Shown here in pieces: positions 1 through 64,000 of a stretch of DNA of 64,000 nt. This DNA is from Mactromeris polynyma (Eukaryota > Mollusca > Bivalvia > Venerida > Mactridae). The stretch spans positions 8,566,941 through 8,630,940 of the forward strand of contig JASFXZ010000028.1 in NCBI GenBank assembly GCA_032209605.1, written 5' to 3'. Numbering within the stretch: position 1 is the stretch's first letter; the number at the start of each line of letters is the position of its first letter. The translations under genes and the position numbers were made by a program. The notes below the pieces were generated by a model, which worked only from the letters and a program-made list of their open reading frames with translations, was not told the DNA's origin and searched no databases.

Positions 1-111
1 GACTGGGGTCAGAAACAACTGTAAACCTTTCATTCAATCCCTGTTCCTAAATAGATGTCTTAGAGGGAAGGGAGTGGAGTAAATCAAACTAAGGCAAAAA
101 GTGCGTCCGAT

Positions 112-178
112 ATGTCGTTCAAACTCGCGACCCACTAAACACTGGTACGACGCTCTACCGACTGAGCTACCGACTGAG
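112..178 (-). repeat. tRNA-like sequence (tRNA-derived SINE head or tRNA relic)
   Basis: Read on the minus strand, 152-169 matches a tRNA D-arm/A box (TAGCTCAGTCGGTAGAGC). 115-134 resembles a B box but has TTTGAA instead of TTCGAA. No clean cloverleaf can be drawn and a T-run follows. I read it as a SINE head or decayed tRNA, not a working tRNA gene. Confidence 0.4.
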
Positions 179-1440
179 TGTCCGTCTTACTCAACTCCCC
201 TACAGAAACAATAAACGCTGGGTAAGATGACGTCGTGAGTAAGGCGATATACCACAAAACGAGCTCTCAAGTATAATAGTATGGCATACAACCTATAATG
301 TATCCGGCTGACATCACAAAAACATCAGTAATACACATGTAGTATCAAATAGAGCGAAGTGAAAACTATTTTCCTTCATATGAATCTATTGAAATAAATG
401 TTGCACTATAATGAAGACATGAAAATAATAGCGTGCTGAGAAATGCTTCTTTATGAAAATTGCGATTTGTTCCCAAATTTTCAACAATGTTCCAGTTTCA
501 GGTCACAATAAGGAAATTTGATTTTAACTATTGGAAAACATTATTTAGTTTACTGCAAGCACTTGTTATCAAGTTGCTTTGTATTCCCCACCATATGCAA
601 TGTATTTCATTGCAAACATTTCAGTTTACTTCCGCATAGAATTGTATTTCAAAATGTTTAAAGCTTTAAAGTACCCTTTTCAATCGTTATAAAGAATGTG
701 CATTCATACTAAAACGGACGGGGGGGGTTCTTTTCAGTAATTTGAATACGTTCACTAGAGGATGTTTGCATAAACTCGACGCAACATTATACATGTATTC
801 ATTTACTATTTCTACTTTACGAAGTCATAAGGAAACTTTCATAAAATATGTAAACTTGAAAATTAAATAATGAGTTACAAGACACCAACACAATTGTGCT
901 CCTTTCATACAAGGAAGTTTTGCAGTGCGATATGCAAAATACAGACTGTGTTAAATGTTGGTTGATATTTTTGTCCATGTATCGCTCTAACCTCGAATCT
1001 ACCATAAAATCTCGATTTTACGATCATTTTCTGTCATCGATAAAGGTAAAACTATTGGAGGTCATTTCTTGAAAATTATGCTTAGTCATAAACATGACAA
1101 AATGCCTCAATACAGTTGTACTCTACAAAACTGCATTGTGATTTTTTTTGTACACATGTTTTCCAAAAACACAAATACACGAGTCTGATACAAGAGCTTT
1201 TTATTAGATGTACGCACCGAGTTAGCTCTTGCATAGGAAATATCTGTTTTGAATTTCTGGGAATATATTAACAAAAAGCATAATGCAGTTGTTTAGCGTA
1301 TGTCTATATGAAAGCATTAACGTTCTTTTTCAATTTTATTTCTTGATGTGTTTAAATAAATATAAAACTATTTACCTATGACCGTGTAATTAATACGTCA
1401 ATTTCAAGCAAATCTTTAAACAAATCATTAAAATGGGATA

Positions 1441-2385
1441 CAAATATAGCTGCAACTAAGTATGGATATGTCGCGTTGTTACCTTCCATACAATATGACA
1501 AACTATAGACAGGTATGGTGTAATATAGCTGCCACTAAGTATGGGTATGTCGTGACGTGACCGTCTATACAACCTGACAAACTATAGACAGGTATGGTGT
1601 AATATAGCTGCCACTTAGTATGGGTATGTCGTGACGTGACCGTCTATACAACCTGACAAACTATAGACAGGTATGGTGTAATATAGCTGCCACTAAGTAT
1701 GGGTCTGTCGCGATGTTACCGTCCATACAACATGACAAGCTATAGACAGCCATGGTGCAATGAAGCTGCCACTAAGTATGGGTCTGTCATGACGTGACCG
1801 TCTATACAACATGACAAACTAAAGACATCCATGGTGTAATATAGCTGCCACTAAGTATGGGTCTGTCATGACGTGACCGTCTATACAACCTGACTAACTA
1901 TATACAGGTATGGTGTAATATAGCTGCCACTAAGTATGGGTCTGTCATGACGTGACCGTCTATACAACATGACTAACTATATACAGGTATGGTGTAATAT
2001 ACCTGTCACTAAGTATGGATATGTCGTGACTTGACCGTCTATACAACCTGACCAACTATAGACAGTTTTGGTGTAATATAGCTGCCACTAAGTATGGGTA
2101 TGTCGCGACGTGACCGTCTATACAACCTGACACACTATAGACAGGTATGGTGTAATATAGCTGTCACTAAGTATAGGTATGTCGCGACGTGACCGTCTAT
2201 ACAACCTGACAAACTACAGACAGGTATGGGGTAATATAGCTGTCACTAAGTATAGGTCTGTCGTGATGTGGCCGTCTATACAACCTGACAAACTATAGAC
2301 ATGTATGGTGTAATATAGCTGCCACTAAGTATAGGTATGTCGTGACGTGATCGTCCATACAACCTGGCAATTTTTATACAGGTAT
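1441..2385. repeat. 79-bp minisatellite, about 12 copies
   Basis: Tandem array with a 79-bp period (start of TAATATAGCTGCCACTAAGT at 1521, 1600 and 1679). Copies differ by scattered substitutions such as TATG/TCTG and cgtgacgtg/cgcgatgtt. No coding potential. The rest of 1-1440 shows no gene apart from the tRNA-like piece. Confidence 0.9.
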
Positions 2386-2752
2386 GATTTATAATCGAAA
2401 TGCCATACTTCATTTCAAAAGTTTTTTGTTATAGGAGATTAATCAAATAATGTTCTTGAGTAACACTTATGAATTGTGATGTTTCGCCTAATGAACAGTT
2501 TTGTATATTTGTGTCACTTTCTGCGATATTCTTATAAAAAAATCTGCTAGGCCTTTTAAGTACCTTGCACCATGCTGCTCTTTTTACTGTATATTTAAGC
2601 CATATTTTAAAAAGTGCCCCTTTTCCAGTCTGACCATGAGCCCTTTATCTAAATTTCGTAATCCAAATTGCAAGACAACAGTGATAATAATTAGACATCT
2701 TAATACAAATGCAAGTTTACACATCATTGTTTTGTTTTGACTACTTTCTAAA

Positions 2753-2950
2753 GCAATCAGCATATTTACTGAATTAATTAAAATGGCATATATTTAGGTT
2801 AAATTTAACAGATAACACTCTTAATTGCCATCCCAACCTCGATGTAACAAATTGTAAAGTTAGCAAGTTGGCTAATTTAAATTAAATTACACGATTTGGT
2901 AGCGATCTATTTGAAAAATCACCGAACGGATGTCATTATTATTAAATCCC
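2753..2950 (+). repeat. Dispersed repeat, copy 1 (partner at 6204-6405)
   Basis: About 200 bp nearly identical to 6204-6405, sharing the stretches around GTAACAAATTGTAAAGTTAG and CACGATTTGGTAGCGATCTA. A flanking segment (gaagaattttcatcatctga) recurs in inverted form beside copy 2. This suggests a longer, rearranged mobile element of unknown class. Apart from this copy and the miniature element at 3471-3776, 2386-3776 shows nothing recognisable. Confidence 0.75.
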
Positions 2951-3470
2951 GTCATGTGGAAGAATTTTCATCATCTGATAATCGATACTGCGCAAAATTG
3001 CCTATACAGAACTATGAGGAAAATGGTACTATTTACACTTTAAAATGATATAGAATGTTTTTTACCACGTTCGGAAATGTTCGGAAGACCATCCAAATAT
3101 GACCGAGTGTGCCCGAAGTTTTATGGCACTTGATCTCTGGATGGTCACACTAGGGATCCAGCAGCGATTATACAAGCTGATAATTAACAATAAGTGCACT
3201 TTATAGGGAAGAATTTGGGGGAAATGTGACTTTTTATATAGAGCCTGGAAATAAAATATTGATATGGTTCATTATAGGGTGACAATAGATTGACGTTTTA
3301 TTATGTAGAGGTGTGAAATTGAAGACAGTATAATTCGACTACAATAAATATACTTTTATATGATATTGTTTAACTTTATATTTAAAAGTGAAAATTATGA
3401 ATTTAATGCTAATAATATTGTAAAATACAGATGTCACAATTATTCAGACAAATAGCCTGCATAACTTATA

Positions 3471-3776
3471 TCAAAGACCTAAATACCACAGATGCGCTAC
3501 TCGGCCAGATATCGTAAACTCTCTCGGAAAATAAAATTTCACGAGAGCAGGTGAACGTAAACCAGATATGGCGCATCGATACGATGTTAGCAGCAGACGC
3601 ACTGTCTAATCAAAGCGCTGAAGGCCCGGGGTTGTAGACAGCTGAATTGTGGATTTGCTTGCCCTGTGTACATCTAGTTACTTGTTTGTAAACACATTAT
3701 CATATTTACTACTGTATTTCCATATTAAGTTACCAGTTTTTTTCCATTAGTTATTTTTTGGTATTTAGGTCTTTGA
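3471..3776. mobile_element. Miniature inverted-repeat element, 306 bp
   Basis: Bounded by an 18-bp inverted repeat: TCAAAGACCTAAATACCA at 3471-3488 and its reverse complement at 3759-3776. The terminal motif AAAGACCTAAATAC recurs alone near 4791-4804, so it is a dispersed family. No coding content and no clear target duplication. Confidence 0.55.
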
Positions 3777-4133
3777 CTATATCCACTTACAAATAACGGA
3801 CAAGTAATTTGGTTAGATTACAATATATTACACTAAGGAAAGTATAAAGCTTAAACAAGTCTTTGACATTGGACAATAATACAATTATAAGTACATGGTT
3901 ATATACCGAATTTGAAGACTCCTAAGTAAGCAGCAATTTGATTATTAGAACGAAGAATTGCACACGATGAACTACAAATGAAACCCTATCAGTGACGGAC
4001 AGCAGATGGCATAAACTGATATCAGAAGTAACAACGCTTCAAAGACAAATGGCATGATTCATAATGTAATAATGCCGCGATTATCTTCCATATACCCGTT
4101 CCACTGCACCTATCATGTTATCAATCGTCTTTA

Positions 4134-4303
4134 TTTGATCAACTGTATAATGTTTTTGAATGACATTGAGGGTACATAATTATACCTAGACACGAACATA
4201 TGACTAGCCATACAGAACATAAACGTCTTGAGATAGAGATCACTGTGGAATGCAATTCAGTTTGATCAACCATATTATATGTTTTTGAATGGCATTGAGG
4301 GTA
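4134..4303. repeat. Tandem duplication around a 30-bp motif
   Basis: The block TTTGATCAAC...ATGTTTTTGAATG(A/G)CATTGAGGGTAC occurs at 4134-4175 and again at 4261-4303. Small direct duplication in otherwise featureless AT-rich DNA; 3777-5379 contains no supportable gene. Confidence 0.6.
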
Positions 4304-5379
4304 CCTATTCACAGACATGAACACCTGATACCAGATCTGTAATGGATAGTTGGCGTCAAACAATGGTTGTTAATGTAACATGCATTGAAAGAACATTAAC
4401 GTTAACAATAACGTGTTATTAAGATGTACAGAACAGAACAGCATATTTTTTATTTTTCAAATACAGATTGCAAAACATTATATTTTGCAATAACATGTGA
4501 ACATATTGATAAATGTAGGCCCAATGACGGACGTTTGTAAGCATAAAGATTTGGGTGTGTGGATAGTGATCACACTTTATTATAGTCAGTCGAACGAATT
4601 AACCTGATCTTGACCTTCTTGAAATGAATATATTATTTAAAGATTTGCCGACTATGTCTGATTCTGTAAGCTAGGCTGACATGATCAGCCCCCTTCTTCT
4701 TAAAATTAACCCGTCAAAGCCGAAACTAATACTGTTTGCTAGACAGACATTGCACTGGATTGTTATTTAAAAGAAACGAACACTCCCAACAAAGACCTAA
4801 ATACGAAAAAAATTGCGACTGAAAGTCAGAGGCGAGATTCGGCGTTCACAAACTTATCATTTATGTCTCTTGTAATATTTGAAAATTAATGCGTCCAGGT
4901 TTTATTCCTAAATCATGGACTAGTCAGGATCCGATTATAGTGCACAAACCCTGCTTTTTAATTGAATGTTTATTTGCAAATATATTAAACAAATACCCGA
5001 ATATAAACAATGCAAATCTACACAGAACAGAATACTGTATTCAAACTACAGGCTTAAGTGTTATACTAATTGTCCGGCGTACACAATTGTTCATAGTATA
5101 TCACAAATAAATGTGTATAATTATTTACTATCAATTAGACAAAATCACCAATGCACCTATGATGATGGTATAAACACGGACACGGACATAATATGCTTAT
5201 ATGTCCGTGGTATAAATAATTGCACTCATTCATCAACAATACAAGATCATGCTTTTAATTGTAACAGACAAAATAAGTGTCATTATAATTTCTGTGAAGA
5301 AGAGACAAATGTATGTTTGCGATGCTAGAAAGCTAAGTAGCTACCATAATACACAACCTACCTTGCCGAAACAAAGTAC

Positions 5380-5643
5380 AAGGCAAAACTTTATGATGCA
5401 CAAAGAAATCAAATCCAACGTTTTGTAAGATATTGTTTATGTTGCAATTTAAATGATTTAGATAATGAATTTCACTTCCCGCGCATATGTCCTTGTTTCG
5501 AACTTTTACGTATGAAATATATTAAGACTTATTATTTCAAAAAACCTTCTATGTTTATTTTTTTAGAATTACTTCAATTAAATGAGAGAGAAAAACTTTA
5601 TATACCTTGGCCTTATTCAGTAAACACGCACTTAATCAATTGA
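5380..5643 (+). pseudogene. 3' end of a non-LTR retrotransposon reverse transcriptase ORF
   Basis: Open frame from about 5386 to a TGA at 5641-5643. It encodes a C-terminal segment with a CLCC...HFPRICPC pattern (C-x2-C-x10-H-x5-C) followed by LRMKYIKTYYFKKPSMFIF. This is typical of the C-terminus of CR1/L1-like LINE ORF2 proteins. No reverse transcriptase catalytic core is visible upstream, so this is a 5'-truncated copy. The AT-rich tail ending in tgttctgttctgttc near 5900 may be its 3' UTR. Confidence 0.65.
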
Positions 5644-6203
5644 ATGTCATACTTAATGTTAGAATTAATTGAGTTTATTCCCATTTCTTTTGTTTTGTTA
5701 TTATCTGTTTATACAATCACTTGTAATATTCATCTTTACGTATGCAATGGGTAATTTAAGAACAAATATTACAATGCTATTGATGTTATCCATTAATATA
5801 TGTATTAATTTTTTTCACATAACATGATGATGTATTTGTGTACATATTTGCTAACAAAGATGAGCTGTAATCGCTCAAGTCGATAGTAAACTTTATGTTC
5901 TGTTCTGTTCATGATTCAATATATTTATTTGTAAAGAGCCTACATACCAGTATCATGAATGTATAATAAATTCTGATAAATTAGTACTGCCCGTGGCAAT
6001 TTCATTATGCTGGCTAAACACAGGGGGTGGCTAATTAAGTCGCGAACGATAATGCTCATCAATTCAAATCATAAATCAGTAAATCACGGAGGCTTCCGAG
6101 TGTTTCTGAATGTTTCCGACCACCGTGTCCACTGATTAGCGACACACGCATCGATAACTATCGGCTAATCTGATGATGAAGATTCTTCGGTATGTTTCGA
6201 AAT

Positions 6204-6405
6204 CAATCAGCATCTTGGCTGAATTAATCAAAATGGCATATTTTGGGTTAAATTTAACAAATAACACTCTTAATCGCCATCCCAACACTCGATGTAACAA
6301 ATTGTAAAGTTAGCAAGTTGGTTTATTTAAATTAATTTACACGATTTGGTAGCGATCTATTTGAAAAATCACAGATGTCATTATTGTTGAAATCCCGTGA
6401 AATGT
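6204..6405 (+). repeat. Dispersed repeat, copy 2 (partner at 2753-2950)
   Basis: Same sequence and orientation as copy 1, with small indels. It is preceded at about 6140-6190 by the inverted form of the segment that follows copy 1. Confidence 0.75.
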
Positions 6406-6502
6406 CATTTGATTTCAAAATGGTGACCAATTTACGGTATATCACAGAAGTTTAACCCGTCGGTATCCCGAGCATTATACGTAGTCAGAATGTATAATGT
6501 GA

Positions 6503-6592
6503 AACTCCCGATTTCCGCGGGAGGCTCCCGGATTTGATAGGCCAATCACGTTGTCTCGACCGGGAGCCTCGATCTCCCGATTTTCAAAGTAA
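6503..6592. repeat. GC-rich imperfect inverted repeat
   Basis: Left arm includes CGCGGGAGGCTCCCGG; right arm includes CCGGGAGCCTCGATCTCCCG. Standing out in AT-rich DNA, it could be a hairpin-forming element end or a small CpG-rich promoter patch. Function unknown. Confidence 0.45.
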
Positions 6593-6975
6593 ACATCATA
6601 AATTTTGTTATCGGGTTTCATTTTGTTTATTTCCAACGAGTTCGCTGGATGAACGATTCTGGACAGTAAGACGATAACTTGAAGAGGATTAGACCACCGT
6701 TCACAAATGAACAGAGAGAAACGAATATAAAATTGTGTGAGAAGAAATCCGGGTGGATAAATTGATGGAAACTGGAAATATGTCCTCAGTCTGTCAACTT
6801 GTACGTCAGAGATATATTACGATATACAAAATATTGTTAAAGCAGAGTAAATACAAATAGTAAAGATACAAATAACCAACCTTTAACTTTGACAATTTCT
6901 CCTCCTCCTTCGACAACTTGTCTGCATATGTCATATTATTCCCTGTCACGTGAACTGGAGCGCTACTCCATCTAG

Positions 6976-7111
6976 CGGTATCGTAGTTTGTATAAACATA
7001 AACGTGAACAATCAGTCGGGTACCAGCAGATTGATAGAGAGATTAAGTCAAGTGTACCTAAACATGCAATTATATCTGATAAAAAACAACCAATACAATC
7101 TCCAATTACAG
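6976..7111 (+). CDS. Possible internal exon of an unknown gene (weak)
   Basis: An open stretch starting after CCATCTAG and ending at a strong 5' splice site (ACAG|GTAAGT at 7111/7112) would encode RYRSLYKHKREQSVGYQQID and a further basic/polar stretch. An upstream ATG at 6928 lies in the same frame but is stopped by the TAG at 6973-6975. No partner exons or known domain were recognised. It may be a chance splice-like signal; kept only as a candidate. Confidence 0.17.
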
Positions 7112-7597
7112 GTAAGTCAGGTGACGAGCGTAACTTGAACAAACATGTTAATGTGCTTCGACCCAGTGATATTACCTCAGTGATCATGAGACTGAGTTTG
7201 GACAATTTCAACAATCTGATACGAGTTCAATACATAATTTTTTTTATTTTTCTATGGCGATGCAAACTTATTCCTCTTTTCGATGTTATATGTTTCCATT
7301 TTGTGATTCAGTTATTCATATCAATTTGACATTTAAGTCATAATGAAAGAAAAACTGAAAAAAATCAAAGAAACAAATGTATAATTAGTTCCGAAATTAT
7401 ATAGAGACGGATTCAAATTGCAGTAAATTTCGCCAATTTCTCGGCCAATCGCGAACCTGCGTTCTTTAACGAGATAACGTTATGGGCCGCCATTGCGATT
7501 CCAAACTAATCATTCATACTTATCCGATTTATCACGCATTATAAGTCTTAAAGTAATTGTCAGATACATAAATTGCAGTTATATTCTGATATGAAAG

Positions 7598-7665
7598 AAT
7601 CTAGCGCAGTCTATTGCACTACATTACCAGTCCGAAGGTCGCGGTTTGATCCGGGAAATGCCGTC
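7598..7665 (+). repeat. tRNA-like fragment (probable SINE head)
   Basis: TAGCGCAGTC (part of an A box) is followed about 30 bp later by GGTCGCGGTTTGATCCGGG (B-box-like). No complete cloverleaf, so likely a degraded tRNA-derived element. Confidence 0.3.
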
Positions 7666-8040
7666 TGCGGCTGTGGCGATGTGATCAAATAATATGTCAA
7701 TGGTTATTCGCTTTTTACTGCTCGAAGCTGTTGATCACGGAACAAAGGAGAATTTACCAAGCTAAGCAACTTTATTAAAATGATCATGCCAAACGTTTAG
7801 TTAAATGTGTATTACTGATCTACATTCTATTTTCTCTTTTATTTTTTTTGTCAAACTGTTGTAACTATACTCGATCTTACTTATGTATACTGTGACTCCC
7901 AATCATGTCACAATCTCAACATTAACGAAAATCATACTTATCTCTATATACCCTGGTTTATTTCTTAAGCCTCGTTCATAACTAATAATGTTGAGTTACC
8001 TCATATTTTCATGTAAAGCATGAATTGACAGAAATATGGG

Positions 8041-8066
8041 TTGTTGTTGTTGTTGTTGTTGTTGTT
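8041..8066. repeat. (TTG)n microsatellite
   Basis: About nine perfect trinucleotide copies. Confidence 0.95.
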
Positions 8067-8106
8067 TAAATCAAGCAACCGAACTATTTTTTTGCAAATT
8101 TTTCTG

Positions 8107-8400
8107 TAGATGATCGACGATCATGTATCGATTATTTGTGACCATTGATCGATAATCGGTGATCAATGATAAGTGATCAATAGTTGATAATCTGTAATTG
8201 ATTTATAAATCGCAGATCGATAATCAGTGGTCGGAAATCGATTATTTGTGATCATTGACGGTGATCGATTATCGGTGTTAGGTGATCGCTAATAAGTGAT
8301 CACTTTTTGATGACTGGTGTTCGATTATTGTTGATAAATCAATATTGATCAATAATCGATTATGTGTAATGGAATATCGGTGATGATGATCAAATAGAAT
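8107..8400. repeat. Degenerate ATCGAT/GATCA-rich tandem region
   Basis: Roughly 300 bp of diverged copies of a motif like ATCGATNATTNGTGATCA, very rich in GATC and ATCGAT. Looks like an old short-period satellite. The wider interval 7112-9249 shows no supportable gene. Confidence 0.6.
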
Positions 8401-9249
8401 CAATTATAATGTTGATGCTGATGATGACTTAAATAGGACAATACATAAATATCTATATGCGACATGACCATGCTTTTTCGCCGCATGTAGTTCGCCTCGT
8501 TACGACCTAAATGCGTGGCACTACCGGGGTCCTCTAAAGCTCTGGAATATAAGCATTTTAAACAAAAGAAACACTTAAAACTCTTAATTAACTAAAAAAT
8601 ACCGATTGACAGTAGAACTAGATAGTAAAAATATTTGGAGTCTTTCGTTATTAACAATTGGTAATATGATCGTTTTAACACGAATAAAAACATTTGGCAG
8701 AAAATGAAAAATACAAACAGTATATACACTCCAACAAGCAAGAATAGCATGTACGTTTTGTATCTTTGGGAGGTCACTTCAAGTATTAAGGATCTGATGG
8801 CTTTCATAACATTCCAAAGAAACTCTCTTCACTTTTCTGATTTTACAAAATTGAATGAAGTTTTGATTTATGGTCGTGAAACTAATGTAGCTTTGAATAC
8901 GCCCTGGCAGGTACGCCATGAATAGACATTACAAACAAGTATATTATTTGAAGTATTCTTCCAAAGCTGAAACAAGAAAACAAAATTCCCATCATATTCT
9001 ACAACGATTTGTTTTACCCTAAACAAGTATTGAATTGTCTTGAATCATAAACGTGTGGCTAATTCTTTCGCAAGAGAATTACTTGTGTACAAACACTACA
9101 AACCCAGAAAGAACGTCAATACTTTTAAGTAAAGTCCTCAAAACATCGTGGTGTGGCATTAATTTGAACACACCTTTATGCCTGTCCAAGTTAGTCGGGT
9201 ACTTAACTCCGGGTAGATTAGAGTTTTCATGAAAACAAATCACGGAAAT

Positions 9250-9440
9250 ACATTATTGTGAACCCAATGTTTACTATAGACACGATTAATCGAAAACACC
9301 ATTATTGTGAACCCAATGTTTACTATAGACACGATTAATCGAAAACACCATTATTGTGAACCCAATGTTTACTATAGACACGATTAATCGAGAATACCAT
9401 TAGTGTGAACCTCATATTTACTATTGACACGATTATATAA
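9250..9440. repeat. 49-bp tandem repeat, about 4 copies
   Basis: ATTATTGTGAACCCAATG starts at 9252, 9301 and 9350 (49-bp period). A fourth copy is diverged. Confidence 0.85.
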
Positions 9441-9894
9441 ACGGATTGTGATTGTTTATAGTGCTGTCATATTGACCGTGAACAGGTGAATGAACTTTCA
9501 GGACTAATCCATGTCAATTTAGGTTGTAAAATGCTCTCGTGCGTAAAACTATAACTGCTGTTTGATTTACTTTTCTGTCAAAACAGAACCGCGGCTTTTT
9601 CTCCATGAAGCTTCCGGTCAAACACAAACATCTATTTGGAAACTTTTCGTAACGTTTTGCAATTTGGTTCCCCGTGTGCCGTCAATGTGATACGGTGGGC
9701 AAGGGATACAATACAAAACGTTCGCTACCGTTAGCCGTAACTGAACGCAGCCCCTGTAATATTTTCATATGTTCGCGGTTAATAAAACCGCGCTATAGTA
9801 TCGATTCAAAATAAGTTGGTTTACATGGTATAAACATTGTTTTCAAAAAGTTTGGTAACCAAGGAAACAGCCATTGAGAGTAACTACTTATACA

Positions 9895-10075
9895 CTCGCA
9901 CCTTGTTCATTCGATTTTATCGGTCCGATATTTTACTACGAGTAAAACATGATTTCGACTAGCCCATTTCAATTCGATGTGCGTAAGAAAGTACATCGGG
10001 ACCTGATATTTATTTCGGATGATACCATGTATTCGGATGATACCATGTATTCGGATGATACCATGTATTCGGATA
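9895..10075 (+). mobile_element. Pogo/Tigger-like miniature element fragment with internal 18-bp triplication
   Basis: The segment ACCTTGTTCATTCGA...ATGATTTCGA(C/A)(T/A)AGCCC is shared with 12078-12230. It belongs to a family whose ends read (C)GGACCTCGTTCATTCGA. Inside it, GATGATACCATGTATTCG is repeated three times (10018-10072), a local expansion missing from the other copy. Confidence 0.6.
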
Positions 10076-10635
10076 GAAAGTTGTCGAAAAAACGAGATCC
10101 AACTGTAGTTGTAAGAATATGTTTTACAATCGATGTAAACAAAGAAAGTTTAAAAAAGACGTATCGATGATAAATATAGAAACTGCATCTGGCATACCCT
10201 AGGTAGATTGATATATAAAAACATAACTGTTCTATTAGTTTTTGATCCTGAAAAAATGAGGAACATCTTTAATTTGAATGAAAATGTTTTCCCTATAAAA
10301 CATCTCGTGTTGACGAAACAACCCGATCTCAACTTATTCAGTTTATAAGTAGAGTATGTTGACAGCCATGGGAAATCACGGAAAATATAAGTACAGTTCT
10401 AGTTTTTGTCAAAGTTATACAACGTCCATGAATGAAATTTCGTATCATTTGTTTGGTACAAAACTATTTTGACACAGTTCTTTGACAAAGAACCATTTGT
10501 ATACAGGCGATCTGTCCACCATACCCTGTATTGAAAGGTTGTTAAAATAGTACTAAATCTTTACGAAGGGAAACTATTAATGATGGCGAAGAGAGGTTGT
10601 TGGCTCAAAAAAGATGGTTGCTGTGAAGAGAGGTT

Positions 10636-11835
10636 GCTTTGTTGTTTGCTAAATAATGTTTCGATGTTTGTTTGTATTGCGTTTATTTATCGTCGCCACC
10701 GGTTTCCCATATGGGCGACGCCTCCAGAAGAATGTTAATCATATTTAGATTTTTGGAGGATAGTGCATGATACAGGAGATGCCCCAGTTCCAGAAGCACC
10801 CCTGGTTCTTTTACGTGCTCGATGTAAAGCATCATACACGGGACCTCGGTTTTTAAAGTCTCGTCCGAAAGACTGTTCGGTAAGTGATGGAGCGGGGAAT
10901 CGAACCAGCGATCCCTGAATTACAAGTCCAGCGCGTTACCACCGGACCACAGATCCGCTACAAAGTTTTGATGTGTTCTGTACTTTGCAGTAAAATTCTA
11001 CTTTGTTGTTTGCTACATATTTTATGATGTGTTCTGTACGTTGCAGTAAAATTCTACTTTGTTTTTTGCTAAATAATGTTTCGATATGTTCTGTACTTTG
11101 CAGTAAAATTCTACTTTGTTGTTTGCTACATATTTTATGATGTGTTCTGTACTTTACAGTAAAATTCTACTTTGTTGTTTGCTACATATTTTATGATGTG
11201 TTCTGTACTTTGCAGTAAAATTCTACTTTGTTGTTTGCTACATATTTTATGATGTGTTCTGTACTTTGCAGTAAAATTCTACTTTGTTGTTTGCTACATA
11301 TTGTAGGATGTGTTCTGTACTTTGCAGTAAAATTCTACTTTGTTGTTTGCTACATATTTTATGATGTGTTCTGTACGTTGCAGTAAAATTCTACTTTGTT
11401 GTTTGCTACATATTTTATGATGTGTTCTGTACGTTGCAGTAAAATTCTACTTTGTTGTTTGCTACATATTTTATGATGTGTTCTGTACTTTACAGTAAAA
11501 TTCTACTTTGTTGTTTGCTACATATTTTATGATGTGTTCTGTACGTTGCAGTAAAATTCTACTTTGTTGTTTGCTACATATTTTATGATGTGTTCTGTAC
11601 GTTGCAGTAAAATTCTACTTTGTTGTTTGCTACATATTTTATGATGTGTTCTGTACTTTACAGTAAAATTCTACTTTGTTGTTTGCTACATATTTTATGA
11701 TGTGTTCTGTACGTTGCAGTAAAATTCTACTTTGTTGTTTGCTACATATTTTATGATGTGTTCTGTACGTTGCAGTAAAATTCTACTTTGTTGTTTGCTA
11801 CATATTTTATGATGTGTTCTGTACTTTGCAGTAAA
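10636..11835. repeat. 56-bp satellite, interrupted by a SINE
   Basis: Units such as TTTGCTACATATTTTATGAT...GTACTTTGCAGTAAAATTCTAC repeat every 56 bp (AAAATTCTAC at 11161, 11217 and onward), about 15 copies. A first partial unit lies at 10636-10667, before the SINE at 10668-10964. Variants differ mainly at GTAC(T/G)TTGCAG or TTACAG. The array ends directly in the miniature element at 11829. Confidence 0.9.
10668..10964 (-). mobile_element. tRNA-derived SINE, copy 1 (minus strand)
   Basis: Minus-strand head reads GGATCTGTGGTCCGGTGGTAACGC then CTTGTAA and GGTTCGATTCCCC, a tRNA-Thr(TGT)-like A and B box pattern. A roughly 200-bp body identical in order to 49717-50010 follows. Near-matching flanks (gtttcgatgt at 10658-10667, gttttgatgt at 10965-10974) are probable target duplications. 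The insertion splits the first unit of the 56-bp satellite. Confidence 0.8.
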
Positions 11836-12021
11836 ACCCTACTTAAAAACCACCTCAATAATAAGATCATGTCGAAATAAAGAACACATTTTTTTTCTTC
11901 TTTTTTTCAATTCCATGTTCACTGTTTTGCTCTTTATTCATCCTCAATATTAATGACACCTGAATAAGAAGACCAGTTTACAAGGCCCCCCTAGGGTGGT
12001 CTTATCATTGAGGTTTTACTG
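11829..12021. mobile_element. Miniature element with CAGTAAAACC ends (pogo/Tc1-like)
   Basis: Begins CAGTAAAACCCTACTT, ends TCATTGAGGTTTTACTG followed by TA. Internal ACCACCTCAATAATAAG and CTAGGGTGGTCTTA are shared with 36311-36486, 39609-39778 and 52814-53399. Short inverted ends and TA flank suggest a Tc1/mariner/pogo-derived MITE. Confidence 0.7.
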
Positions 12022-12077
12022 TATATGTATCATGCTTTTACAGCAGCAAATGTAAGAATTATTATAAGTACATGTAC

Positions 12078-12230
12078 ATTCGGACCTCGTTCATTCGAAT
12101 TTATCGGGTCCGAAATCTTAATTCGAATAAAACATGATTTCGAAAAGCCCATTTAATTCGACGTACCTACGAAGATACACAGGGATCTGCTCTTTATTTC
12201 GAATAATACCATGTCTTCGGATAGAAGGTA
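12078..12230 (+). mobile_element. Pogo/Tigger-like miniature element fragment
   Basis: CGGACCTCGTTCATTCGAAT followed by TCGGGTCCGAAATC; homologous to 9895-10075, without the 18-bp expansion. 12231-13500 downstream holds only short unconvincing open frames. Confidence 0.55.
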
Positions 12231-13500
12231 TCACTATTTGCCCGTTTAACAGCTTACGTGTTTTGCAATTAATCTCATCAAATTTTCAAGTGTGTTCTTG
12301 ACCTTTGAGTAACGGACATGGGTCTTACAGTGACACCCCGTCTCATCATGGTGAATATTTGTGCCATGTTATTTGAAAATCCTCCAAAGTTCAGAAGAAA
12401 TGGTTCGGACAAAGAAAGTGATAGACGGATGCAAATGCCATGTAATAATCACTTGGAAATTAGTATAGTCAAACAAGATAAAATATATATAGTAACTACC
12501 ACTAATATTTAAGTAAATCTGTATAAAATACAAATACAGTTATGATTACTGCTTGCAAGCTTCACATAACACTAAAATAAATTTTGAATATCTGACATTA
12601 TGGAATAATAATCAATGCTTCATGAGCGATGGATCTCTTTTTCACAATTTTAATATCTATGCTTTCTGTATTCATTTAACGTCTTTTCCACAAGGTCACA
12701 TGTTGTATGTTCTAGTCTTTCGAAAAGGCGACTTTTACAACTGTCAGAAATATCTAAGGCAAAAATAGTAAACTGGGTATACCAGTCATCTTGGTATGCG
12801 ACATTAATATAGGAGTCAGGGTTCTCACTTTAGGAATTAGTTGGATTTGCGTCCCTGGGAAGAAATATCCAAAAATCATAATTAGTAGTCTAGTATAATT
12901 CAATTTGGGGCAGTAAGTGGTTGACTTGATTGTAGATGAAATTCATCAATGATCTCTTTATCTTCTTTACTGGATTCAAACCGCTGTCATCTAAAAATAG
13001 ACAAATTTTAAACATTGTCATAAATTATCCGAAAATTGTGACCATTCGAAGTTGGTACAATCGAACAAATCTGGGTCATAATAAATCAGTGATACTCGTT
13101 TAAAATGGCACTTTGATAATAATAATAATTAATAATAACATTCACTAAAATTATCAAAGTAAGGTTGCTGAAGTAGAATTAGATAACTTAATCTGATATA
13201 TAGAATACTAAGCGATTGTCACAACGATGTTATCTGTACAGAGCGCCGCCATGTTTTTGCGAAGTTGGCTTTTTACGCTGTCATAATGTTTTTTTTAAAC
13301 TATTCAAAACTAAAAAAAATGTAATATATCGGTAGAAATAGTATATATCAACATATATAAGTATGTTTTCATTCATTTATAATCATAAATCATGCATAAA
13401 AGGTATTTTTTCGCTTCGTCGCACTTCGTGACTTCGTGGCGGTTCGTCTCACCTCGTCGCACCAGTATCGTATGGGTTTATGTCATGTGATGGACAAAAA

Positions 13501-14473
13501 ACCACATTTTATTGATTGCAATGAGATAAAATAGTTTATATTTGCTTTCATATTATTTAGTGTAATAAGTTTGAGGAGGTAGGAGAATGGGGGCTATGTG
13601 CTAATGAGGCTTTGTTACTAGATTTTTATCTTTGTGTTTGGAAACGAGGAAAAATAAAAAGGCTTCTCTGAAAATAATGCGTGAATAGCGTCTTGGCGAA
13701 GAACTGTGAATGAAGCCAAAAGATGTGAAAGTCACGAAAAGTGACAATTAACCCAAATATGCACAAAGAGTAACCTATGGCCCCCATCCACCTTTAACAG
13801 CACATATACAAAGTAAATAATATTGATTGCAAATATAAACTACTTTATCTCACTCTGTTCAATAAATTGTGGTTTTATAATTGCATTTCCCTGTCTCTGA
13901 AGTTAATTTATGTCACAGTGGTACAACAGTGTAATAGACTAGACAAACACAAGGTTTGATTGACTATATCTGCCATCTAACCAATGGCAGACGTGAAGTG
14001 GAATTGACTATATCTGACATGTAACCCATGCCAGACGTTTTAATCAAAATACATAAAGTATTATCAAATTAACCATAAAAGTATATATATAAAGAGAGAA
14101 AGACAGTGTCATAAAGTTGGACAGAGCTAGTCCAATCAAGAATACATATATATATGCAAAGAAAGCATGAATAATTAACAATACAGAATTAAACAAAACA
14201 ATGTAGGTGGGTGGAGGGGAGGTAATGTGGTAAAAATAAAAAGCTTCTCTGAAAAAACTGCGTCTCGGATTTCTTTCTTTGCAAAAACTGATGATAAGGA
14301 GCCAAAGAGGAAGGAAGTGCAGAAAAGTATTATTAAACACAAAGATAAAAATCTAGTAACAAAGCCTCATTAGCACATAGCCCCCATTCTCCTACCTCCT
14401 CAAACTTATTACACTAAATAATATGAAAGCAAATATAAACTATTTTATCTCATTGCAATCAATAAAATGTGGT
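13501..14473. repeat. Large perfect inverted repeat, 139-bp arms, 695-bp spacer
   Basis: 13501-13639 and 14335-14473 are exact reverse complements by eye. The spacer holds a third, diverged copy of the same module (about 13662-13915, in the same orientation as the right arm, sharing AAAATAAAAAGGCTTCTCTG). The right arm directly abuts the palindrome at 14474. Could be a foldback-type element or a product of local inversion/duplication. Confidence 0.85.
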
Positions 14474-14569
14474 TTTATATTTGCATGTCCTTGTCTCTGA
14501 AGTTCATTTATGAAACAGAAATTTCTGTTTCATAAATGAACTTCAGAGACAAGGACATGCAAATATAAA
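14474..14569. repeat. 96-bp perfect palindrome, no spacer
   Basis: Left arm 14474-14521 and right arm 14522-14569 are exact reverse complements, with centre CAGAAA|TTTCTG. It begins where the 139-bp inverted arm ends, so a longer foldback structure is possible. Confidence 0.9.
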
Positions 14570-14669
14570 TGCGCGTGACGTCATTCCTCACACTGCAAGC
14601 GTAACTGCTGGCCGCCATTACGAAGGCCTTCGCTGCAGAAGATATCGTCGTCTTAATCTTCAAAACAAG
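14570..14669 (+). promoter_or_regulatory. Possible promoter/5' exon with CRE motif (weak)
   Basis: GC-richer patch containing a perfect TGACGTCA at 14576-14583 and GGCCGCCATTACG, ending at a splice-donor-like AACAAG|GTATAG. No coding exon can be tied to it. 14670-15003 shows nothing else. Confidence 0.25.
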
Positions 14670-15003
14670 GTATAGTTTGGATGTGTCAGTATTTTGTTGT
14701 TATAGGAATTAGTCATATAGTTTTATGTCATGATTTATTCGGTTATAACTTGCGTTTTGGATGTAAATATTAACGCTTGTCAGTGCCAGTTGTCAGACGA
14801 CTTCCTTTTTTTAATTCCGCGTTCTAGATATCTATAATCTATCTATCTATTCATACTGTCTTGACTCCCCTTACGGGTATTAAGGACATGTGCGCGTCAG
14901 TGCAAAGAAAAAGAAGACAGTGAGATAGTAGAGAGGATAAAAATATGATAGCGTTAACAAGAGTGAAGGGAGGCACAACGATTGCTTAACCCCTCAAGAT
15001 TTG

Positions 15004-15940
15004 GTTTTGTCACTGTTGTGAAAGGAAGGTTGTTCCATAATACCACTGTGCTTGGGGAAAAATCGAATATTTGAAGTAATTTGATGTTGTGCGAATAGTA
15101 ATGTAGGCAAAAGGATGCATGTGGCGGGTCATCCTAGTGGATGTTTCAAGATATGTTGGTGAAGGATTTGCCACCAACTGGTGTACTATTTTGTAGAACA
15201 CAATCATCTTATAATTGTTTCTTCTCGACTTGAGACTTTGCCATCCGTGCTCACGCTGCATGCGGGTGACACTGTCGTATGGAGAATAATTGTCACTTAC
15301 CCACCTAACAGCTCTGCGTTGGATCTTTTCTATATTGTTGATATTTTGTTGAGTATGTGGGCTCCATACAGATGAGGCGTATTCTACCTGAGGTCTAACT
15401 ATTGTCTTATAAGCTAATTGACGTACATGTATATGTTTATTTTTAATTTGGATGTTTCTACAGATAAAAACCAAGTGATTGTTTTGCATTCTAGTATTAA
15501 TTTGATTTATATGAAAATTCTACAATAAATTCGAAATATTTACACCAAGATATTTACTAATTTAGCTGTGTCTACAGTTTCTAAAGTTTGGCCATGGAGT
15601 TTATAATCAAAAAATGTTTAATGTTTACTTCTGGATAGGATCAGGACCTGGCATTTACTGGGATTAAACTCCATATCCAACTAGCAACCCCAGCTGATAA
15701 GCCATGCATATTTAAGAATATTGGCAAAATCTATTCCAACATTTGACTCCCATTTCATTAATTTATTTAGGTCTTCCTGCAAGATAACAGAATCATGTAC
15801 ATTTCTAATACATGTAGTTTTAAAAGTATACAGCAGTGTCATCCGCAAATAAGCGCACTTGAGATGTAATGGTATCTGGCAAACCATTTATTTAGAGAAA
15901 AAGAGTAATGGTCCTAGACAGACCGGAACAGTACGCGGAC
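15004..15940 (-). pseudogene. CR1/jockey-type LINE reverse transcriptase, decayed
   Basis: Reading leftward on the minus strand: an LGPLLF block, then VRLFADDTA (the catalytic FADD box, about 15830-15865), then DSVILQEDLNKLMKWES. Next come FNPSKCQVLILSRSK, YKLHGQTLETVDTAK, and a C-terminal segment of about 159 codons containing AYKTIVRPQVEYASSVWSPH, RRAVRWV and FYKIVHQLVANPSPTYL (15010-15489). Motif order is that of non-LTR reverse transcriptases. Frameshifts and stops separate the pieces, and the 5' part is missing. Confidence 0.85.
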
Positions 15941-16207
15941 GCTACAATTATTTAGTGTTTCGTAAACGATTTAAACTTTCTTGACTGACATTGATATTAC
16001 TCATAATTATTCGCACGATATGCTCCCTGACCGTGTAAGCGGTGTACTCTCTGTATAAAAACTTTAAAAATAAGATTAACGCCATTTTGTTACCAGTAAG
16101 CGGTGCATTTATTGACATCTCCTCTAGAAACATGTCCTGTTGTAAACTTTGTCTTGACATTCGATGGGATGATTATTTCTCTAATACCGCTTTGTTACTG
16201 CCGTGTA

Positions 16208-17310
16208 TAGAGGTGCAACGATTCGCTCCGATGCATCAAACAACCGGTTTTAAACTCGCCGATTCGAATCATTACAGACACCCCAAAATTTGATTCGATC
16301 CGCATATTAAACATGCATGTCGTAAATGACCCGTTGTATCCGCATTCTAAACATCCGCATTCTAAACATGTCGACTTTTGTTACGCGACGTGCGGTTGGT
16401 TAATAGTTAATCTGGCATCCAATCAATAATAGAGTTTCATTCTTACTAGTCTAGTAGCATGGCGTCTCCCACATTGAAAGATGCTCCTAAAAACTAAAAT
16501 CAAGAGTGTGGGCACATTTCGGGTTCCGCGAGGGATTGATACAAAAAGCAACTTGTAAAATTTGTTTCGCTGACGTTAGTTATCCAAAGTCCGGCAGCAC
16601 GACTAATCTCATGCAGCATTTGAAAAGGAAACACTTCAACGATGTGTTCGAATTAAAGTCCGTCAAATCGTCAATTTCTACATGTACAACATGTAATCTA
16701 ACAACATCCACCGGCCAGATGAAACTGATTGATTTGAAAACTAAACATCTGACAGATCAAACTTCATATCCAAATCCATTGCTGGTTTTTTAGCACAAGA
16801 TATGCGCCCCTACAGCACAATTCAAAGTTGTGGTTTCATAAACATGGTGAATGTACCGGAGCCAAGGTATAAACTTCCAAGTCGTACACAATTTAGTGAA
16901 ACTGTCATGCCAGCACTCTGGAAAACAGTTGTAGATCGGGTGAAACTAGTCAACACTCAACTAGCTACACTCAACAGACAAGAAACATATATACACATAT
17001 GATGTGATCACATATAGCTAGTCACATAGTGATGTTATGTCATGTTTTGTTATTCATTTAAATTTTATCAACAGATAGTTTCTGTTATAAATGTGTGATG
17101 TTTTTTTGTTATTTAAAATATGTAAACAGGAAGTTTTGTTAATTAAAATTTGTTCTTGATGAAACACTATCCTAGCTTTTCATAATTACAATAATTAAAC
17201 ACCCTTTAAATATACAACTAAATATTAAATAGCAATAAGTAAAACATGAATAGAATCGACATGTTGATATCGGAATCGAATCAAGCTTTAAGTGAATCGT
17301 TGCAGCTCTA
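16208..17310 (+). mobile_element. Deleted hAT element with BED-finger transposase remnant and 8-bp target duplication
   Basis: Ends are inverted: TAGAGGTGCAACGATTC at 16208 and GAATCGTTGCAGCTCTA at 17294-17310. The flanking 8-mers are identical (GCCGTGTA at 16200-16207 and 17311-17318), as expected for hAT insertions. Inside are pieces of a ZBED-type transposase. At 1.1 kb it is an internally deleted, non-autonomous copy. Confidence 0.9.
16459..17002 (+). pseudogene. hAT (ZBED-like) transposase N-terminal remnant
   Basis: An ATG at 16459 (MASPTLKDAPK) is out of frame with the BED finger at 16506-16640, which has CKIC and HLKRKH (C-x2-C...H-x4-H). A later frame (16802-17002) reads MRPYSTIQSCGFINMVNV and EPRYKLPSRTQF, as in the segment after the finger in hAT transposases. 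Frameshifts and loss of the catalytic and dimerisation regions make it non-functional. Confidence 0.8.
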
Positions 17311-17628
17311 GCCGTGTAGCAGAAGATATGATTTGTTTAGAGATTTTTAAGCTGAAAGGAGGATTAGCCAAAGAAAATGAATGTTTACAGAAAATTTAAA
17401 TGATGAATAGACCACAATATTGAAAAGGCCAAAATTTCCAAATAAAGCTCATTGCTGATTTTTCATGTAGTTCAGGTAGTTTGCCAGACCAGATACAGCT
17501 TGGCAGAATAGACTTTTAAGTTTTTTTTGGTCCTTTTGGTATCGTTTTTCCTAAATTTACCGTACTTTCCGGTTGCTATTTCATTATACATTTCTATTAT
17601 CAGTATACTCAAGGATTCCACTAGGTGC

Positions 17629-17800
17629 TGAATGTCAAGGGTCATTTTGATACTCTTTGACTTGATTTTACAGCCAAAATACCTATAATTGTCTAAGAAA
17701 TTGACCCTTCCGCCAGAATCCCAAGGGTCAAAATGTGGCCTTTTTGAAAACCCAGGGGTCAAAGGGTCAAATGGAACCCCTGGTATATTGATAAATTTTA
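17629..17800. repeat. Dispersed 'AAGGGTCA' repeat, copy 1
   Basis: About 170 bp with AAGGGTCATTTTGATA, TTGACCCTTC and AGGGGTCAAAGGGTCAAA. Related copies lie near 34048-34640, 37620-37790 (opposite orientation) and 44815-45025 (opposite orientation). Not coding. Confidence 0.7.
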
Positions 17801-17872
17801 CTATCACTATTAGCTTTTACAACTCAACTTTGAGTTCCGTTCATCATATTGTAATCATTCTTGGTGTATAGT

Positions 17873-18095
17873 AAGAACATATGGAGAGCTCGCTTGGGAT
17901 TGCTTTTGGAGTCGTTTCGTCAAAGGTCAAGGTCACCTTTACTAAAAATTGGAATTTGATCTCCAGCTAATAACTTTAGATTTGTTGGTCATATTGCCAT
18001 TAAACATGGTTTATATTATGAACATGCGAAGATCTCGCTTGGGATTGCTTTTGGGTTCGTTCCGTCCAAGGCCAAGGTCACTTAAAATTTAAAAA
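17873..18095. repeat. Two-copy tandem repeat with TCGCTTGGGATTGCTTTTGG
   Basis: Copies begin near 17873 and 18018, both ending in the CAAGGTCAC motif. The motif also occurs in 35450-35680, so this is an interspersed family. 18100-19064 has nothing recognisable. Confidence 0.6.
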
Positions 18096-19064
18096 TCAGT
18101 TTCCACTTAATATCTTTGCTATGCGTGGGTTAATTGACATCAAAGTTGTTGTATAGTTGTTGCATATATGTATAATATATCTAAGTGTGAGTGTTTGTAT
18201 GCATGTATCACCTCTGGCACCTTTGCAGCATTGATGATCATTATGTATTATTTATACAAATAGAGCCTTGGTTACAAATAATTAGGTTTAAAACCTGGTT
18301 TGTGGGCATTGCCCATTTCTTGTTTCAGTTAAATTTATAGTTTACATCTGGTCTTCTACTGAGTCATCAGATATTTTAACCAAATAAACAGACCATACCT
18401 GTAAATATTAGAAACTTGAAACGTAAAGATAATGTAATTATAGATAGGTTTTTAATCCTCAAAGTAAGGAACAGGATAGTATTACTAACCGAACAATACA
18501 TAATTTTAGCCTATACTAGAATCGAAATAGAAACTATTCGCACAGTTATTTGCGTGAAAATACTCTAAATTGTAACACTTTGAATTTCAATTTCTTTGCT
18601 GCTTGAATGTGTAATTTAATAATCAAATATGTAGATTCCTTGCAGTACTTAGCGATGTCGCTACACATTTTTCAACATCGGCCATTTTATTTACGTGTAA
18701 CAGCATTTTCAGCTACATGTATACTAATTCAAGATAAGGCTCGCAATAAAATATTATAAGTAAATAAAAGTTAAAAGAGCACAAGTATGAAACTTTATGT
18801 ATTAACTAGAACGTATGGCAATCAATTGTCACATAAAAAATATTAAGTATCCACATAAGTTCGCAAATTTTTCTGTTGTCGGTCAAATCAGGTGTTATTA
18901 TTGGCACTCTCCTGCCATGACCTAGTAAAAATTTGTGCTGATGGTAACTCGAGCTTGCCCTTAAATCTTGTGAGACTACGAGATAAACAAAACAGTTGGG
19001 GAATATTATTCATTGGCGAAAATGAGATGTCCCAAAATATTTCTCAAAATCTGCGATTTCCTCA

Positions 19065-19236
19065 GTAGGGCTCTCACTAGGAGAAACCGGGAGATTTGTT
19101 TGTAATTTTAGGGAGAAATTACAGCATTTTCACCCTGTATAAGGCATTTGTATATTGCAAAACTTCTCCCTCAGTTCAAATTAGGGAGAAGTCAGATCAT
19201 TTTGGGAGACTATTTCTCCCTCTGGTGAGAGCCCCG
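19065..19236. mobile_element. hAT-like miniature element
   Basis: Ends AGGGCTCTCACTAGG and CTGGTGAGAGCCCC form an imperfect inverted repeat of the AGGGCTC type seen elsewhere here. Internal GGGAGAAATTACAG and TTAGGGAGAAGTCAG also lie in inverted positions. No clear 8-bp duplication. Confidence 0.5.
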
Positions 19237-19383
19237 AGTTCATTTCAACAGATTACTACAAAGTAAAACAAAAACATTCTCCATTATTATCTTTCATTTT
19301 CAAAATATATTTTCAGCTTCCAATGTAGGGATAGATGTGTGTATATAGTTGGTTTTTTTGCGTCTTGTTGAAGTGCTGGTGTA

Positions 19384-19501
19384 ATGCTGACTCCATTTAG
19401 AACTGATTTCAGCCAAGAGATCAAAATGATTGGAGCAGTCACTTTCATAAGAGTATTGTTGTTAATGGCTGGTGTGGAGCCAAATCCTGGTCCTCAAAAC
19501 C
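19384..19501 (+). CDS. Gene A exon 1: leader with 2A-like motif
   Basis: First in-frame ATG is at 19384, after an in-frame TGA at 19369; a second ATG at 19426 has A at -3. The exon encodes MLTPFRTDFSQEIK then MIGAVTFIRVLLLMAG and GVEPNPGPQN, ending C|GTAAGC. The tail matches the 2A consensus D-[VI]-E-x-N-P-G-P except that the D position is G. In 2A peptides the ribosome omits the Gly-Pro bond, here G36-P37. Exon phase 1 joins exactly to 20158 (C+AA = Gln). An AG acceptor at 19411 could mean part of the region is UTR. Confidence 0.75.
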
Positions 19502-22500
19502 GTAAGCACAAATTTCAACATGATTAGTTGTAATGTTTGACATGAACATTCTTTCTGATCACATTCAAGATGGCTGACTGGCGGACATCTTGGATTTTTG
19601 TAAAAAACATGGAGCGAACTACTTAACAGTTCTTGTTTGGTTTTCATGAACCATCACTCAAATATTATACAAGATGAGTTGTAGTGTTTTACATGGTTCT
19701 TTTCCGATCACATTCAGTCGGCCATCTTGGATTTTCTCAAACACTTGGAGCAAACTACTACAGTTGTCTTGTGTGACATAATATATCCCGATCACATTCA
19801 AGGTGTCTGACTATCGGCCATCTTGGATTTTGTCGACGATATGTCTGACAAGCGGTATTGTTGGTGTATTAAGCTCTAGTTTATCTTCATTTTTTACCTG
19901 TCGGAACTGGTTTGTTGCAGTTGCTGGTAAATATTAAGTGGTTGTTAGATAAACAATGTCTACTGTATATATATATCTGTGGTATTTTAAGACAAATGTG
20001 GAGAAGTTGTCAGTTGCTTGTGGGACAAGTTAGCACTGCGTGTTATGTAATTGCAGGAAAACTGGTTGTCATACGACCGCCTTATATGAATGTAAAATTG
20101 TTGAAAATGATGAAAGACCAGATGAATACAAAAATCAACTTCATAATATTTTTTCAGAAACATTTGTGTTCCGGTATCAATATCTTCTGATAGAGGTTGG
20201 CACAGAAGTGATGCAGAAGTTATTTGATGACGTGATTGGAACTGACTTTTGTACTTACTTGGCCACCAATATGACTGCAGCAATTAAACTCCAGTGGTTG
20301 ATTGATACGGGAAAAATAACGAAAGCACAGCAGGATTATCTACCACCAATCGACACTAAACCAATGTCGGCCAATTTTGATATCACTCTGTTATCTTGCC
20401 TGCTGAGAAATGTGTGTGGTCTCAGTCATTTTAACAATGTGGTGTGGAAACAGCCTGTCTCTACTGACCATTCACGAGAGGCAGATGTGACAAGATTGAG
20501 AGAATGTAGAAATAATGTATGTACTAGAACCTATATAGATGCATGTTAAAATTGTTTATGCCCCCACGCTGAAAAGATTTGCCCTTGTCGGTCTGTCTGT
20601 CCGTCCTTCTGTCCATCACAAAATCTTGTGTCACTCATATCTCCAAAAGTGTATGAGCCAGAGTCATTAAACTTTACACGAATGTTAACCAGCATGTGAA
20701 GTTGTGCACCTGGGGTTTCATGATTGGCTGTGCCCAGTAAGTGCAATGTTGTGGCCATTGACTTAGTTAAAATATAGTCTACAGAGTAATACATGCAATC
20801 TTGTGTCGGCACATTTCTCCAAAATCATATGAGCCAGAGTCATTAAACTTTACAGGAATGCTCACCAGCATGTGAAGTTGTGCACCTGGGGTCTTGAGTC
20901 TGTTTTGCATTATTGTTTACATATTGTGTGAGTGTGTATGTATTTTCATTGGTTGGTTGTATACTTGTGTAATATGCGCATGTATCTAAACAGACTTGTT
21001 TTCTGGAGAATTCTACTTTATGGAAGCACAATCTACCTCCAAAACGTCATGGATTGTACTTAATATTCTTCAAAACATCATGGACTGTATACAATGTCTC
21101 AAAACGTTATGGAATGTATACAAATGTTCTCCAAAACATCCTGGACTGTATACAAATGTTCTCCAAAACATCCTGGACTGTACACAAATGTTCTCCAAAA
21201 CATCATAGACTGTACACAAATGTTCTCCAAAACATCATAGACTGTATACAAATGTTCTCCAAAACATCATGGACTGTACACAAATGTTCTCCAAAACATC
21301 ATAGACTGAACACTAATGTTCTCCAAAACATCATGGACTGTACACAAATGTTCTCCAAAACATCATGGACTGTACACAAATGTTCTCCAAAACATCATGG
21401 ACTGTACACAAATGTTCTCCAAAACATCATAGACTGAACACAAATGTTCTCCAAAACATCATGGACTGTACACAAATGTTCTCCAAAACATCATGGACTG
21501 TACACAAATGTTCTCCAAAACATCATGGACTGTATACAAATGTTCTCCAAAACATCATGGACTGTATACAACATTCTCCAAAACATCATGGACTGTACAC
21601 AAATGTTCTCCAAAACATCATGGACTGTACACAAATGTTCTCCAAAACATCATGGACTGTACAGAAATGTTCTTCAAAACATCATGGACTGTACACAAAT
21701 GTTCTCCAAAACATCATGGACTGTATACAACATTCTCCAAAACATCATGGACTGTACACAAATGTTCTCCAAAACATCATGGACTGTACACAAATGTTCT
21801 TCAAAACATCATGGACTGTACACAAATGTTCTCCAAAACATCATGGACTGTACACAACATTCTCCAAAACATCATAGACTGTACACAAATGTTCTTCAAA
21901 ACATCATGGACTGTACACAAATGTCCTCCAAAACATCATGGACTGTACACAAATGTTCTCCAAAACATCATGGACTGTATACAACATTCTCCAAAACATC
22001 ATGGACTGTACAGAAATGTTCTCCAAAACATCATGGACTGTACACAAATGTTCTCCAAAACATCATGGACTGTACACAAATGTTCTCCAAAACATCATGG
22101 ACTGTACACAAATGTTCTTCAAAACATCATGGACTGTACACAAATGTTCTCCAAAACATCATGGACTGTATACAACATTCTCCAAAACATCATGGACTGT
22201 ACACAAATGTTCTCCAAAACATCATGGACTGTACACAAATGTTCTTCAAAACATCATGGACTGTACACAAATGTTCTCCAAAACATCATGGACTGTACAC
22301 AACATTCTCCAAAACATCATAGACTGTACACAAATGTTCTTCAAAACATCATGGACTGTACACAAATGTTCTCCAAAACATCATGGACTGTACACAAATG
22401 TTCTCCAAAACATCATGGACTGTATACAACATTCTCCAAAACATCATGGACTGTACAGAAATGTTCTCCAAAACATCATAGATTCGACTGTATACAAATG

Positions 22501-25500
22501 TTCTCCAAAACATCATGGACTGTACACAAATGTTCTCCAAAACATCATGGACTGTACACAAATGTTCTCCAAAACATCATGGACTGTACAGAAATGTTCT
22601 TCAAAACATCATGGACTGTACACAAATGTTCTCCAAAACATCATGGACTGTACAGAAATGTTCTTCAAAACATCATGGACTGTACACAAATGTTCTCCAA
22701 AACATCATGGACTGTACAGAAATGTTCTTCAAAACATCATGGACTGTACAGAAATGTTCTTCAAAACATCATGGACTGTACACAACATTCTGTAAAACAT
22801 CATGGACTGTACACAAATGTTCTCCAAAACATCATGGACTGTACAGAAATGTTCTCCAAAACATCATGGACTGTACAGAAATGTTCTTCAAATCATCATG
22901 GACTGTACACAAATGTTCTTCAAAACATCATGGACTGTACACAAATGTTCTCCAAAACATCATGGACTGTACACAAATGTTCTCCAAAACATCATGGACT
23001 GTACACAACGTTCTCCAAAACATGGACTGTACACAACATTCTGTAAAACATAATGGACTGTACACAATGTTATCCAAAACATCATGGACTGTACACAATG
23101 TTATCCAAAACATCATGGACTGTACACAAAGGTGCTCCAAAACTGTTGGCTGCTTTGAAAAATGCTGGTGTTGATGACGAGCTAGTGTTACATGCTGGTA
23201 CAGTGGATGACTTGTCATGTCAACATCAGTCCGTTGACAATGAAAACAAAGCAAAACTACTCTTCAAATTGAGGTGTTTTTTTCTTCCATAGAGACGTGT
23301 TCAGCACCACCCTTGTTTATTAGAATCAATACAAAAATGATTTTGATGAATAAATCACTGCTTTTTTATTTTGGAGTGATGAAGATGCAAAAGGAACCTC
23401 CAATAAATAATTCATTTATGTTTCAGGTGGCACACATGCGTACATTTTATATATCGGACACGGACTTGGCTGTCAAATGGACTGAATTAACTGAGGTTAA
23501 AATATCAAGATTAAAATAATTACTGATTTACCTCTAGTTTCTTATGTGACTTTTAATTTCTTTGTGATGTTATGTAATTGGCTTGATTTTGTAATGAATT
23601 AGCTGTATTTTGTGCTGCAATTTGTAGAAGCATTACAGACATTTTGAACCTTCTGTGTGTTAAATTTGTATTTGATATGTTCATATTTATCTGCAATGTA
23701 CTAAATATGTCAGTTGAGTACTTAGCACTTTTGTTAAGTTTACATGGGGTACATAAAATTGTATGTTCAAATATTTACACATGTCTGTTACTCGCACATT
23801 TTGTGTGCTTCATTCTCAATAAAAAATCACACAATTGAAAGAGCCCACGTTGGTGTATCTGTAACACCAGAGCTTAACCCCAACTTTCTGTCACCGATAT
23901 TGTGAATACTTAACACAATGGTAGAGACATTGAGAGAAAGTGCAGTATACAAGAACCATAACTCTAACTTCTGACAAAGTTATTCATGTGTGTATTAATT
24001 GTTGTATAAATGAATAATGAAGCAATTCATCGTTATGTAACATAGGAATATTTACCTAACCTGTATATTTGCAGATTCTGAAACGACTCAACAGTTGCCA
24101 TAGTAACGGAGTTACTGATTTGACATCCACAATTTACCAGGCAGGACACATGGACATAGATGACAAACTGAGGAAACGTTATGATACAATAGTTGAACAG
24201 TGGAGGGAAATGGAACGATTGTATGACCACGGACTTGGAGAATTACAGAAGGGTCAGACAGATATAAAACAGGGTCAGACAGATATAAAACAGGGTCAGT
24301 CTGAAATACAACATGGTCAGTCTGAAATAAAACAGGGTCAGACAGATATAAAACAGGGTCAGTCTGAAATAAAACAGGGTCAGACAGATATAAAACAGGG
24401 TCATACAGATATAAAACAGGGTCAGTCTGAAATAAAACAGGGTCAGACAGATATAAAACAGGGTCAGTCTGATATAAAACAGGGTCAGACAGGTATAAAA
24501 CATGACCAGTCCGAAATAAAACAGGGTCAGTCTGAAATAAAACAGGGTCAATCTGAAATAAAACAGGGTCAGACAGATATAAAACATGGTCAATCTGAAA
24601 TAAAACAGGGTCTCCTGGCACTTCAACAAGGACAGTCGCAAAAGGATCGGGAGAATCAAGAAAAAACAATGCAAGAAATCAGAGATACACAACAAGCTGC
24701 CAAACTGGAGAATGAAATAGGTACACAATGTTGTCTAAATCATTATAGATATTTCCATCATCATATCATTTGCGAATATCCGTGCACGTCGCACAAAAAC
24801 AGTTAATCTTCCACAGTATAACCATGGCAGGGAATTCAAACACATCAATGCTAAGTTTTAGTTGTTTTCCTTTAACAGTATACCAGGCTACTTCCCAGTA
24901 ATGTCTGTGTTGGTAGCTTTTCAAAAATGATGATAAAGGCTTCATTGATCTAAAGACAATTATATTAACTAAAACAATTCACCTTTAAGTAAGTTAGACA
25001 TATATTTGAACTGCAAAAGTTATTTTGGCATAACAGACTTTAGTTGTAAATTAGTTTATTTAATATCATTCTTTCAGTCTTTACAATTAGAATAGAAAGC
25101 TGGTCAATTAACAGCTAGGTTGTAACTGTGGTTACAAGTAGGTGTGTATTAGCATGCCTCCCTGTGCTTTCCTTTGGGTGGGGTTTTGTTCTTTGTAAAC
25201 TTGTGGCATTCCCTGCTTTCCTTTGGGTGGGGTTTTGTTCTTTGTAAACTTGTGGCATTCCCTGCTTGACTTAGATTTTCATTTTAATCTTACAAAGTTT
25301 ATAATTTTCAGATCTCAAAAATCGTCTTGTGAAGATGTACCAGGAAGATTGTTGTACCTTGCCAGTGTTACCTTTGTGTGATGATGATGAATATGGGGTG
25401 GACCTTTTATCTATTTATCAACCTCCATCTCTGTTCCATGTTCCCTATCACAGAACCGGTGAAAAAGAACAATATACAATTTCCTCTTACAAGGAAATAT

Positions 25501-28043
25501 TTAGTAAGGGTGATCATTGTTTCAGTAATGTATTTATTACTGGTGATGCGGGTGTCGGTAAATCATCCTTCTGCAAGTGTATGTCGTTGCTTTGGTACAA
25601 GTCGCAATGTAATGAAAACGTTGATGATGAAGTTACACAGAAGAATATTGAATTCATGAGAAAATTCGACTTCACATTTTTTGTATCTCTCCGAGATACT
25701 GATAGAAACGATGTGATAACAATGATTGTAGAACAGGTATACACTGAAACAGAATGTGATGGTAAAATGAATGAATTATACGAACTTGTTCGAAATACTT
25801 TGAAGGAACACGTTTGTCTTGTAATCTTAGATGGACTTGACGAGTGGTCCCCAAAAACTAGTCGTAAAAAAAATTGCGCGCTACCTGACAAAATAACGGC
25901 TGACAAATGCTGTTTTTTAATAACATGCCGACCGTATAAAATAGAAACTGTTAGGTTGCCGCCCAAAGATCTTGATCGTCAAGTCCAGATGAGAGGAATT
26001 AGTGGAAAGTCAACAAAGCGTTATGTTAAAGAAATAGTGGCTCGTTGTAATAAGGCTAATGGTGAAAACAAAACTACGATTGACTTTTTTACAGAAATCA
26101 AAATGTGTGGGCTTTATCGCCAGTTGTGTATACCCATAGTTGGGTCACATTTGGTAGCCATATGGTTTGACTGTAAACTGACTGACATGTCTAGAGCACT
26201 TATATACAGTAACATACTGGAAATGCTCTTTGAACAAGCTGAAAAGAGAGGTATTCATTCGCCATCAGCACCATTATGTAGTGCACAACTTCCTGATTCA
26301 CTCACAGACCTTGTTTATTTCAAAACCCATTTTGCACTTTTAGCGAAAATATGTTTTCTGTCATTTAGATCATTGTTCAAATTAGACAAGTGTGTATCAG
26401 TTCTTGTATACACCAGAAAACAGTTAATGTTAGAACCTTATTTTTTCTCCGATGAAGAAATGGATTTCTTGTGCAAGATTGGCATCTTATCCAGAAACAA
26501 AGTAATTGGTCGATTGGGAAAACAAGAACAAAAATTGTCGTTCTTGCACAAGAGTTACCTTGAATATTTCGCAGCATTGTTTGTATCTTCATTTGACAGC
26601 AGTAATGCATTTGATAATGTTGTTAAGGAATGGACCACACTCAATGATATTGTGCAATTTCAATTTTTTTTCATCTTTCTTTCTGGATTTTCTGGTGAAA
26701 AAGTCAAATTTTTATTAGAGGATATATACTCGAAAATATCTGATGATTTAACTTGTTGCAGAAGAAATGCTATATTTCACAATGATAAATATGCTTACAA
26801 AAGACAAATCAAGTCACTACAAAGTATTGTTATCAATTGTTTCAAGCAAGTCAGTAGGTCAAGTAATCCAAACTTTTCATTGAAACTTGAAGATTTTATA
26901 AATAATTATGATGATTGGGAAAACCATTCTGAATTTTATAATATTGACAGTTTATCTGGTGATGGTTTATCTGATGATGGTTTATCTGATGATGGTTTAT
27001 CTGGTGATGATGTGTCTTATGCTGAAGTCAGTTCATATTTTGGTTCTCTGAAACAACTGTTATTGCTAAACAGAACATGTATACATTACCTAGATTCACC
27101 TAGTGGTGAATATTTTGTTGAGTTTGATCAGATCAAAAATCTACAATGTTTACATGTTGGTGATGTGTTGTCTGGTGATTATGTAAAGTTCACTGAGTGC
27201 ATGTTACAGAATCAATCCACACTGCACACTGTTTGTATTGAAGGTGGTGATACATTGATACCAGAATTACCTGTGAGAAGTCTCCAACATCTGACATCAT
27301 TGTCTCTGTCTAGTGTTACAATGCAACATAACAGTTTACATAATCTGGTGAAATTTCTGTCTGACAATGTTCTCATTGAAAATATCAAATTGTTCCTTGT
27401 GTCTTGTGATAATCACCAGGGTCGTGATAGTGACTGTACATTGACTCTAAATCTTCCACATCATACAAAACTCACTTCATTATATCTGCAGTATGTTAAT
27501 ATTTTATGTAATAATGTAAACAAGTCTAGTTTAAAGTACATCACATTGGGTCCATTATCTGAGGGGAATGTTAGATGTTCTATTGATGTATTTAAGTGTA
27601 TTAAGTATTCAAAACTTGAACATCTTTATATCTGTGTATCTCCCATTTACATGTTAGATTACAATAGAATGAAAACATTGGTACATACAGTGAAAACTCT
27701 TCCATATATCAAGTCACTAACACTGTGGCGCATGAAGTTATCTGATGATGTTTTATTACAACTACATCCTGGTGTAACACTAGTGAAGATAGATCTGTGT
27801 GATGTCACAATGAGTCGTCAATGTTTTCATTGTTTCATTGAAAGTTGTGTAAACAATAAATCTGTGATAAAAGTTCTGTTATATAAATGTAGTATTACAT
27901 CAGTTGATGGAGAAACTCACAGACTACTGACAGGGAAGGAGGCGGTGGATTATATGTCTGAGTATCTTACATCAATACCTACAGTAAACATCACACATAA
28001 TTATGGTATAAGGTTATACTTTGAAACAGGAGATTTTTTATAA
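19384..28043 (+). CDS. 2A-HEPN-NACHT-leucine-rich protein (NLR-like immune receptor), 5 coding exons
   Basis: Exons 19384-19501, 20158-20516, 23427-23495, 24075-24720 and 25312-28043 join in phase (total 3924 nt with stop, about 1307 aa). Order: hydrophobic leader with 2A-like GVEPNPGP (residues 30-37); DZIP3-like HEPN (about 41-195) with RNNVAH at 157-162; heptad-repeat spacer (about 242-364); NACHT with P-loop GDAGVGKSS from residue 475 and Walker B LDGLDEW (570-576), then a sensor-like CCFLITCRPYK; leucine-rich region (about 974-1307). NACHT proteins are STAND NTPases that oligomerise on ligand binding, and HEPN domains often act in RNA cleavage or protein assembly. A role in cytoplasmic innate sensing is inferred from the family. 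All splice sites are GT/AG; intron 3 has a weak donor (GTTAAA). The alternative start at 19426 also precedes the 2A motif. Expression is not shown here. Confidence 0.88.
20158..20516 (+). CDS. Gene A exon 2: HEPN domain, first part
   Basis: Acceptor TTTTTTCAG precedes it and donor AAT|GTATGT ends it. It encodes TFVFRYQYLLIEVGTEVMQK, then NFDITLLSCLLRNVCGL and a charged RLRECRNN end. That order (LLIEVGTEV, FDITLL..LLRN, W, LR..RN) is the pattern of DZIP3-like HEPN domains common in lophotrochozoan multidomain proteins. The frame also stays open upstream to 20034. An alternative acceptor at 20056 would be out of phase with exon 1. Confidence 0.85.
20550..20900. repeat. Two-copy intronic repeat in gene A intron 2
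   Basis: ATGAGCCAGAGTCATTAAAC...AGCATGTGAAGTTGTGCACC occurs at about 20650-20712 and 20828-20890, preceded by CAATCTTGTGTC-like sequence. It resembles a dispersed non-coding family starting ATGCCCCCACGCTGAA. Confidence 0.65.
21043..23135. repeat. 32-bp minisatellite filling gene A intron 2, about 65 copies
   Basis: Period 32 bp, core ATCATGGACTGTACACAAAT followed by GTTCTCCAAAAC. Variants include ATACAACATTCTCC, ACAGAAATG and TTCTTCAAAAC. Because 32 is not a multiple of 3 and the unit has no stop, long open frames appear in several frames. They are artefacts, since the real gene splices across from 20516 to 23427. Higher-order variant blocks recur (for example TATACAACATTCTCC at irregular intervals). 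Confidence 0.95.
23427..23495 (+). CDS. Gene A exon 3: HEPN domain, second part
   Basis: After TTTATGTTTCAG the 23-codon exon reads VAHMRTFYISDTDLAVKWTE LTE, completing the motif R-N-N|V-A-H (R-x4-H type) begun in exon 2. Phase 0 on both sides. The donor GAG|GTTAAA is weak by consensus, but helix continuity (WTELTE|ILKRL) supports it. Without this exon the HEPN lacks its histidine. Confidence 0.85.
24075..24720 (+). CDS. Gene A exon 4: HEPN C-terminal helix and heptad-repeat spacer
   Basis: Starts after TTTGCAG with ILKRLNSC, then KLRKRYDTIVEQWREMERLY, followed by about 17 tandem heptads of the type GQTDIKQ / GQSEIKQ and a final QGQSQKDRENQEKTMQEIRD. One aliphatic residue per heptad suits a solvent-exposed helix or weak coiled coil. 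Encoded by a 21-bp minisatellite kept in frame. Ends ATAG|GTACAC, phase 1. Confidence 0.88.
24248..24612 (+). repeat. 21-bp coding minisatellite inside exon 4
   Basis: CAGGGTCAGACAGATATAAAA-like units alternate with CAGGGTCAGTCTGAAATAAAA units, about 17 copies. The strict 21-bp period means copy-number change would add or remove seven residues without breaking the frame. The open frames on the opposite strand here are shadows. Confidence 0.95.
25165..25268. repeat. 49-bp tandem duplication in gene A intron 4
   Basis: TGCTTTCCTTTGGGTGGGGT begins at 25165 and 25214; the two copies are near identical. Confidence 0.85.
25312..28043 (+). CDS. Gene A exon 5: NACHT and leucine-rich C-terminus
   Basis: After ATAATTTTCAG the exon encodes LKNRLVKMYQEDCCTLPVLP, leading to VFITGDAGVGKSSFCKCMSL (P-loop), HVCLVILDGLDEW (Walker B), CCFLITCRPYK, and the winged-helix-like YRQLCIPIV region typical of NACHT modules. 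FLHKSYLEYFAALFV is the usual end of the NACHT-associated helical part. A short GLSDDGLSDDG acidic repeat (about 26950-27010) separates it from irregular leucine-rich repeats such as LQHLTSLSLSSVTM. Stop TAA at 28041-28043. Confidence 0.92.
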
Positions 28044-28165
28044 TTTGTCACAAAGATAGCTTTATTGAATTGTTTGTTTTACTGCATGAAACAAGGTGAA
28101 AAAATTCATAATATATTTGTACAGCAGATTGTTTAAATAGAATTTGATGAATGATATTTTTGTAC

Positions 28166-28581
28166 AATAAAATGTATGTGTAAATGTTCTAGAGGTGATG
28201 AAATGAGTTGCTGGAATATATTTGTGAGTTGTATATGAAAGATTGGAACAAATTTAGAGAACTCCATTCTATAACATCTCAGTACAATTGTACACTCAGT
28301 GGCTATAACTTCATTATGAGTGGTGGGATATCTACTCTATTATATGTATGCTGACATTTGTTTCACAAAATTTAAAGCGGCATTACATATTGTTTGTAAT
28401 ACAAACTTTCTTACATATGTGGTAAGGAACGACGGACATTCTTGCTGGTGAAATTATTTTTATTTCACTGACTGTATTCTTTCTGTATGACACTGAAAAT
28501 CTTGTCTACATGTATAATCAGTTGAGTGTTTTATGTGAATAAAGAAAATGTTATCATTATACATATTATGTATACAATAAA
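28166..28581 (+). promoter_or_regulatory. Candidate polyadenylation signals of gene A
   Basis: AATAAA occurs at 28166-28171, 28539-28544 and 28576-28581, 120 to 540 bp after the stop codon. Any could end the transcript. Confidence 0.5.
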
Positions 28582-28713
28582 ATAGTTTTTTGTTCTATTT
28601 TTTCTCACTTTTTTAAATTTTAAGATTGGTACAAAAATGTTCAAAGCATCTTCTATTTTGTACATTTATAACCTTTATGTGCACAATATCGAACCAAATA
28701 GTTTATTCTTGAA

Positions 28714-28806
28714 AATGGCGTCATTAAATCCACCAGACGTATTATCGTGCAACCTCTCCAGAACAACATCCTTGTTCAGATGTGAACTCTGGCTTTTGTA
28801 GAGAGG
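28714..28806 (+). repeat. Direct repeat, left copy (partner 29837-29928)
   Basis: AATGGCGTCATTAAATCCAC through TCCTTGTTCAGATGT, followed by the 17-bp minisatellite in both places. The duplication flanks the mariner relic. Confidence 0.8.
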
Positions 28807-28975
28807 TAATTGCTTTAGAGGTAATTTCTGTAGGAAGGTTATTGCTGTAGAGAGGTTATTGTTGTATGAAGGTTATTGCTGTAGAGAGGTAATTGCTGTA
28901 GGAAGGTTATTGCTGTAGAGGTAATTGCTGTAGAGAGGTTATTGTTGTAGGAAGGTTATTGCTGTAGAGAGATTT
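28800..28975. repeat. 17-bp minisatellite, short block
   Basis: GAGGTTATTGCTGTAGA/GGAAGG-type units, about 10 copies; same family as 29920-31068. Confidence 0.9.
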
Positions 28976-29264
28976 GATAGTACAATATACAACAGGAACA
29001 TTGATAATTTTTCTCACGAGGATCGATCTGGAAAGGTTACACTGTATATGTGCTGTTCATTTTTACTGTTTAGTATTGAATGTCTTGACTAACTCATGTA
29101 CAAATAACAAACACTCGTTTGCTGCTGGCAAGACTTCACTATTTATTGGAGGGTTGCGTTTGTTTGATACAATACATACAAGTACGATACAGTTTACAAT
29201 AGTTTACACATAAATTCGCATAAACGTATACATAGTACAAAATTAGAGCAAATGAGGTACCCAC

Positions 29265-29798
29265 CTAGCGCAAATCTTTCTCAGGTCCAAACGCTTTTTC
29301 AGAATTGTTTGCCTTCTGATATGCCAGTACACCGAATCGCACATTCTGTTCGACCACAACTTTTACAGCAGCGATGTTTGCCTTGGTAACAGAGGTTTTA
29401 GGCCTACCAGAAGTGGTATCATCTTCGACAGATAATTTCCCAGCTTTAAAAGCTTTAACCCACCTAAAAACTGCGCATTGAAATGGCCTGAGGTCCATAT
29501 ATACCACACGATTCATCAAATATCTGCTTTGAATCTATATCAAGCCTAATGCGGCATTTAATATAGCTACGAATTTCAGTCTTTTCGTCCATTTTACAAT
29601 GTGAAAAGTAAATTGGTCAGTGTATATGACTGCATGTATTTCAATTTGAAATAACTCATTTGAAAAGCAATTTGCACGAAATAACGGATATCGTTAGCTA
29701 TTGGACACACCATTCAAGTGCAATGAAGCGTTTTAAAAAAAACTGGGATAAAACTACGGAAGCCAATTAGTGACAGAACTTTTCGCATGACCCTCGTA
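29265..29798 (-). pseudogene. Mariner-type transposase N-terminal remnant
   Basis: On the minus strand an ATG at 29592-29590 starts MDEKTEIRSYIKCRIRLDID and continues IFDESCGIYGPQAISMRSF. After a frameshift it reads RWVKAFKAGKLSVEDDTTSG and RPKTSVTKANIAAV. This matches the helix-turn-helix DNA-binding part of mariner transposases. The DDD catalytic part is absent. A mariner-like terminus (TACGAGGGTCATGCGAAAAG) lies at 29779-29798 on the same strand. Confidence 0.75.
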
Positions 29799-29836
29799 TG
29801 TGTGCAAAATATCCAAACAAACAATTCATTCAAGTA

Positions 29837-29928
29837 AATGGCGTCATTAAATCCACCAGACGTATTACAATGCAACCTCTCCAGAACAACATCCTTGTTC
29901 AGATGTTCTAGTTTTTGTTGAGAGGTAA
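29837..29928 (+). repeat. Direct repeat, right copy (partner 28714-28806)
   Basis: Same sequence and orientation as the left copy, with a few substitutions (for example ATTACAATG versus ATTATCGTG). Confidence 0.8.
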
Positions 29929-31068
29929 TAGGAATGAGATTGCTGCAGGAAGTTTAATACTGTATGGAGGTTATTACTGTAGGGAGGTTATTGCTGTATG
30001 GAGGCTATTGCTGAGACAGGTTATTGCTATAGTTAGGTTATTGCTGCAGGGAGGTAATTGTTGTAGGGAGGTTATTGCTGCAGAGAGGTTATTGCTGTAT
30101 GAAGGTTATTGCTGTAGGGAAGTTATTGCTGTAGGGAAGTTATTGCTGTAGGAAGGTTATTGCTGTAGGGAGATTATTGCTGTTGGAAGGTTATTGCTGT
30201 AGGGAGGTTATTGCTGTAGGAAGGTTATTGCTGTAGGGAGATTATTGCTGTTGGAAGGTTATTGCTGTAGGGAGGTTATTGCTGTAGGAAGGTTATTGCT
30301 GTAGGGAGATTATTGCTGTTGGAAGGTTATTGCTGTAGGGAGGTTATTGCTGTAGGGAGGTTATTGTTGTAGGGAGGTTATTGCTGTAGGGAGGTTATTG
30401 CTGTAGGGAGGTTATTGCTGTAGGGAGGTTATTACTGTAGGGAGGTTACTGCTGTAGGGAGATTATTGCTGTTGGAAGGTTATTGCTGTAGGGAGGTTAT
30501 TGCTGTAGGAAGGTTATTACACTAGGGAGGTTATTGCTGTAGGAAGATTATTACACTAGGAAGATTATTGCTGTAGGGAGGTTATTACACTAGGGAGGTT
30601 ATTGCTGTAGGGAGGTTATTACACTAGGAAGATTATTGCTGTAGGGAGGTTATTACACTAGGGAGGTTATTGCTGTAGGGAGGTTATTACACTAGGGAGG
30701 TTATTGCTGTAGGAAGGTTATTGCTGTAGGGAGGTTATTGCTGTAGGGAGGTTATTACACTAGGGAGGTTATTGCTTTAGGGAGGTTATTACACTAGGGA
30801 GGTTATTGCTTTAGGGAGGTTATTACACTAGGGAGGTTATTGCTGTAGGGAGGTTAATACACTAGGGAGGTTATTGCTGTAGGGAGGTTATTACACTAGG
30901 GAGGTTATTGCTGTAGGGAGGTTATTGCTGCAGAGAGGTTATTGCTGTAGGGAGGTTATTGCTGCAGAGAGGTTATTGCTGCAGAGAGGTTATTGCTGTA
31001 GGGAGGTTATTGCTGCAGAGAGGTTATTGCTGCAGAGAGGTTATTGCTGTAGGGAGGTAATTGCTGTT
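29920..31068. repeat. 17-bp minisatellite, about 65 copies
   Basis: Period 17 bp, GTTATTGCTGTAGGGAG, with a variant TTATTACACTAGGGAGG that forms a block with near-regular alternation at 30505-30900, and a CTGCAGAGA variant at 30925-31045. Open frames across it are artefacts. Confidence 0.95.
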
Positions 31069-31810
31069 CCTGGCAGACGCTTGCATGACGCTTGCTTGGT
31101 GCGTTTATTTCACGGATACGCATTAAGCACGTTTACAGTGCTGATGCGTTAAAAATATATACGTGCTTAGATTTTAAAAAACGTGTATCAATATTTTTCC
31201 ATTACATTGCAATTAGATCTGGCAAATGGATTAGTTTGGCATTCAAATAACATTGCTACAAAGTGTCAAACTAACAAAAGAAAAAATGTCAAACAAATAA
31301 TGGAAGAGCAGATATTGGGCTGACGTCGAACCCATGAGCAAGTTTCGTTTTGATTTAACTGCGGCCAACATTGCACCGATGATAACATATATATTTTTTC
31401 CACAATAATAAAAACTAGTGTTTATGTTATTGTTACAAAGATGTAATATTAAACAGTACTATATTTGCGCACATAAAAAATTAGTCGAAATGCCAATGTT
31501 TCCCGCAAACTTCTTGCAACATGATTTTTTGCATTAAAGATTCTTGCGAACTTCTAGCAACACAAATTATTTTATTCAAGTTTGTCGCAAACTTCTTGCA
31601 AACCTTACCCTGACTAAAAAAGTTTGCGGCAAACTTTCTGTTTTCATAAGGGCTCTCAATTAAACCAAGGGAAACAATAGGCCTATTCATACATTCTCAA
31701 GGGAGGTCACTCAAAAATATATGAAACAGACATTTTGAGACCACTATATGCAAAAAAAAGGTTTTTTATACTATATTCATATATATTTCACCTAAAAGTA
31801 TACGACTATG

Positions 31811-31849
31811 ACACGGACCTATATACGTATATATGTATATAGGTCCGTG
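31811..31849. repeat. Short palindrome CACGGACCTATATAC
   Basis: 15-bp perfect arms around a GTATATAT loop. A related hairpin (ACGGACATAA/TTATATGTCCGT) is at about 5181-5207. The rest of 31069-32582 shows no gene. Confidence 0.7.
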
Positions 31850-32582
31850 ACTATGAGTATTAATTACAAAATAAATGTATTATTCGGTAGTTATTTCGAA
31901 TTATTTGGTATTATCCGGTATTAAGAGTAACCCCGGTCTAGGCTAGGTTTTATCCCATCCAGACGGAAATTGCCGAACCCAGTACGAAGTGTCTCGGGAT
32001 ATAAACTTCAAAGAAGCGGTAGAGCTATCAGGTTGATTTTCCCAATTGTTTCACGTTGAGGCTGTGTAAAACAAAACTGTTCATGGTAAATATTAATTAT
32101 TTCTGCTTTTGCATCGATTGGTGGCAGTATGATCGTCAGAATATCTAGAATTCATTGAAAATTGTCTGATTATAAACCTGTACCAGTCTAACAAGGTCGA
32201 TTTGAGGAAAAACATGGCGTGACGCGTTCTATATTCAAGGAAGGTAACTCTCGTAAAAGTCAATTCGTAACCGAATTCATCGTATTGTTGTACATTTTAA
32301 TCATTTAATTTACTGAAGCAATATCTTTATTCTTTGCTATCGCCAAAACAGAAATGTTTACGCCTCATATCAACATCGGACAATTGAGGTTTTCCAAATA
32401 TTAACATTAAATAACAAACGTAATGTTCAGTGATAACTAATCCACTTTCAGTTTCAATTCCTAATGATGTATAAAAAAGACCCGACATAGTTTACTCTGC
32501 ATTTTGAGGTTCTATGTTGGACTTCATGCAAAGTGAACGTAAATTGTGAAGTTAAAAATAATTAATCGTAAATTTATTAAAG

Positions 32583-32914
32583 CATAGTGTATCTAGATTC
32601 TATCATCTATGATCATCTACAGCAGTGTCACATCTATGCTCAACTCTCTCCAATGGAACACTCTATCCTACCGCAGAATTCATACTTCCCTCATTGTACT
32701 TTACAAAATCCACCATCAACTAATATATGTAGACCACAATCATCTTATACCCACCAGAAATCTGAACTTCTTAATCCCTCAGTCCCGAACCCAGTACCAC
32801 ATGAACTCATTTTTCCCACGGACAGTAAGGTACTGGAACAGCCTTCCCCACCTGGTCAAATCTAGCCCAAGCCTCGATGCATTCAAGGAGGGACTGGGCT
32901 CGGTCAACTTCTAG
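32583..32914 (+). pseudogene. CR1/jockey-type LINE, C-terminal ORF2 fragment
   Basis: The frame at 32609-32914 contains SSVTSMLNSLQWNTLSYRR, IVLYKIHHQLIY, FFPRTVRYWNSLPHLV and SLDAFKEGL. It follows the same motif order as the end of the LINE at 15010-15489 but on the other strand. 5'-truncated. A GATGTA triplication at about 33100-33117 is a likely LINE 3' tail. Confidence 0.75.
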
Positions 32915-33441
32915 ACTGACGATGACGCTTTTATCAATTTTTAAAAATTAACCATTGCACACTGTATACTTTCTCTGATTTTACTCTTGTACTTGTACTA
33001 TATCTTTTAAGATGCACCTAATTATTTAATTACTAACACTGCTTTCCAGACAAGCGCAACTTCCAATAATATTCATTTATGAATGCTCGGGAGAAAAACT
33101 TAGATGTAGATGTAGATGTCTAATATTTTGGACCAGACTCGACACATATTCATGATATTGCTCTCTAAGTTGACTGATTCACTGTAAACACATAGTGAAT
33201 GTTGTGTGGAAGTTCATAGAGTTCGCTCGAACATGTAGTGCTTGGGGACATCATATTATGCATCGTTATGTGACACCTACTGTAAAACATATCAGGAATG
33301 TGGCTAGCTAGGCTTTGCCTTAAGATTTTCAGAGAACAAGCACATTCGGATAAGTTGCTCAGCCAAACCACTAGCCCGAGTTTGTTCTTTCTAGCCCGAA
33401 CTTATATAATCAAGTCATGTTTTGATGAACACGAACAATCT

Positions 33442-33503
33442 GAATTCGAACCCGGGTCTAAGGATTGCTAGTCTGTTATGCTAACCACTACACCACAGCG
33501 ACC
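33442..33503 (-). repeat. tRNA-like sequence (SINE head or tRNA relic)
   Basis: On the minus strand GGTCGCTGTGGTGTAGTGG TTAGCA (A-box-like) is followed by CCCGGGTTCGAATTC (B box). The anticodon stem does not pair well, so it is not called as a functional tRNA. Confidence 0.45.
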
Positions 33504-34047
33504 TAACGTCATTTTCGTGTAAATTTAACTTATATAAAATTAATTAAGGTTAACTACACTTTGGAGGAAATACGGGGCAAATATTTACATCTGCCACATA
33601 ACACTAACTTGAAATAGCAGAAAGTCACAATTATGTATTCGTACATGTTGTTAAAATCAGAGTTTATTTTATAAATATTCATTTACAAGAAAACAGTATA
33701 TTTTGTACTTGCTCCCTACTTTTTTCCTTCGAAATGTCCTACTAACATATGTTGTTTTTTTTCAAATCTGAGACAACAATACAAAATGTTTATAAATTTC
33801 ACCTAAGCACAGAGGTCTTATAAATCATGATGAAAGCATGTACAGTGAGTTAGGTGAATTATTACCATTTTTGAATTTGATATTCCAAATTACTTTTAAG
33901 CAGTATTGTCCCTATTTTGCCCTACTTGATTGAAAAGAAACAGCCCTACTTTTATCGAAAAAAGTGATAGTCTGAGCATACCAGCAGAACCCGTAGATAA
34001 TACAATGTATATTGCTCGTTTTCAAATTGGAATGAGGAGTTCCTCCA

Positions 34048-34640
34048 AATCTCAAGGGTCATTTTGATAATTTTTGACTGGATTTTACCATTTGATAGCC
34101 AAATAACCTATAATTTAGACAAAATTGACCCTTCAGCAGGGCTCAACATACTTTTTGTACTACTGGACAAGTCGGACAAGTAGATTTAAAAATCACTTGT
34201 CCTGACCTTAAAAAATGTAGAGTGAAATGCAGGAGTTGTGACAAATGAAGAAATACAGCATTAATATGCAGGCTTTATAATACATGAACAATTCAATTAA
34301 ACCATTAACTCGCTAATTCACAAATTGTAATTCTAATTATAGTCTCACATTGATTTTTCTTGAGCCAATTTTTGTTAACTGTGGATTGATCTTTTGGTTT
34401 CGTTGAATTGATTTAAGCCCATCAGGTAACTTGGACACAATTTCTTCCATTGAGAGTTACTGGTCACATCGGGCAAGTAGTTTTGGAAATTGGTTGCTCG
34501 GACCTTCAAATTACTGGTCAAAATCCATCGGACAACCGTTAGTGTTGAGCCCTGCTTCAGCCAGAATCCCAATGGTCAAAATGTGGCCTTTTGGAATTCT
34601 AGGGGTCAAAGGTACAACTCCAGGGTCAAATGAAACCCCT
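34048..34640 (+). repeat. Dispersed 'AAGGGTCA' repeat, copy 2, split by an insertion
   Basis: Left part 34048-34137 and right part 34554-34640 match the continuous copy at 17629-17800 in the same order. The break falls exactly at the hAT-like element. Confidence 0.75.
34138..34553. mobile_element. hAT-like miniature element nested in a dispersed repeat
   Basis: Ends AGGGCTCAACA and TGTTGAGCCCT are inverted. The flanking 8-mers are ccttcagc (34130-34137) and gcttcagc (34554-34561), a 7/8 match. Internal GGACAAGTCGGACAAGTAG is also found in the element at 42216-42440. Confidence 0.8.
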
Positions 34641-35198
34641 GTAGAGCTACCAGCTCTGGCTATGCCCCGGTCAATCATTGATGATTTTACAGTACTTTGC
34701 AACCCTGGCCAGATTTCACGAAAATACTTAAGTATGAACTTGTCAGTATTTGTCTTAAATATATTGTCAATTGTTTCAGTATGTACAATCAAAAGGTTTT
34801 GAAGATTTTACTTCTGGGCGAGAAAAATTAGGTTTAGTTCTGTTAATATGAAATAATCACCAGTATCTGCAGGCAAAAATATACTTGCGTAAATTCATAA
34901 GTATCTTTTAATAATAGTTTTATCCTCAAAGATATTTATGAATAAATGAATAAAAAGGAGAAATATTGTCAGTGTGTGCTCTTTCGATAAATTTATACTG
35001 TAATATCAAAACATTTTTCAAGAAAAAAATCATTTCATAGCTGATTAAACTTATTTAGAGCTTTTTTGCTAAGTTAAGTAAAAACTTAATTTACGTGAAA
35101 TCGGGGCCTGGTCTGCGGTCCATTAATCATTATCTATTAAACAAGAGTTTTTATTTGAATTGCTTTATTTTACAGGTTTGTTATAAATAGTTAGCAAT

Positions 35199-35393
35199 AT
35201 GGAACAGCCTTCTGGCGAGAATGGAGTTGTTGTCAGTTCTGCATCGACGGGTTTTACTGTACAGATTATTCGAACATCCACTGGCACCGTTCAGCAGCCT
35301 GAACCTCGATTGTTTCAGCTGTACGATGATGAGCCTGGAGTTGCACAGACATTGTTGAACATTGCCCAGCCTGGAACAATGGCTGTCGATCAA
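35199..35393 (+). CDS. Gene B exon 1: N-terminus
   Basis: ATG at 35199, 23 bp after a TTTTACAG acceptor, encodes MEQPSGENGVVVSSASTGFT and ends AVDQ|GTTAGT, phase 0. No known domain. Confidence 0.8.
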
Positions 35394-38300
35394 GTTAGTA
35401 TAGTTTATCTGTATGGGTTTATTTCAATTGTTATGTAGCATTAATATCCTCTTACAGTGATTTTTATGCCTCCACTTCGAAGAAGAGAGGGCATATTGGT
35501 TTGCACATGTCGGTCGGTTGGTATGTCCATAACCTTCTCTTTTCCGATCAATAACTCGAGAACCCCTTGACCTATCATCCTCAAACTTGGTCCACACATT
35601 CATCTTTGGTAGCAGAGGAACCCTATTGATTTTGAGGTAAAAGGTCAAGGTCACAGGGGCCATAAAGGTTTACAAAAATCTCTTATAAATTTTATTAATT
35701 TTACTGCTGAATATAGGCTGTTTCCCCTTATCAAAAATTGACCATTTTCCCCAAAAATCATACTTTTTTTCCCCAATTCTTTGTTCACTTTTCCCCCTCG
35801 GATGAAATTTTTTGTGTATTTAACCTTTTATAAACAAATATTTGCTCTTACATCACCTTATATATATAACAAACACCAACCACAGCTGAAAAGTTATTTT
35901 TATTACCAAAACAACCATTACCATATTTTCCCAAAGTTAGGATGTGTCGCGCTTATTTTCCCAATTGAAAAGGAACAGACAGTAAAAAAAAAAATTAAAA
36001 TCACTGTCTAAAGGATTCAATGCAGCACATAACAATTCATCGTATTTGGAATCATTCTATATTAATCTGTTTGTTGCAAAACTACTAAAATAATTAACAA
36101 AGAAGGAACTACTTATTTTCAGTATTAAAAATCATATCCATTTTACTACTTGATTTTGGAAAACTGACCTTCTAAAATTTTGATATTTTTATAAAATGAA
36201 CAGTTTTGACTTTTTCTGCTGAGGAAAACGGAATGAAGGCTTAATACTTTTATTAAAACCAGGGTGGACTTGAAAACAGGAGTCCTATTGGAAAAAAGTT
36301 GTAGTCTTTAGTAAAACCTCGCATAAAGACCACCTCAATAATAAGACCACCTCAAAATTAAGAACACAATTTCCAAGTCCATTTTCACTATTTTGCTCTT
36401 TATTCCACCTCATTATTAAGACCACCTCAATAATGAGTCCAGTTTTCAAGGGTCCCAAGGGTGGTCGTATTATTGAGGTTTCACTGTACTTCTAAAGATA
36501 CAATTTCTAAAAATGTCTCCAGAAAAAGGAGGGAAAATATAAGAGTCTAAAAATCATAATTAGGAATCGAGTTAGAACCCTGAAAACAACATAGAACAGG
36601 CATGAGAATTTCCCCCCGTTTTCGCGGAAACCCCCGGATTTGTCACTCGCGAGGGCCGTTTTTGAGACAATTTAAGCCATCTTAGATGCTTTAAAACCAG
36701 GAGCTTCAGTGGCCCCCTTAGACCCCTTGCCAAATTTTCAGCTGATTTTGAAATTTTGGAATCACAAACATAATGGAACATTTTCAGGGTCAGATGGGAG
36801 ATTTTGTGTCTGTAGACGAAGGTGAGGTAGATGACGAAACAGTTGTCGTTAAAGAAGAGCTTGAAGCTATTGAAGATTCCAGCTATCAACTTATTGATGC
36901 ATACAATGAAAAAGAAAAGGAAGAAAGACATGAAGTGGCTGATGACATCAGAAGTCAAATTGCTGAGCTTGTGAGTATTGTCGCGGACATATAAACCATG
37001 GATTCGAAACACGCTGGTATATATGTATTTAGAATTGTTCGAACTCTCGCGAGCATTGAGATTTTCTCCCGAGATCAAACGAACAGATCACCTCGTACAA
37101 TTCTATGAAAATTGTCCATTATAAAAACCGAGGTTCCGATTAGCAGTAAAAAATTGGCGACGTCCGCCATCTTGCTTCTGAATCGCGAGAAGTTGACATT
37201 AATCGTCATGTTTACAACAGCTATAGATTTCTTGATAGTATTCACATATAGTTTGTGTTTATCTTGTTGTTTGCTTGTATGTTTTTTGGTTCAATACCGA
37301 GTTGAAAGACTGAACGAATGTTGATTAATCAGATGAAATTTCCATTCAAATGCACGATACTTACCAAGTGCGCGCTAAGGATTGTGGGTAAATCGTCCAC
37401 TAAGGATTGTGGGTAAATTATTTCTTCTTATCGTTATTAGCCTGTTTCGAATCCATGGTTTATATGTGTCCGTGGTATTGTACATTACTGTCACATATAT
37501 TTTGAGATAGCAGCCTCTGAAATTGATTGAGATTGTCTAAAAGACATTTTCATGTGAATGGTGATGTTGAATTAAAAGTTACCAATTTGAAGCAAATACA
37601 TACTTGTATTCTTTTTTGCAAGTGTCGGGGTTCTGAAGTTGACCCCTGGAATTTCAAAAATCCACATTTTGACCCCCAAGGAGTCTGATAGAAATGTAAT
37701 TTTTTCTCTAAATTATTGGTAATTTGGCTATAAAATGATAAAATCTAGTAAAAAATTATCAAAATGACACTTGAGAATCAGCACCTCATGTAAGCTGTGA
37801 GTGTATTTTAAATACATACATTTTGTATGTGTCTTGTTTGTAAAGTGCATATACTTGAAGAGTGTTCCTGCTACCTTCAGGAATTTGCCCATTTGTTTAT
37901 AAAGATTGCTTGTAACCACATTTATCATCAAAATTGCATGGAACAAAACTTCGCAAACTCTAAAAAAAAAATTCGCCAATTTTGGAAAGTCTTCACTTTT
38001 CGATGATTTAAGCCAATTTGTTTTTTATTGAGCCAATGGCTCAATTGGCGAACAACATATCTATGTTAAAAACTCGTACTCATGAATAATTAATGAGGTG
38101 AAATCCAGCCGCTTGATTGGCCGCATGACAAACACCTCATGCGTTACGGAAATTGCCGAGGACTTAAGGATGAACTCACTGTTCTGAGCGATTCAACGAG
38201 ATCGCAGCTTTCAGATCATTATAGCCATTTTGTCGAATTTGCTGATAGCTCTTCACAAAGAATATTTCTTCTATTTTGTTATCATCCATTTCATTGGTCG

Positions 38301-41300
38301 AGAAATATTATGAATATTCATTCTTCTGTTGTATTTCAGTGTAATCAGTTATGTGACCTCGGGGAGGAGAGTTTCTTGTTGTCGGTTCGGTTACTTGATG
38401 GTAAAGAACAGCATGTCGGTTCCGTCAAGGGAGATCACTTCTGTTTGCTTCGTCCTGAAATAGTTCAAGATTTTCAGAACTTTTGTTTAGGTAAATCAGT
38501 AATACAGTCAGACCTCGTTTATTCGACAACCTTCGGTTCCCAGTAGCGCCATTGACCGATTTATTTTTAGTGTTCCATGACTTTATTTCTATCCGAATAC
38601 TTGGTATCTTCCTAAATAATATCAGGTCTCGATGTCTCTTCTTATGCACATCAAATTGAATTGGACCATTCTAAACCCCTTGTATTATTCAGGTTTCGGA
38701 CTCGACGAAGTCAAATGAACGAGGTCCGACTGTACTTTATTTGTTTTGAGAAAATAATTTGAGTATGATTTTGTGCCACCACTAAGTGGGCGTGTTTACA
38801 TTTACCCTTGCCTGTCTTTCCTTCCACCAAACAAAAGAGCATGTCATGCGAAGCTTACAGTATGTTTCCGAGATTAACAAAACTTCCCGAAAACTTCACA
38901 TTTGACATCACCATGTACTGGCAGTTAGCAATATTTGTCCCATATGGCAATATGAAAATGAAGTGACCTCATGGAGTAAATATTGTTTCCTGCTTGCAAA
39001 TAGTGACATCACATGTTGTGTTTTCTTGAAAAGACGACACATACAGAAGAGGTCTGTGAGCATTTTGCACGGTCTTACCTCGGCGCTTGAACAAGAAATA
39101 TCTTGAAAAAAGATGTTCGGCACAATTTGGGTTAAGATTTGTTGAGCAACATAAAAAATGCCGAGATGTTACGATTGCTGTTCACTCCAGATCAAAAATG
39201 TATTTCGGTAAATTCACTGAAATTCAGTGGATTTCGGTAAGGTTACGTACCCTTCATCGAAAGGTTAACCAATCCGTGTCAAGGTTACAAGTTTTGTTCG
39301 GTTGAAGAGAAAGTGCCTTTGTGGTTAACGTAAGATTTGATTGGTTTACACAGCACTGATATGCAAATAGCAAAACCATGTTAGTACGACTGCGCTGAAA
39401 AAACATTTCTAGGGAAGACACTGGTTTCATGATGTTTATATCTGCAGGTATAGAGGAAGAGAGACGACCCGAAGAAGATGATGAAATGCAGGAGTCACTA
39501 GAAGATACGAGCATGCAAGATGATGATAACAGCGCAAAACTTGAGAATGAACAACATGAACTCATGGATGTAAGTCTGTCCACAGAGTTCACTGTTTAGT
39601 AGCCTTTACAGAAAAACCTCAATAATAAGACCACCCTTGGGACCCTTGATAAATTGTCTTTTTATTTAGGTGGTCTTAATATCGAGGTTGAATAAAGACC
39701 AAAAAATGGACTTAACATTTTTGGTCTTAGTTTTGAGGTGGTCTTATTATTGAGGTGTAGTTAAGTAAGGCTTTACTGTATATATATTTAGACTAGACAT
39801 TCATAGTGTTTTATGACAATAGAACTTCCAAATGTTTACTTTACTTTTTAGATATTTTTCCCTATTCCACCCAGACTTACATTTGTTTAGTATTATAAAT
39901 TCACTCTGATATTTCGTCCGTGCTAAACTTTTACATGGTCTGGTGTGAGGGAAATATGAATCTTGATGACGTGTACTCGGCTCGGAAACTTTTGGGGTCA
40001 AAGGTCACAGGAGGCATCATGTTTTACAAACATCTCATGTTTTCTATGAAAATATTCCAAGTAATAATTTTTAGAAAATGGTACTGGTACTCTAAAACAT
40101 TGCAGTATAACTTTGCGTAAAAGTAACTGCAAAACATTGATACACGTATTTCCTATGCTAGCGCTAAATAACTGCCTAGGTCATGAGAGAAAAAAATACT
40201 GGTATTGGACACTTGTATTTGTGGTTTTGGAAAACAAAAGTGATGATTCAGCATTGTTGATTACATCTGTATGAAGGAGTCATCTTGTATTCTTTTATCC
40301 ATTTGTTCAGGTCGAAACTATGACAGACAAAAATGATGTACAAAAAGCAGTTGTGATGAAACCAAAGGTTATTCTATTGAAAAAATCTGCAGACGGACAA
40401 AGCACAGAAATAGATCACCAGTATATCACCCCGGTGAAAGCTGAACCCCATCCTGCAGGTGAGTACATGTCTCATCACCAGTATATCACCCCGGTGAAAG
40501 CTGAACCCCATCCTGCAGGTGGGTTCATGTCTCATCACCAGTATATCACCCCGGTGAAAGCTAAACCCCATCCTGCAGGTGGGTTCATGTCTCATGTTTT
40601 CGTTGCTTTATATAGAGAAGGGATATATCCGCACAGTTCTTAAATTTGAACAATTACAGTGTATGTGTGGGACTGTGTACATGTGGGACTGTGTACTTGT
40701 GGGACTGTGTACGTTTGGGACTGTGTACGTGTGGGACTGTGTACGTGTGGGACTGTGTACGTGTGGGACTGTGTACGTGTGGGACTGTGTACTTGTGGGA
40801 CTGTGTACTTGTGGGACTGTGTACGTGTGAGACTGTGTACGTGTGGGACTGTGTACGTTTGGGGCTGTGTACGTGTGGGACTGTGTACGTGTGGGACTGT
40901 GTACGTGTGGGACTGTGTACGTTTGGGACTGTGTACGTGTGGGACTGTGTACGTTTGGGACTGTGTACGTGTGGGACTGTGTACGTTTGGGACTGTGTAC
41001 GTGTGGGACTGTGTATGCGTTAGACTGTGTACGTGTAGGACAGTGTACGTGTGGGACTGTGTATGTGTGGGACTGTGAACGTGAGGGACAGTGTACGCCT
41101 GGGACTGTGAACACGTGGGACAGTGTACGTGTGGGACAGTGTACGTTTGGGACTTAGTACATGTGGAGAAAAAAGCTTTCAAGAAGGATGACCAGTTGAC
41201 AACGTACAAACTTAAGGGCCTGTTTTTAGTAGCATTGCGTAGCTTTGCTTTACTATAGGGTTAGCATAGTTGAAATTGCTCTTTGTCTTTAGGTTATAAC

Positions 41301-44300
41301 TCATACTCCATGTGCACTATAAAGTATTGCACAAGGCCCACGATATCGAAACACTGCAAATTGAGTCTATTTTTAAAAAAGTAGTCCAAGCCCACCCAAA
41401 ATCACTGTACACACGCTGTACTGGTTTCAATCAAGGTTGAAAAATTTCAGACCATCAAGTAATCAGTATGTCAATTATTGTAAATTTTGAATGAACATTT
41501 TGAGATGGCATAAAAACAGAAAAAAAATGTTAAGAATTGTGTTTGCAGAACCTGCCAGCAACGACAGAGGAACAACTAGCAATAAGGAGAACAAGGAAAC
41601 GACCACCAGTATACTGTTCTTGTGTGACATCTGTAAGAACGTGTTTACAGACATCAAACAACTAAGGGTAAGTTAATGCTGATATGAAGTACATATTGAT
41701 CAGAGAAAAATAGTAGTGCTTGAATGAAGGTTAGCAGTTCAGGGTTTTCACAATGAAAAAATGTCACAACCAAAAATTTACTTTTGGGACCCCCAAAATG
41801 TATCGGGACTCCAAGGACCCCCATTTGAAAAATCCTAGGGATAAACTCTGATGTGATTTTAACAAGAGTGACAGTCTTGTTATTATTTGAACAAATGTTT
41901 CTTGTCTTGCAGCAACATAAGTTTGACGTCCATGGCGAATCGGATTACAAGTGCGACAAATGTGCACGAGTTTTTTCATTGAAGAAGACATACGAACGTC
42001 ACATGATGGACGCACATATGGAAGGGGAAGAGAAGCACTTGTGTGACTCGTGCGTTCTTACTTTCCACACACCAGAAGAACTTGAACATCACATTTATGG
42101 TAAGTGCGTCATTACAGATGGACAAACTGACCAGGGCCCGGGATTATAACGGACACTTACACTTGGCATTCAAATCGTACAATTTACGCGTATTAATCTG
42201 ATAGTGACTATATACAGGGCCATAGAAATCCACTAACCCGACATCCCAGACAAGTCTAATTGCTGTTTTGGGCTACCAACAGTTGAGTTGGACTTTGTCC
42301 AGGACAAGTCTGTAATGTAATGCACATGTCCATACCATATTCTATGCTCGTGAAATTAGCCTCCTATGTCGGACAAGTCAAAATTAACATGTACACTAGT
42401 CTGGGACAACTGTAATAAAAGAAAATTTCTAGAGCCCTGCTATGAGGTGTGAAAATGTATGATAATGTTAAATGTGAACTGAATATTCTTTGTGGCCTGT
42501 TTTCTTAGAGATTTGAGTGTGAGATGAGATATTGGAGTGATTATAAGTCTGAGTGTGGAGTGCGGAGTGAGTGCGGAGTGCGGAGTGAGTGTGGAGTGCG
42601 GAGTGAGTGCGGAGTGAGTGTGGGGTGCGGAGTGAGTGTGGAGTGAGTGTGGGGTGCGGAGTGAGTGTGGAGTGCAGAGTGAGTGCGGCACTCAAACCCC
42701 AATTATTACTCCCATATCTCATAATGACCATAAAATCTCAAAGAAAATGTACCAAAACGAATATTCAACACTCGTTTGACATTTTCTTGCATTTTCCTAT
42801 CTCAAATTTTCAATATCAGACAAATAACATTTAAGTTTGTTATTTGGGTGCTGAGTGTAAGTCTCTGTTATAATTATGGATGTCGACAAATATTTGGATA
42901 TTCGTTTGTACGTCCAAATATTCGAATACTCATTCGGCATTTGAATATTCGATAAAATAAAAAAAAGTTCATTATAATAGCTGAATGCAAGTGTATTAAA
43001 TTTCAATGATGGACATTATCATATTGAATGACATTTTATGCGTGAAAATTAATATCTACGTTAATTGACATGTCATGTTGAATATTTGGGGGCAAGAGAG
43101 ATGCACTGAAAGTATTAGTAATCACGGGACTTTTACAACTTAAGTGAGCAGTTTTAAACACAAAAGTTAAACTTCGAATTTCAATTTTTTTTATTAAATA
43201 AGAATTAATCGATTATTCGAATACCAAAATTGCCATTCATTGACATCCCTAGTTATGATCACAGACCAAGAGTTGCCAATTCATAGTCAGCATAGTCCAG
43301 CTAATGCAATTAATCGACATAATCAGACAATCGGTTACGTATTTTGAAGATTTCGCTGTATGCCTTTCAGCGGGCACTGATACCTGAATATATATGTTGC
43401 TTTTTACAACATACAAATGAATCTGATGTGTTACTCGTCAATCAAGATAAATGAACTTAAATCTAATGCTGTTGGACTTGGTGTCATCCGAAATAAATAT
43501 CTTGTCCCGATGTATCTTCTTAGGCACGCTGAATTGAAATGGGTTATTCTAAACCATGTATTATTCGAAATAAAATTTCTGACCTGAATGAACCAGGTCC
43601 GACTGTAATATAATTAGTAATTTTTCAACTTTTTCTTCATAATTTTCTGATTCAGCCTGGCGTAATAAAACAATTGTGAAAATAGCATTGTGATATTCAA
43701 TATTTGTTGTTTTCAATTTTATTGTATCATGTTATTTAATCATAAAACAGCCGTCTATGACATTTCGAGTTTAACCACTAATGGTCTGAAATGCCATATA
43801 CTTCAATGTATTATTTATATTTTTACATTGAAATCAATATTTGTTATCATATAAAGTGTTAATTTAAAGACCAGCCGTTTCTGTCTTATGAGACATGTGC
43901 TTTCTGAGCACATTTAATATATAGGGGTCAGATGATACAGACTTAACGTGATACGATACATTCCACAGCATATCTCTCACGATACGATATGTATCACAAT
44001 ATATCACAAAGAATAAATAAAATGCTCTAGATGCCACACTTGTTCGCATAAATGGTAAGGATATATATTAACAAATGGCATTTGTAAAGAATACTTGCTG
44101 CCTGTTAAGAACAAAACAGAAATGACTAAACATGACTAAAGTATTTAGAATTAGAATGGTTTCTATGCACTACATTCAAAGCGTGGCAGTTGTGTTTACG
44201 GTTTCGATTTTTGCAACATATTTAAAAATGGCGGATCTATACATCGATTTTTCTAAAAACGCATCGAGAGAGGTTGCATTGGGATGCATTGAAGGATCGA

Positions 44301-47300
44301 TTAATCATCTCCCCCTAGTACTATATGTATGGTATTGAATTGATGGACAGAAACTTTCTGTTTTCAGGTTGCCATAACACAGACTTACCTATGAAATGTG
44401 ATATTTGTGAACAAACCTTTCCTGACATCCTTCGTCTTATGGAACACAGAAAGTTACATTTTGACTACGCATGTTTCTGTGACAAATGTTGGCAAGGATT
44501 CTTTGATTACTTGGAACTTGAGGCTCATAATCAGGTAAATTCCCCCACCCCCGCCCCCGCCCCTCCATAATCATTCTTGGTAGACCTGTGTATTCAAGGA
44601 ATTTAGCTTTTCCACAACAAACCTGTATTAGAGACCGAAAAATCTATTTTCTGGTTTTTACATTTTCTAACAAGATATATTTACTTTTTAAAATCTTCTT
44701 TCTATTTTAATGGCATTCAATTTGATCTTTGTGATAAAAGCTTCTCAGAATTACACTGCATTATCTTTGATCAGGTATGTACCCAGTAACTCATTAGTTG
44801 TTGTATCTAACCTGAATCAAGGGTTTCATTTGACCTTGGAGTTGACCCTTTGACCCTTGGAATTGACCCTTTGACCCTTGGAATTGACCCTTGGAATTTC
44901 CATAAAGCCACATTTTGACCCCAAGGATTCTGACTGAAGGGTCAATTTTTGCTCTTATTTATAGTTAGTTTGTCTATAAAATGGTAAAATTCGGTCAAAA
45001 TGACCCTTGAGATTCAGCCCCTGGGGCAAATCCTACAAGAAATGACAAATTCCTGCAATGTTGTATCCTTGTTGTTGTTCTAGTCTTGTTGATATTTCAG
45101 TCTGGATGTCGGTACAAGGAAGCACTGTACAAATGTCATATATGCGGGAAAAGATTCACCAAGCTTGCTACCATAAGTAAGCATATCGACACTCACCCGG
45201 TACACTCCCCGCACGTGTGCCGTATGTGCGGTCGTGGGTTCGACACGGAGAAGGAGTTGAAGTATCATAGAAGTGGAGCCCACATTATACGTCCCTTCAA
45301 GTGCGAGTTCTGTGATAAGACGTTTAAGAAGAAGGACAGCGTGATTGAACATCGTAGACTTCATATGCGTGTCACCAATATGCCGATGCGACGCGAACCA
45401 ATCGTTAATGCTAACGGAAATGTGGGTTTTGTTGATGTTTTGGAGGACGATGATGATTTCATGGGAAAACCGGAGTTTGAATGTAATACGTGTGGTATCG
45501 CCTTGAAGACACAGAATATGTTAGACCAGCATATTCACCAACACGAGACTGCAGCCGAGCAGTATAAATGTGACTGCTGCACTAAAATATTCTTCTCATT
45601 GAATTTACTCAACATTCATTGCAGACGAGATCACAAGATGCTACTTGATCAGCAGGTAAAGTTGGAGTTGATTGTCTTATGGACATGTCGATATGTTCTC
45701 CTGTGTTAAAGATATGACCTGTCAGGGCTGTCTTTTGACTATTTTTGGGGCCGAAAAGGCAGAAATATATATATTTTCTCCCAAATTTGGGTAAAAATTC
45801 CTCACACAAAAAAAATTAATTTGTGTTATTCTGATCGAAAACACTCTCAAATATGAAAAATCAAGTTCCTGACTTTTATATACATTTTGGAATCTGAAAT
45901 TGCTACTGTGAAAATTTACGCAAAATTCCCCTTTTTCACAGCCCCAGCCCCATTCCTCAAAAGTAGAAAGAGTTAAGACAGCCCTGGCTGTTCCACGACA
46001 AAGTCTGTATCTTTGACCAAAAATCCATTTTCAAAATTTCAGGTTTTTACATTTTCTAACAAATACATTTTTCTAGTTTTATTTGATATCAGCAATATTA
46101 AAATCAGACATCGACTCTTCATTATAGCAATTCTTATATTAGGAACAAAATGAAAACTAAACTGCTAAATGACGTTGCATCAGAAATGCTTTACTCAAAT
46201 GTATATTGATTCGTAAAAAAATCTTATTTTTAAAATTGAAAAATAAAATATACATATATAAACATAGTCATGTTCTTAGACTTCTATAAATTAAGCAACA
46301 CCTTATAATTATACTACCAAAAAATTGCTGAGTTTGTGAAATCAACATTTCATTAAGAAACCAATGTCACTAATACAGGTTTTGTGATGGAAACGTCCAA
46401 ATCATATAATGAAATTAATTATTTACATAGTTATATAGTATATTGTTTGTGTTTCCTTTGCTTTTAAACTGCTTGATCAAATTTTAAGAAATTGAAAGTT
46501 TTATGAAACATTTCCTATGACTTTTTCTAGCGTAACCTTTATACTGAATCAATTAGTTAACTTCAAATGACTAGCACTACACTTTCCTTAAACTGAGTTT
46601 GACAGTCCCCAACAAGAATGCACTGTAATGGACTGTTTGGGGTATTGAAATCCATTCACATTTTTTTATATTTAATACATACTATTATGCCTACAATTTA
46701 CAGGGTACTAGTCATGTGGCAGACTTGGACAAAATTCAGGTTTGTGAATGGGAAGGTTGCAATAAAACATTCTATGATGATAGCAAGTTACGTCAACACA
46801 TCAAGTACCATGGACAACGGGCTGATAAGATTGCCAGGGGGGTTAGCATGCCAGAACGCTCCTCGGCGACCTGCGAGATCTGCGGGAAAATTCTGAAGTA
46901 TAAAAGTTACATGAAAGCTCACATGATGAGCCATTTCAAGGACCATCCCTACCAGTGTGAACTTTGTGGTCAGGCCTACCCCACCGCTAAACGCCTCGAA
47001 GATCATGTCAGGTAAAAACAGTTGATGTATTACATATTTTGCTTTTCTTACACAACATGTTGCTCAAACAAACTGGAAGACAGATATCTCAGAATGTCTG
47101 TAAGTCTTTGATATAGTTATTGTACATGTACTATAAATAGAATAAAGGGAGAGAACTCGTGATAATCTTCTGCCACGCACTTATGAAGAAAATACTGTAA
47201 ATTATTGAAGTGCTTAAGCGTCTCATTACTATCATTGTCAACCAGATGGTCTACTCGAAGCACCACCATATTCATTGTCGCAAGAAAATAGTACATGTAA

Positions 47301-50300
47301 ATTCCTCTGATTTATAATAGATTGGATGAGTATAATGGCGGATTTGTCAGGGATATATCAATTGTGGAATGGCGGGAGTCTTGATATAAATGGGTTTTCT
47401 GGATTATTTTTGTCATTTTTGGCAAAGAGTTTACTTGAGTGGTCGCGTATTAATTTCTAATACGATAATATGGAAAACGTGTAGTCTTTCCCTGGAAGCG
47501 CCTCCCGGGGCCTTCAGTCCTTTGACTGATGATATCAGACTTAATTCAGCTTATAATTAGAAGTTTTACACAGGGCATGTGTGCCTTACAGAGATATTGG
47601 CCCGAGAGCCAAGGTATTGGAAACAATCAAACATCTTAGAAATTATTTAGAAGCTACATTATTTTTCTAGAAACTGTATAGCTCTATAGATCTTGAATAG
47701 TTTGTAACGAATGTTTGAAATATTATTAACACAGATTTGACAAACTTTAATTACAAACATTGACATTTAAATTCCATGAGGTGGACCAACCATTCAAACG
47801 TCGGCCGTCTGTTTCATTTCCGAAAGTTGGCGCTCTAAACAATAACGTCACACTGGAAGTATGCCAAATATCGATATTTGGCACACCAGGTCACATGATC
47901 ATAGATATTGGCTTCACACTGTCCATATACATATATAAACTGTACATTTCAGAGTTCACAAGGGAGAAAAGCCTTTCAAATGTAGAATTTGTGAGAAATG
48001 TTTCACTTCAAAAAGTCTCAGAAACCAGCATATGTTGATACACCTTGGACATAAAACTTATATCTGCGATGTTTGTGGAAAGGGGTTCATGAGTAGAAAA
48101 CATTTTAAGGACCACATGAGGATTCACGCGGGAGAGGAACCGCATAAATGTGAAACGTGTGGCAAAGATTTTATCTATTATAGGTAAGTTTTTATCTTGT
48201 ATTTGATGGCCCCGATTTCACGAAAGTTTGTAAGCATGAAGTCAGTGACCGTCTTAAATATATTTATCAATTGTTTCAGCTTGTATAAGTATTGACTTCT
48301 GCACAATAAAAGATAGGTATTTGTTCTGTTAATATAAAATAATCACCAGTATCTACAGGCAAGCGAGCTATAGAGATGAGATATACTTGAGTAAATTAAC
48401 TATCTTAAATCTTATCAGTCTTAAAACAAATTTTATAAATACATGATTATAAAAGGAGAAATGTTGTCAAGTTGGGCTCCTTTGATAAATTTATACTAAT
48501 ACAGTCAAACCTGTGTTAAAGACCACCTGCGAACAAAGACCACTATTGCAAAACCTGTCTGCAAAGACCACCCATTTTATCTCCCATCAGACAATTTTCA
48601 ATGATATTTAATCTGTTAATAGAGACCACCTGTAAACAAAGACCACATTTTGCTGTTCCCATGGGTGGTCTTTACAGACAGGTTTGACTGTAATATTAAT
48701 GTAACTTTGACCCTAAATGTGAAGTTTGCTAGAGTCAAAAACTCAAGTTCGCAAATTTCAAAATGCCTTTTCTATAGTGAAATGAAAGCCGTGTTGCTTT
48801 TGTACTTACAGGAGTTTGGTTCGACATATGCAAGTACACGTCGACCCCAGAGAGCGAAACAAACCATATAAATGTGAATATTGTAACAAAGAATACACAG
48901 AAGTTACGGGATACAAGCACCATATGAGAGCAGTGCATACAGGTATGACCATAAACCATATGAGAGCAGTGCATACAGGTATGACCATAAACCATATGAG
49001 AGCAGTGCATACAGGTATGACCATAAACCATATGAGAGCAGTGCATACAGGTATGACCATAAACCATATGAGAGCAGTACATACAGGTATGACCATAAAC
49101 CATATGAGAGCAGTGCATACAGGTATGACCATAAACCATATGAGAGCAGTGCATACAGGTATGACCATAAACCATATGAGAGCAGTACATACAGGTATGA
49201 CCATAAACCATATGAGAGCAGTGCATACAGGTATGACCATAAAACATTTCAACAGTGGACTTATCTCAGGTCAGACATTCGAGTCTCATGTCGTGAGAAA
49301 TCACAATACCACTGATTTCTGGGACAATTGTTCGTTATTTGATCACCATGGTGGTAATTGCTTTATCCCAATATCTCCACTGTACTTGCACCTTGCAAAC
49401 GTCTCGGTAATACATGATCACAATGGTTGAAGAAAAAATGTCACAGCCAAATATTAACTCTTAGCACCCCAAACATTCATAAGGGACACATTCGTACAAG
49501 GACCCCTATTTGAAAAATCCTAGGGAAAACCCTGCATTACAAATCAATTAGTAACTGTTACGGGACTATTTTTTCAGTGTAAAGTTGGGTCTTGTAATGG
49601 GACCCGTTCCCAGTTGGAGACAGTATGTACCGGCTATTTTTCCCAATTAAAATCTGGAAATTTCCAAAAATTGCCAAGCACTTAATATAGAAAGTCAGCA
49701 TAGTTTATTGATTGGCGGATTCGTGGTCCAGTGGTAAAACGCTGGACTTGTATTCCAGGGATCGCTGGTTCGATTCCCCGCTCCATCACTGACCGTACTA
49801 ACAGTCTTTCGGACGAGACTTTAAAAACCGAGGTCCCGTGTATGATGCTTTACATCGAGCACGTAAAAGAACCAGGGGTGCTTCTGGAACTGGGGCGTCT
49901 CCTGTATCATGCACTATCCTCCAAAAATCTAATATGACTAACATTCTTCTGGAGGCGTCGCCCATATAGGAAACCGGTGGCGACGATAAATAAACGCAAA
50001 TACAAACAAAATTGATTGGCTTGTGTCATGGTTGTAGGTAACACATGTGATAACTCCTCAAAAAACTTTGATGGTGTCGCCATTGTGCCGAGTGAAAATA
50101 CTAAGTTATCACGGAAAATACTTAAAGTTGTTTTGAGTAAAGTTAATGTTTTGTTCAATAAATTCAACCTAAAAAATTCCCAATTGCACCGGAACTGAAC
50201 TCATTCCCAAATTGGTAAAAGAATTTCACAGCAAATTGTACCAAGTTTAAATTCTGAATCCAATTTGTCATTGAGCAAATATTCACAACGAATATATATA

Positions 50301-53300
50301 AAAGTAAGTCATAGTTATTTCAATTACATTTGAAATCAGTTATTAAACATTTATGTATATTAAGGGCATTCGTATTTTATCATTGACATAAATATTTTAC
50401 GTTCTAGGTGAGACACCATTCCAGTGTGACATTTGCGGTGAATCATTCCATCGTAATGACAAGCTTAAACGTCACATCAAATCTCGTCATAGTATCGCAA
50501 AAGGTAACAAGGAGATAATTGTAACCGCTCGCCGACCTTCGCATGGCGGACCAATTATCGTAAAAGCAGAAAATGAAAACCAGGAAGATTTGTTACAGAT
50601 TGTGGAAGGTAGCGCTGTCGATGGCGATCATAATGAATTACACGTGGATGTGATACAGAATGAGAATGATGGACAGCAACAAGTCTTCCTCATTGGTGCG
50701 TATATTTACATGCTGAATATTAATGTTAGTGGACACATTTTGCTATAGTCTGTAGTACTGCAACAATTAACCAAAGTTTGATTATTATCGGGTTTTTTTT
50801 GTCACAGTTCGATTCGGTACTGTCTTACAAATATTCAGTTCAATACGTCAGATGACATTTTTATTCCTGAAACAATATTGTTTTTACTCATAAGCCTTTA
50901 GTTACACAGCTTTTGGAACTGTTTACTTTTATTATGGGACAAAATGTTCTATATCTAGTCACTCACATGTAGTTGCATTCGGAAATCCTCGGCCAACTAC
51001 GTCAAGTGCCTCGGATGTATGTTAGGCACTACTTTCGGAAATACCATTCGAATGTCATGAAAGCAAGATGGCGGCATGAACGCTGGAGTGCTGATGAATG
51101 TAATATTTAAGCTTTATGAAGACTGAAATATGTAAGTTTTTAACTAGAAATGATATCGAAGTTATTAAAATCCGTTTTACGAGAACTATTTCTTGACCGC
51201 ACAAAATGTTGAGTTTTGCTACATAGTGCTCCGCCTTACATACACTAGAGGGTGTTTTCCGAGTAACGAAGTGGTACGGAAATGCCCGAGAGCTGTCGAG
51301 AATGATGTAGTTGCATTACATGTTTCAGGATTGGGTAACGACGGAAATGAAGCAACGTATCTACAGGAGACTCAGGTGATAGAGGGTCCCGATGGAACGA
51401 GATATATCATAGCTGGGTCAGGAGAGGAATTGCAAGTTATTGAGTCGTCCAATCTCCAGGTAGCGTGTTTTTCTATCTACATCTGTCAGTTCTATTTCAG
51501 CCTTCGTTGTAACCCACTAGCTCAGAGCCTAGGACTATTAATTTTTGGCTAGCAGAAATTCCCAAGTGCAAGCCCAAACGTTTTTCGAAAATAGAGATAA
51601 AAAAAATCCATTCATGACTTTAACGAATAGTATACATATATAATTGTGACTATCTGATTTTTAAAAAGTAGTGCTGTATAATTTCGAGCTAGTGGTTTGA
51701 CTAAGCAACCTACCCAAATGGGCTCGTGCTCTGAAAAAAATTATTTTCCTCTCCTTTTCAAAACAATCTGTATGACTGGGAATTTTATATCTTGTTTTAA
51801 TCTCTGACTTGAGTTGTTCATCGATTTTATTTTTTAGTGATTGGGTAATTTCATATTTATCCTTGTGGTTCGAATGATTAATTCATTTTGTTAATGACCA
51901 TTTATAATACTACTCAACTAGCCAAATTCAACTAAACAATAGCTTAGTTAGAACTGAGTGTGTCCAAACTTAAATGCTGATTTCATTCAATGCCATTTTG
52001 ATTGTCTGTTTGATGAAAAACTATTATAACTCGGGTCTGTGATTATCCTGAGAAATCCGAAGAATCTTGTTCAATAATGGTTGGTCGAGTGACAGGATAA
52101 ATGATGATATGGTCCAACTTTACCCGTATAACACTAGTATATATCTTATTATGAAATGTGGTCTATTTAATTTCGTTGGTACCGAAGTAAATGTTTTTTC
52201 TCAAAACGTAGGTAAATTCATGGCTTTTCAATTTTTGAAGCCAAAAAAAAACAAAGCATAAACTGATGGTACAGTTATTTGTTGGTACCTAAAGTTTGTG
52301 GATAAGCCTAACCATGAAATCTGTGAAATTATATTAAATAAAAACTCGTAAAACCATGGTGGATTATAATAAGGACTGTCATTGATGGAAATTTTGTATA
52401 CCAACGATATTGATATATATCGAAAGACAAATATTGACAATATATTAATATATCAATTATATTTTTTAAATTCCTTTAAAGTCATATAGGCTTTTAACTC
52501 CTATTTTTCTGTATGTTTATATGTGTATGCCCTACATATTTAAATGTTTAACTTATATGATTACAAGATACCATTTAAGTAATTAATCATAGTGATATAT
52601 TGTACTGCCAACATTTGGAATGCTCTATCCTCTAAAGCACCGTTGAACAAGCAGCCGACTACAATGCGACGTTACGCTATTCTGGCACATTTATAGACTC
52701 TCCTGTATTTACCCGCCATTATATCGATACTTGTATGTATTAAATATCAATTGACAGAAAAAAAGTTATCTAGTATATATCGATTGTATCCATGATGGCT
52801 CTAATTATAATTGCAGTAAAACCTCAAAAATCAGATCACCCTTTGGAACCATAGGGATGGCAACGAATATTCGTTTTTACGTCCCAATATTCGAATACTG
52901 ATTCGGCATTCGAATATTCGATAAATATAGTTTTTCAAAAAAAAATTCAATATAATAGCTAAATGGAAGTATATTAAATTTCAATGATGGGCATTATCGC
53001 ATTGAATGACATTTTACGCGTGAGAATAATATCTACAGGTGTTAATTGACATGTCTTGTTGTATATGTGGGGACAAGAGAGATTATAACACTCTGGTGAT
53101 GACATTTAGGCCCTGTACTACTGTCTAGTAATCTGGGGTTTGATTAATTTAAAACACAAAATTGATACGCATAAACTAAAGTAAAACTTTGAATTTCAAA
53201 TGTATTATTATTAAATAATAAGATCGAATGTTCGAATATTCTTTCGGAAGGTGATCGAATATTCGAAAACCAGAATTGCCATTCGTTGACATCCCTAATA

Positions 53301-53955
53301 GAACTTGATCTTCTTATTGAGGTGGTCTTGAAAATTGAGTTCTTTACTTCAAGGTGGTCTTATTATTGAGGTGATGGTATTTAGGTAATGTTTTACTGTG
53401 TACTTGAATTTTAAGCACGAGGCAACTACACTATTCGAAGTACACGAACCTTGTCATTGCATAACTTACGTGGAATTTAAGAATTAGGCACTTGTCCACT
53501 GTTCTATTGCCTAGTGAGCTGATAGAGTGGTTTAAATTTACGAGCTTTGTTTCAAACCATAGATACATATGAATTGAAAGAGGATGGTATTTATACGTTT
53601 TGATTGTTCAGTACGACATTCATTTGTACTTAACTTTCGTACAATTTGTTGATATCTACTAAGAGACCACTTTATTAAGCGACCACTTTTTGGCCGTCCC
53701 TTGGTTGGTCTCTTAATACAATGTCTTCTGTACATGTATTGTAAATTGATCGTATAATGGACAATATCCTGAATGTATTCACAGCAATTACAAGACGGTC
53801 AGATTGTTGAGGGAGGAATTATACAACAAGTCCATCAAGTGGAACAAGTTCACAATGCCGGTACCAATGATGTTCTTGTGATGAATGATGGAGATGAAGA
53901 GACGCTAAGTACACTGGCCAATATGGCGAGCGAGGCACAGATTGCCAATCAGTGA
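35199..53955 (+). CDS. Multi-C2H2 zinc-finger protein, 15 coding exons
   Basis: Exons (all GT/AG, phases consistent): 35199-35393, 36788-36970, 38340-38490, 39448-39569, 40311-40458, 41549-41667, 41913-42099, 44368-44534, 45101-45655, 46704-47011, 47953-48183, 48812-48942, 50408-50695, 51329-51459, 53785-53955. The product is about 1028 aa. It has a non-finger N-terminus (1-290) with two acidic stretches, about 18 C2H2 fingers (about 293-850, one degenerate), and a C-terminal Gln/Glu-rich tail. Only fingers 13-18 are closely spaced with linkers like HKGEKPFKC and HTGETPFQC, which points to DNA binding there. Probably a nuclear transcription regulator, from family knowledge. I could not assign an orthologue. 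The ATG exon starts at an acceptor (35176), so a 5' UTR exon lies upstream. Two donors sit in tandem duplications. Confidence 0.9.
35450..35680. repeat. Intronic dispersed repeat (ATGCCTCCACTTCGAAG)
   Basis: Contains the CTCAAACTTGGTCCACACAT and GGTCAAGGTCACAGGGGCCA motifs of a common interspersed family. It lies just inside gene B intron 1. Confidence 0.5.
36311..36486. mobile_element. CAGTAAAACC-family miniature element in gene B intron 1
   Basis: GTAAAACCTCGCATAAAGAC ... GGTCGTATTATTGAGGTTTCACTG with TA on each side; relative of 11829-12021. Confidence 0.7.
36788..36970 (+). CDS. Gene B exon 2: acidic region
   Basis: 61 codons including DEGEVDDETVVVKEELEAIE, phase 0 both sides, strong donor CTT|GTGAGT. 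The acidic composition suits an activation or interaction segment (inference). Confidence 0.85.
36983..37472. mobile_element. Inverted-repeat element beginning 13 bp after exon 2
   Basis: Arms at 36983-37012 and 37443-37472 share ATATAAACCATGGATTCGAAACA in inverted orientation. Inside, ACTAAGGATTGTGGGTAAAT is tandemly duplicated near 37375-37420. It sits almost on the splice donor at 36971. Confidence 0.65.
37620..37790 (-). repeat. Dispersed 'AAGGGTCA' repeat, inverted copy
   Basis: GTTGACCCCTGGAATTTC, ACATTTTGACCCCCAAGG and CAAAATGACACTTGAGA match the reverse complement of 17629-17800. Confidence 0.6.
38340..38490 (+). CDS. Gene B exon 3
   Basis: After TGTATTTCAG: CNQLCDLGEESFLLSVRLLD and GDHFCLLRPEIVQDFQNFCL; phase 0 in, phase 1 out (TTTAG|GTAAAT). 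The frame upstream to 38139 is open but intronic. Confidence 0.82.
38505..38732. mobile_element. Pogo/Tigger-like miniature element, full copy
   Basis: CAGTCAGACCTCGTTTATTC ... GAACGAGGTCCGACTG, inverted ends, TA on both sides. It starts 15 bp after the exon 3 donor. Relatives: 43470-43605 and 56694-56845. Confidence 0.75.
39448..39569 (+). CDS. Gene B exon 4: acidic region
   Basis: After ATCTGCAG: IEEERRPEEDDEMQESLEDT and further acidic sequence ending HELMD|GTAAGT; phase 1 in, phase 0 out. Confidence 0.85.
39609..39778. mobile_element. CAGTAAAACC-family miniature element in intron 4
   Basis: CAGAAAAACCTCAATAATAA ... AAGTAAGGCTTTACTG, with TA flanks; same family as 36311. Confidence 0.65.
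40311..40458 (+). CDS. Gene B exon 5, with triplicated 5' splice site
   Basis: After ATTTGTTCAG: VETMTDKNDVQKAVVMKPKV then DHQYITPVKAEPHPA, ending CTGCAG|GTGAGT. The last 45 nt and the donor are repeated twice more in a 60-bp tandem unit, with donors at 40519 and 40579 (GTGGGT). All three leave phase 1, so longer forms with +20 or +40 residues are possible. The first donor fits consensus best. Confidence 0.82.
40413..40592 (+). repeat. 60-bp x3 tandem duplication spanning an exon-intron boundary
   Basis: CATCACCAGTATATCACCCC begins near 40413, 40473 and 40533 (60-bp period). Each unit contains coding sequence and the AG|GT(G/A)(A/G)GT donor. Only a few substitutions (GAGTAC/GGGTTC, GAA/AAA). 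Confidence 0.95.
40665..41155. repeat. 16-bp minisatellite in gene B intron 5
   Basis: GTGTGGGACTGTGTAC-type unit, about 30 copies, more diverged at the right end (GGACAGTGTACG). Open frames on both strands are artefacts of a 16-bp stop-free unit. Confidence 0.95.
41549..41667 (+). CDS. Gene B exon 6: first zinc finger begins
   Basis: PASNDRGTTSNKENKETTTS then LCDICKNVFTDIKQLR; the finger's histidines are in exon 7 (QHKFDVH). Phase 1 in, 0 out, donor AGG|GTAAGT. Confidence 0.88.
41741..41850. mobile_element. Miniature element fragment (CAGGGTTTTC end)
   Basis: CAGGGTTTTCACAATGAAAA through ATTTGAAAAATCCTAGGGAT; a related copy is at 49432-49537 ending GAAAACCCTG. Confidence 0.5.
41913..42099 (+). 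CDS. Gene B exon 7: fingers 1-3
   Basis: Completes finger 1 and encodes CDKCARVF...HMMDAH and CDSCVLTF...HHIYG(C)H. Phase 0 in, phase 1 out, donor TATG|GTAAGT. Confidence 0.9.
42216..42440. mobile_element. hAT-like miniature element in gene B intron 7
   Basis: Ends CAGGGCCATAGAAAT and ATTTCTAGAGCCCTG, with internal GGACAAGTC motifs shared with 34138-34553. Confidence 0.6.
42538..42690. repeat. Short-period GAGTG minisatellite
   Basis: GAGTGCGGAGTGAGTGTGG-type units with mixed 8-10 bp spacing; GC-rich relative to its surroundings. Confidence 0.85.
42875..43251. mobile_element. hAT-type miniature element, copy 1
   Basis: Ends TATGGATGTCGAC and TTGACATCCCTA, flanked by gttataat (42867-42874) and gttatgat (43252-43259), a 7/8 target duplication. 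About 380 bp, homologous along its length to 52852-53297. Confidence 0.85.
43470..43605. mobile_element. Pogo/Tigger-like miniature element, 3' part
   Basis: GATGTATCTTCTTAGGCACG ... GAACCAGGTCCGACTG followed by TA; left end missing or unrecognised. Confidence 0.55.
44368..44534 (+). CDS. Gene B exon 8: finger 4 and degenerate finger 5
   Basis: CDICEQTF...HRKLH is complete. CDKCWQGFFDYLELEAHNQ continues into exon 9 as SGC, so the last ligand would be Cys rather than His. Phase 1 in, 0 out. Confidence 0.88.
44815..45025 (-). repeat. Dispersed 'AAGGGTCA' repeat, inverted copy
   Basis: TTGACCCTTTGACCCTTGG duplicated here, then CCACATTTTGACCCCAAGG and GGTCAAAATGACCCTTGA; same family as 17629. 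Confidence 0.65.
45101..45655 (+). CDS. Gene B exon 9: fingers 6-10
   Basis: 185 codons, phase 0 on both sides. Fingers CHICGKRF, CRMCGRGF, CEFCDKTF, CNTCGIAL and CDCCTKIF, each with its histidine pair. An acidic spacer (VDVLEDDDDF) lies between fingers 8 and 9. Ends LLDQQ|GTAAAG. Confidence 0.92.
45723..45986. mobile_element. hAT-like miniature element in intron 9
   Basis: Ends CAGGGCTGTCTTTTGAC and GAGTTAAGACAGCCCTG are inverted; no exact target duplication seen. Confidence 0.6.
46704..47011 (+). CDS. Gene B exon 10: fingers 11-13
   Basis: CEWEGCNKTF...HIKYH (C-x4-C type), CEICGKIL...HMMSH and CELCGQAY...HVR|VH. Phase 0 in, phase 2 out (GTCAG|GTAAAA). Confidence 0.9.
47953..48183 (+). CDS. 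Gene B exon 11: fingers 13-16
   Basis: Starts VHKGEKPFKC, a canonical linker. Complete fingers CRICEKCF and CDVCGKGF; CETCGKDFIYY continues into exon 12. Phase 2 both sides. Confidence 0.92.
48502..48690. mobile_element. CAGTCAAACCTGT miniature element, copy 1
   Basis: CAGTCAAACCTGTGTTAAAG ... TTTACAGACAGGTTTGACTG, TA flanks, 189 bp. Copy 2 at 59653-59841 is in the opposite orientation. Confidence 0.85.
48812..48942 (+). CDS. Gene B exon 12: fingers 16-17, with a nine-fold repeated 5' splice site
   Basis: SLVRHMQVH completes finger 16; CEYCNKEYTEVTGYKHHMRA VH is finger 17. Ends CATACAG|GTATGA. The end of the exon plus donor is repeated every 36 bp, with donors at 48943 + 36n up to 49231. 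All leave phase 1, joining VHTG|ETPFQC of exon 13. Use of later donors would insert 12-residue blocks (HMRAVHTGMTIN). Confidence 0.85.
48920..49245 (+). repeat. 36-bp x9 tandem duplication spanning an exon-intron boundary
   Basis: CATATGAGAGCAGTGCATAC AGGTATGACCATAAAC unit, nearly identical copies (only AGTGCA/AGTACA changes). Each holds the splice donor AG|GTATGA. Confidence 0.95.
49717..50010 (+). mobile_element. tRNA-derived SINE, copy 2, with exact target duplication
   Basis: GGATTCGTGGTCCAGTGGTA (A box), CTTGTAT anticodon region and GGTTCGATTCCCC (B box), then the same body as 10668-10964, ending in an A-rich GATAAATAAACGCAAATAC tail. ATTGATTGGC at 49707-49716 and 50011-50020 is an exact 10-bp duplication. 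Confidence 0.92.
50408..50695 (+). CDS. Gene B exon 13: finger 18 and start of C-terminal tail
   Basis: ETPFQCDICGESFHRNDKLK RHIKSRH is the last finger. An acidic/Gln-rich stretch (ENENQEDLLQIVEG) follows, ending VFLIG. Phase 1 both sides, donor ATTG|GTGCGT. Confidence 0.9.
51329..51459 (+). CDS. Gene B exon 14: C-terminal tail
   Basis: After ATGTTTCAG: LGNDGNEATYLQETQVIEGP and GEELQVIESSNLQ. Phase 1 in, 0 out, with a less usual donor CAG|GTAGCG. Confidence 0.82.
52814..53399. mobile_element. CAGTAAAACC-family element split by a hAT-type element
   Basis: Left end CAGTAAAACCTCAAAAATCA and right end AGGTAATGTTTTACTG enclose the insertion at 52852-53297. The two halves together resemble the uninterrupted copies at 36311 and 39609. 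Confidence 0.75.
52852..53297. mobile_element. hAT-type miniature element, copy 2 (nested)
   Basis: TAGGGATGGCAACGAATATT ... ATTCGTTGACATCCCTA; internal sequence parallels 42875-43251. Flanking 8-mers match only partly. Confidence 0.8.
53785..53955 (+). CDS. Gene B exon 15: C-terminus and stop
   Basis: After TGTATTCACAG: QLQDGQIVEGGIIQQVHQVE and ETLSTLANMASEAQIANQ, TGA at 53953-53955. Glutamine-rich, with no finger. Confidence 0.85.
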   Translation, partial: QLQDGQIVEGGIIQQVHQVEQVHNAGTNDVLVMNDGDEETLSTLANMASEAQIANQ

Positions 53956-54039
53956 TCTATGCTGACTCGACAGTTTTTGTTAACGACGGCTATTCCACGA
54001 AGATCTTCCTGGGGAAGGAACAATGACAAATTAAAATTA

Positions 54040-54210
54040 TTTTGATGGGTGTCAAAATCTACCAGTGGATGTCAAAATATACCGATGGGTGTCGAAATCT
54101 ACCAATTGGTGTCGAAATCTACTGGTGGGGGACAAAATCTACTGGTGGGGGACAAAATCTACTGGTGGGGGACAAAATCTACTGGTGGGTGTCGAATTCT
54201 ACTGGTGTCG
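54040..54210. repeat. About 20-bp minisatellite after gene B stop
   Basis: GTGTCGAAATCTACC and GGGGGACAAAATCTACTGGT units, about 8 copies, 90 bp after the stop and probably within the 3' UTR. Confidence 0.85.
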
Positions 54211-54567
54211 AAAACCAATTAAACTAGTGGTGGTCCCCTTATTTTTGACTGTCATTTTTCCATCCCCTCCTCCCCCGGGAGATTTTTCAAAAAAAAAACT
54301 TACCTTATTTCTGCTGTATCGCTATTTTATCAAACATGTCAAACACTGGCTACTGTAAGCAATGATTGTGTGTAGATGATAGTTATGTATAATCAGACGG
54401 TATACATCCTACTCATACCTTACACTCAGTCCTGTATGCTTAGTGGTTTCATTGGATAGGTTCACATGATGGGAGTGTGTCTAAATATGACAAAGGCCAT
54501 AAAATTGCAAACATATCAACCTGCGTGAAGTGACAGTATAACTGCTCTAATATAATAGCTAATATCT

Positions 54568-54758
54568 TCGTCGGTCTAATTCCAAAGGGGCGTATGTTGC
54601 ATTTCATTACTTTCGAGAAAAACGCGATTGAAGTTTTGGAACTTTATGATTGTAAATCAGCTCCTTCTGTAGAGCTTGAAAAGAGGATTCCAACGATACC
54701 CAACACTCATATTTTTCAAAAAATGGACTTGCGACCCTTTGGAATTAGACCGACGACT
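54568..54758. mobile_element. Miniature element with 22-bp inverted ends
   Basis: TCGTCGGTCTAATTCCAAAG and its reverse complement at about 54737-54757 bound 190 bp without coding content. Confidence 0.65.
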
Positions 54759-54999
54759 TGACGTTAGTATTATCGCTATAATAGAACAGCATGTTACCTT
54801 TTAAAGTGCGGTCCTTTCATGTGTTATTGATCATATTGATTGTAGTGTTTTATCTCGTTTCCTACAGTTTGTGAGAGTTTGTTTGTTCACAGAATTTAAC
54901 ATTTTATTTGTTTCCTTATTCCTTGCCATGAAGCGTCAATTTTCAGTATTTGAATTTACAGAAAGATATACAATCAATCATACATTTGCTACTTGCTCA

Positions 55000-55515
55000 A
55001 GGGCTTACAGTAGTAGCGGTTTCACTGTTCTTACTGCTGACAGTAGTAGCGGTGTCAATATTCTTACTGCTGACAGTAGTAGCGGTGTCACTGTTCCCAC
55101 TGCTGACAGTAGTAGCGGTGTCACTGTTCTTACTGCTGACAGTAGTAGCGGTATCACTGTTAGTACTGCTGACAGTAGTAGCGGTGTCAATGTTCTTACT
55201 GCTGACAGTAGTAGCGGTGTCAATGTTCTTACTGCTGACAGTAGTAGCAGTATCACTGTTAGTACTGCTGACAGTAGTAGCGGTGTCAATGTTCTTACTG
55301 CTGACAGTAGTAGCGGTGTCACTGTTAGTACTGCTGACAGTAGTTGCGATATCATTGTTAGTACTGCTGACAGTAGTTGCGATATCACTGTTCTTACTGC
55401 TGACAGAAGTAGCGGTATCACTGTTCTTATTGCTGACAGTAGTAGTGATATCACTGTTAGTACTGCTGACAGTAGTTGCGATATCACTGTTAGTACTGCT
55501 GACAGTAGTTGCAGT
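55000..55515. repeat. 33-bp minisatellite, about 15 copies
   Basis: GACAGTAGTAGCGGTGTCAC TGTTCTTACTGCT units. The 33-bp period leaves several frames open; one would encode ADSSSGVTVLT repeats. No splice or homology support for coding. Possibly in the gene B 3' UTR, since AATAAA follows at 55547. Confidence 0.92.
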
Positions 55516-55546
55516 AGGTATCTATTACTGCTACCACTTTTACGAC

Positions 55547-55552
55547 AATAAA
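55547..55552 (+). promoter_or_regulatory. Candidate polyadenylation signal, gene B
   Basis: AATAAA about 1.6 kb after the stop. It would place both minisatellites in a long 3' UTR. Distance makes this uncertain. Confidence 0.3.
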
Positions 55553-56266
55553 ATTACCTCCCTTGATTTGAAGATCATACATGTACTTTCTTGTTGACCT
55601 GTATTATGCATCATTTTGTGAACTGCCTTAGAAAAAACCAATTGTCTGAGTAACGCAATATTCCTGTACGATACATCTGTGTCGATATACAAGTCATGAA
55701 TTCCTTGAGTTACGTCTGATAACAGAACGTTATCATTGTGTATATTGTAGTTACATTGACCTGGTCTTGTCAAGTAGTTTTCATTTTTATTTGGCAACAT
55801 TTTTTTGAATTCCTACGTTTATTTGTGTAAATACCAATACTTGCTGGTATATCCTCTGTGCATGCAGTATATTGTGACTTGTAACTTATTGATAGCAACT
55901 AAGTGATATTTCAGTTGCATGATGTTTAATTTTTAAATTTTTGTAACACATAACAAGTTTTGAAGAAAGGCAAAGTTAATCATATGTGTTTATGTTGTTA
56001 ATAATACTAGAATCTAAGATGACATTTTTTTTTTTTTTAATTCAGTTATTTCATGCAGTCTCCTACGCAGTGATCTCCCCTTAAAGTTATCGGAGATCTC
56101 TGCCATCACAAACTTTTCGTCAAGATTTTTGACAAAATATATTTTTCATTTATTTAATTTTAGTTTGCCACTATTATAGTCATATATCATAATTTCAAAC
56201 ATATACGATGTTTTGTGGTAGGAAAAGTAAAATAAAAATATTTAAATATTTTTAAAAATAAATGCT

Positions 56267-56542
56267 TATGCACCAGTCAATTGTAACCACGGCCCCCCCA
56301 GGTCCGGGGATAGCAGGGGGAAATGGGCCGTGTTTTTACCTTCCAGGTGGCCCCGCAGTGCCGAGTGAATGCGGTGGGATTGTTTTTGCGCCAAAAATAG
56401 CGGGGAATGGGCCTTACCTAGGATGTCCCTGGGTGCGGGGGCATTAGGCGGGGATTTTACCAGGGATTGGCTGGACCGAGAGTCAAAGTCCCTGCTATTC
56501 CCCGGACCTAGGGGGGCCGTGGTTACAATTGACTGGTGCATT
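56267..56542. mobile_element. PIF/Harbinger-like miniature element with about 55-bp inverted ends
   Basis: TGCACCAGTCAATTGTAACC ... GGTTACAATTGACTGGTGCA, with TTA on each side (TWA-type duplication). GC-rich inside (GGTCCGGGGATAGCAGGGG). Small open frames inside are due to symmetry. Confidence 0.8.
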
Positions 56543-56693
56543 ACATTCAGTGTATCCACGATTTTGTCCAACCAACCATCATCACGTGACTTTTGTGATG
56601 GCAGTGGTTATTGCTGTACTGCAAGGGAAGATAACTGCTGCATGGAGTATGGCAGTAATGATGACAAAATTTTTGCCATGTATGATTAATAAA

Positions 56694-56845
56694 CAGTCGT
56701 ACCTCATTTATTCTATCTGAATACTTGGTATTATCCAAAAGAAATCTCTTAATATGTATCTTCTAAGGCACATCAAATATAAATTGGTTAGTCATTCGGA
56801 ATAAAATTTCCGACCTGATGAATTCAAATGAACGAGGTGTGACTG
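56694..56845. mobile_element. Pogo/Tigger-like miniature element
   Basis: CAGTCGTACCTCATTTATTC ... GAACGAGGTGTGACTG; relative of 38505-38732. Confidence 0.65.
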
Positions 56846-57750
56846 TAATTATAAGAAAGCTTATTGACTATTCGTCAAACGATTAACATTTGTTCTTACA
56901 AGATGATTTTGGCAAGATTTGTTTCTCGGAATACTTGTAAGGATCAGTAATACTTACACGTTTAAGTGTACACCCTTTTCACTTTTTATGTCCATGTATA
57001 TAAAGATTTGTTTCAAATTTGTATTATTCATTCAATCTTGAGTTACTTCCCTTAGATTGAATCCTCTCGCTATTCCTGCTGTGACTGTCATCAATCATTG
57101 TCTTATTGTTAACTTGTTTTCGTCTATTTGATATTCGCTGATATTGTTTGAATGAAAGAATGTTGACTGAAGTTTTTGTGTTTGTTGTTTTATATTTCTT
57201 GCCAACATAAAATCTAGGTCAAGATTGAAACTGGGTATCTTTAAATATGACGATTACAGCGGATCAAAATGTCAACTTCTGTCGATTCAGAAACAAGATG
57301 GCGGCCATCGCAAAATTTTTATCGTGGGATTGATCTCGGAAAAATATCTCGCCTGTCGTTCAAACAAATCTAAACACACATAGTTTGACTTCTATTTTTA
57401 GACAGATCTCAGGTTCACAAAAGAATTAAGTTTCTGCTAAAACTCAACTTCAAATTATTTCTTCCAAAATTCGAAAGAGTTGTTAGACCTTCTTTTTATT
57501 GAATGTTTAACGTTCATGTATATTGACCTTTTCAGTAGTTTTCTGGAAAATACAAATATATTTTAAACTCACATTTTCCATCGCTTAAATATAGAAGAAA
57601 ATGGAGTTGAGTTAATCCTCAGTTAATTGAGTTCAAAATTATTGGGTTTTCTTGAATTATGCTGTCAGTAATGATCAGAAAGTAATGAACGTGGGGTCTG
57701 ATTAGAAAGTATAACCATACTTGTGTTACATCCACATTGAAGTTGTGGTT

Positions 57751-57780
57751 TTACGAGGGTTGATCAGAAAGTATGGCTTC
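57751..57780 (+). mobile_element. Mariner-like terminal sequence
   Basis: TTACGAGGGTTGATCAGAAA GTATGGCTTC resembles the termini of some mariner elements and the end at 29779-29798. No transposase follows. A short open frame from 57773 has no recognised motif. Confidence 0.4.
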
Positions 57781-57949
57781 TTCAGATCGGAAACCGCATG
57801 CTTCCGCATTCACATCGGAGCTGGAAAAAACAGCGACAATGGCCCTTATAATGTTGGTTGTTTCATTTAATCGTGTCCTTAATTTCTTAAAACATGTATG
57901 CAAGAAAAAGAATCTGCCAATGGTTTTGAATGCAGGTGGAAATGTTCAG

Positions 57950-58175
57950 GGTGAGCTATTGTGATCGCTCACCGTCCGTTTGTCTGTCCGTCTGTCAATA
58001 CTTTCCCAATATCTGACATAGTAATTATAGTAATTATTTTGAACATGCTGGTAATCAAAATTTAATCTTTGTGTGAGAATCTTTACTGCACCAAAATGTT
58101 GCCCCCTGTGACACAGAACCACAATACCAAACATTTATGGCGTCCAGGTGAGCGATTTAGGGCCATCATGGCCCT
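57950..58175. repeat. Dispersed repeat with GTGAGCGATTTAGGGCC end
   Basis: GTGATCGCTCACCGTCCGTT ... GGTGAGCGATTTAGGGCCAT CATGGCCCTCTTG, a recurrent non-coding type in this kind of genome. Gene-free on both sides. Confidence 0.5.
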
Positions 58176-58207
58176 CTTGCTTTGTGATAGATTTATCAAA
58201 TAAGTTA

Positions 58208-59440
58208 TGCATCATCTCCCCTTACTGACGTCATCCTGTAAGATGTAGTTCTGTAGAGACGATAATTACTCCTCTATTCTCAAAATGTCGCATTATCTCC
58301 CCTTACTGACGTCATCCTGTAAGATATAGTTCTGTAGAGACGATAATTACTCCTCTATTCTCAAAATGTGGCATTATCTCCCCTTACTGACGTCATCCTG
58401 TAAGATATAGTTCTGTAGAGACGATAATTACTCCTCTATTCTCAAAATGTGGCATTATCTCCCCTTACTGACGTCATCCTGTAAGGAGACAATAATTAAT
58501 CCTCTATTCTCAAAATGTGGCATTATCTCCCTTAATGACGTCATCCTGTAAGATATAGTTCTGTAGAGACAATAATAAATCATCTCTATTCTCAAAATGT
58601 CACATTATCTCCCCTTACTGACGTCATACTGTAAGATATAGTTCTGTAGAGACAATAATAAATCCTCTCTATTCTCAAAATGTCGCATTATCTCCCCTTA
58701 CTGACGTCATACTGTAAGATATAGTTCTGTAGAGACAATAATAAATCATCTCTATTCTCAAAATGTCGCATTATCTCCTCTTACTGACGTCATACTGTAA
58801 GATATAGTTCTGTAGAGACAATAATAAATCATCTCTATTCTCAAAATGTCGCATTATCTCCTCTTACTGACGTCATACTGTAAGATATAGTTCTGTAGAG
58901 ACAATAATAAATCCTCTCTATTCTCAAAATGTCGCATTATCTCCCCTTACTGACGTCATCCTGTAAGATATAGTTCTGTAGAGACAATAATAAATCCTCT
59001 CTATTCTCAAAATGTCGCATTATCTCCCCTTAATGACGTCATCCTGTAAGATATAGCTCTGTAGAGACGATAATAAATCATCTCTATTCTCAAAATGTTG
59101 CATTATCTCCCCTTACTGACGTCATACTGTAAGATATAGCTCTGTAGAGACGATAATAAATCCTCTCTATTCTCAAAATGTCACATTATCTCCCCTTACT
59201 GATGTCATCCTGTAAGATATAGCTCTGTAGAGACGATAATAAATCCTCTCTTTTCTCAAAATGTTGCATTATCTCCTCTTACTGACGTCATCCTGTAAGA
59301 TTTAGCTCTGTAGAGACGATAATAAATCCTCTCTATTCTCAAAATGTCACATTATCTCCCCTTAATGACGTCATACTGTAAGATATAGCTCTGTAGAGAC
59401 GATAATAAATCCTCTCTATTCTCAAAATTTCGCATTATCT
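58208..59440. repeat. 81-84-bp tandem array carrying 14 perfect TGACGTCA sites
   Basis: Units CATTATCTCCCCTTACTGAC GTCAT(C/A)CTGTAAGATATAG..., period 81 bp at the left (TGACGTCA at 58226, 58307, 58388) and 82-84 bp later. 14 units keep the CRE/ATF palindrome; one (about 59202) reads TGATGTCA. Confidence 0.92.
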
Positions 59441-59652
59441 TTTAAATCTCTGAATTTACGATGTGTCTTAAACTCTTAATACTTTATCGAAGAGAACATT
59501 ATTGTTTAACCAAGACGGTTTAGAAACGCGCAGATATTGCGTGTTCTCGCTCTTAGCGATACAGTAAAGCGAGGAATATGTAACATTTTGTTGTAAAAAT
59601 ATGGCAACTTTGTACAACTCATCGTATAGGTTTGAGTTTAACTTTTCATATA

Positions 59653-59841
59653 CAGTCAAACCTGTCTGTAAAGACCACCCATGGGAACAGCAAAATGTGG
59701 TCTTTGTTTACAGGTGGTCTCTATTAACAGATTAAATATCATTGAAGATGTTCTGATGGGAGATAAAATTTGTGGTCTTTGCAGACAGGTTTTGCAATAG
59801 TGGTCTTTGTTCGCAGGTGGTCTTAAACACAGGTTTGACTG
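59653..59841. mobile_element. CAGTCAAACCTGT miniature element, copy 2 (inverted relative to 48502)
   Basis: Same length and ends as copy 1, TA flanks, read in reverse. Confidence 0.85.
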
Positions 59842-60064
59842 TATAAGCAAATGATGAGGCTTTCCAAAATAGTCCAACCAGTACATGAACAGATCCGAGC
59901 ACCGTTTTATCGCAGAGGTCACGTACGTACTGTCTCCACGCTGAAATTTGAAAAAAAAAAAGATTTTTCTTTGCTGGTGCTGTAAGATATCTTCTGTGTA
60001 TTTATGCTTACTGAATCACAAGTTTCCATTTTTTGGTAGCCATAGCAACATATTTGAATAATAT

Positions 60065-60383
60065 TTCACTTAAGATTCGTGTTACCACTTATTCATAAAT
60101 GCGTTTTTGAATTCTACATGTAAGTGGTAACACGAATCTTATCTAGTTGACCATTTATTATGTTACTTAATAACTCAAATTCGCGAATTTCACTTAAGAT
60201 TCGTGTTACCACTTATTTATAAATGCGTTTTTGGCTTCTACATGTAAGTGGTAACACGAATCTTATCTAGTTGACCATTTATTATGTTACTTAATAACTC
60301 AAATTCGCGAATTTCACTTAAGATTCGTGTTACCACTTATTTATAAATGCAATTTTGGCTTCTAGATGTAAGTGGTAACTTAT
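60065..60383. repeat. 124-bp tandem repeat with internal hairpins, about 2.5 copies
   Basis: TTCACTTAAGATTCGTGTTA begins at 60065, 60189 and 60313. Each full unit contains TAAGATTCGTGTTACCACTTA and its exact reverse complement. Confidence 0.9.
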
Positions 60384-60459
60384 GTCTCAATAGGCTTGTA
60401 AATCCACACATAATACCCGAGGACTATTAAATATAGAACTATAGATATAAATAGAAACA

Positions 60460-60651
60460 GTGGGTTTTATTTTTTGAAATTTCATAAGAATATTGACATT
60501 GAATTTCACACAAAGAGCTTGTATGGTAGATAGCTGCCGATTGAAGGTTCTTGCCACCTGAAATAAGTTGAAAACGGAAATAAACACCAATATAATGGCT
60601 ACAAAAAAATAATGTCAATATTCTTATGAAATTTCAAAAAATAAAACCCAC
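60460..60651. mobile_element. Inverted-repeat element, 41-bp perfect arms
   Basis: 60460-60500 and 60611-60651 are reverse complements (GTGGGTTTTATTTTTTGAAA...). A 110-bp spacer lies between, with no coding content. Confidence 0.75.
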
Positions 60652-61031
60652 CTGTCGTAAATGAGTTCCGGTCTGTATCATTCCGACGGCTCGGGCGCGT
60701 TCTTCTTCAGTCATTCTCACCATGTTTTGTGTTTTTCAAAAAGGATTTTCATCAGCAATGACAAGTGTACACGAACACGTGCAAATATGTGTCCATGTCC
60801 CGCACGTGCAAAACGTGCTATAAACGTCAATACGCGTAAATCGATTAATTTCATAGCGAGCCGGCTAAAAAAAATCAATAATTCGCTGGATTACCTATTC
60901 AAATATCGGTATGTGAAATTTTGTGTGAATACATGCATTATTAGAAAAATAATAATACAATATAATATAAACTGACCGATTAGGAATTTTGTTGAGTGTA
61001 TATTGACAGCTTGCTTCCGTTATCGTCCACT

Positions 61032-61297
61032 GGGCCCGTATTCACAAACGTTTTAAGACTGAATCTCAGACTTAGACTTTAAAATTGCAAATATTAAATT
61101 TACAAGCATTTCGTTTTCATAATATTTAAACGGATAGTCTACATTTTTGCCTGAATATTTCTTGTTACTCACTCTACACTTTTGTCATGTTTTATCAAAA
61201 TATATTGTGTAACAATAATGTAGGAACAAAATGAAAAATTACCATTTTAAAGTCTAAGTCTGAGATTCAGTCTTAAAACGTTTGTGAATACGGGCCC
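61032..61297. mobile_element. Miniature element with about 52-bp inverted ends (GGGCCCGTATTCAC)
   Basis: GGGCCCGTATTCACAAACGT ... ACGTTTGTGAATACGGGCCC; arms run through TTTAAGACTGAATCTCAGAC. Transposon class not assigned. Confidence 0.85.
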
Positions 61298-61438
61298 TGG
61301 TATTTGGTCGCCAGCTTTATTTTACCCTAATCTATGGTCTTGAACTTCTTACTTAATCATCTATCTATACTTTTCATTTCAGCTATTACCTATTCACACC
61401 AAAAATGCATTTTCCTAACCTAAAGTACTGACAAAAAC

Positions 61439-61819
61439 AGGGGCGTAGCTAGCCCACTATTCATGTGGATTCATAATTGTGCCAGGGGGTCCGGGTGCAT
61501 GCACCCCCGCCCGCTCGAAAATTTTGAAAACAATGGTGCAATCTGGTGCATTCTGGGCGTTCTGAGGTGCTTTTTTTATAGTAAACGGAAAATTCTTGCG
61601 TCAATATCCCAGCTCGATTTCTGAGGATTTTTAATGCGGAGGGGGGGGGGGAGTCCTCAAGGGCTTTTTAGTATAGAAACGGCAAGGAACGTTTGATATG
61701 AGCATGTAAACTAGTCAAGTACGCATACTGCAACTTTGGCTGATTTTTTTTGATTTTTTTTGTGTCAGAATCATGTGGATTCAGCCGCGTACTCGCGTAT
61801 AGGCAGCTACGCGCCTGGA
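61439..61819. mobile_element. hAT-like element remnant (CAGGGGCGTAGCTAGC)
   Basis: CAGGGGCGTAGCTAGCC at the left and GGCAGCTACGCGCCTG at the right form imperfect inverted ends of hAT type. The centre is decayed; no clear duplication. Confidence 0.55.
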
Positions 61820-61942
61820 AACCGAACAAGTTTACCGCTGCATAGTCTGGTTCCCGTCGTACTGATACTGAAAACAGTACGATAACATAGTGAAAGGGGA
61901 AGAAACTCCAGACAAACCCCTGAAATGAAACTAACGAGTTGA

Positions 61943-61979
61943 TGACGTCACGTACATTGGCGCGAATTCAGTGACGTCA
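61943..61979 (+). promoter_or_regulatory. Two CRE palindromes upstream of gene C
   Basis: TGACGTCA at 61943-61950 and 61972-61979, with TTGGCGCG (E2F-like) at 61957 between them. They lie 77-113 bp before the ATG, in a probable proximal promoter or 5' UTR. CREB/ATF control is inference. Confidence 0.45.
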
Positions 61980-62055
61980 AACTCAACGATTTGTTATGAT
62001 TTTGCACTTCCGCCAAACGGTTTCTTTTGTTTAATTCCTCTGTTTGAAAGGAAAA

Positions 62056-62257
62056 ATGAAGCCGATTCATTTCATTGCTATTGGTGTCATACTATGCGTA
62101 AATGCTTTTGGATTCAGTATTATAAGTTCTATTGTGTATTGGTTAGATTTTAGTGGGAATGCCAATTCGGCTCAGTCGTATTCGGGCGTATACGTCGGTC
62201 TTTGGCGATCTTGCACCGGCTCTAGTCTTGGGCTTGTGTGTGTGGAGACAGAAAATG
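62056..62257 (+). CDS. Gene C exon 1
   Basis: 67 codons plus one base; ATG at 62056 preceded by AAAA. Contains the first membrane segment and the GLW...C...C loop. Confidence 0.85.
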
Positions 62258-63066
62258 GTAAGACACAGATTATAATATTCATTATCTAGACCCGTGCTTA
62301 GACTGAATAGTTCACTTTATATTCTATAGAGCTCTATATTAAATCACCCTAAACAGAAATGGGTTTGTTTCAATCATCATTATTAAAATTGTGTTTTTGT
62401 TGACCAGGCAGTTTATAATATTTGTGAATTAAACATAAATAGAAAATGTGGGATACAACGAATACACTAACCACTGTCTCACATCCAATTTAACACATCT
62501 GTATCAAAATTCATTAACAATAAGAAAATAAATGTCCAAAAGAATTAAAAGGGGTCGTTATTTTCAATGAACGTAACCCCGCCCACAGCGTGACGTATTG
62601 ATCACTTACATGGTATCCATTCGTAGAAACGTAAACCAGGTTTAGCATAAAATCCAATGCGTATTTAGACGATAAATAAATGCAAATACAACAAAGTTCC
62701 GTGCCTCGATTTTTTTTATTTGATTTTTCTTTTCAATTTTTTAAACTGACCCAGTATAATTTTCCATCAAATATCAAGACGCATTCTTAATGTCAGTAGT
62801 AATATTACAAAAAGAATGAATCCATTGAGATAAATCGCAGTCACATGTACATACAAAACATGCTTGAAACATCAATTCTTTTGTTGAAAGTCCATATAAG
62901 TATTTATTTTTCTATCCAGCAGATGATTGGCTTACAGCCGTGCAAGCCTTGACAACAATGGGGATTGTTTTACTTGGTATTGGATCGATTCTGGGATGTG
63001 TGTGCACAATCAAGGACAGCAACCTGAAGCTGGCCTATGCCTGGACATCAGCTATGTATCTAGCAA
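62056..63066 (+). CDS. Claudin/PMP22-like four-transmembrane protein, exons 1-2 (partial at 3' side)
   Basis: Exon 1 (62056-62257) starts MKPIHFIAIGVILCVNAFGF, a first membrane segment, then an extracellular loop with YVGLWRSCTGSSLGLVC. This is the W-GLW-C-C signature of claudins and related PMP22/EMP proteins. Exon 2 (62920-63066) gives WLTAVQALTTMGIVLLGIGS with a second membrane segment, then YAWTSAMYLA. Donors are ATG|GTAAGA and GCAA|GTAAGA; phases agree (1 to 1). The remaining two membrane segments lie beyond the window. Claudins seal or form pores in cell junctions, but invertebrate members are diverse, so only the family is assigned. The exon 2 acceptor is a CAGCAG tandem. Confidence 0.85.
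62665..62697 (+). repeat. Orphan SINE 3' tail
   Basis: GACGATAAATAAATGCAAAT matches the tail of the SINE at 49717-50010 (GACGATAAATAAACGCAAAT) without its body or head. Confidence 0.45.
62920..63066 (+). CDS. Gene C exon 2
   Basis: 49 codons, phase 1 in and out. Two acceptors (AG at 62918-62919 and 62921-62922) would give ENGADDW or ENGDDW; both keep the frame. Confidence 0.82.
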
Positions 63067-63299
63067 GTAAGAACATTCATATCTTATAATTTGGTATAAA
63101 ATCTTATAAACATTTAGTGTAACAAAATTCCGTCTGCATTAGAACAGGAAACTGTTGAGGAAAATACCACAATGACTCAATGAGCCATACAGACATAATC
63201 GGAAACTTGATGATAAATTCTAATTGTATGGAACATAAAGATAATTGTCTGATGTTACCTTAGACTCCCAGTCCAAATGATGTGGGTTTAAAAAATGAA

Positions 63300-64000
63300 A
63301 CAAAGGGATCTTTCGGCATTAACTGTCAGTGGTCACTGGTGTTAACACCAAAGTACCAATACTCAGCTTTAACTGTCATTGGTGTTCACACCAAGTACCA
63401 ATCCTCAGCTTTAACTGTCAGTGGTGTTCACACTAATGTACCAATACTCATTATTAACTCTCAGTGGTGTTCACACCAAGTACTAATACTCAGCTTTAAC
63501 TGTCAGTGGTGTTCACACTAATGTACCAATACTCAGCATTAACTGTCAGTGACGTTCACACCAATTTACCAATACTTAGCATTAACTGTCAGTGATGTTC
63601 ACACCAATTTACCAATACTCAGCATTAACTGTCAGTGGTGTTCACACCAATTTACCAATACTCAGCATTAACTGTCAGTGATGTTCACACCAATTTACCA
63701 ATACTCAGCATTAACTGTCAGTGATGTTCACACCAATTTACCAATACTCAGCATTAACTGTCAGTGATGTTCACACCAATTTACCAATACTCAGCATTAA
63801 CTGTCAGTGATGTTCACACCAGTTTACCAATACTCAGCATTAACTGTCAGTGATGTTCACACCAATTTACCAATACTTAGCATTAACTGTCAGTGATGTT
63901 CACACCAAGTTACCAATACTTAGCATTAACTGTCAGTGATGTTCACACCAGTTTACCAATACTCAGCATTAACTGTCAGTGATGTTCACACCAATTTACC
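63300..64000. repeat. 43-bp tandem array running off the window
   Basis: ACCAATACTCAGCATTAACT GTCAGTGATGTTCACACC units with a 43-bp period (63611, 63654), more diverged at the left. It lies in gene C intron 2. Open frames are artefacts. Confidence 0.92.

Follow-up and report, generated by a model that had tools for sequence, protein, structure and literature searches.

A five-exon HEPN-NACHT gene and its leader exon

The window, i.e. the whole 64,000-nucleotide stretch of Mactromeris polynyma DNA that we analysed, carries a gene of five exons (19384-19501, 20158-20516, 23427-23495, 24075-24720 and 25312-28043) whose phases match, giving a continuous open frame of 1,307 residues that codes for a predicted intracellular immune receptor. 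Its features are as follows.

19384..19501, + strand: exon 1, encoding a hydrophobic leader closed by the StopGo/2A-like octamer GVEPNPGP and two further residues, QN, before a phase-1 donor GTAAGC (from the translation, 3 neighbouring paralogues and the 8 of 8 Mactra relatives found)
19426..19428, + strand: Met15, a possible second start codon (ATG), from which the released leader would have 22 residues
19471..19494, + strand: core octamer G-V-E-P-N-P-G-P (six-frame scan; column identity)
Between codons 19489-19491 and 19492-19494, + strand: predicted skipped Gly-Pro bond
19502..20157, + strand: intron 1, 656 nt, GTAAGC...TTTTTTCAG
20158..20516, + strand: exon 2, which encodes the initial portion of the DZIP3-type HEPN domain (the frame 20034-20549 matches PF18738 at E 3.3e-18)
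23427..23495, + strand: exon 3, joined to exon 2 in phase 0 and completing the HEPN motif RNNVAH (Rx4H)
24075..24720, + strand: exon 4, remaining HEPN region and coiled-coil-like heptads, QGQ(T/S)(D/E)IK, which a 21-bp repeat encodes
25312..28043, + strand: exon 5, NACHT domain (PF05729, E 1.9e-12, above cut-off) and C-terminal part with inferred leucine-rich repeats (full-length Mactra alignment at about 40% identity; model of the relative P0003 and Foldseek)
28041..28043, + strand: stop codon of the HEPN-NACHT gene

Joining exons 2 and 3 restores RNNVAH, a HEPN RNase motif of the Rx4H type; this type is reported as the commonest in pearl oyster, with 131 of 202 proteins (PMC9646362). For the putative C-terminal leucine-rich repeats, one Pfam LRR model matched at E 0.015, below its cut-off. 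In the structure predicted for P0003, a Mactra relative (mean pLDDT 63.8, pTM 0.46, leader residues 1-24 below 50), strands and helices alternate in the C-terminal part. Searching the PDB with this model by Foldseek returned 55 matches at E 0.001 or better, of which NLRC4 was the best (E 1.9e-12, with low whole-chain TM-scores of 0.25/0.31). Intron 2, which separates the two HEPN exons, is largely filled by a 32-bp minisatellite of about 66 copies (21037-23143). The 21-bp in-frame repeat (24250-24612, about 17 copies) codes for the heptads of the HEPN-NACHT linker, whose length is strongly variable among Mactra relatives. Elsewhere in the window, a C2H2 zinc-finger frame on the + strand (48786-49430) contains about nine copies of the 12-residue repeat HMRAVHTGMTIN.

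Exon 1 translates as MLTPFRTDFSQEIKMIGAVTFIRVLLLMAGVEPNPGPQN plus one base and its leader ends in LLLMA-GVEPNPGP-QN. An in-frame stop is the fifth codon 5' of the ATG, and the unspliced frame closes at the ninth codon past QN (RKHKFQHD, then a stop). Three NPGP occur in the six frames of the window and the only one preceded by Ex is the copy in exon 1. About 1.3e-4 matches to [DGCN][VI]ExNPGP are expected in the window from residue frequencies; together with the homologues described below, this rules out a chance match. The aligned position of Met15 is Leu in 2 of the 3 neighbouring paralogues, which makes Met1 the more likely start and Met15 the less likely one.

The initial annotation described exon 1 as followed by a good donor whose phase fits the HEPN exon. 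The position of the donor, directly after exon 1, and its phase 1 stand, while its score is middling: on a generic donor matrix, 404 of the window's 4,133 plus-strand GTs equal or exceed the exon 1 donor CC/GTAAGC, a score that alone is weak evidence. When exon 1 is joined to 20158-20516, the junction reads QN-QTFVFRYQYLL and aligns with annotated Mactra proteins on both sides. Annotated relatives whose sequence continues through the exon 1-exon 2 junction thus support it. Within exon 2, the earliest in-frame ATG lies at 20211, 3' of a block, FRYQYLLIEVGT, which relatives conserve; a start there would drop this block, which favours an upstream start exon.

Conservation of the leader in neighbouring copies and in Mactra antiquata

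We read 324 kb of contiguous sequence around the window (C201:8566941-8630940), in an assembly of 792,805,942 bases. Four genes in this region each have one HEPN locus (split into two pieces in one of them), one NACHT match and one ExNPGP site, which together account for all such loci, matches and sites there, and the Glu codon of ExNPGP lies 324, 499, 690 and 686 nt 5' of the start of the HEPN match in the four genes. The nearest paralogue is a near-copy located as follows.

L017 3509..3392, - strand (opposite to the window gene): leader exon of the near-copy, which is 90% identical over the exon-5 part; its leader ends in MAGLEPNPGP

The leader of the second neighbour, a 56% relative, ends in MAGIEPNPGP, and that of the third (L029, a 59% relative) in IAGVEQNPGP. 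In all four genes the leader is closed by a phase-1 GTAAG donor and TTTTTTCAG precedes the HEPN exon. L029 keeps its leader and has a frameshift in the HEPN exon, so this copy may be decayed or misassembled. Compared with the octamer of the 56% relative, that of the window gene shows four silent substitutions and a V-to-I replacement; compared with that of the 59% relative, it shows three silent substitutions and a single replacement at x. The leader dN/dS was below 0.5 in 6 of 6 pairs of the four copies, with a highest value of 0.49 (dN/dS of 0.169/1.469, 0.244/1.675, 0.243/0.881, 0.162/1.567, 0.315/0.645 and 0.040/0.127); computed on 23 codons, with few sites, these are rough values. The GLEPNPGP of L017, with V replaced by L at the second octamer position (p13), may skip weakly, judging from its sequence, and forms with the window gene a natural test pair. 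In the whole genome, the loose 11-base NPGP pattern AAYCCNGGNCC occurs 6,005 times, versus 2,535 for the reversed control. An unrelated DVETNPGP site, reading GIRLLLSNDVETNPGP, lies on contig C1 near 540071 (L001 1523, - strand); four frames of at least 80 residues are present in the 3 kb of L001, and by eye none was recognised as a reverse transcriptase.

Relatives in other species were searched with two protein queries. With residues 1-182, 6 of 128 candidates reached E 1 or better, and these 6 were all HEPN-NACHT proteins of Mactra antiquata. In a profile search with the full-length alignment, 10 of 7,885 candidates reached 1e-5 or better, namely 7 Mactra proteins, 2 from Exaiptasia and P0012, a spurious repeat protein without NPGP. 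Two of these 7 Mactra proteins were new, and P0007, found with residues 1-182, was not listed in the profile search. The motif G(V/I)ExNPGP is found near the N-terminus in 8 of the 8 distinct Mactra antiquata HEPN-NACHT proteins found, a sample that could lean towards leader-bearing proteins as both queries included the leader, with HEPN and NACHT making up most of the query. The octamer starts at residues 16, 17, 30, 30, 33, 41, 48 and 63 of these proteins, which are entries for hypothetical proteins of a single species. NPGP is absent from the three non-Mactra profile matches. All PF18738-labelled HEPN-NACHT relatives come from Mactra, the window gene being about 40% identical to them, and no other bivalve is among the matches listed for the residues 1-182, full-length profile and leader-only searches. 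The leader-only search (P0002 residues 1-40) gave P0002 and P0009 alone among 6 candidates, which says little on other leader-bearing proteins. The N-terminal part of the Exaiptasia proteins P0010 and P0011 (cnidarian, NACHT) contains RNKLCH and has no NPGP leader; from their sequences, these two are candidates for leaderless HEPN-NACHT-like proteins, which may exist in cnidarians.

We calculated the mean column identity over nine proteins. It reaches 0.97 for the octamer without x and 0.44 for x itself, versus 0.33 for residues 1-14, 0.44 for residues 38-42, 0.68 for HEPN and 0.67 for NACHT. The residue at x is P, P, R, R, R, R, Q, E and S, while the first octamer position (p12) is G in 9 of 9 proteins; F21, I22, L25 and L26 are likewise invariant. 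A tree built without the leader columns places the window gene, P0002 and P0009 apart from the other six with 100/100 support; the leader thus predates this separation, barring a transfer between genes. The core (D/G/C/N)(V/I)ExNPGP is found in the window gene, in the 8 of 8 Mactra proteins found and in 3 of the 4 own-genome copies, the fourth having L at p13.

These results bear out the initial annotation in placing a leader with a 2A-like motif at the N-terminus of the HEPN-NACHT gene, joined in phase and conserved in paralogues and in Mactra; of the NPGP exon that it proposed to seek in related bivalve HEPN-NACHT genes, the exon itself is present in 3 of 3 neighbours and the encoded leader in the 8 of 8 Mactra proteins found. 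The sequences establish that the leader exon is there, that its phase fits, that paralogues and Mactra conserve it, and that the peptide is under constraint with x left free. We consider it likely that exon 1 is a cellular StopGo (2A-like) leader of the HEPN-NACHT receptor.

The StopGo subtype and other readings of exon 1

The initial annotation had taken the replacement of D by G at p12 as a reason why skipping could be partial. By the literature, this replacement is not in itself a sign of weak skipping: the viral StopGo core is given as (D/G/C/N)(V/I)ExNPGP, G and D being equally prevalent at p12 (PMC12846837), and a GxExNPGP peptide of duck hepatitis A virus is reported to skip (PMC6249498). 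G at p12 thus belongs to the accepted viral core, and the change from D to G is not supported as a sign of decay. In the viral classification, G at p12 accompanies P at p15 in motifs 1, 3 and 5, and motif 5 ends in (A/G/S)G at p12 (PMC12846837). The upstream context of exon 1's octamer is a Leu-rich run ending in AG at p12, the kind of ending described for motif 5, a class outside the assayed set, which is described as covering motifs 1, 3, 4 and 6 (PMC12846837). From its sequence, we infer that the leader could be a one-residue-offset version of the Leu-rich type having G at p11 and D at p12. Against leader activity count two literature points: a DLESNPGP construct is reported as inactive (PMC2885027), which bears on the GLEPNPGP of L017, and D12A abolishes skipping in the FMDV context. 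StopGo is also said to occur commonly in RNA viruses but rarely in cellular genes (PMC12846837). Skipping is likely to be active in the bivalve leader.

The octamer might have been kept for another purpose, in a leader that acts as a conserved signal sequence or membrane anchor without skipping, NPGP serving for example as a turn or as signal-peptidase context. We examined the hydrophobicity of 8 of the 9 leaders (P0006, close to P0005, was left out) and found a best 12-residue Kyte-Doolittle mean of 2.3-3.1, in line with such a role, as are G at p12 and the L at p13 of one own copy. However, the invariant positions are those of the StopGo core and the variable one is its free x, and G at p12 is an accepted class of which one peptide skips (PMC6249498). 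An Arg also lies inside the hydrophobic run in 6 of 9 proteins and in all 4 own-genome copies; signal-sequence strength, for which hydropathy only was computed, is therefore uncertain. Taken together, this explanation appears improbable.

An equally small chance is given to a leader that belongs to the gene while most transcripts use other first exons, the StopGo form being a minor isoform. A second in-frame phase-1 GT at 19471, in the codon of the octamer's first Gly, would splice the octamer out in frame if used, and it outscores the exon 1 donor on the matrix (5.72 vs 4.20). The sequence TTTTCAG at 19310-19316 is moreover a possible acceptor of a 5' untranslated intron. The GT at 19471 has a match in the near-copy but is missing in the other 2 of the 3 neighbours, whereas the GTAAG donor is present in 3 of 3. 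Between 15500 and 20157, phase-1 donors scoring at least as high as that of exon 1 offer 4 other ATG-start exons, of 27, 5 and 6 residues plus the 19471 form, which also speaks against a minor isoform.

A non-LTR retrotransposon fragment carrying a 2A peptide and lying by chance 5' of the HEPN exon is a very remote explanation: 2A-like peptides are known in such elements, a further DVETNPGP site exists in the genome (L001) and an open frame 4 kb away on the other strand (15010-15519, no Pfam match above cut-off) presumably resembles the C-terminal part of a non-LTR reverse transcriptase, but exon and phase are common to the 4 own genes read, the leader is present in the 8 of 8 Mactra proteins found, leader dN/dS is low, and no endonuclease or reverse transcriptase frame follows NPGP, the frame ending at the ninth codon past exon 1 unless spliced, when the HEPN exon follows. 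The shared exon and phase, the Mactra leaders and the low dN/dS leave a recent insertion unsupported, the initial annotation having named membership of the exon in an unrelated retrotransposon as a refutation; an ancient retrotransposon origin of exon 1 is possible.

Proposed function and comparison with known systems

If exon 1 is a StopGo leader, most ribosomes would leave the Gly36-Pro37 bond unmade, so that a 36- (or 22-) residue leader and a cytosolic receptor beginning at Pro37 come off as separate products. Ribosomes that do not skip would make a receptor that keeps its hydrophobic N-terminus and is perhaps taken to the ER, a targeting that we propose tentatively, by analogy, with rather less than even confidence. 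Exon 1 would in this way set the ratio of two forms of one RNase-type receptor, and bivalves may use a device known before in sea urchins to set receptor destination. The natural variants (x = P, Q, R, E, S; p13 = V, I, L) are available for testing the needs of the element, and translation-coupled receptor targeting becomes directly testable. If the StopGo reading is true, bivalves would be a second animal group with StopGo on innate immune receptors, using the G-at-p12 subtype described in viruses. A broader proposal, which we regard as unlikely, is that N-terminal StopGo leaders on NLR-type receptors, of different subtypes and before unrelated effector domains in echinoderms and molluscs, serve a general split between cytosol and membrane or secretion. 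Under this proposal the split would respond to the translation state (release factors, eEF2), so infection or stress could shift it, and the skipped receptor, beginning with proline, could also have its turnover set by a Pro/N-degron.

Among the closest known systems is the DZIP3/hRUL138-like HEPN-NACHT family of Pinctada fucata, which shares HEPN_DZIP3, NACHT and the Rx4H motif with the window gene (PMC9646362). The main text of that paper mentions NPGP and 2A-like nowhere, and its single 'translational recoding' is a reference on LTR elements. Among titles and abstract starts of our literature search, none named a leader of 2A type for NLRs of molluscs, although such cases may already be listed by Rao et al. 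2025 (Cell Rep.).

In sea urchin, about 35% of NLR proteins (85 of 241) are said to have 2A-like sequences at or near the N-terminus, and a later count in the same paper gives a 26-residue leader in 14 of 87, of which 12 are predicted signal sequences (PMC4981915). One leader that was tested there is reported to skip at about 80%, and a non-skipping mutant sent the reporter mainly to the Golgi (PMC4981915). As described for SpNLR2A of Strongylocentrotus purpuratus (Roulston et al. 2016, PMC4981915), a short N-terminal hydrophobic leader (26 aa there) ends in ExNPGP before a NACHT-type receptor, an arrangement that the window gene shares. In contrast, the sea urchin protein has D at p12, in a D(V/I)ExNPGP core, and a DEATH effector domain, whereas the window gene has G at p12 and HEPN_DZIP3, in another phylum; the SpNLR2A activity is reported as demonstrated, while that of the bivalve leader is predicted.

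With the RNA-virus StopGo peptides having G at p12 (Li et al. 2026, PMC12846837), the leader shares the core and the (A)G ending at p12, and the window copy has P at p15 as in motif 5. It differs from them in belonging to a cellular gene, at its N-terminus and on its own spliced exon, within a family in which p15 varies (P, R, Q, E, S).
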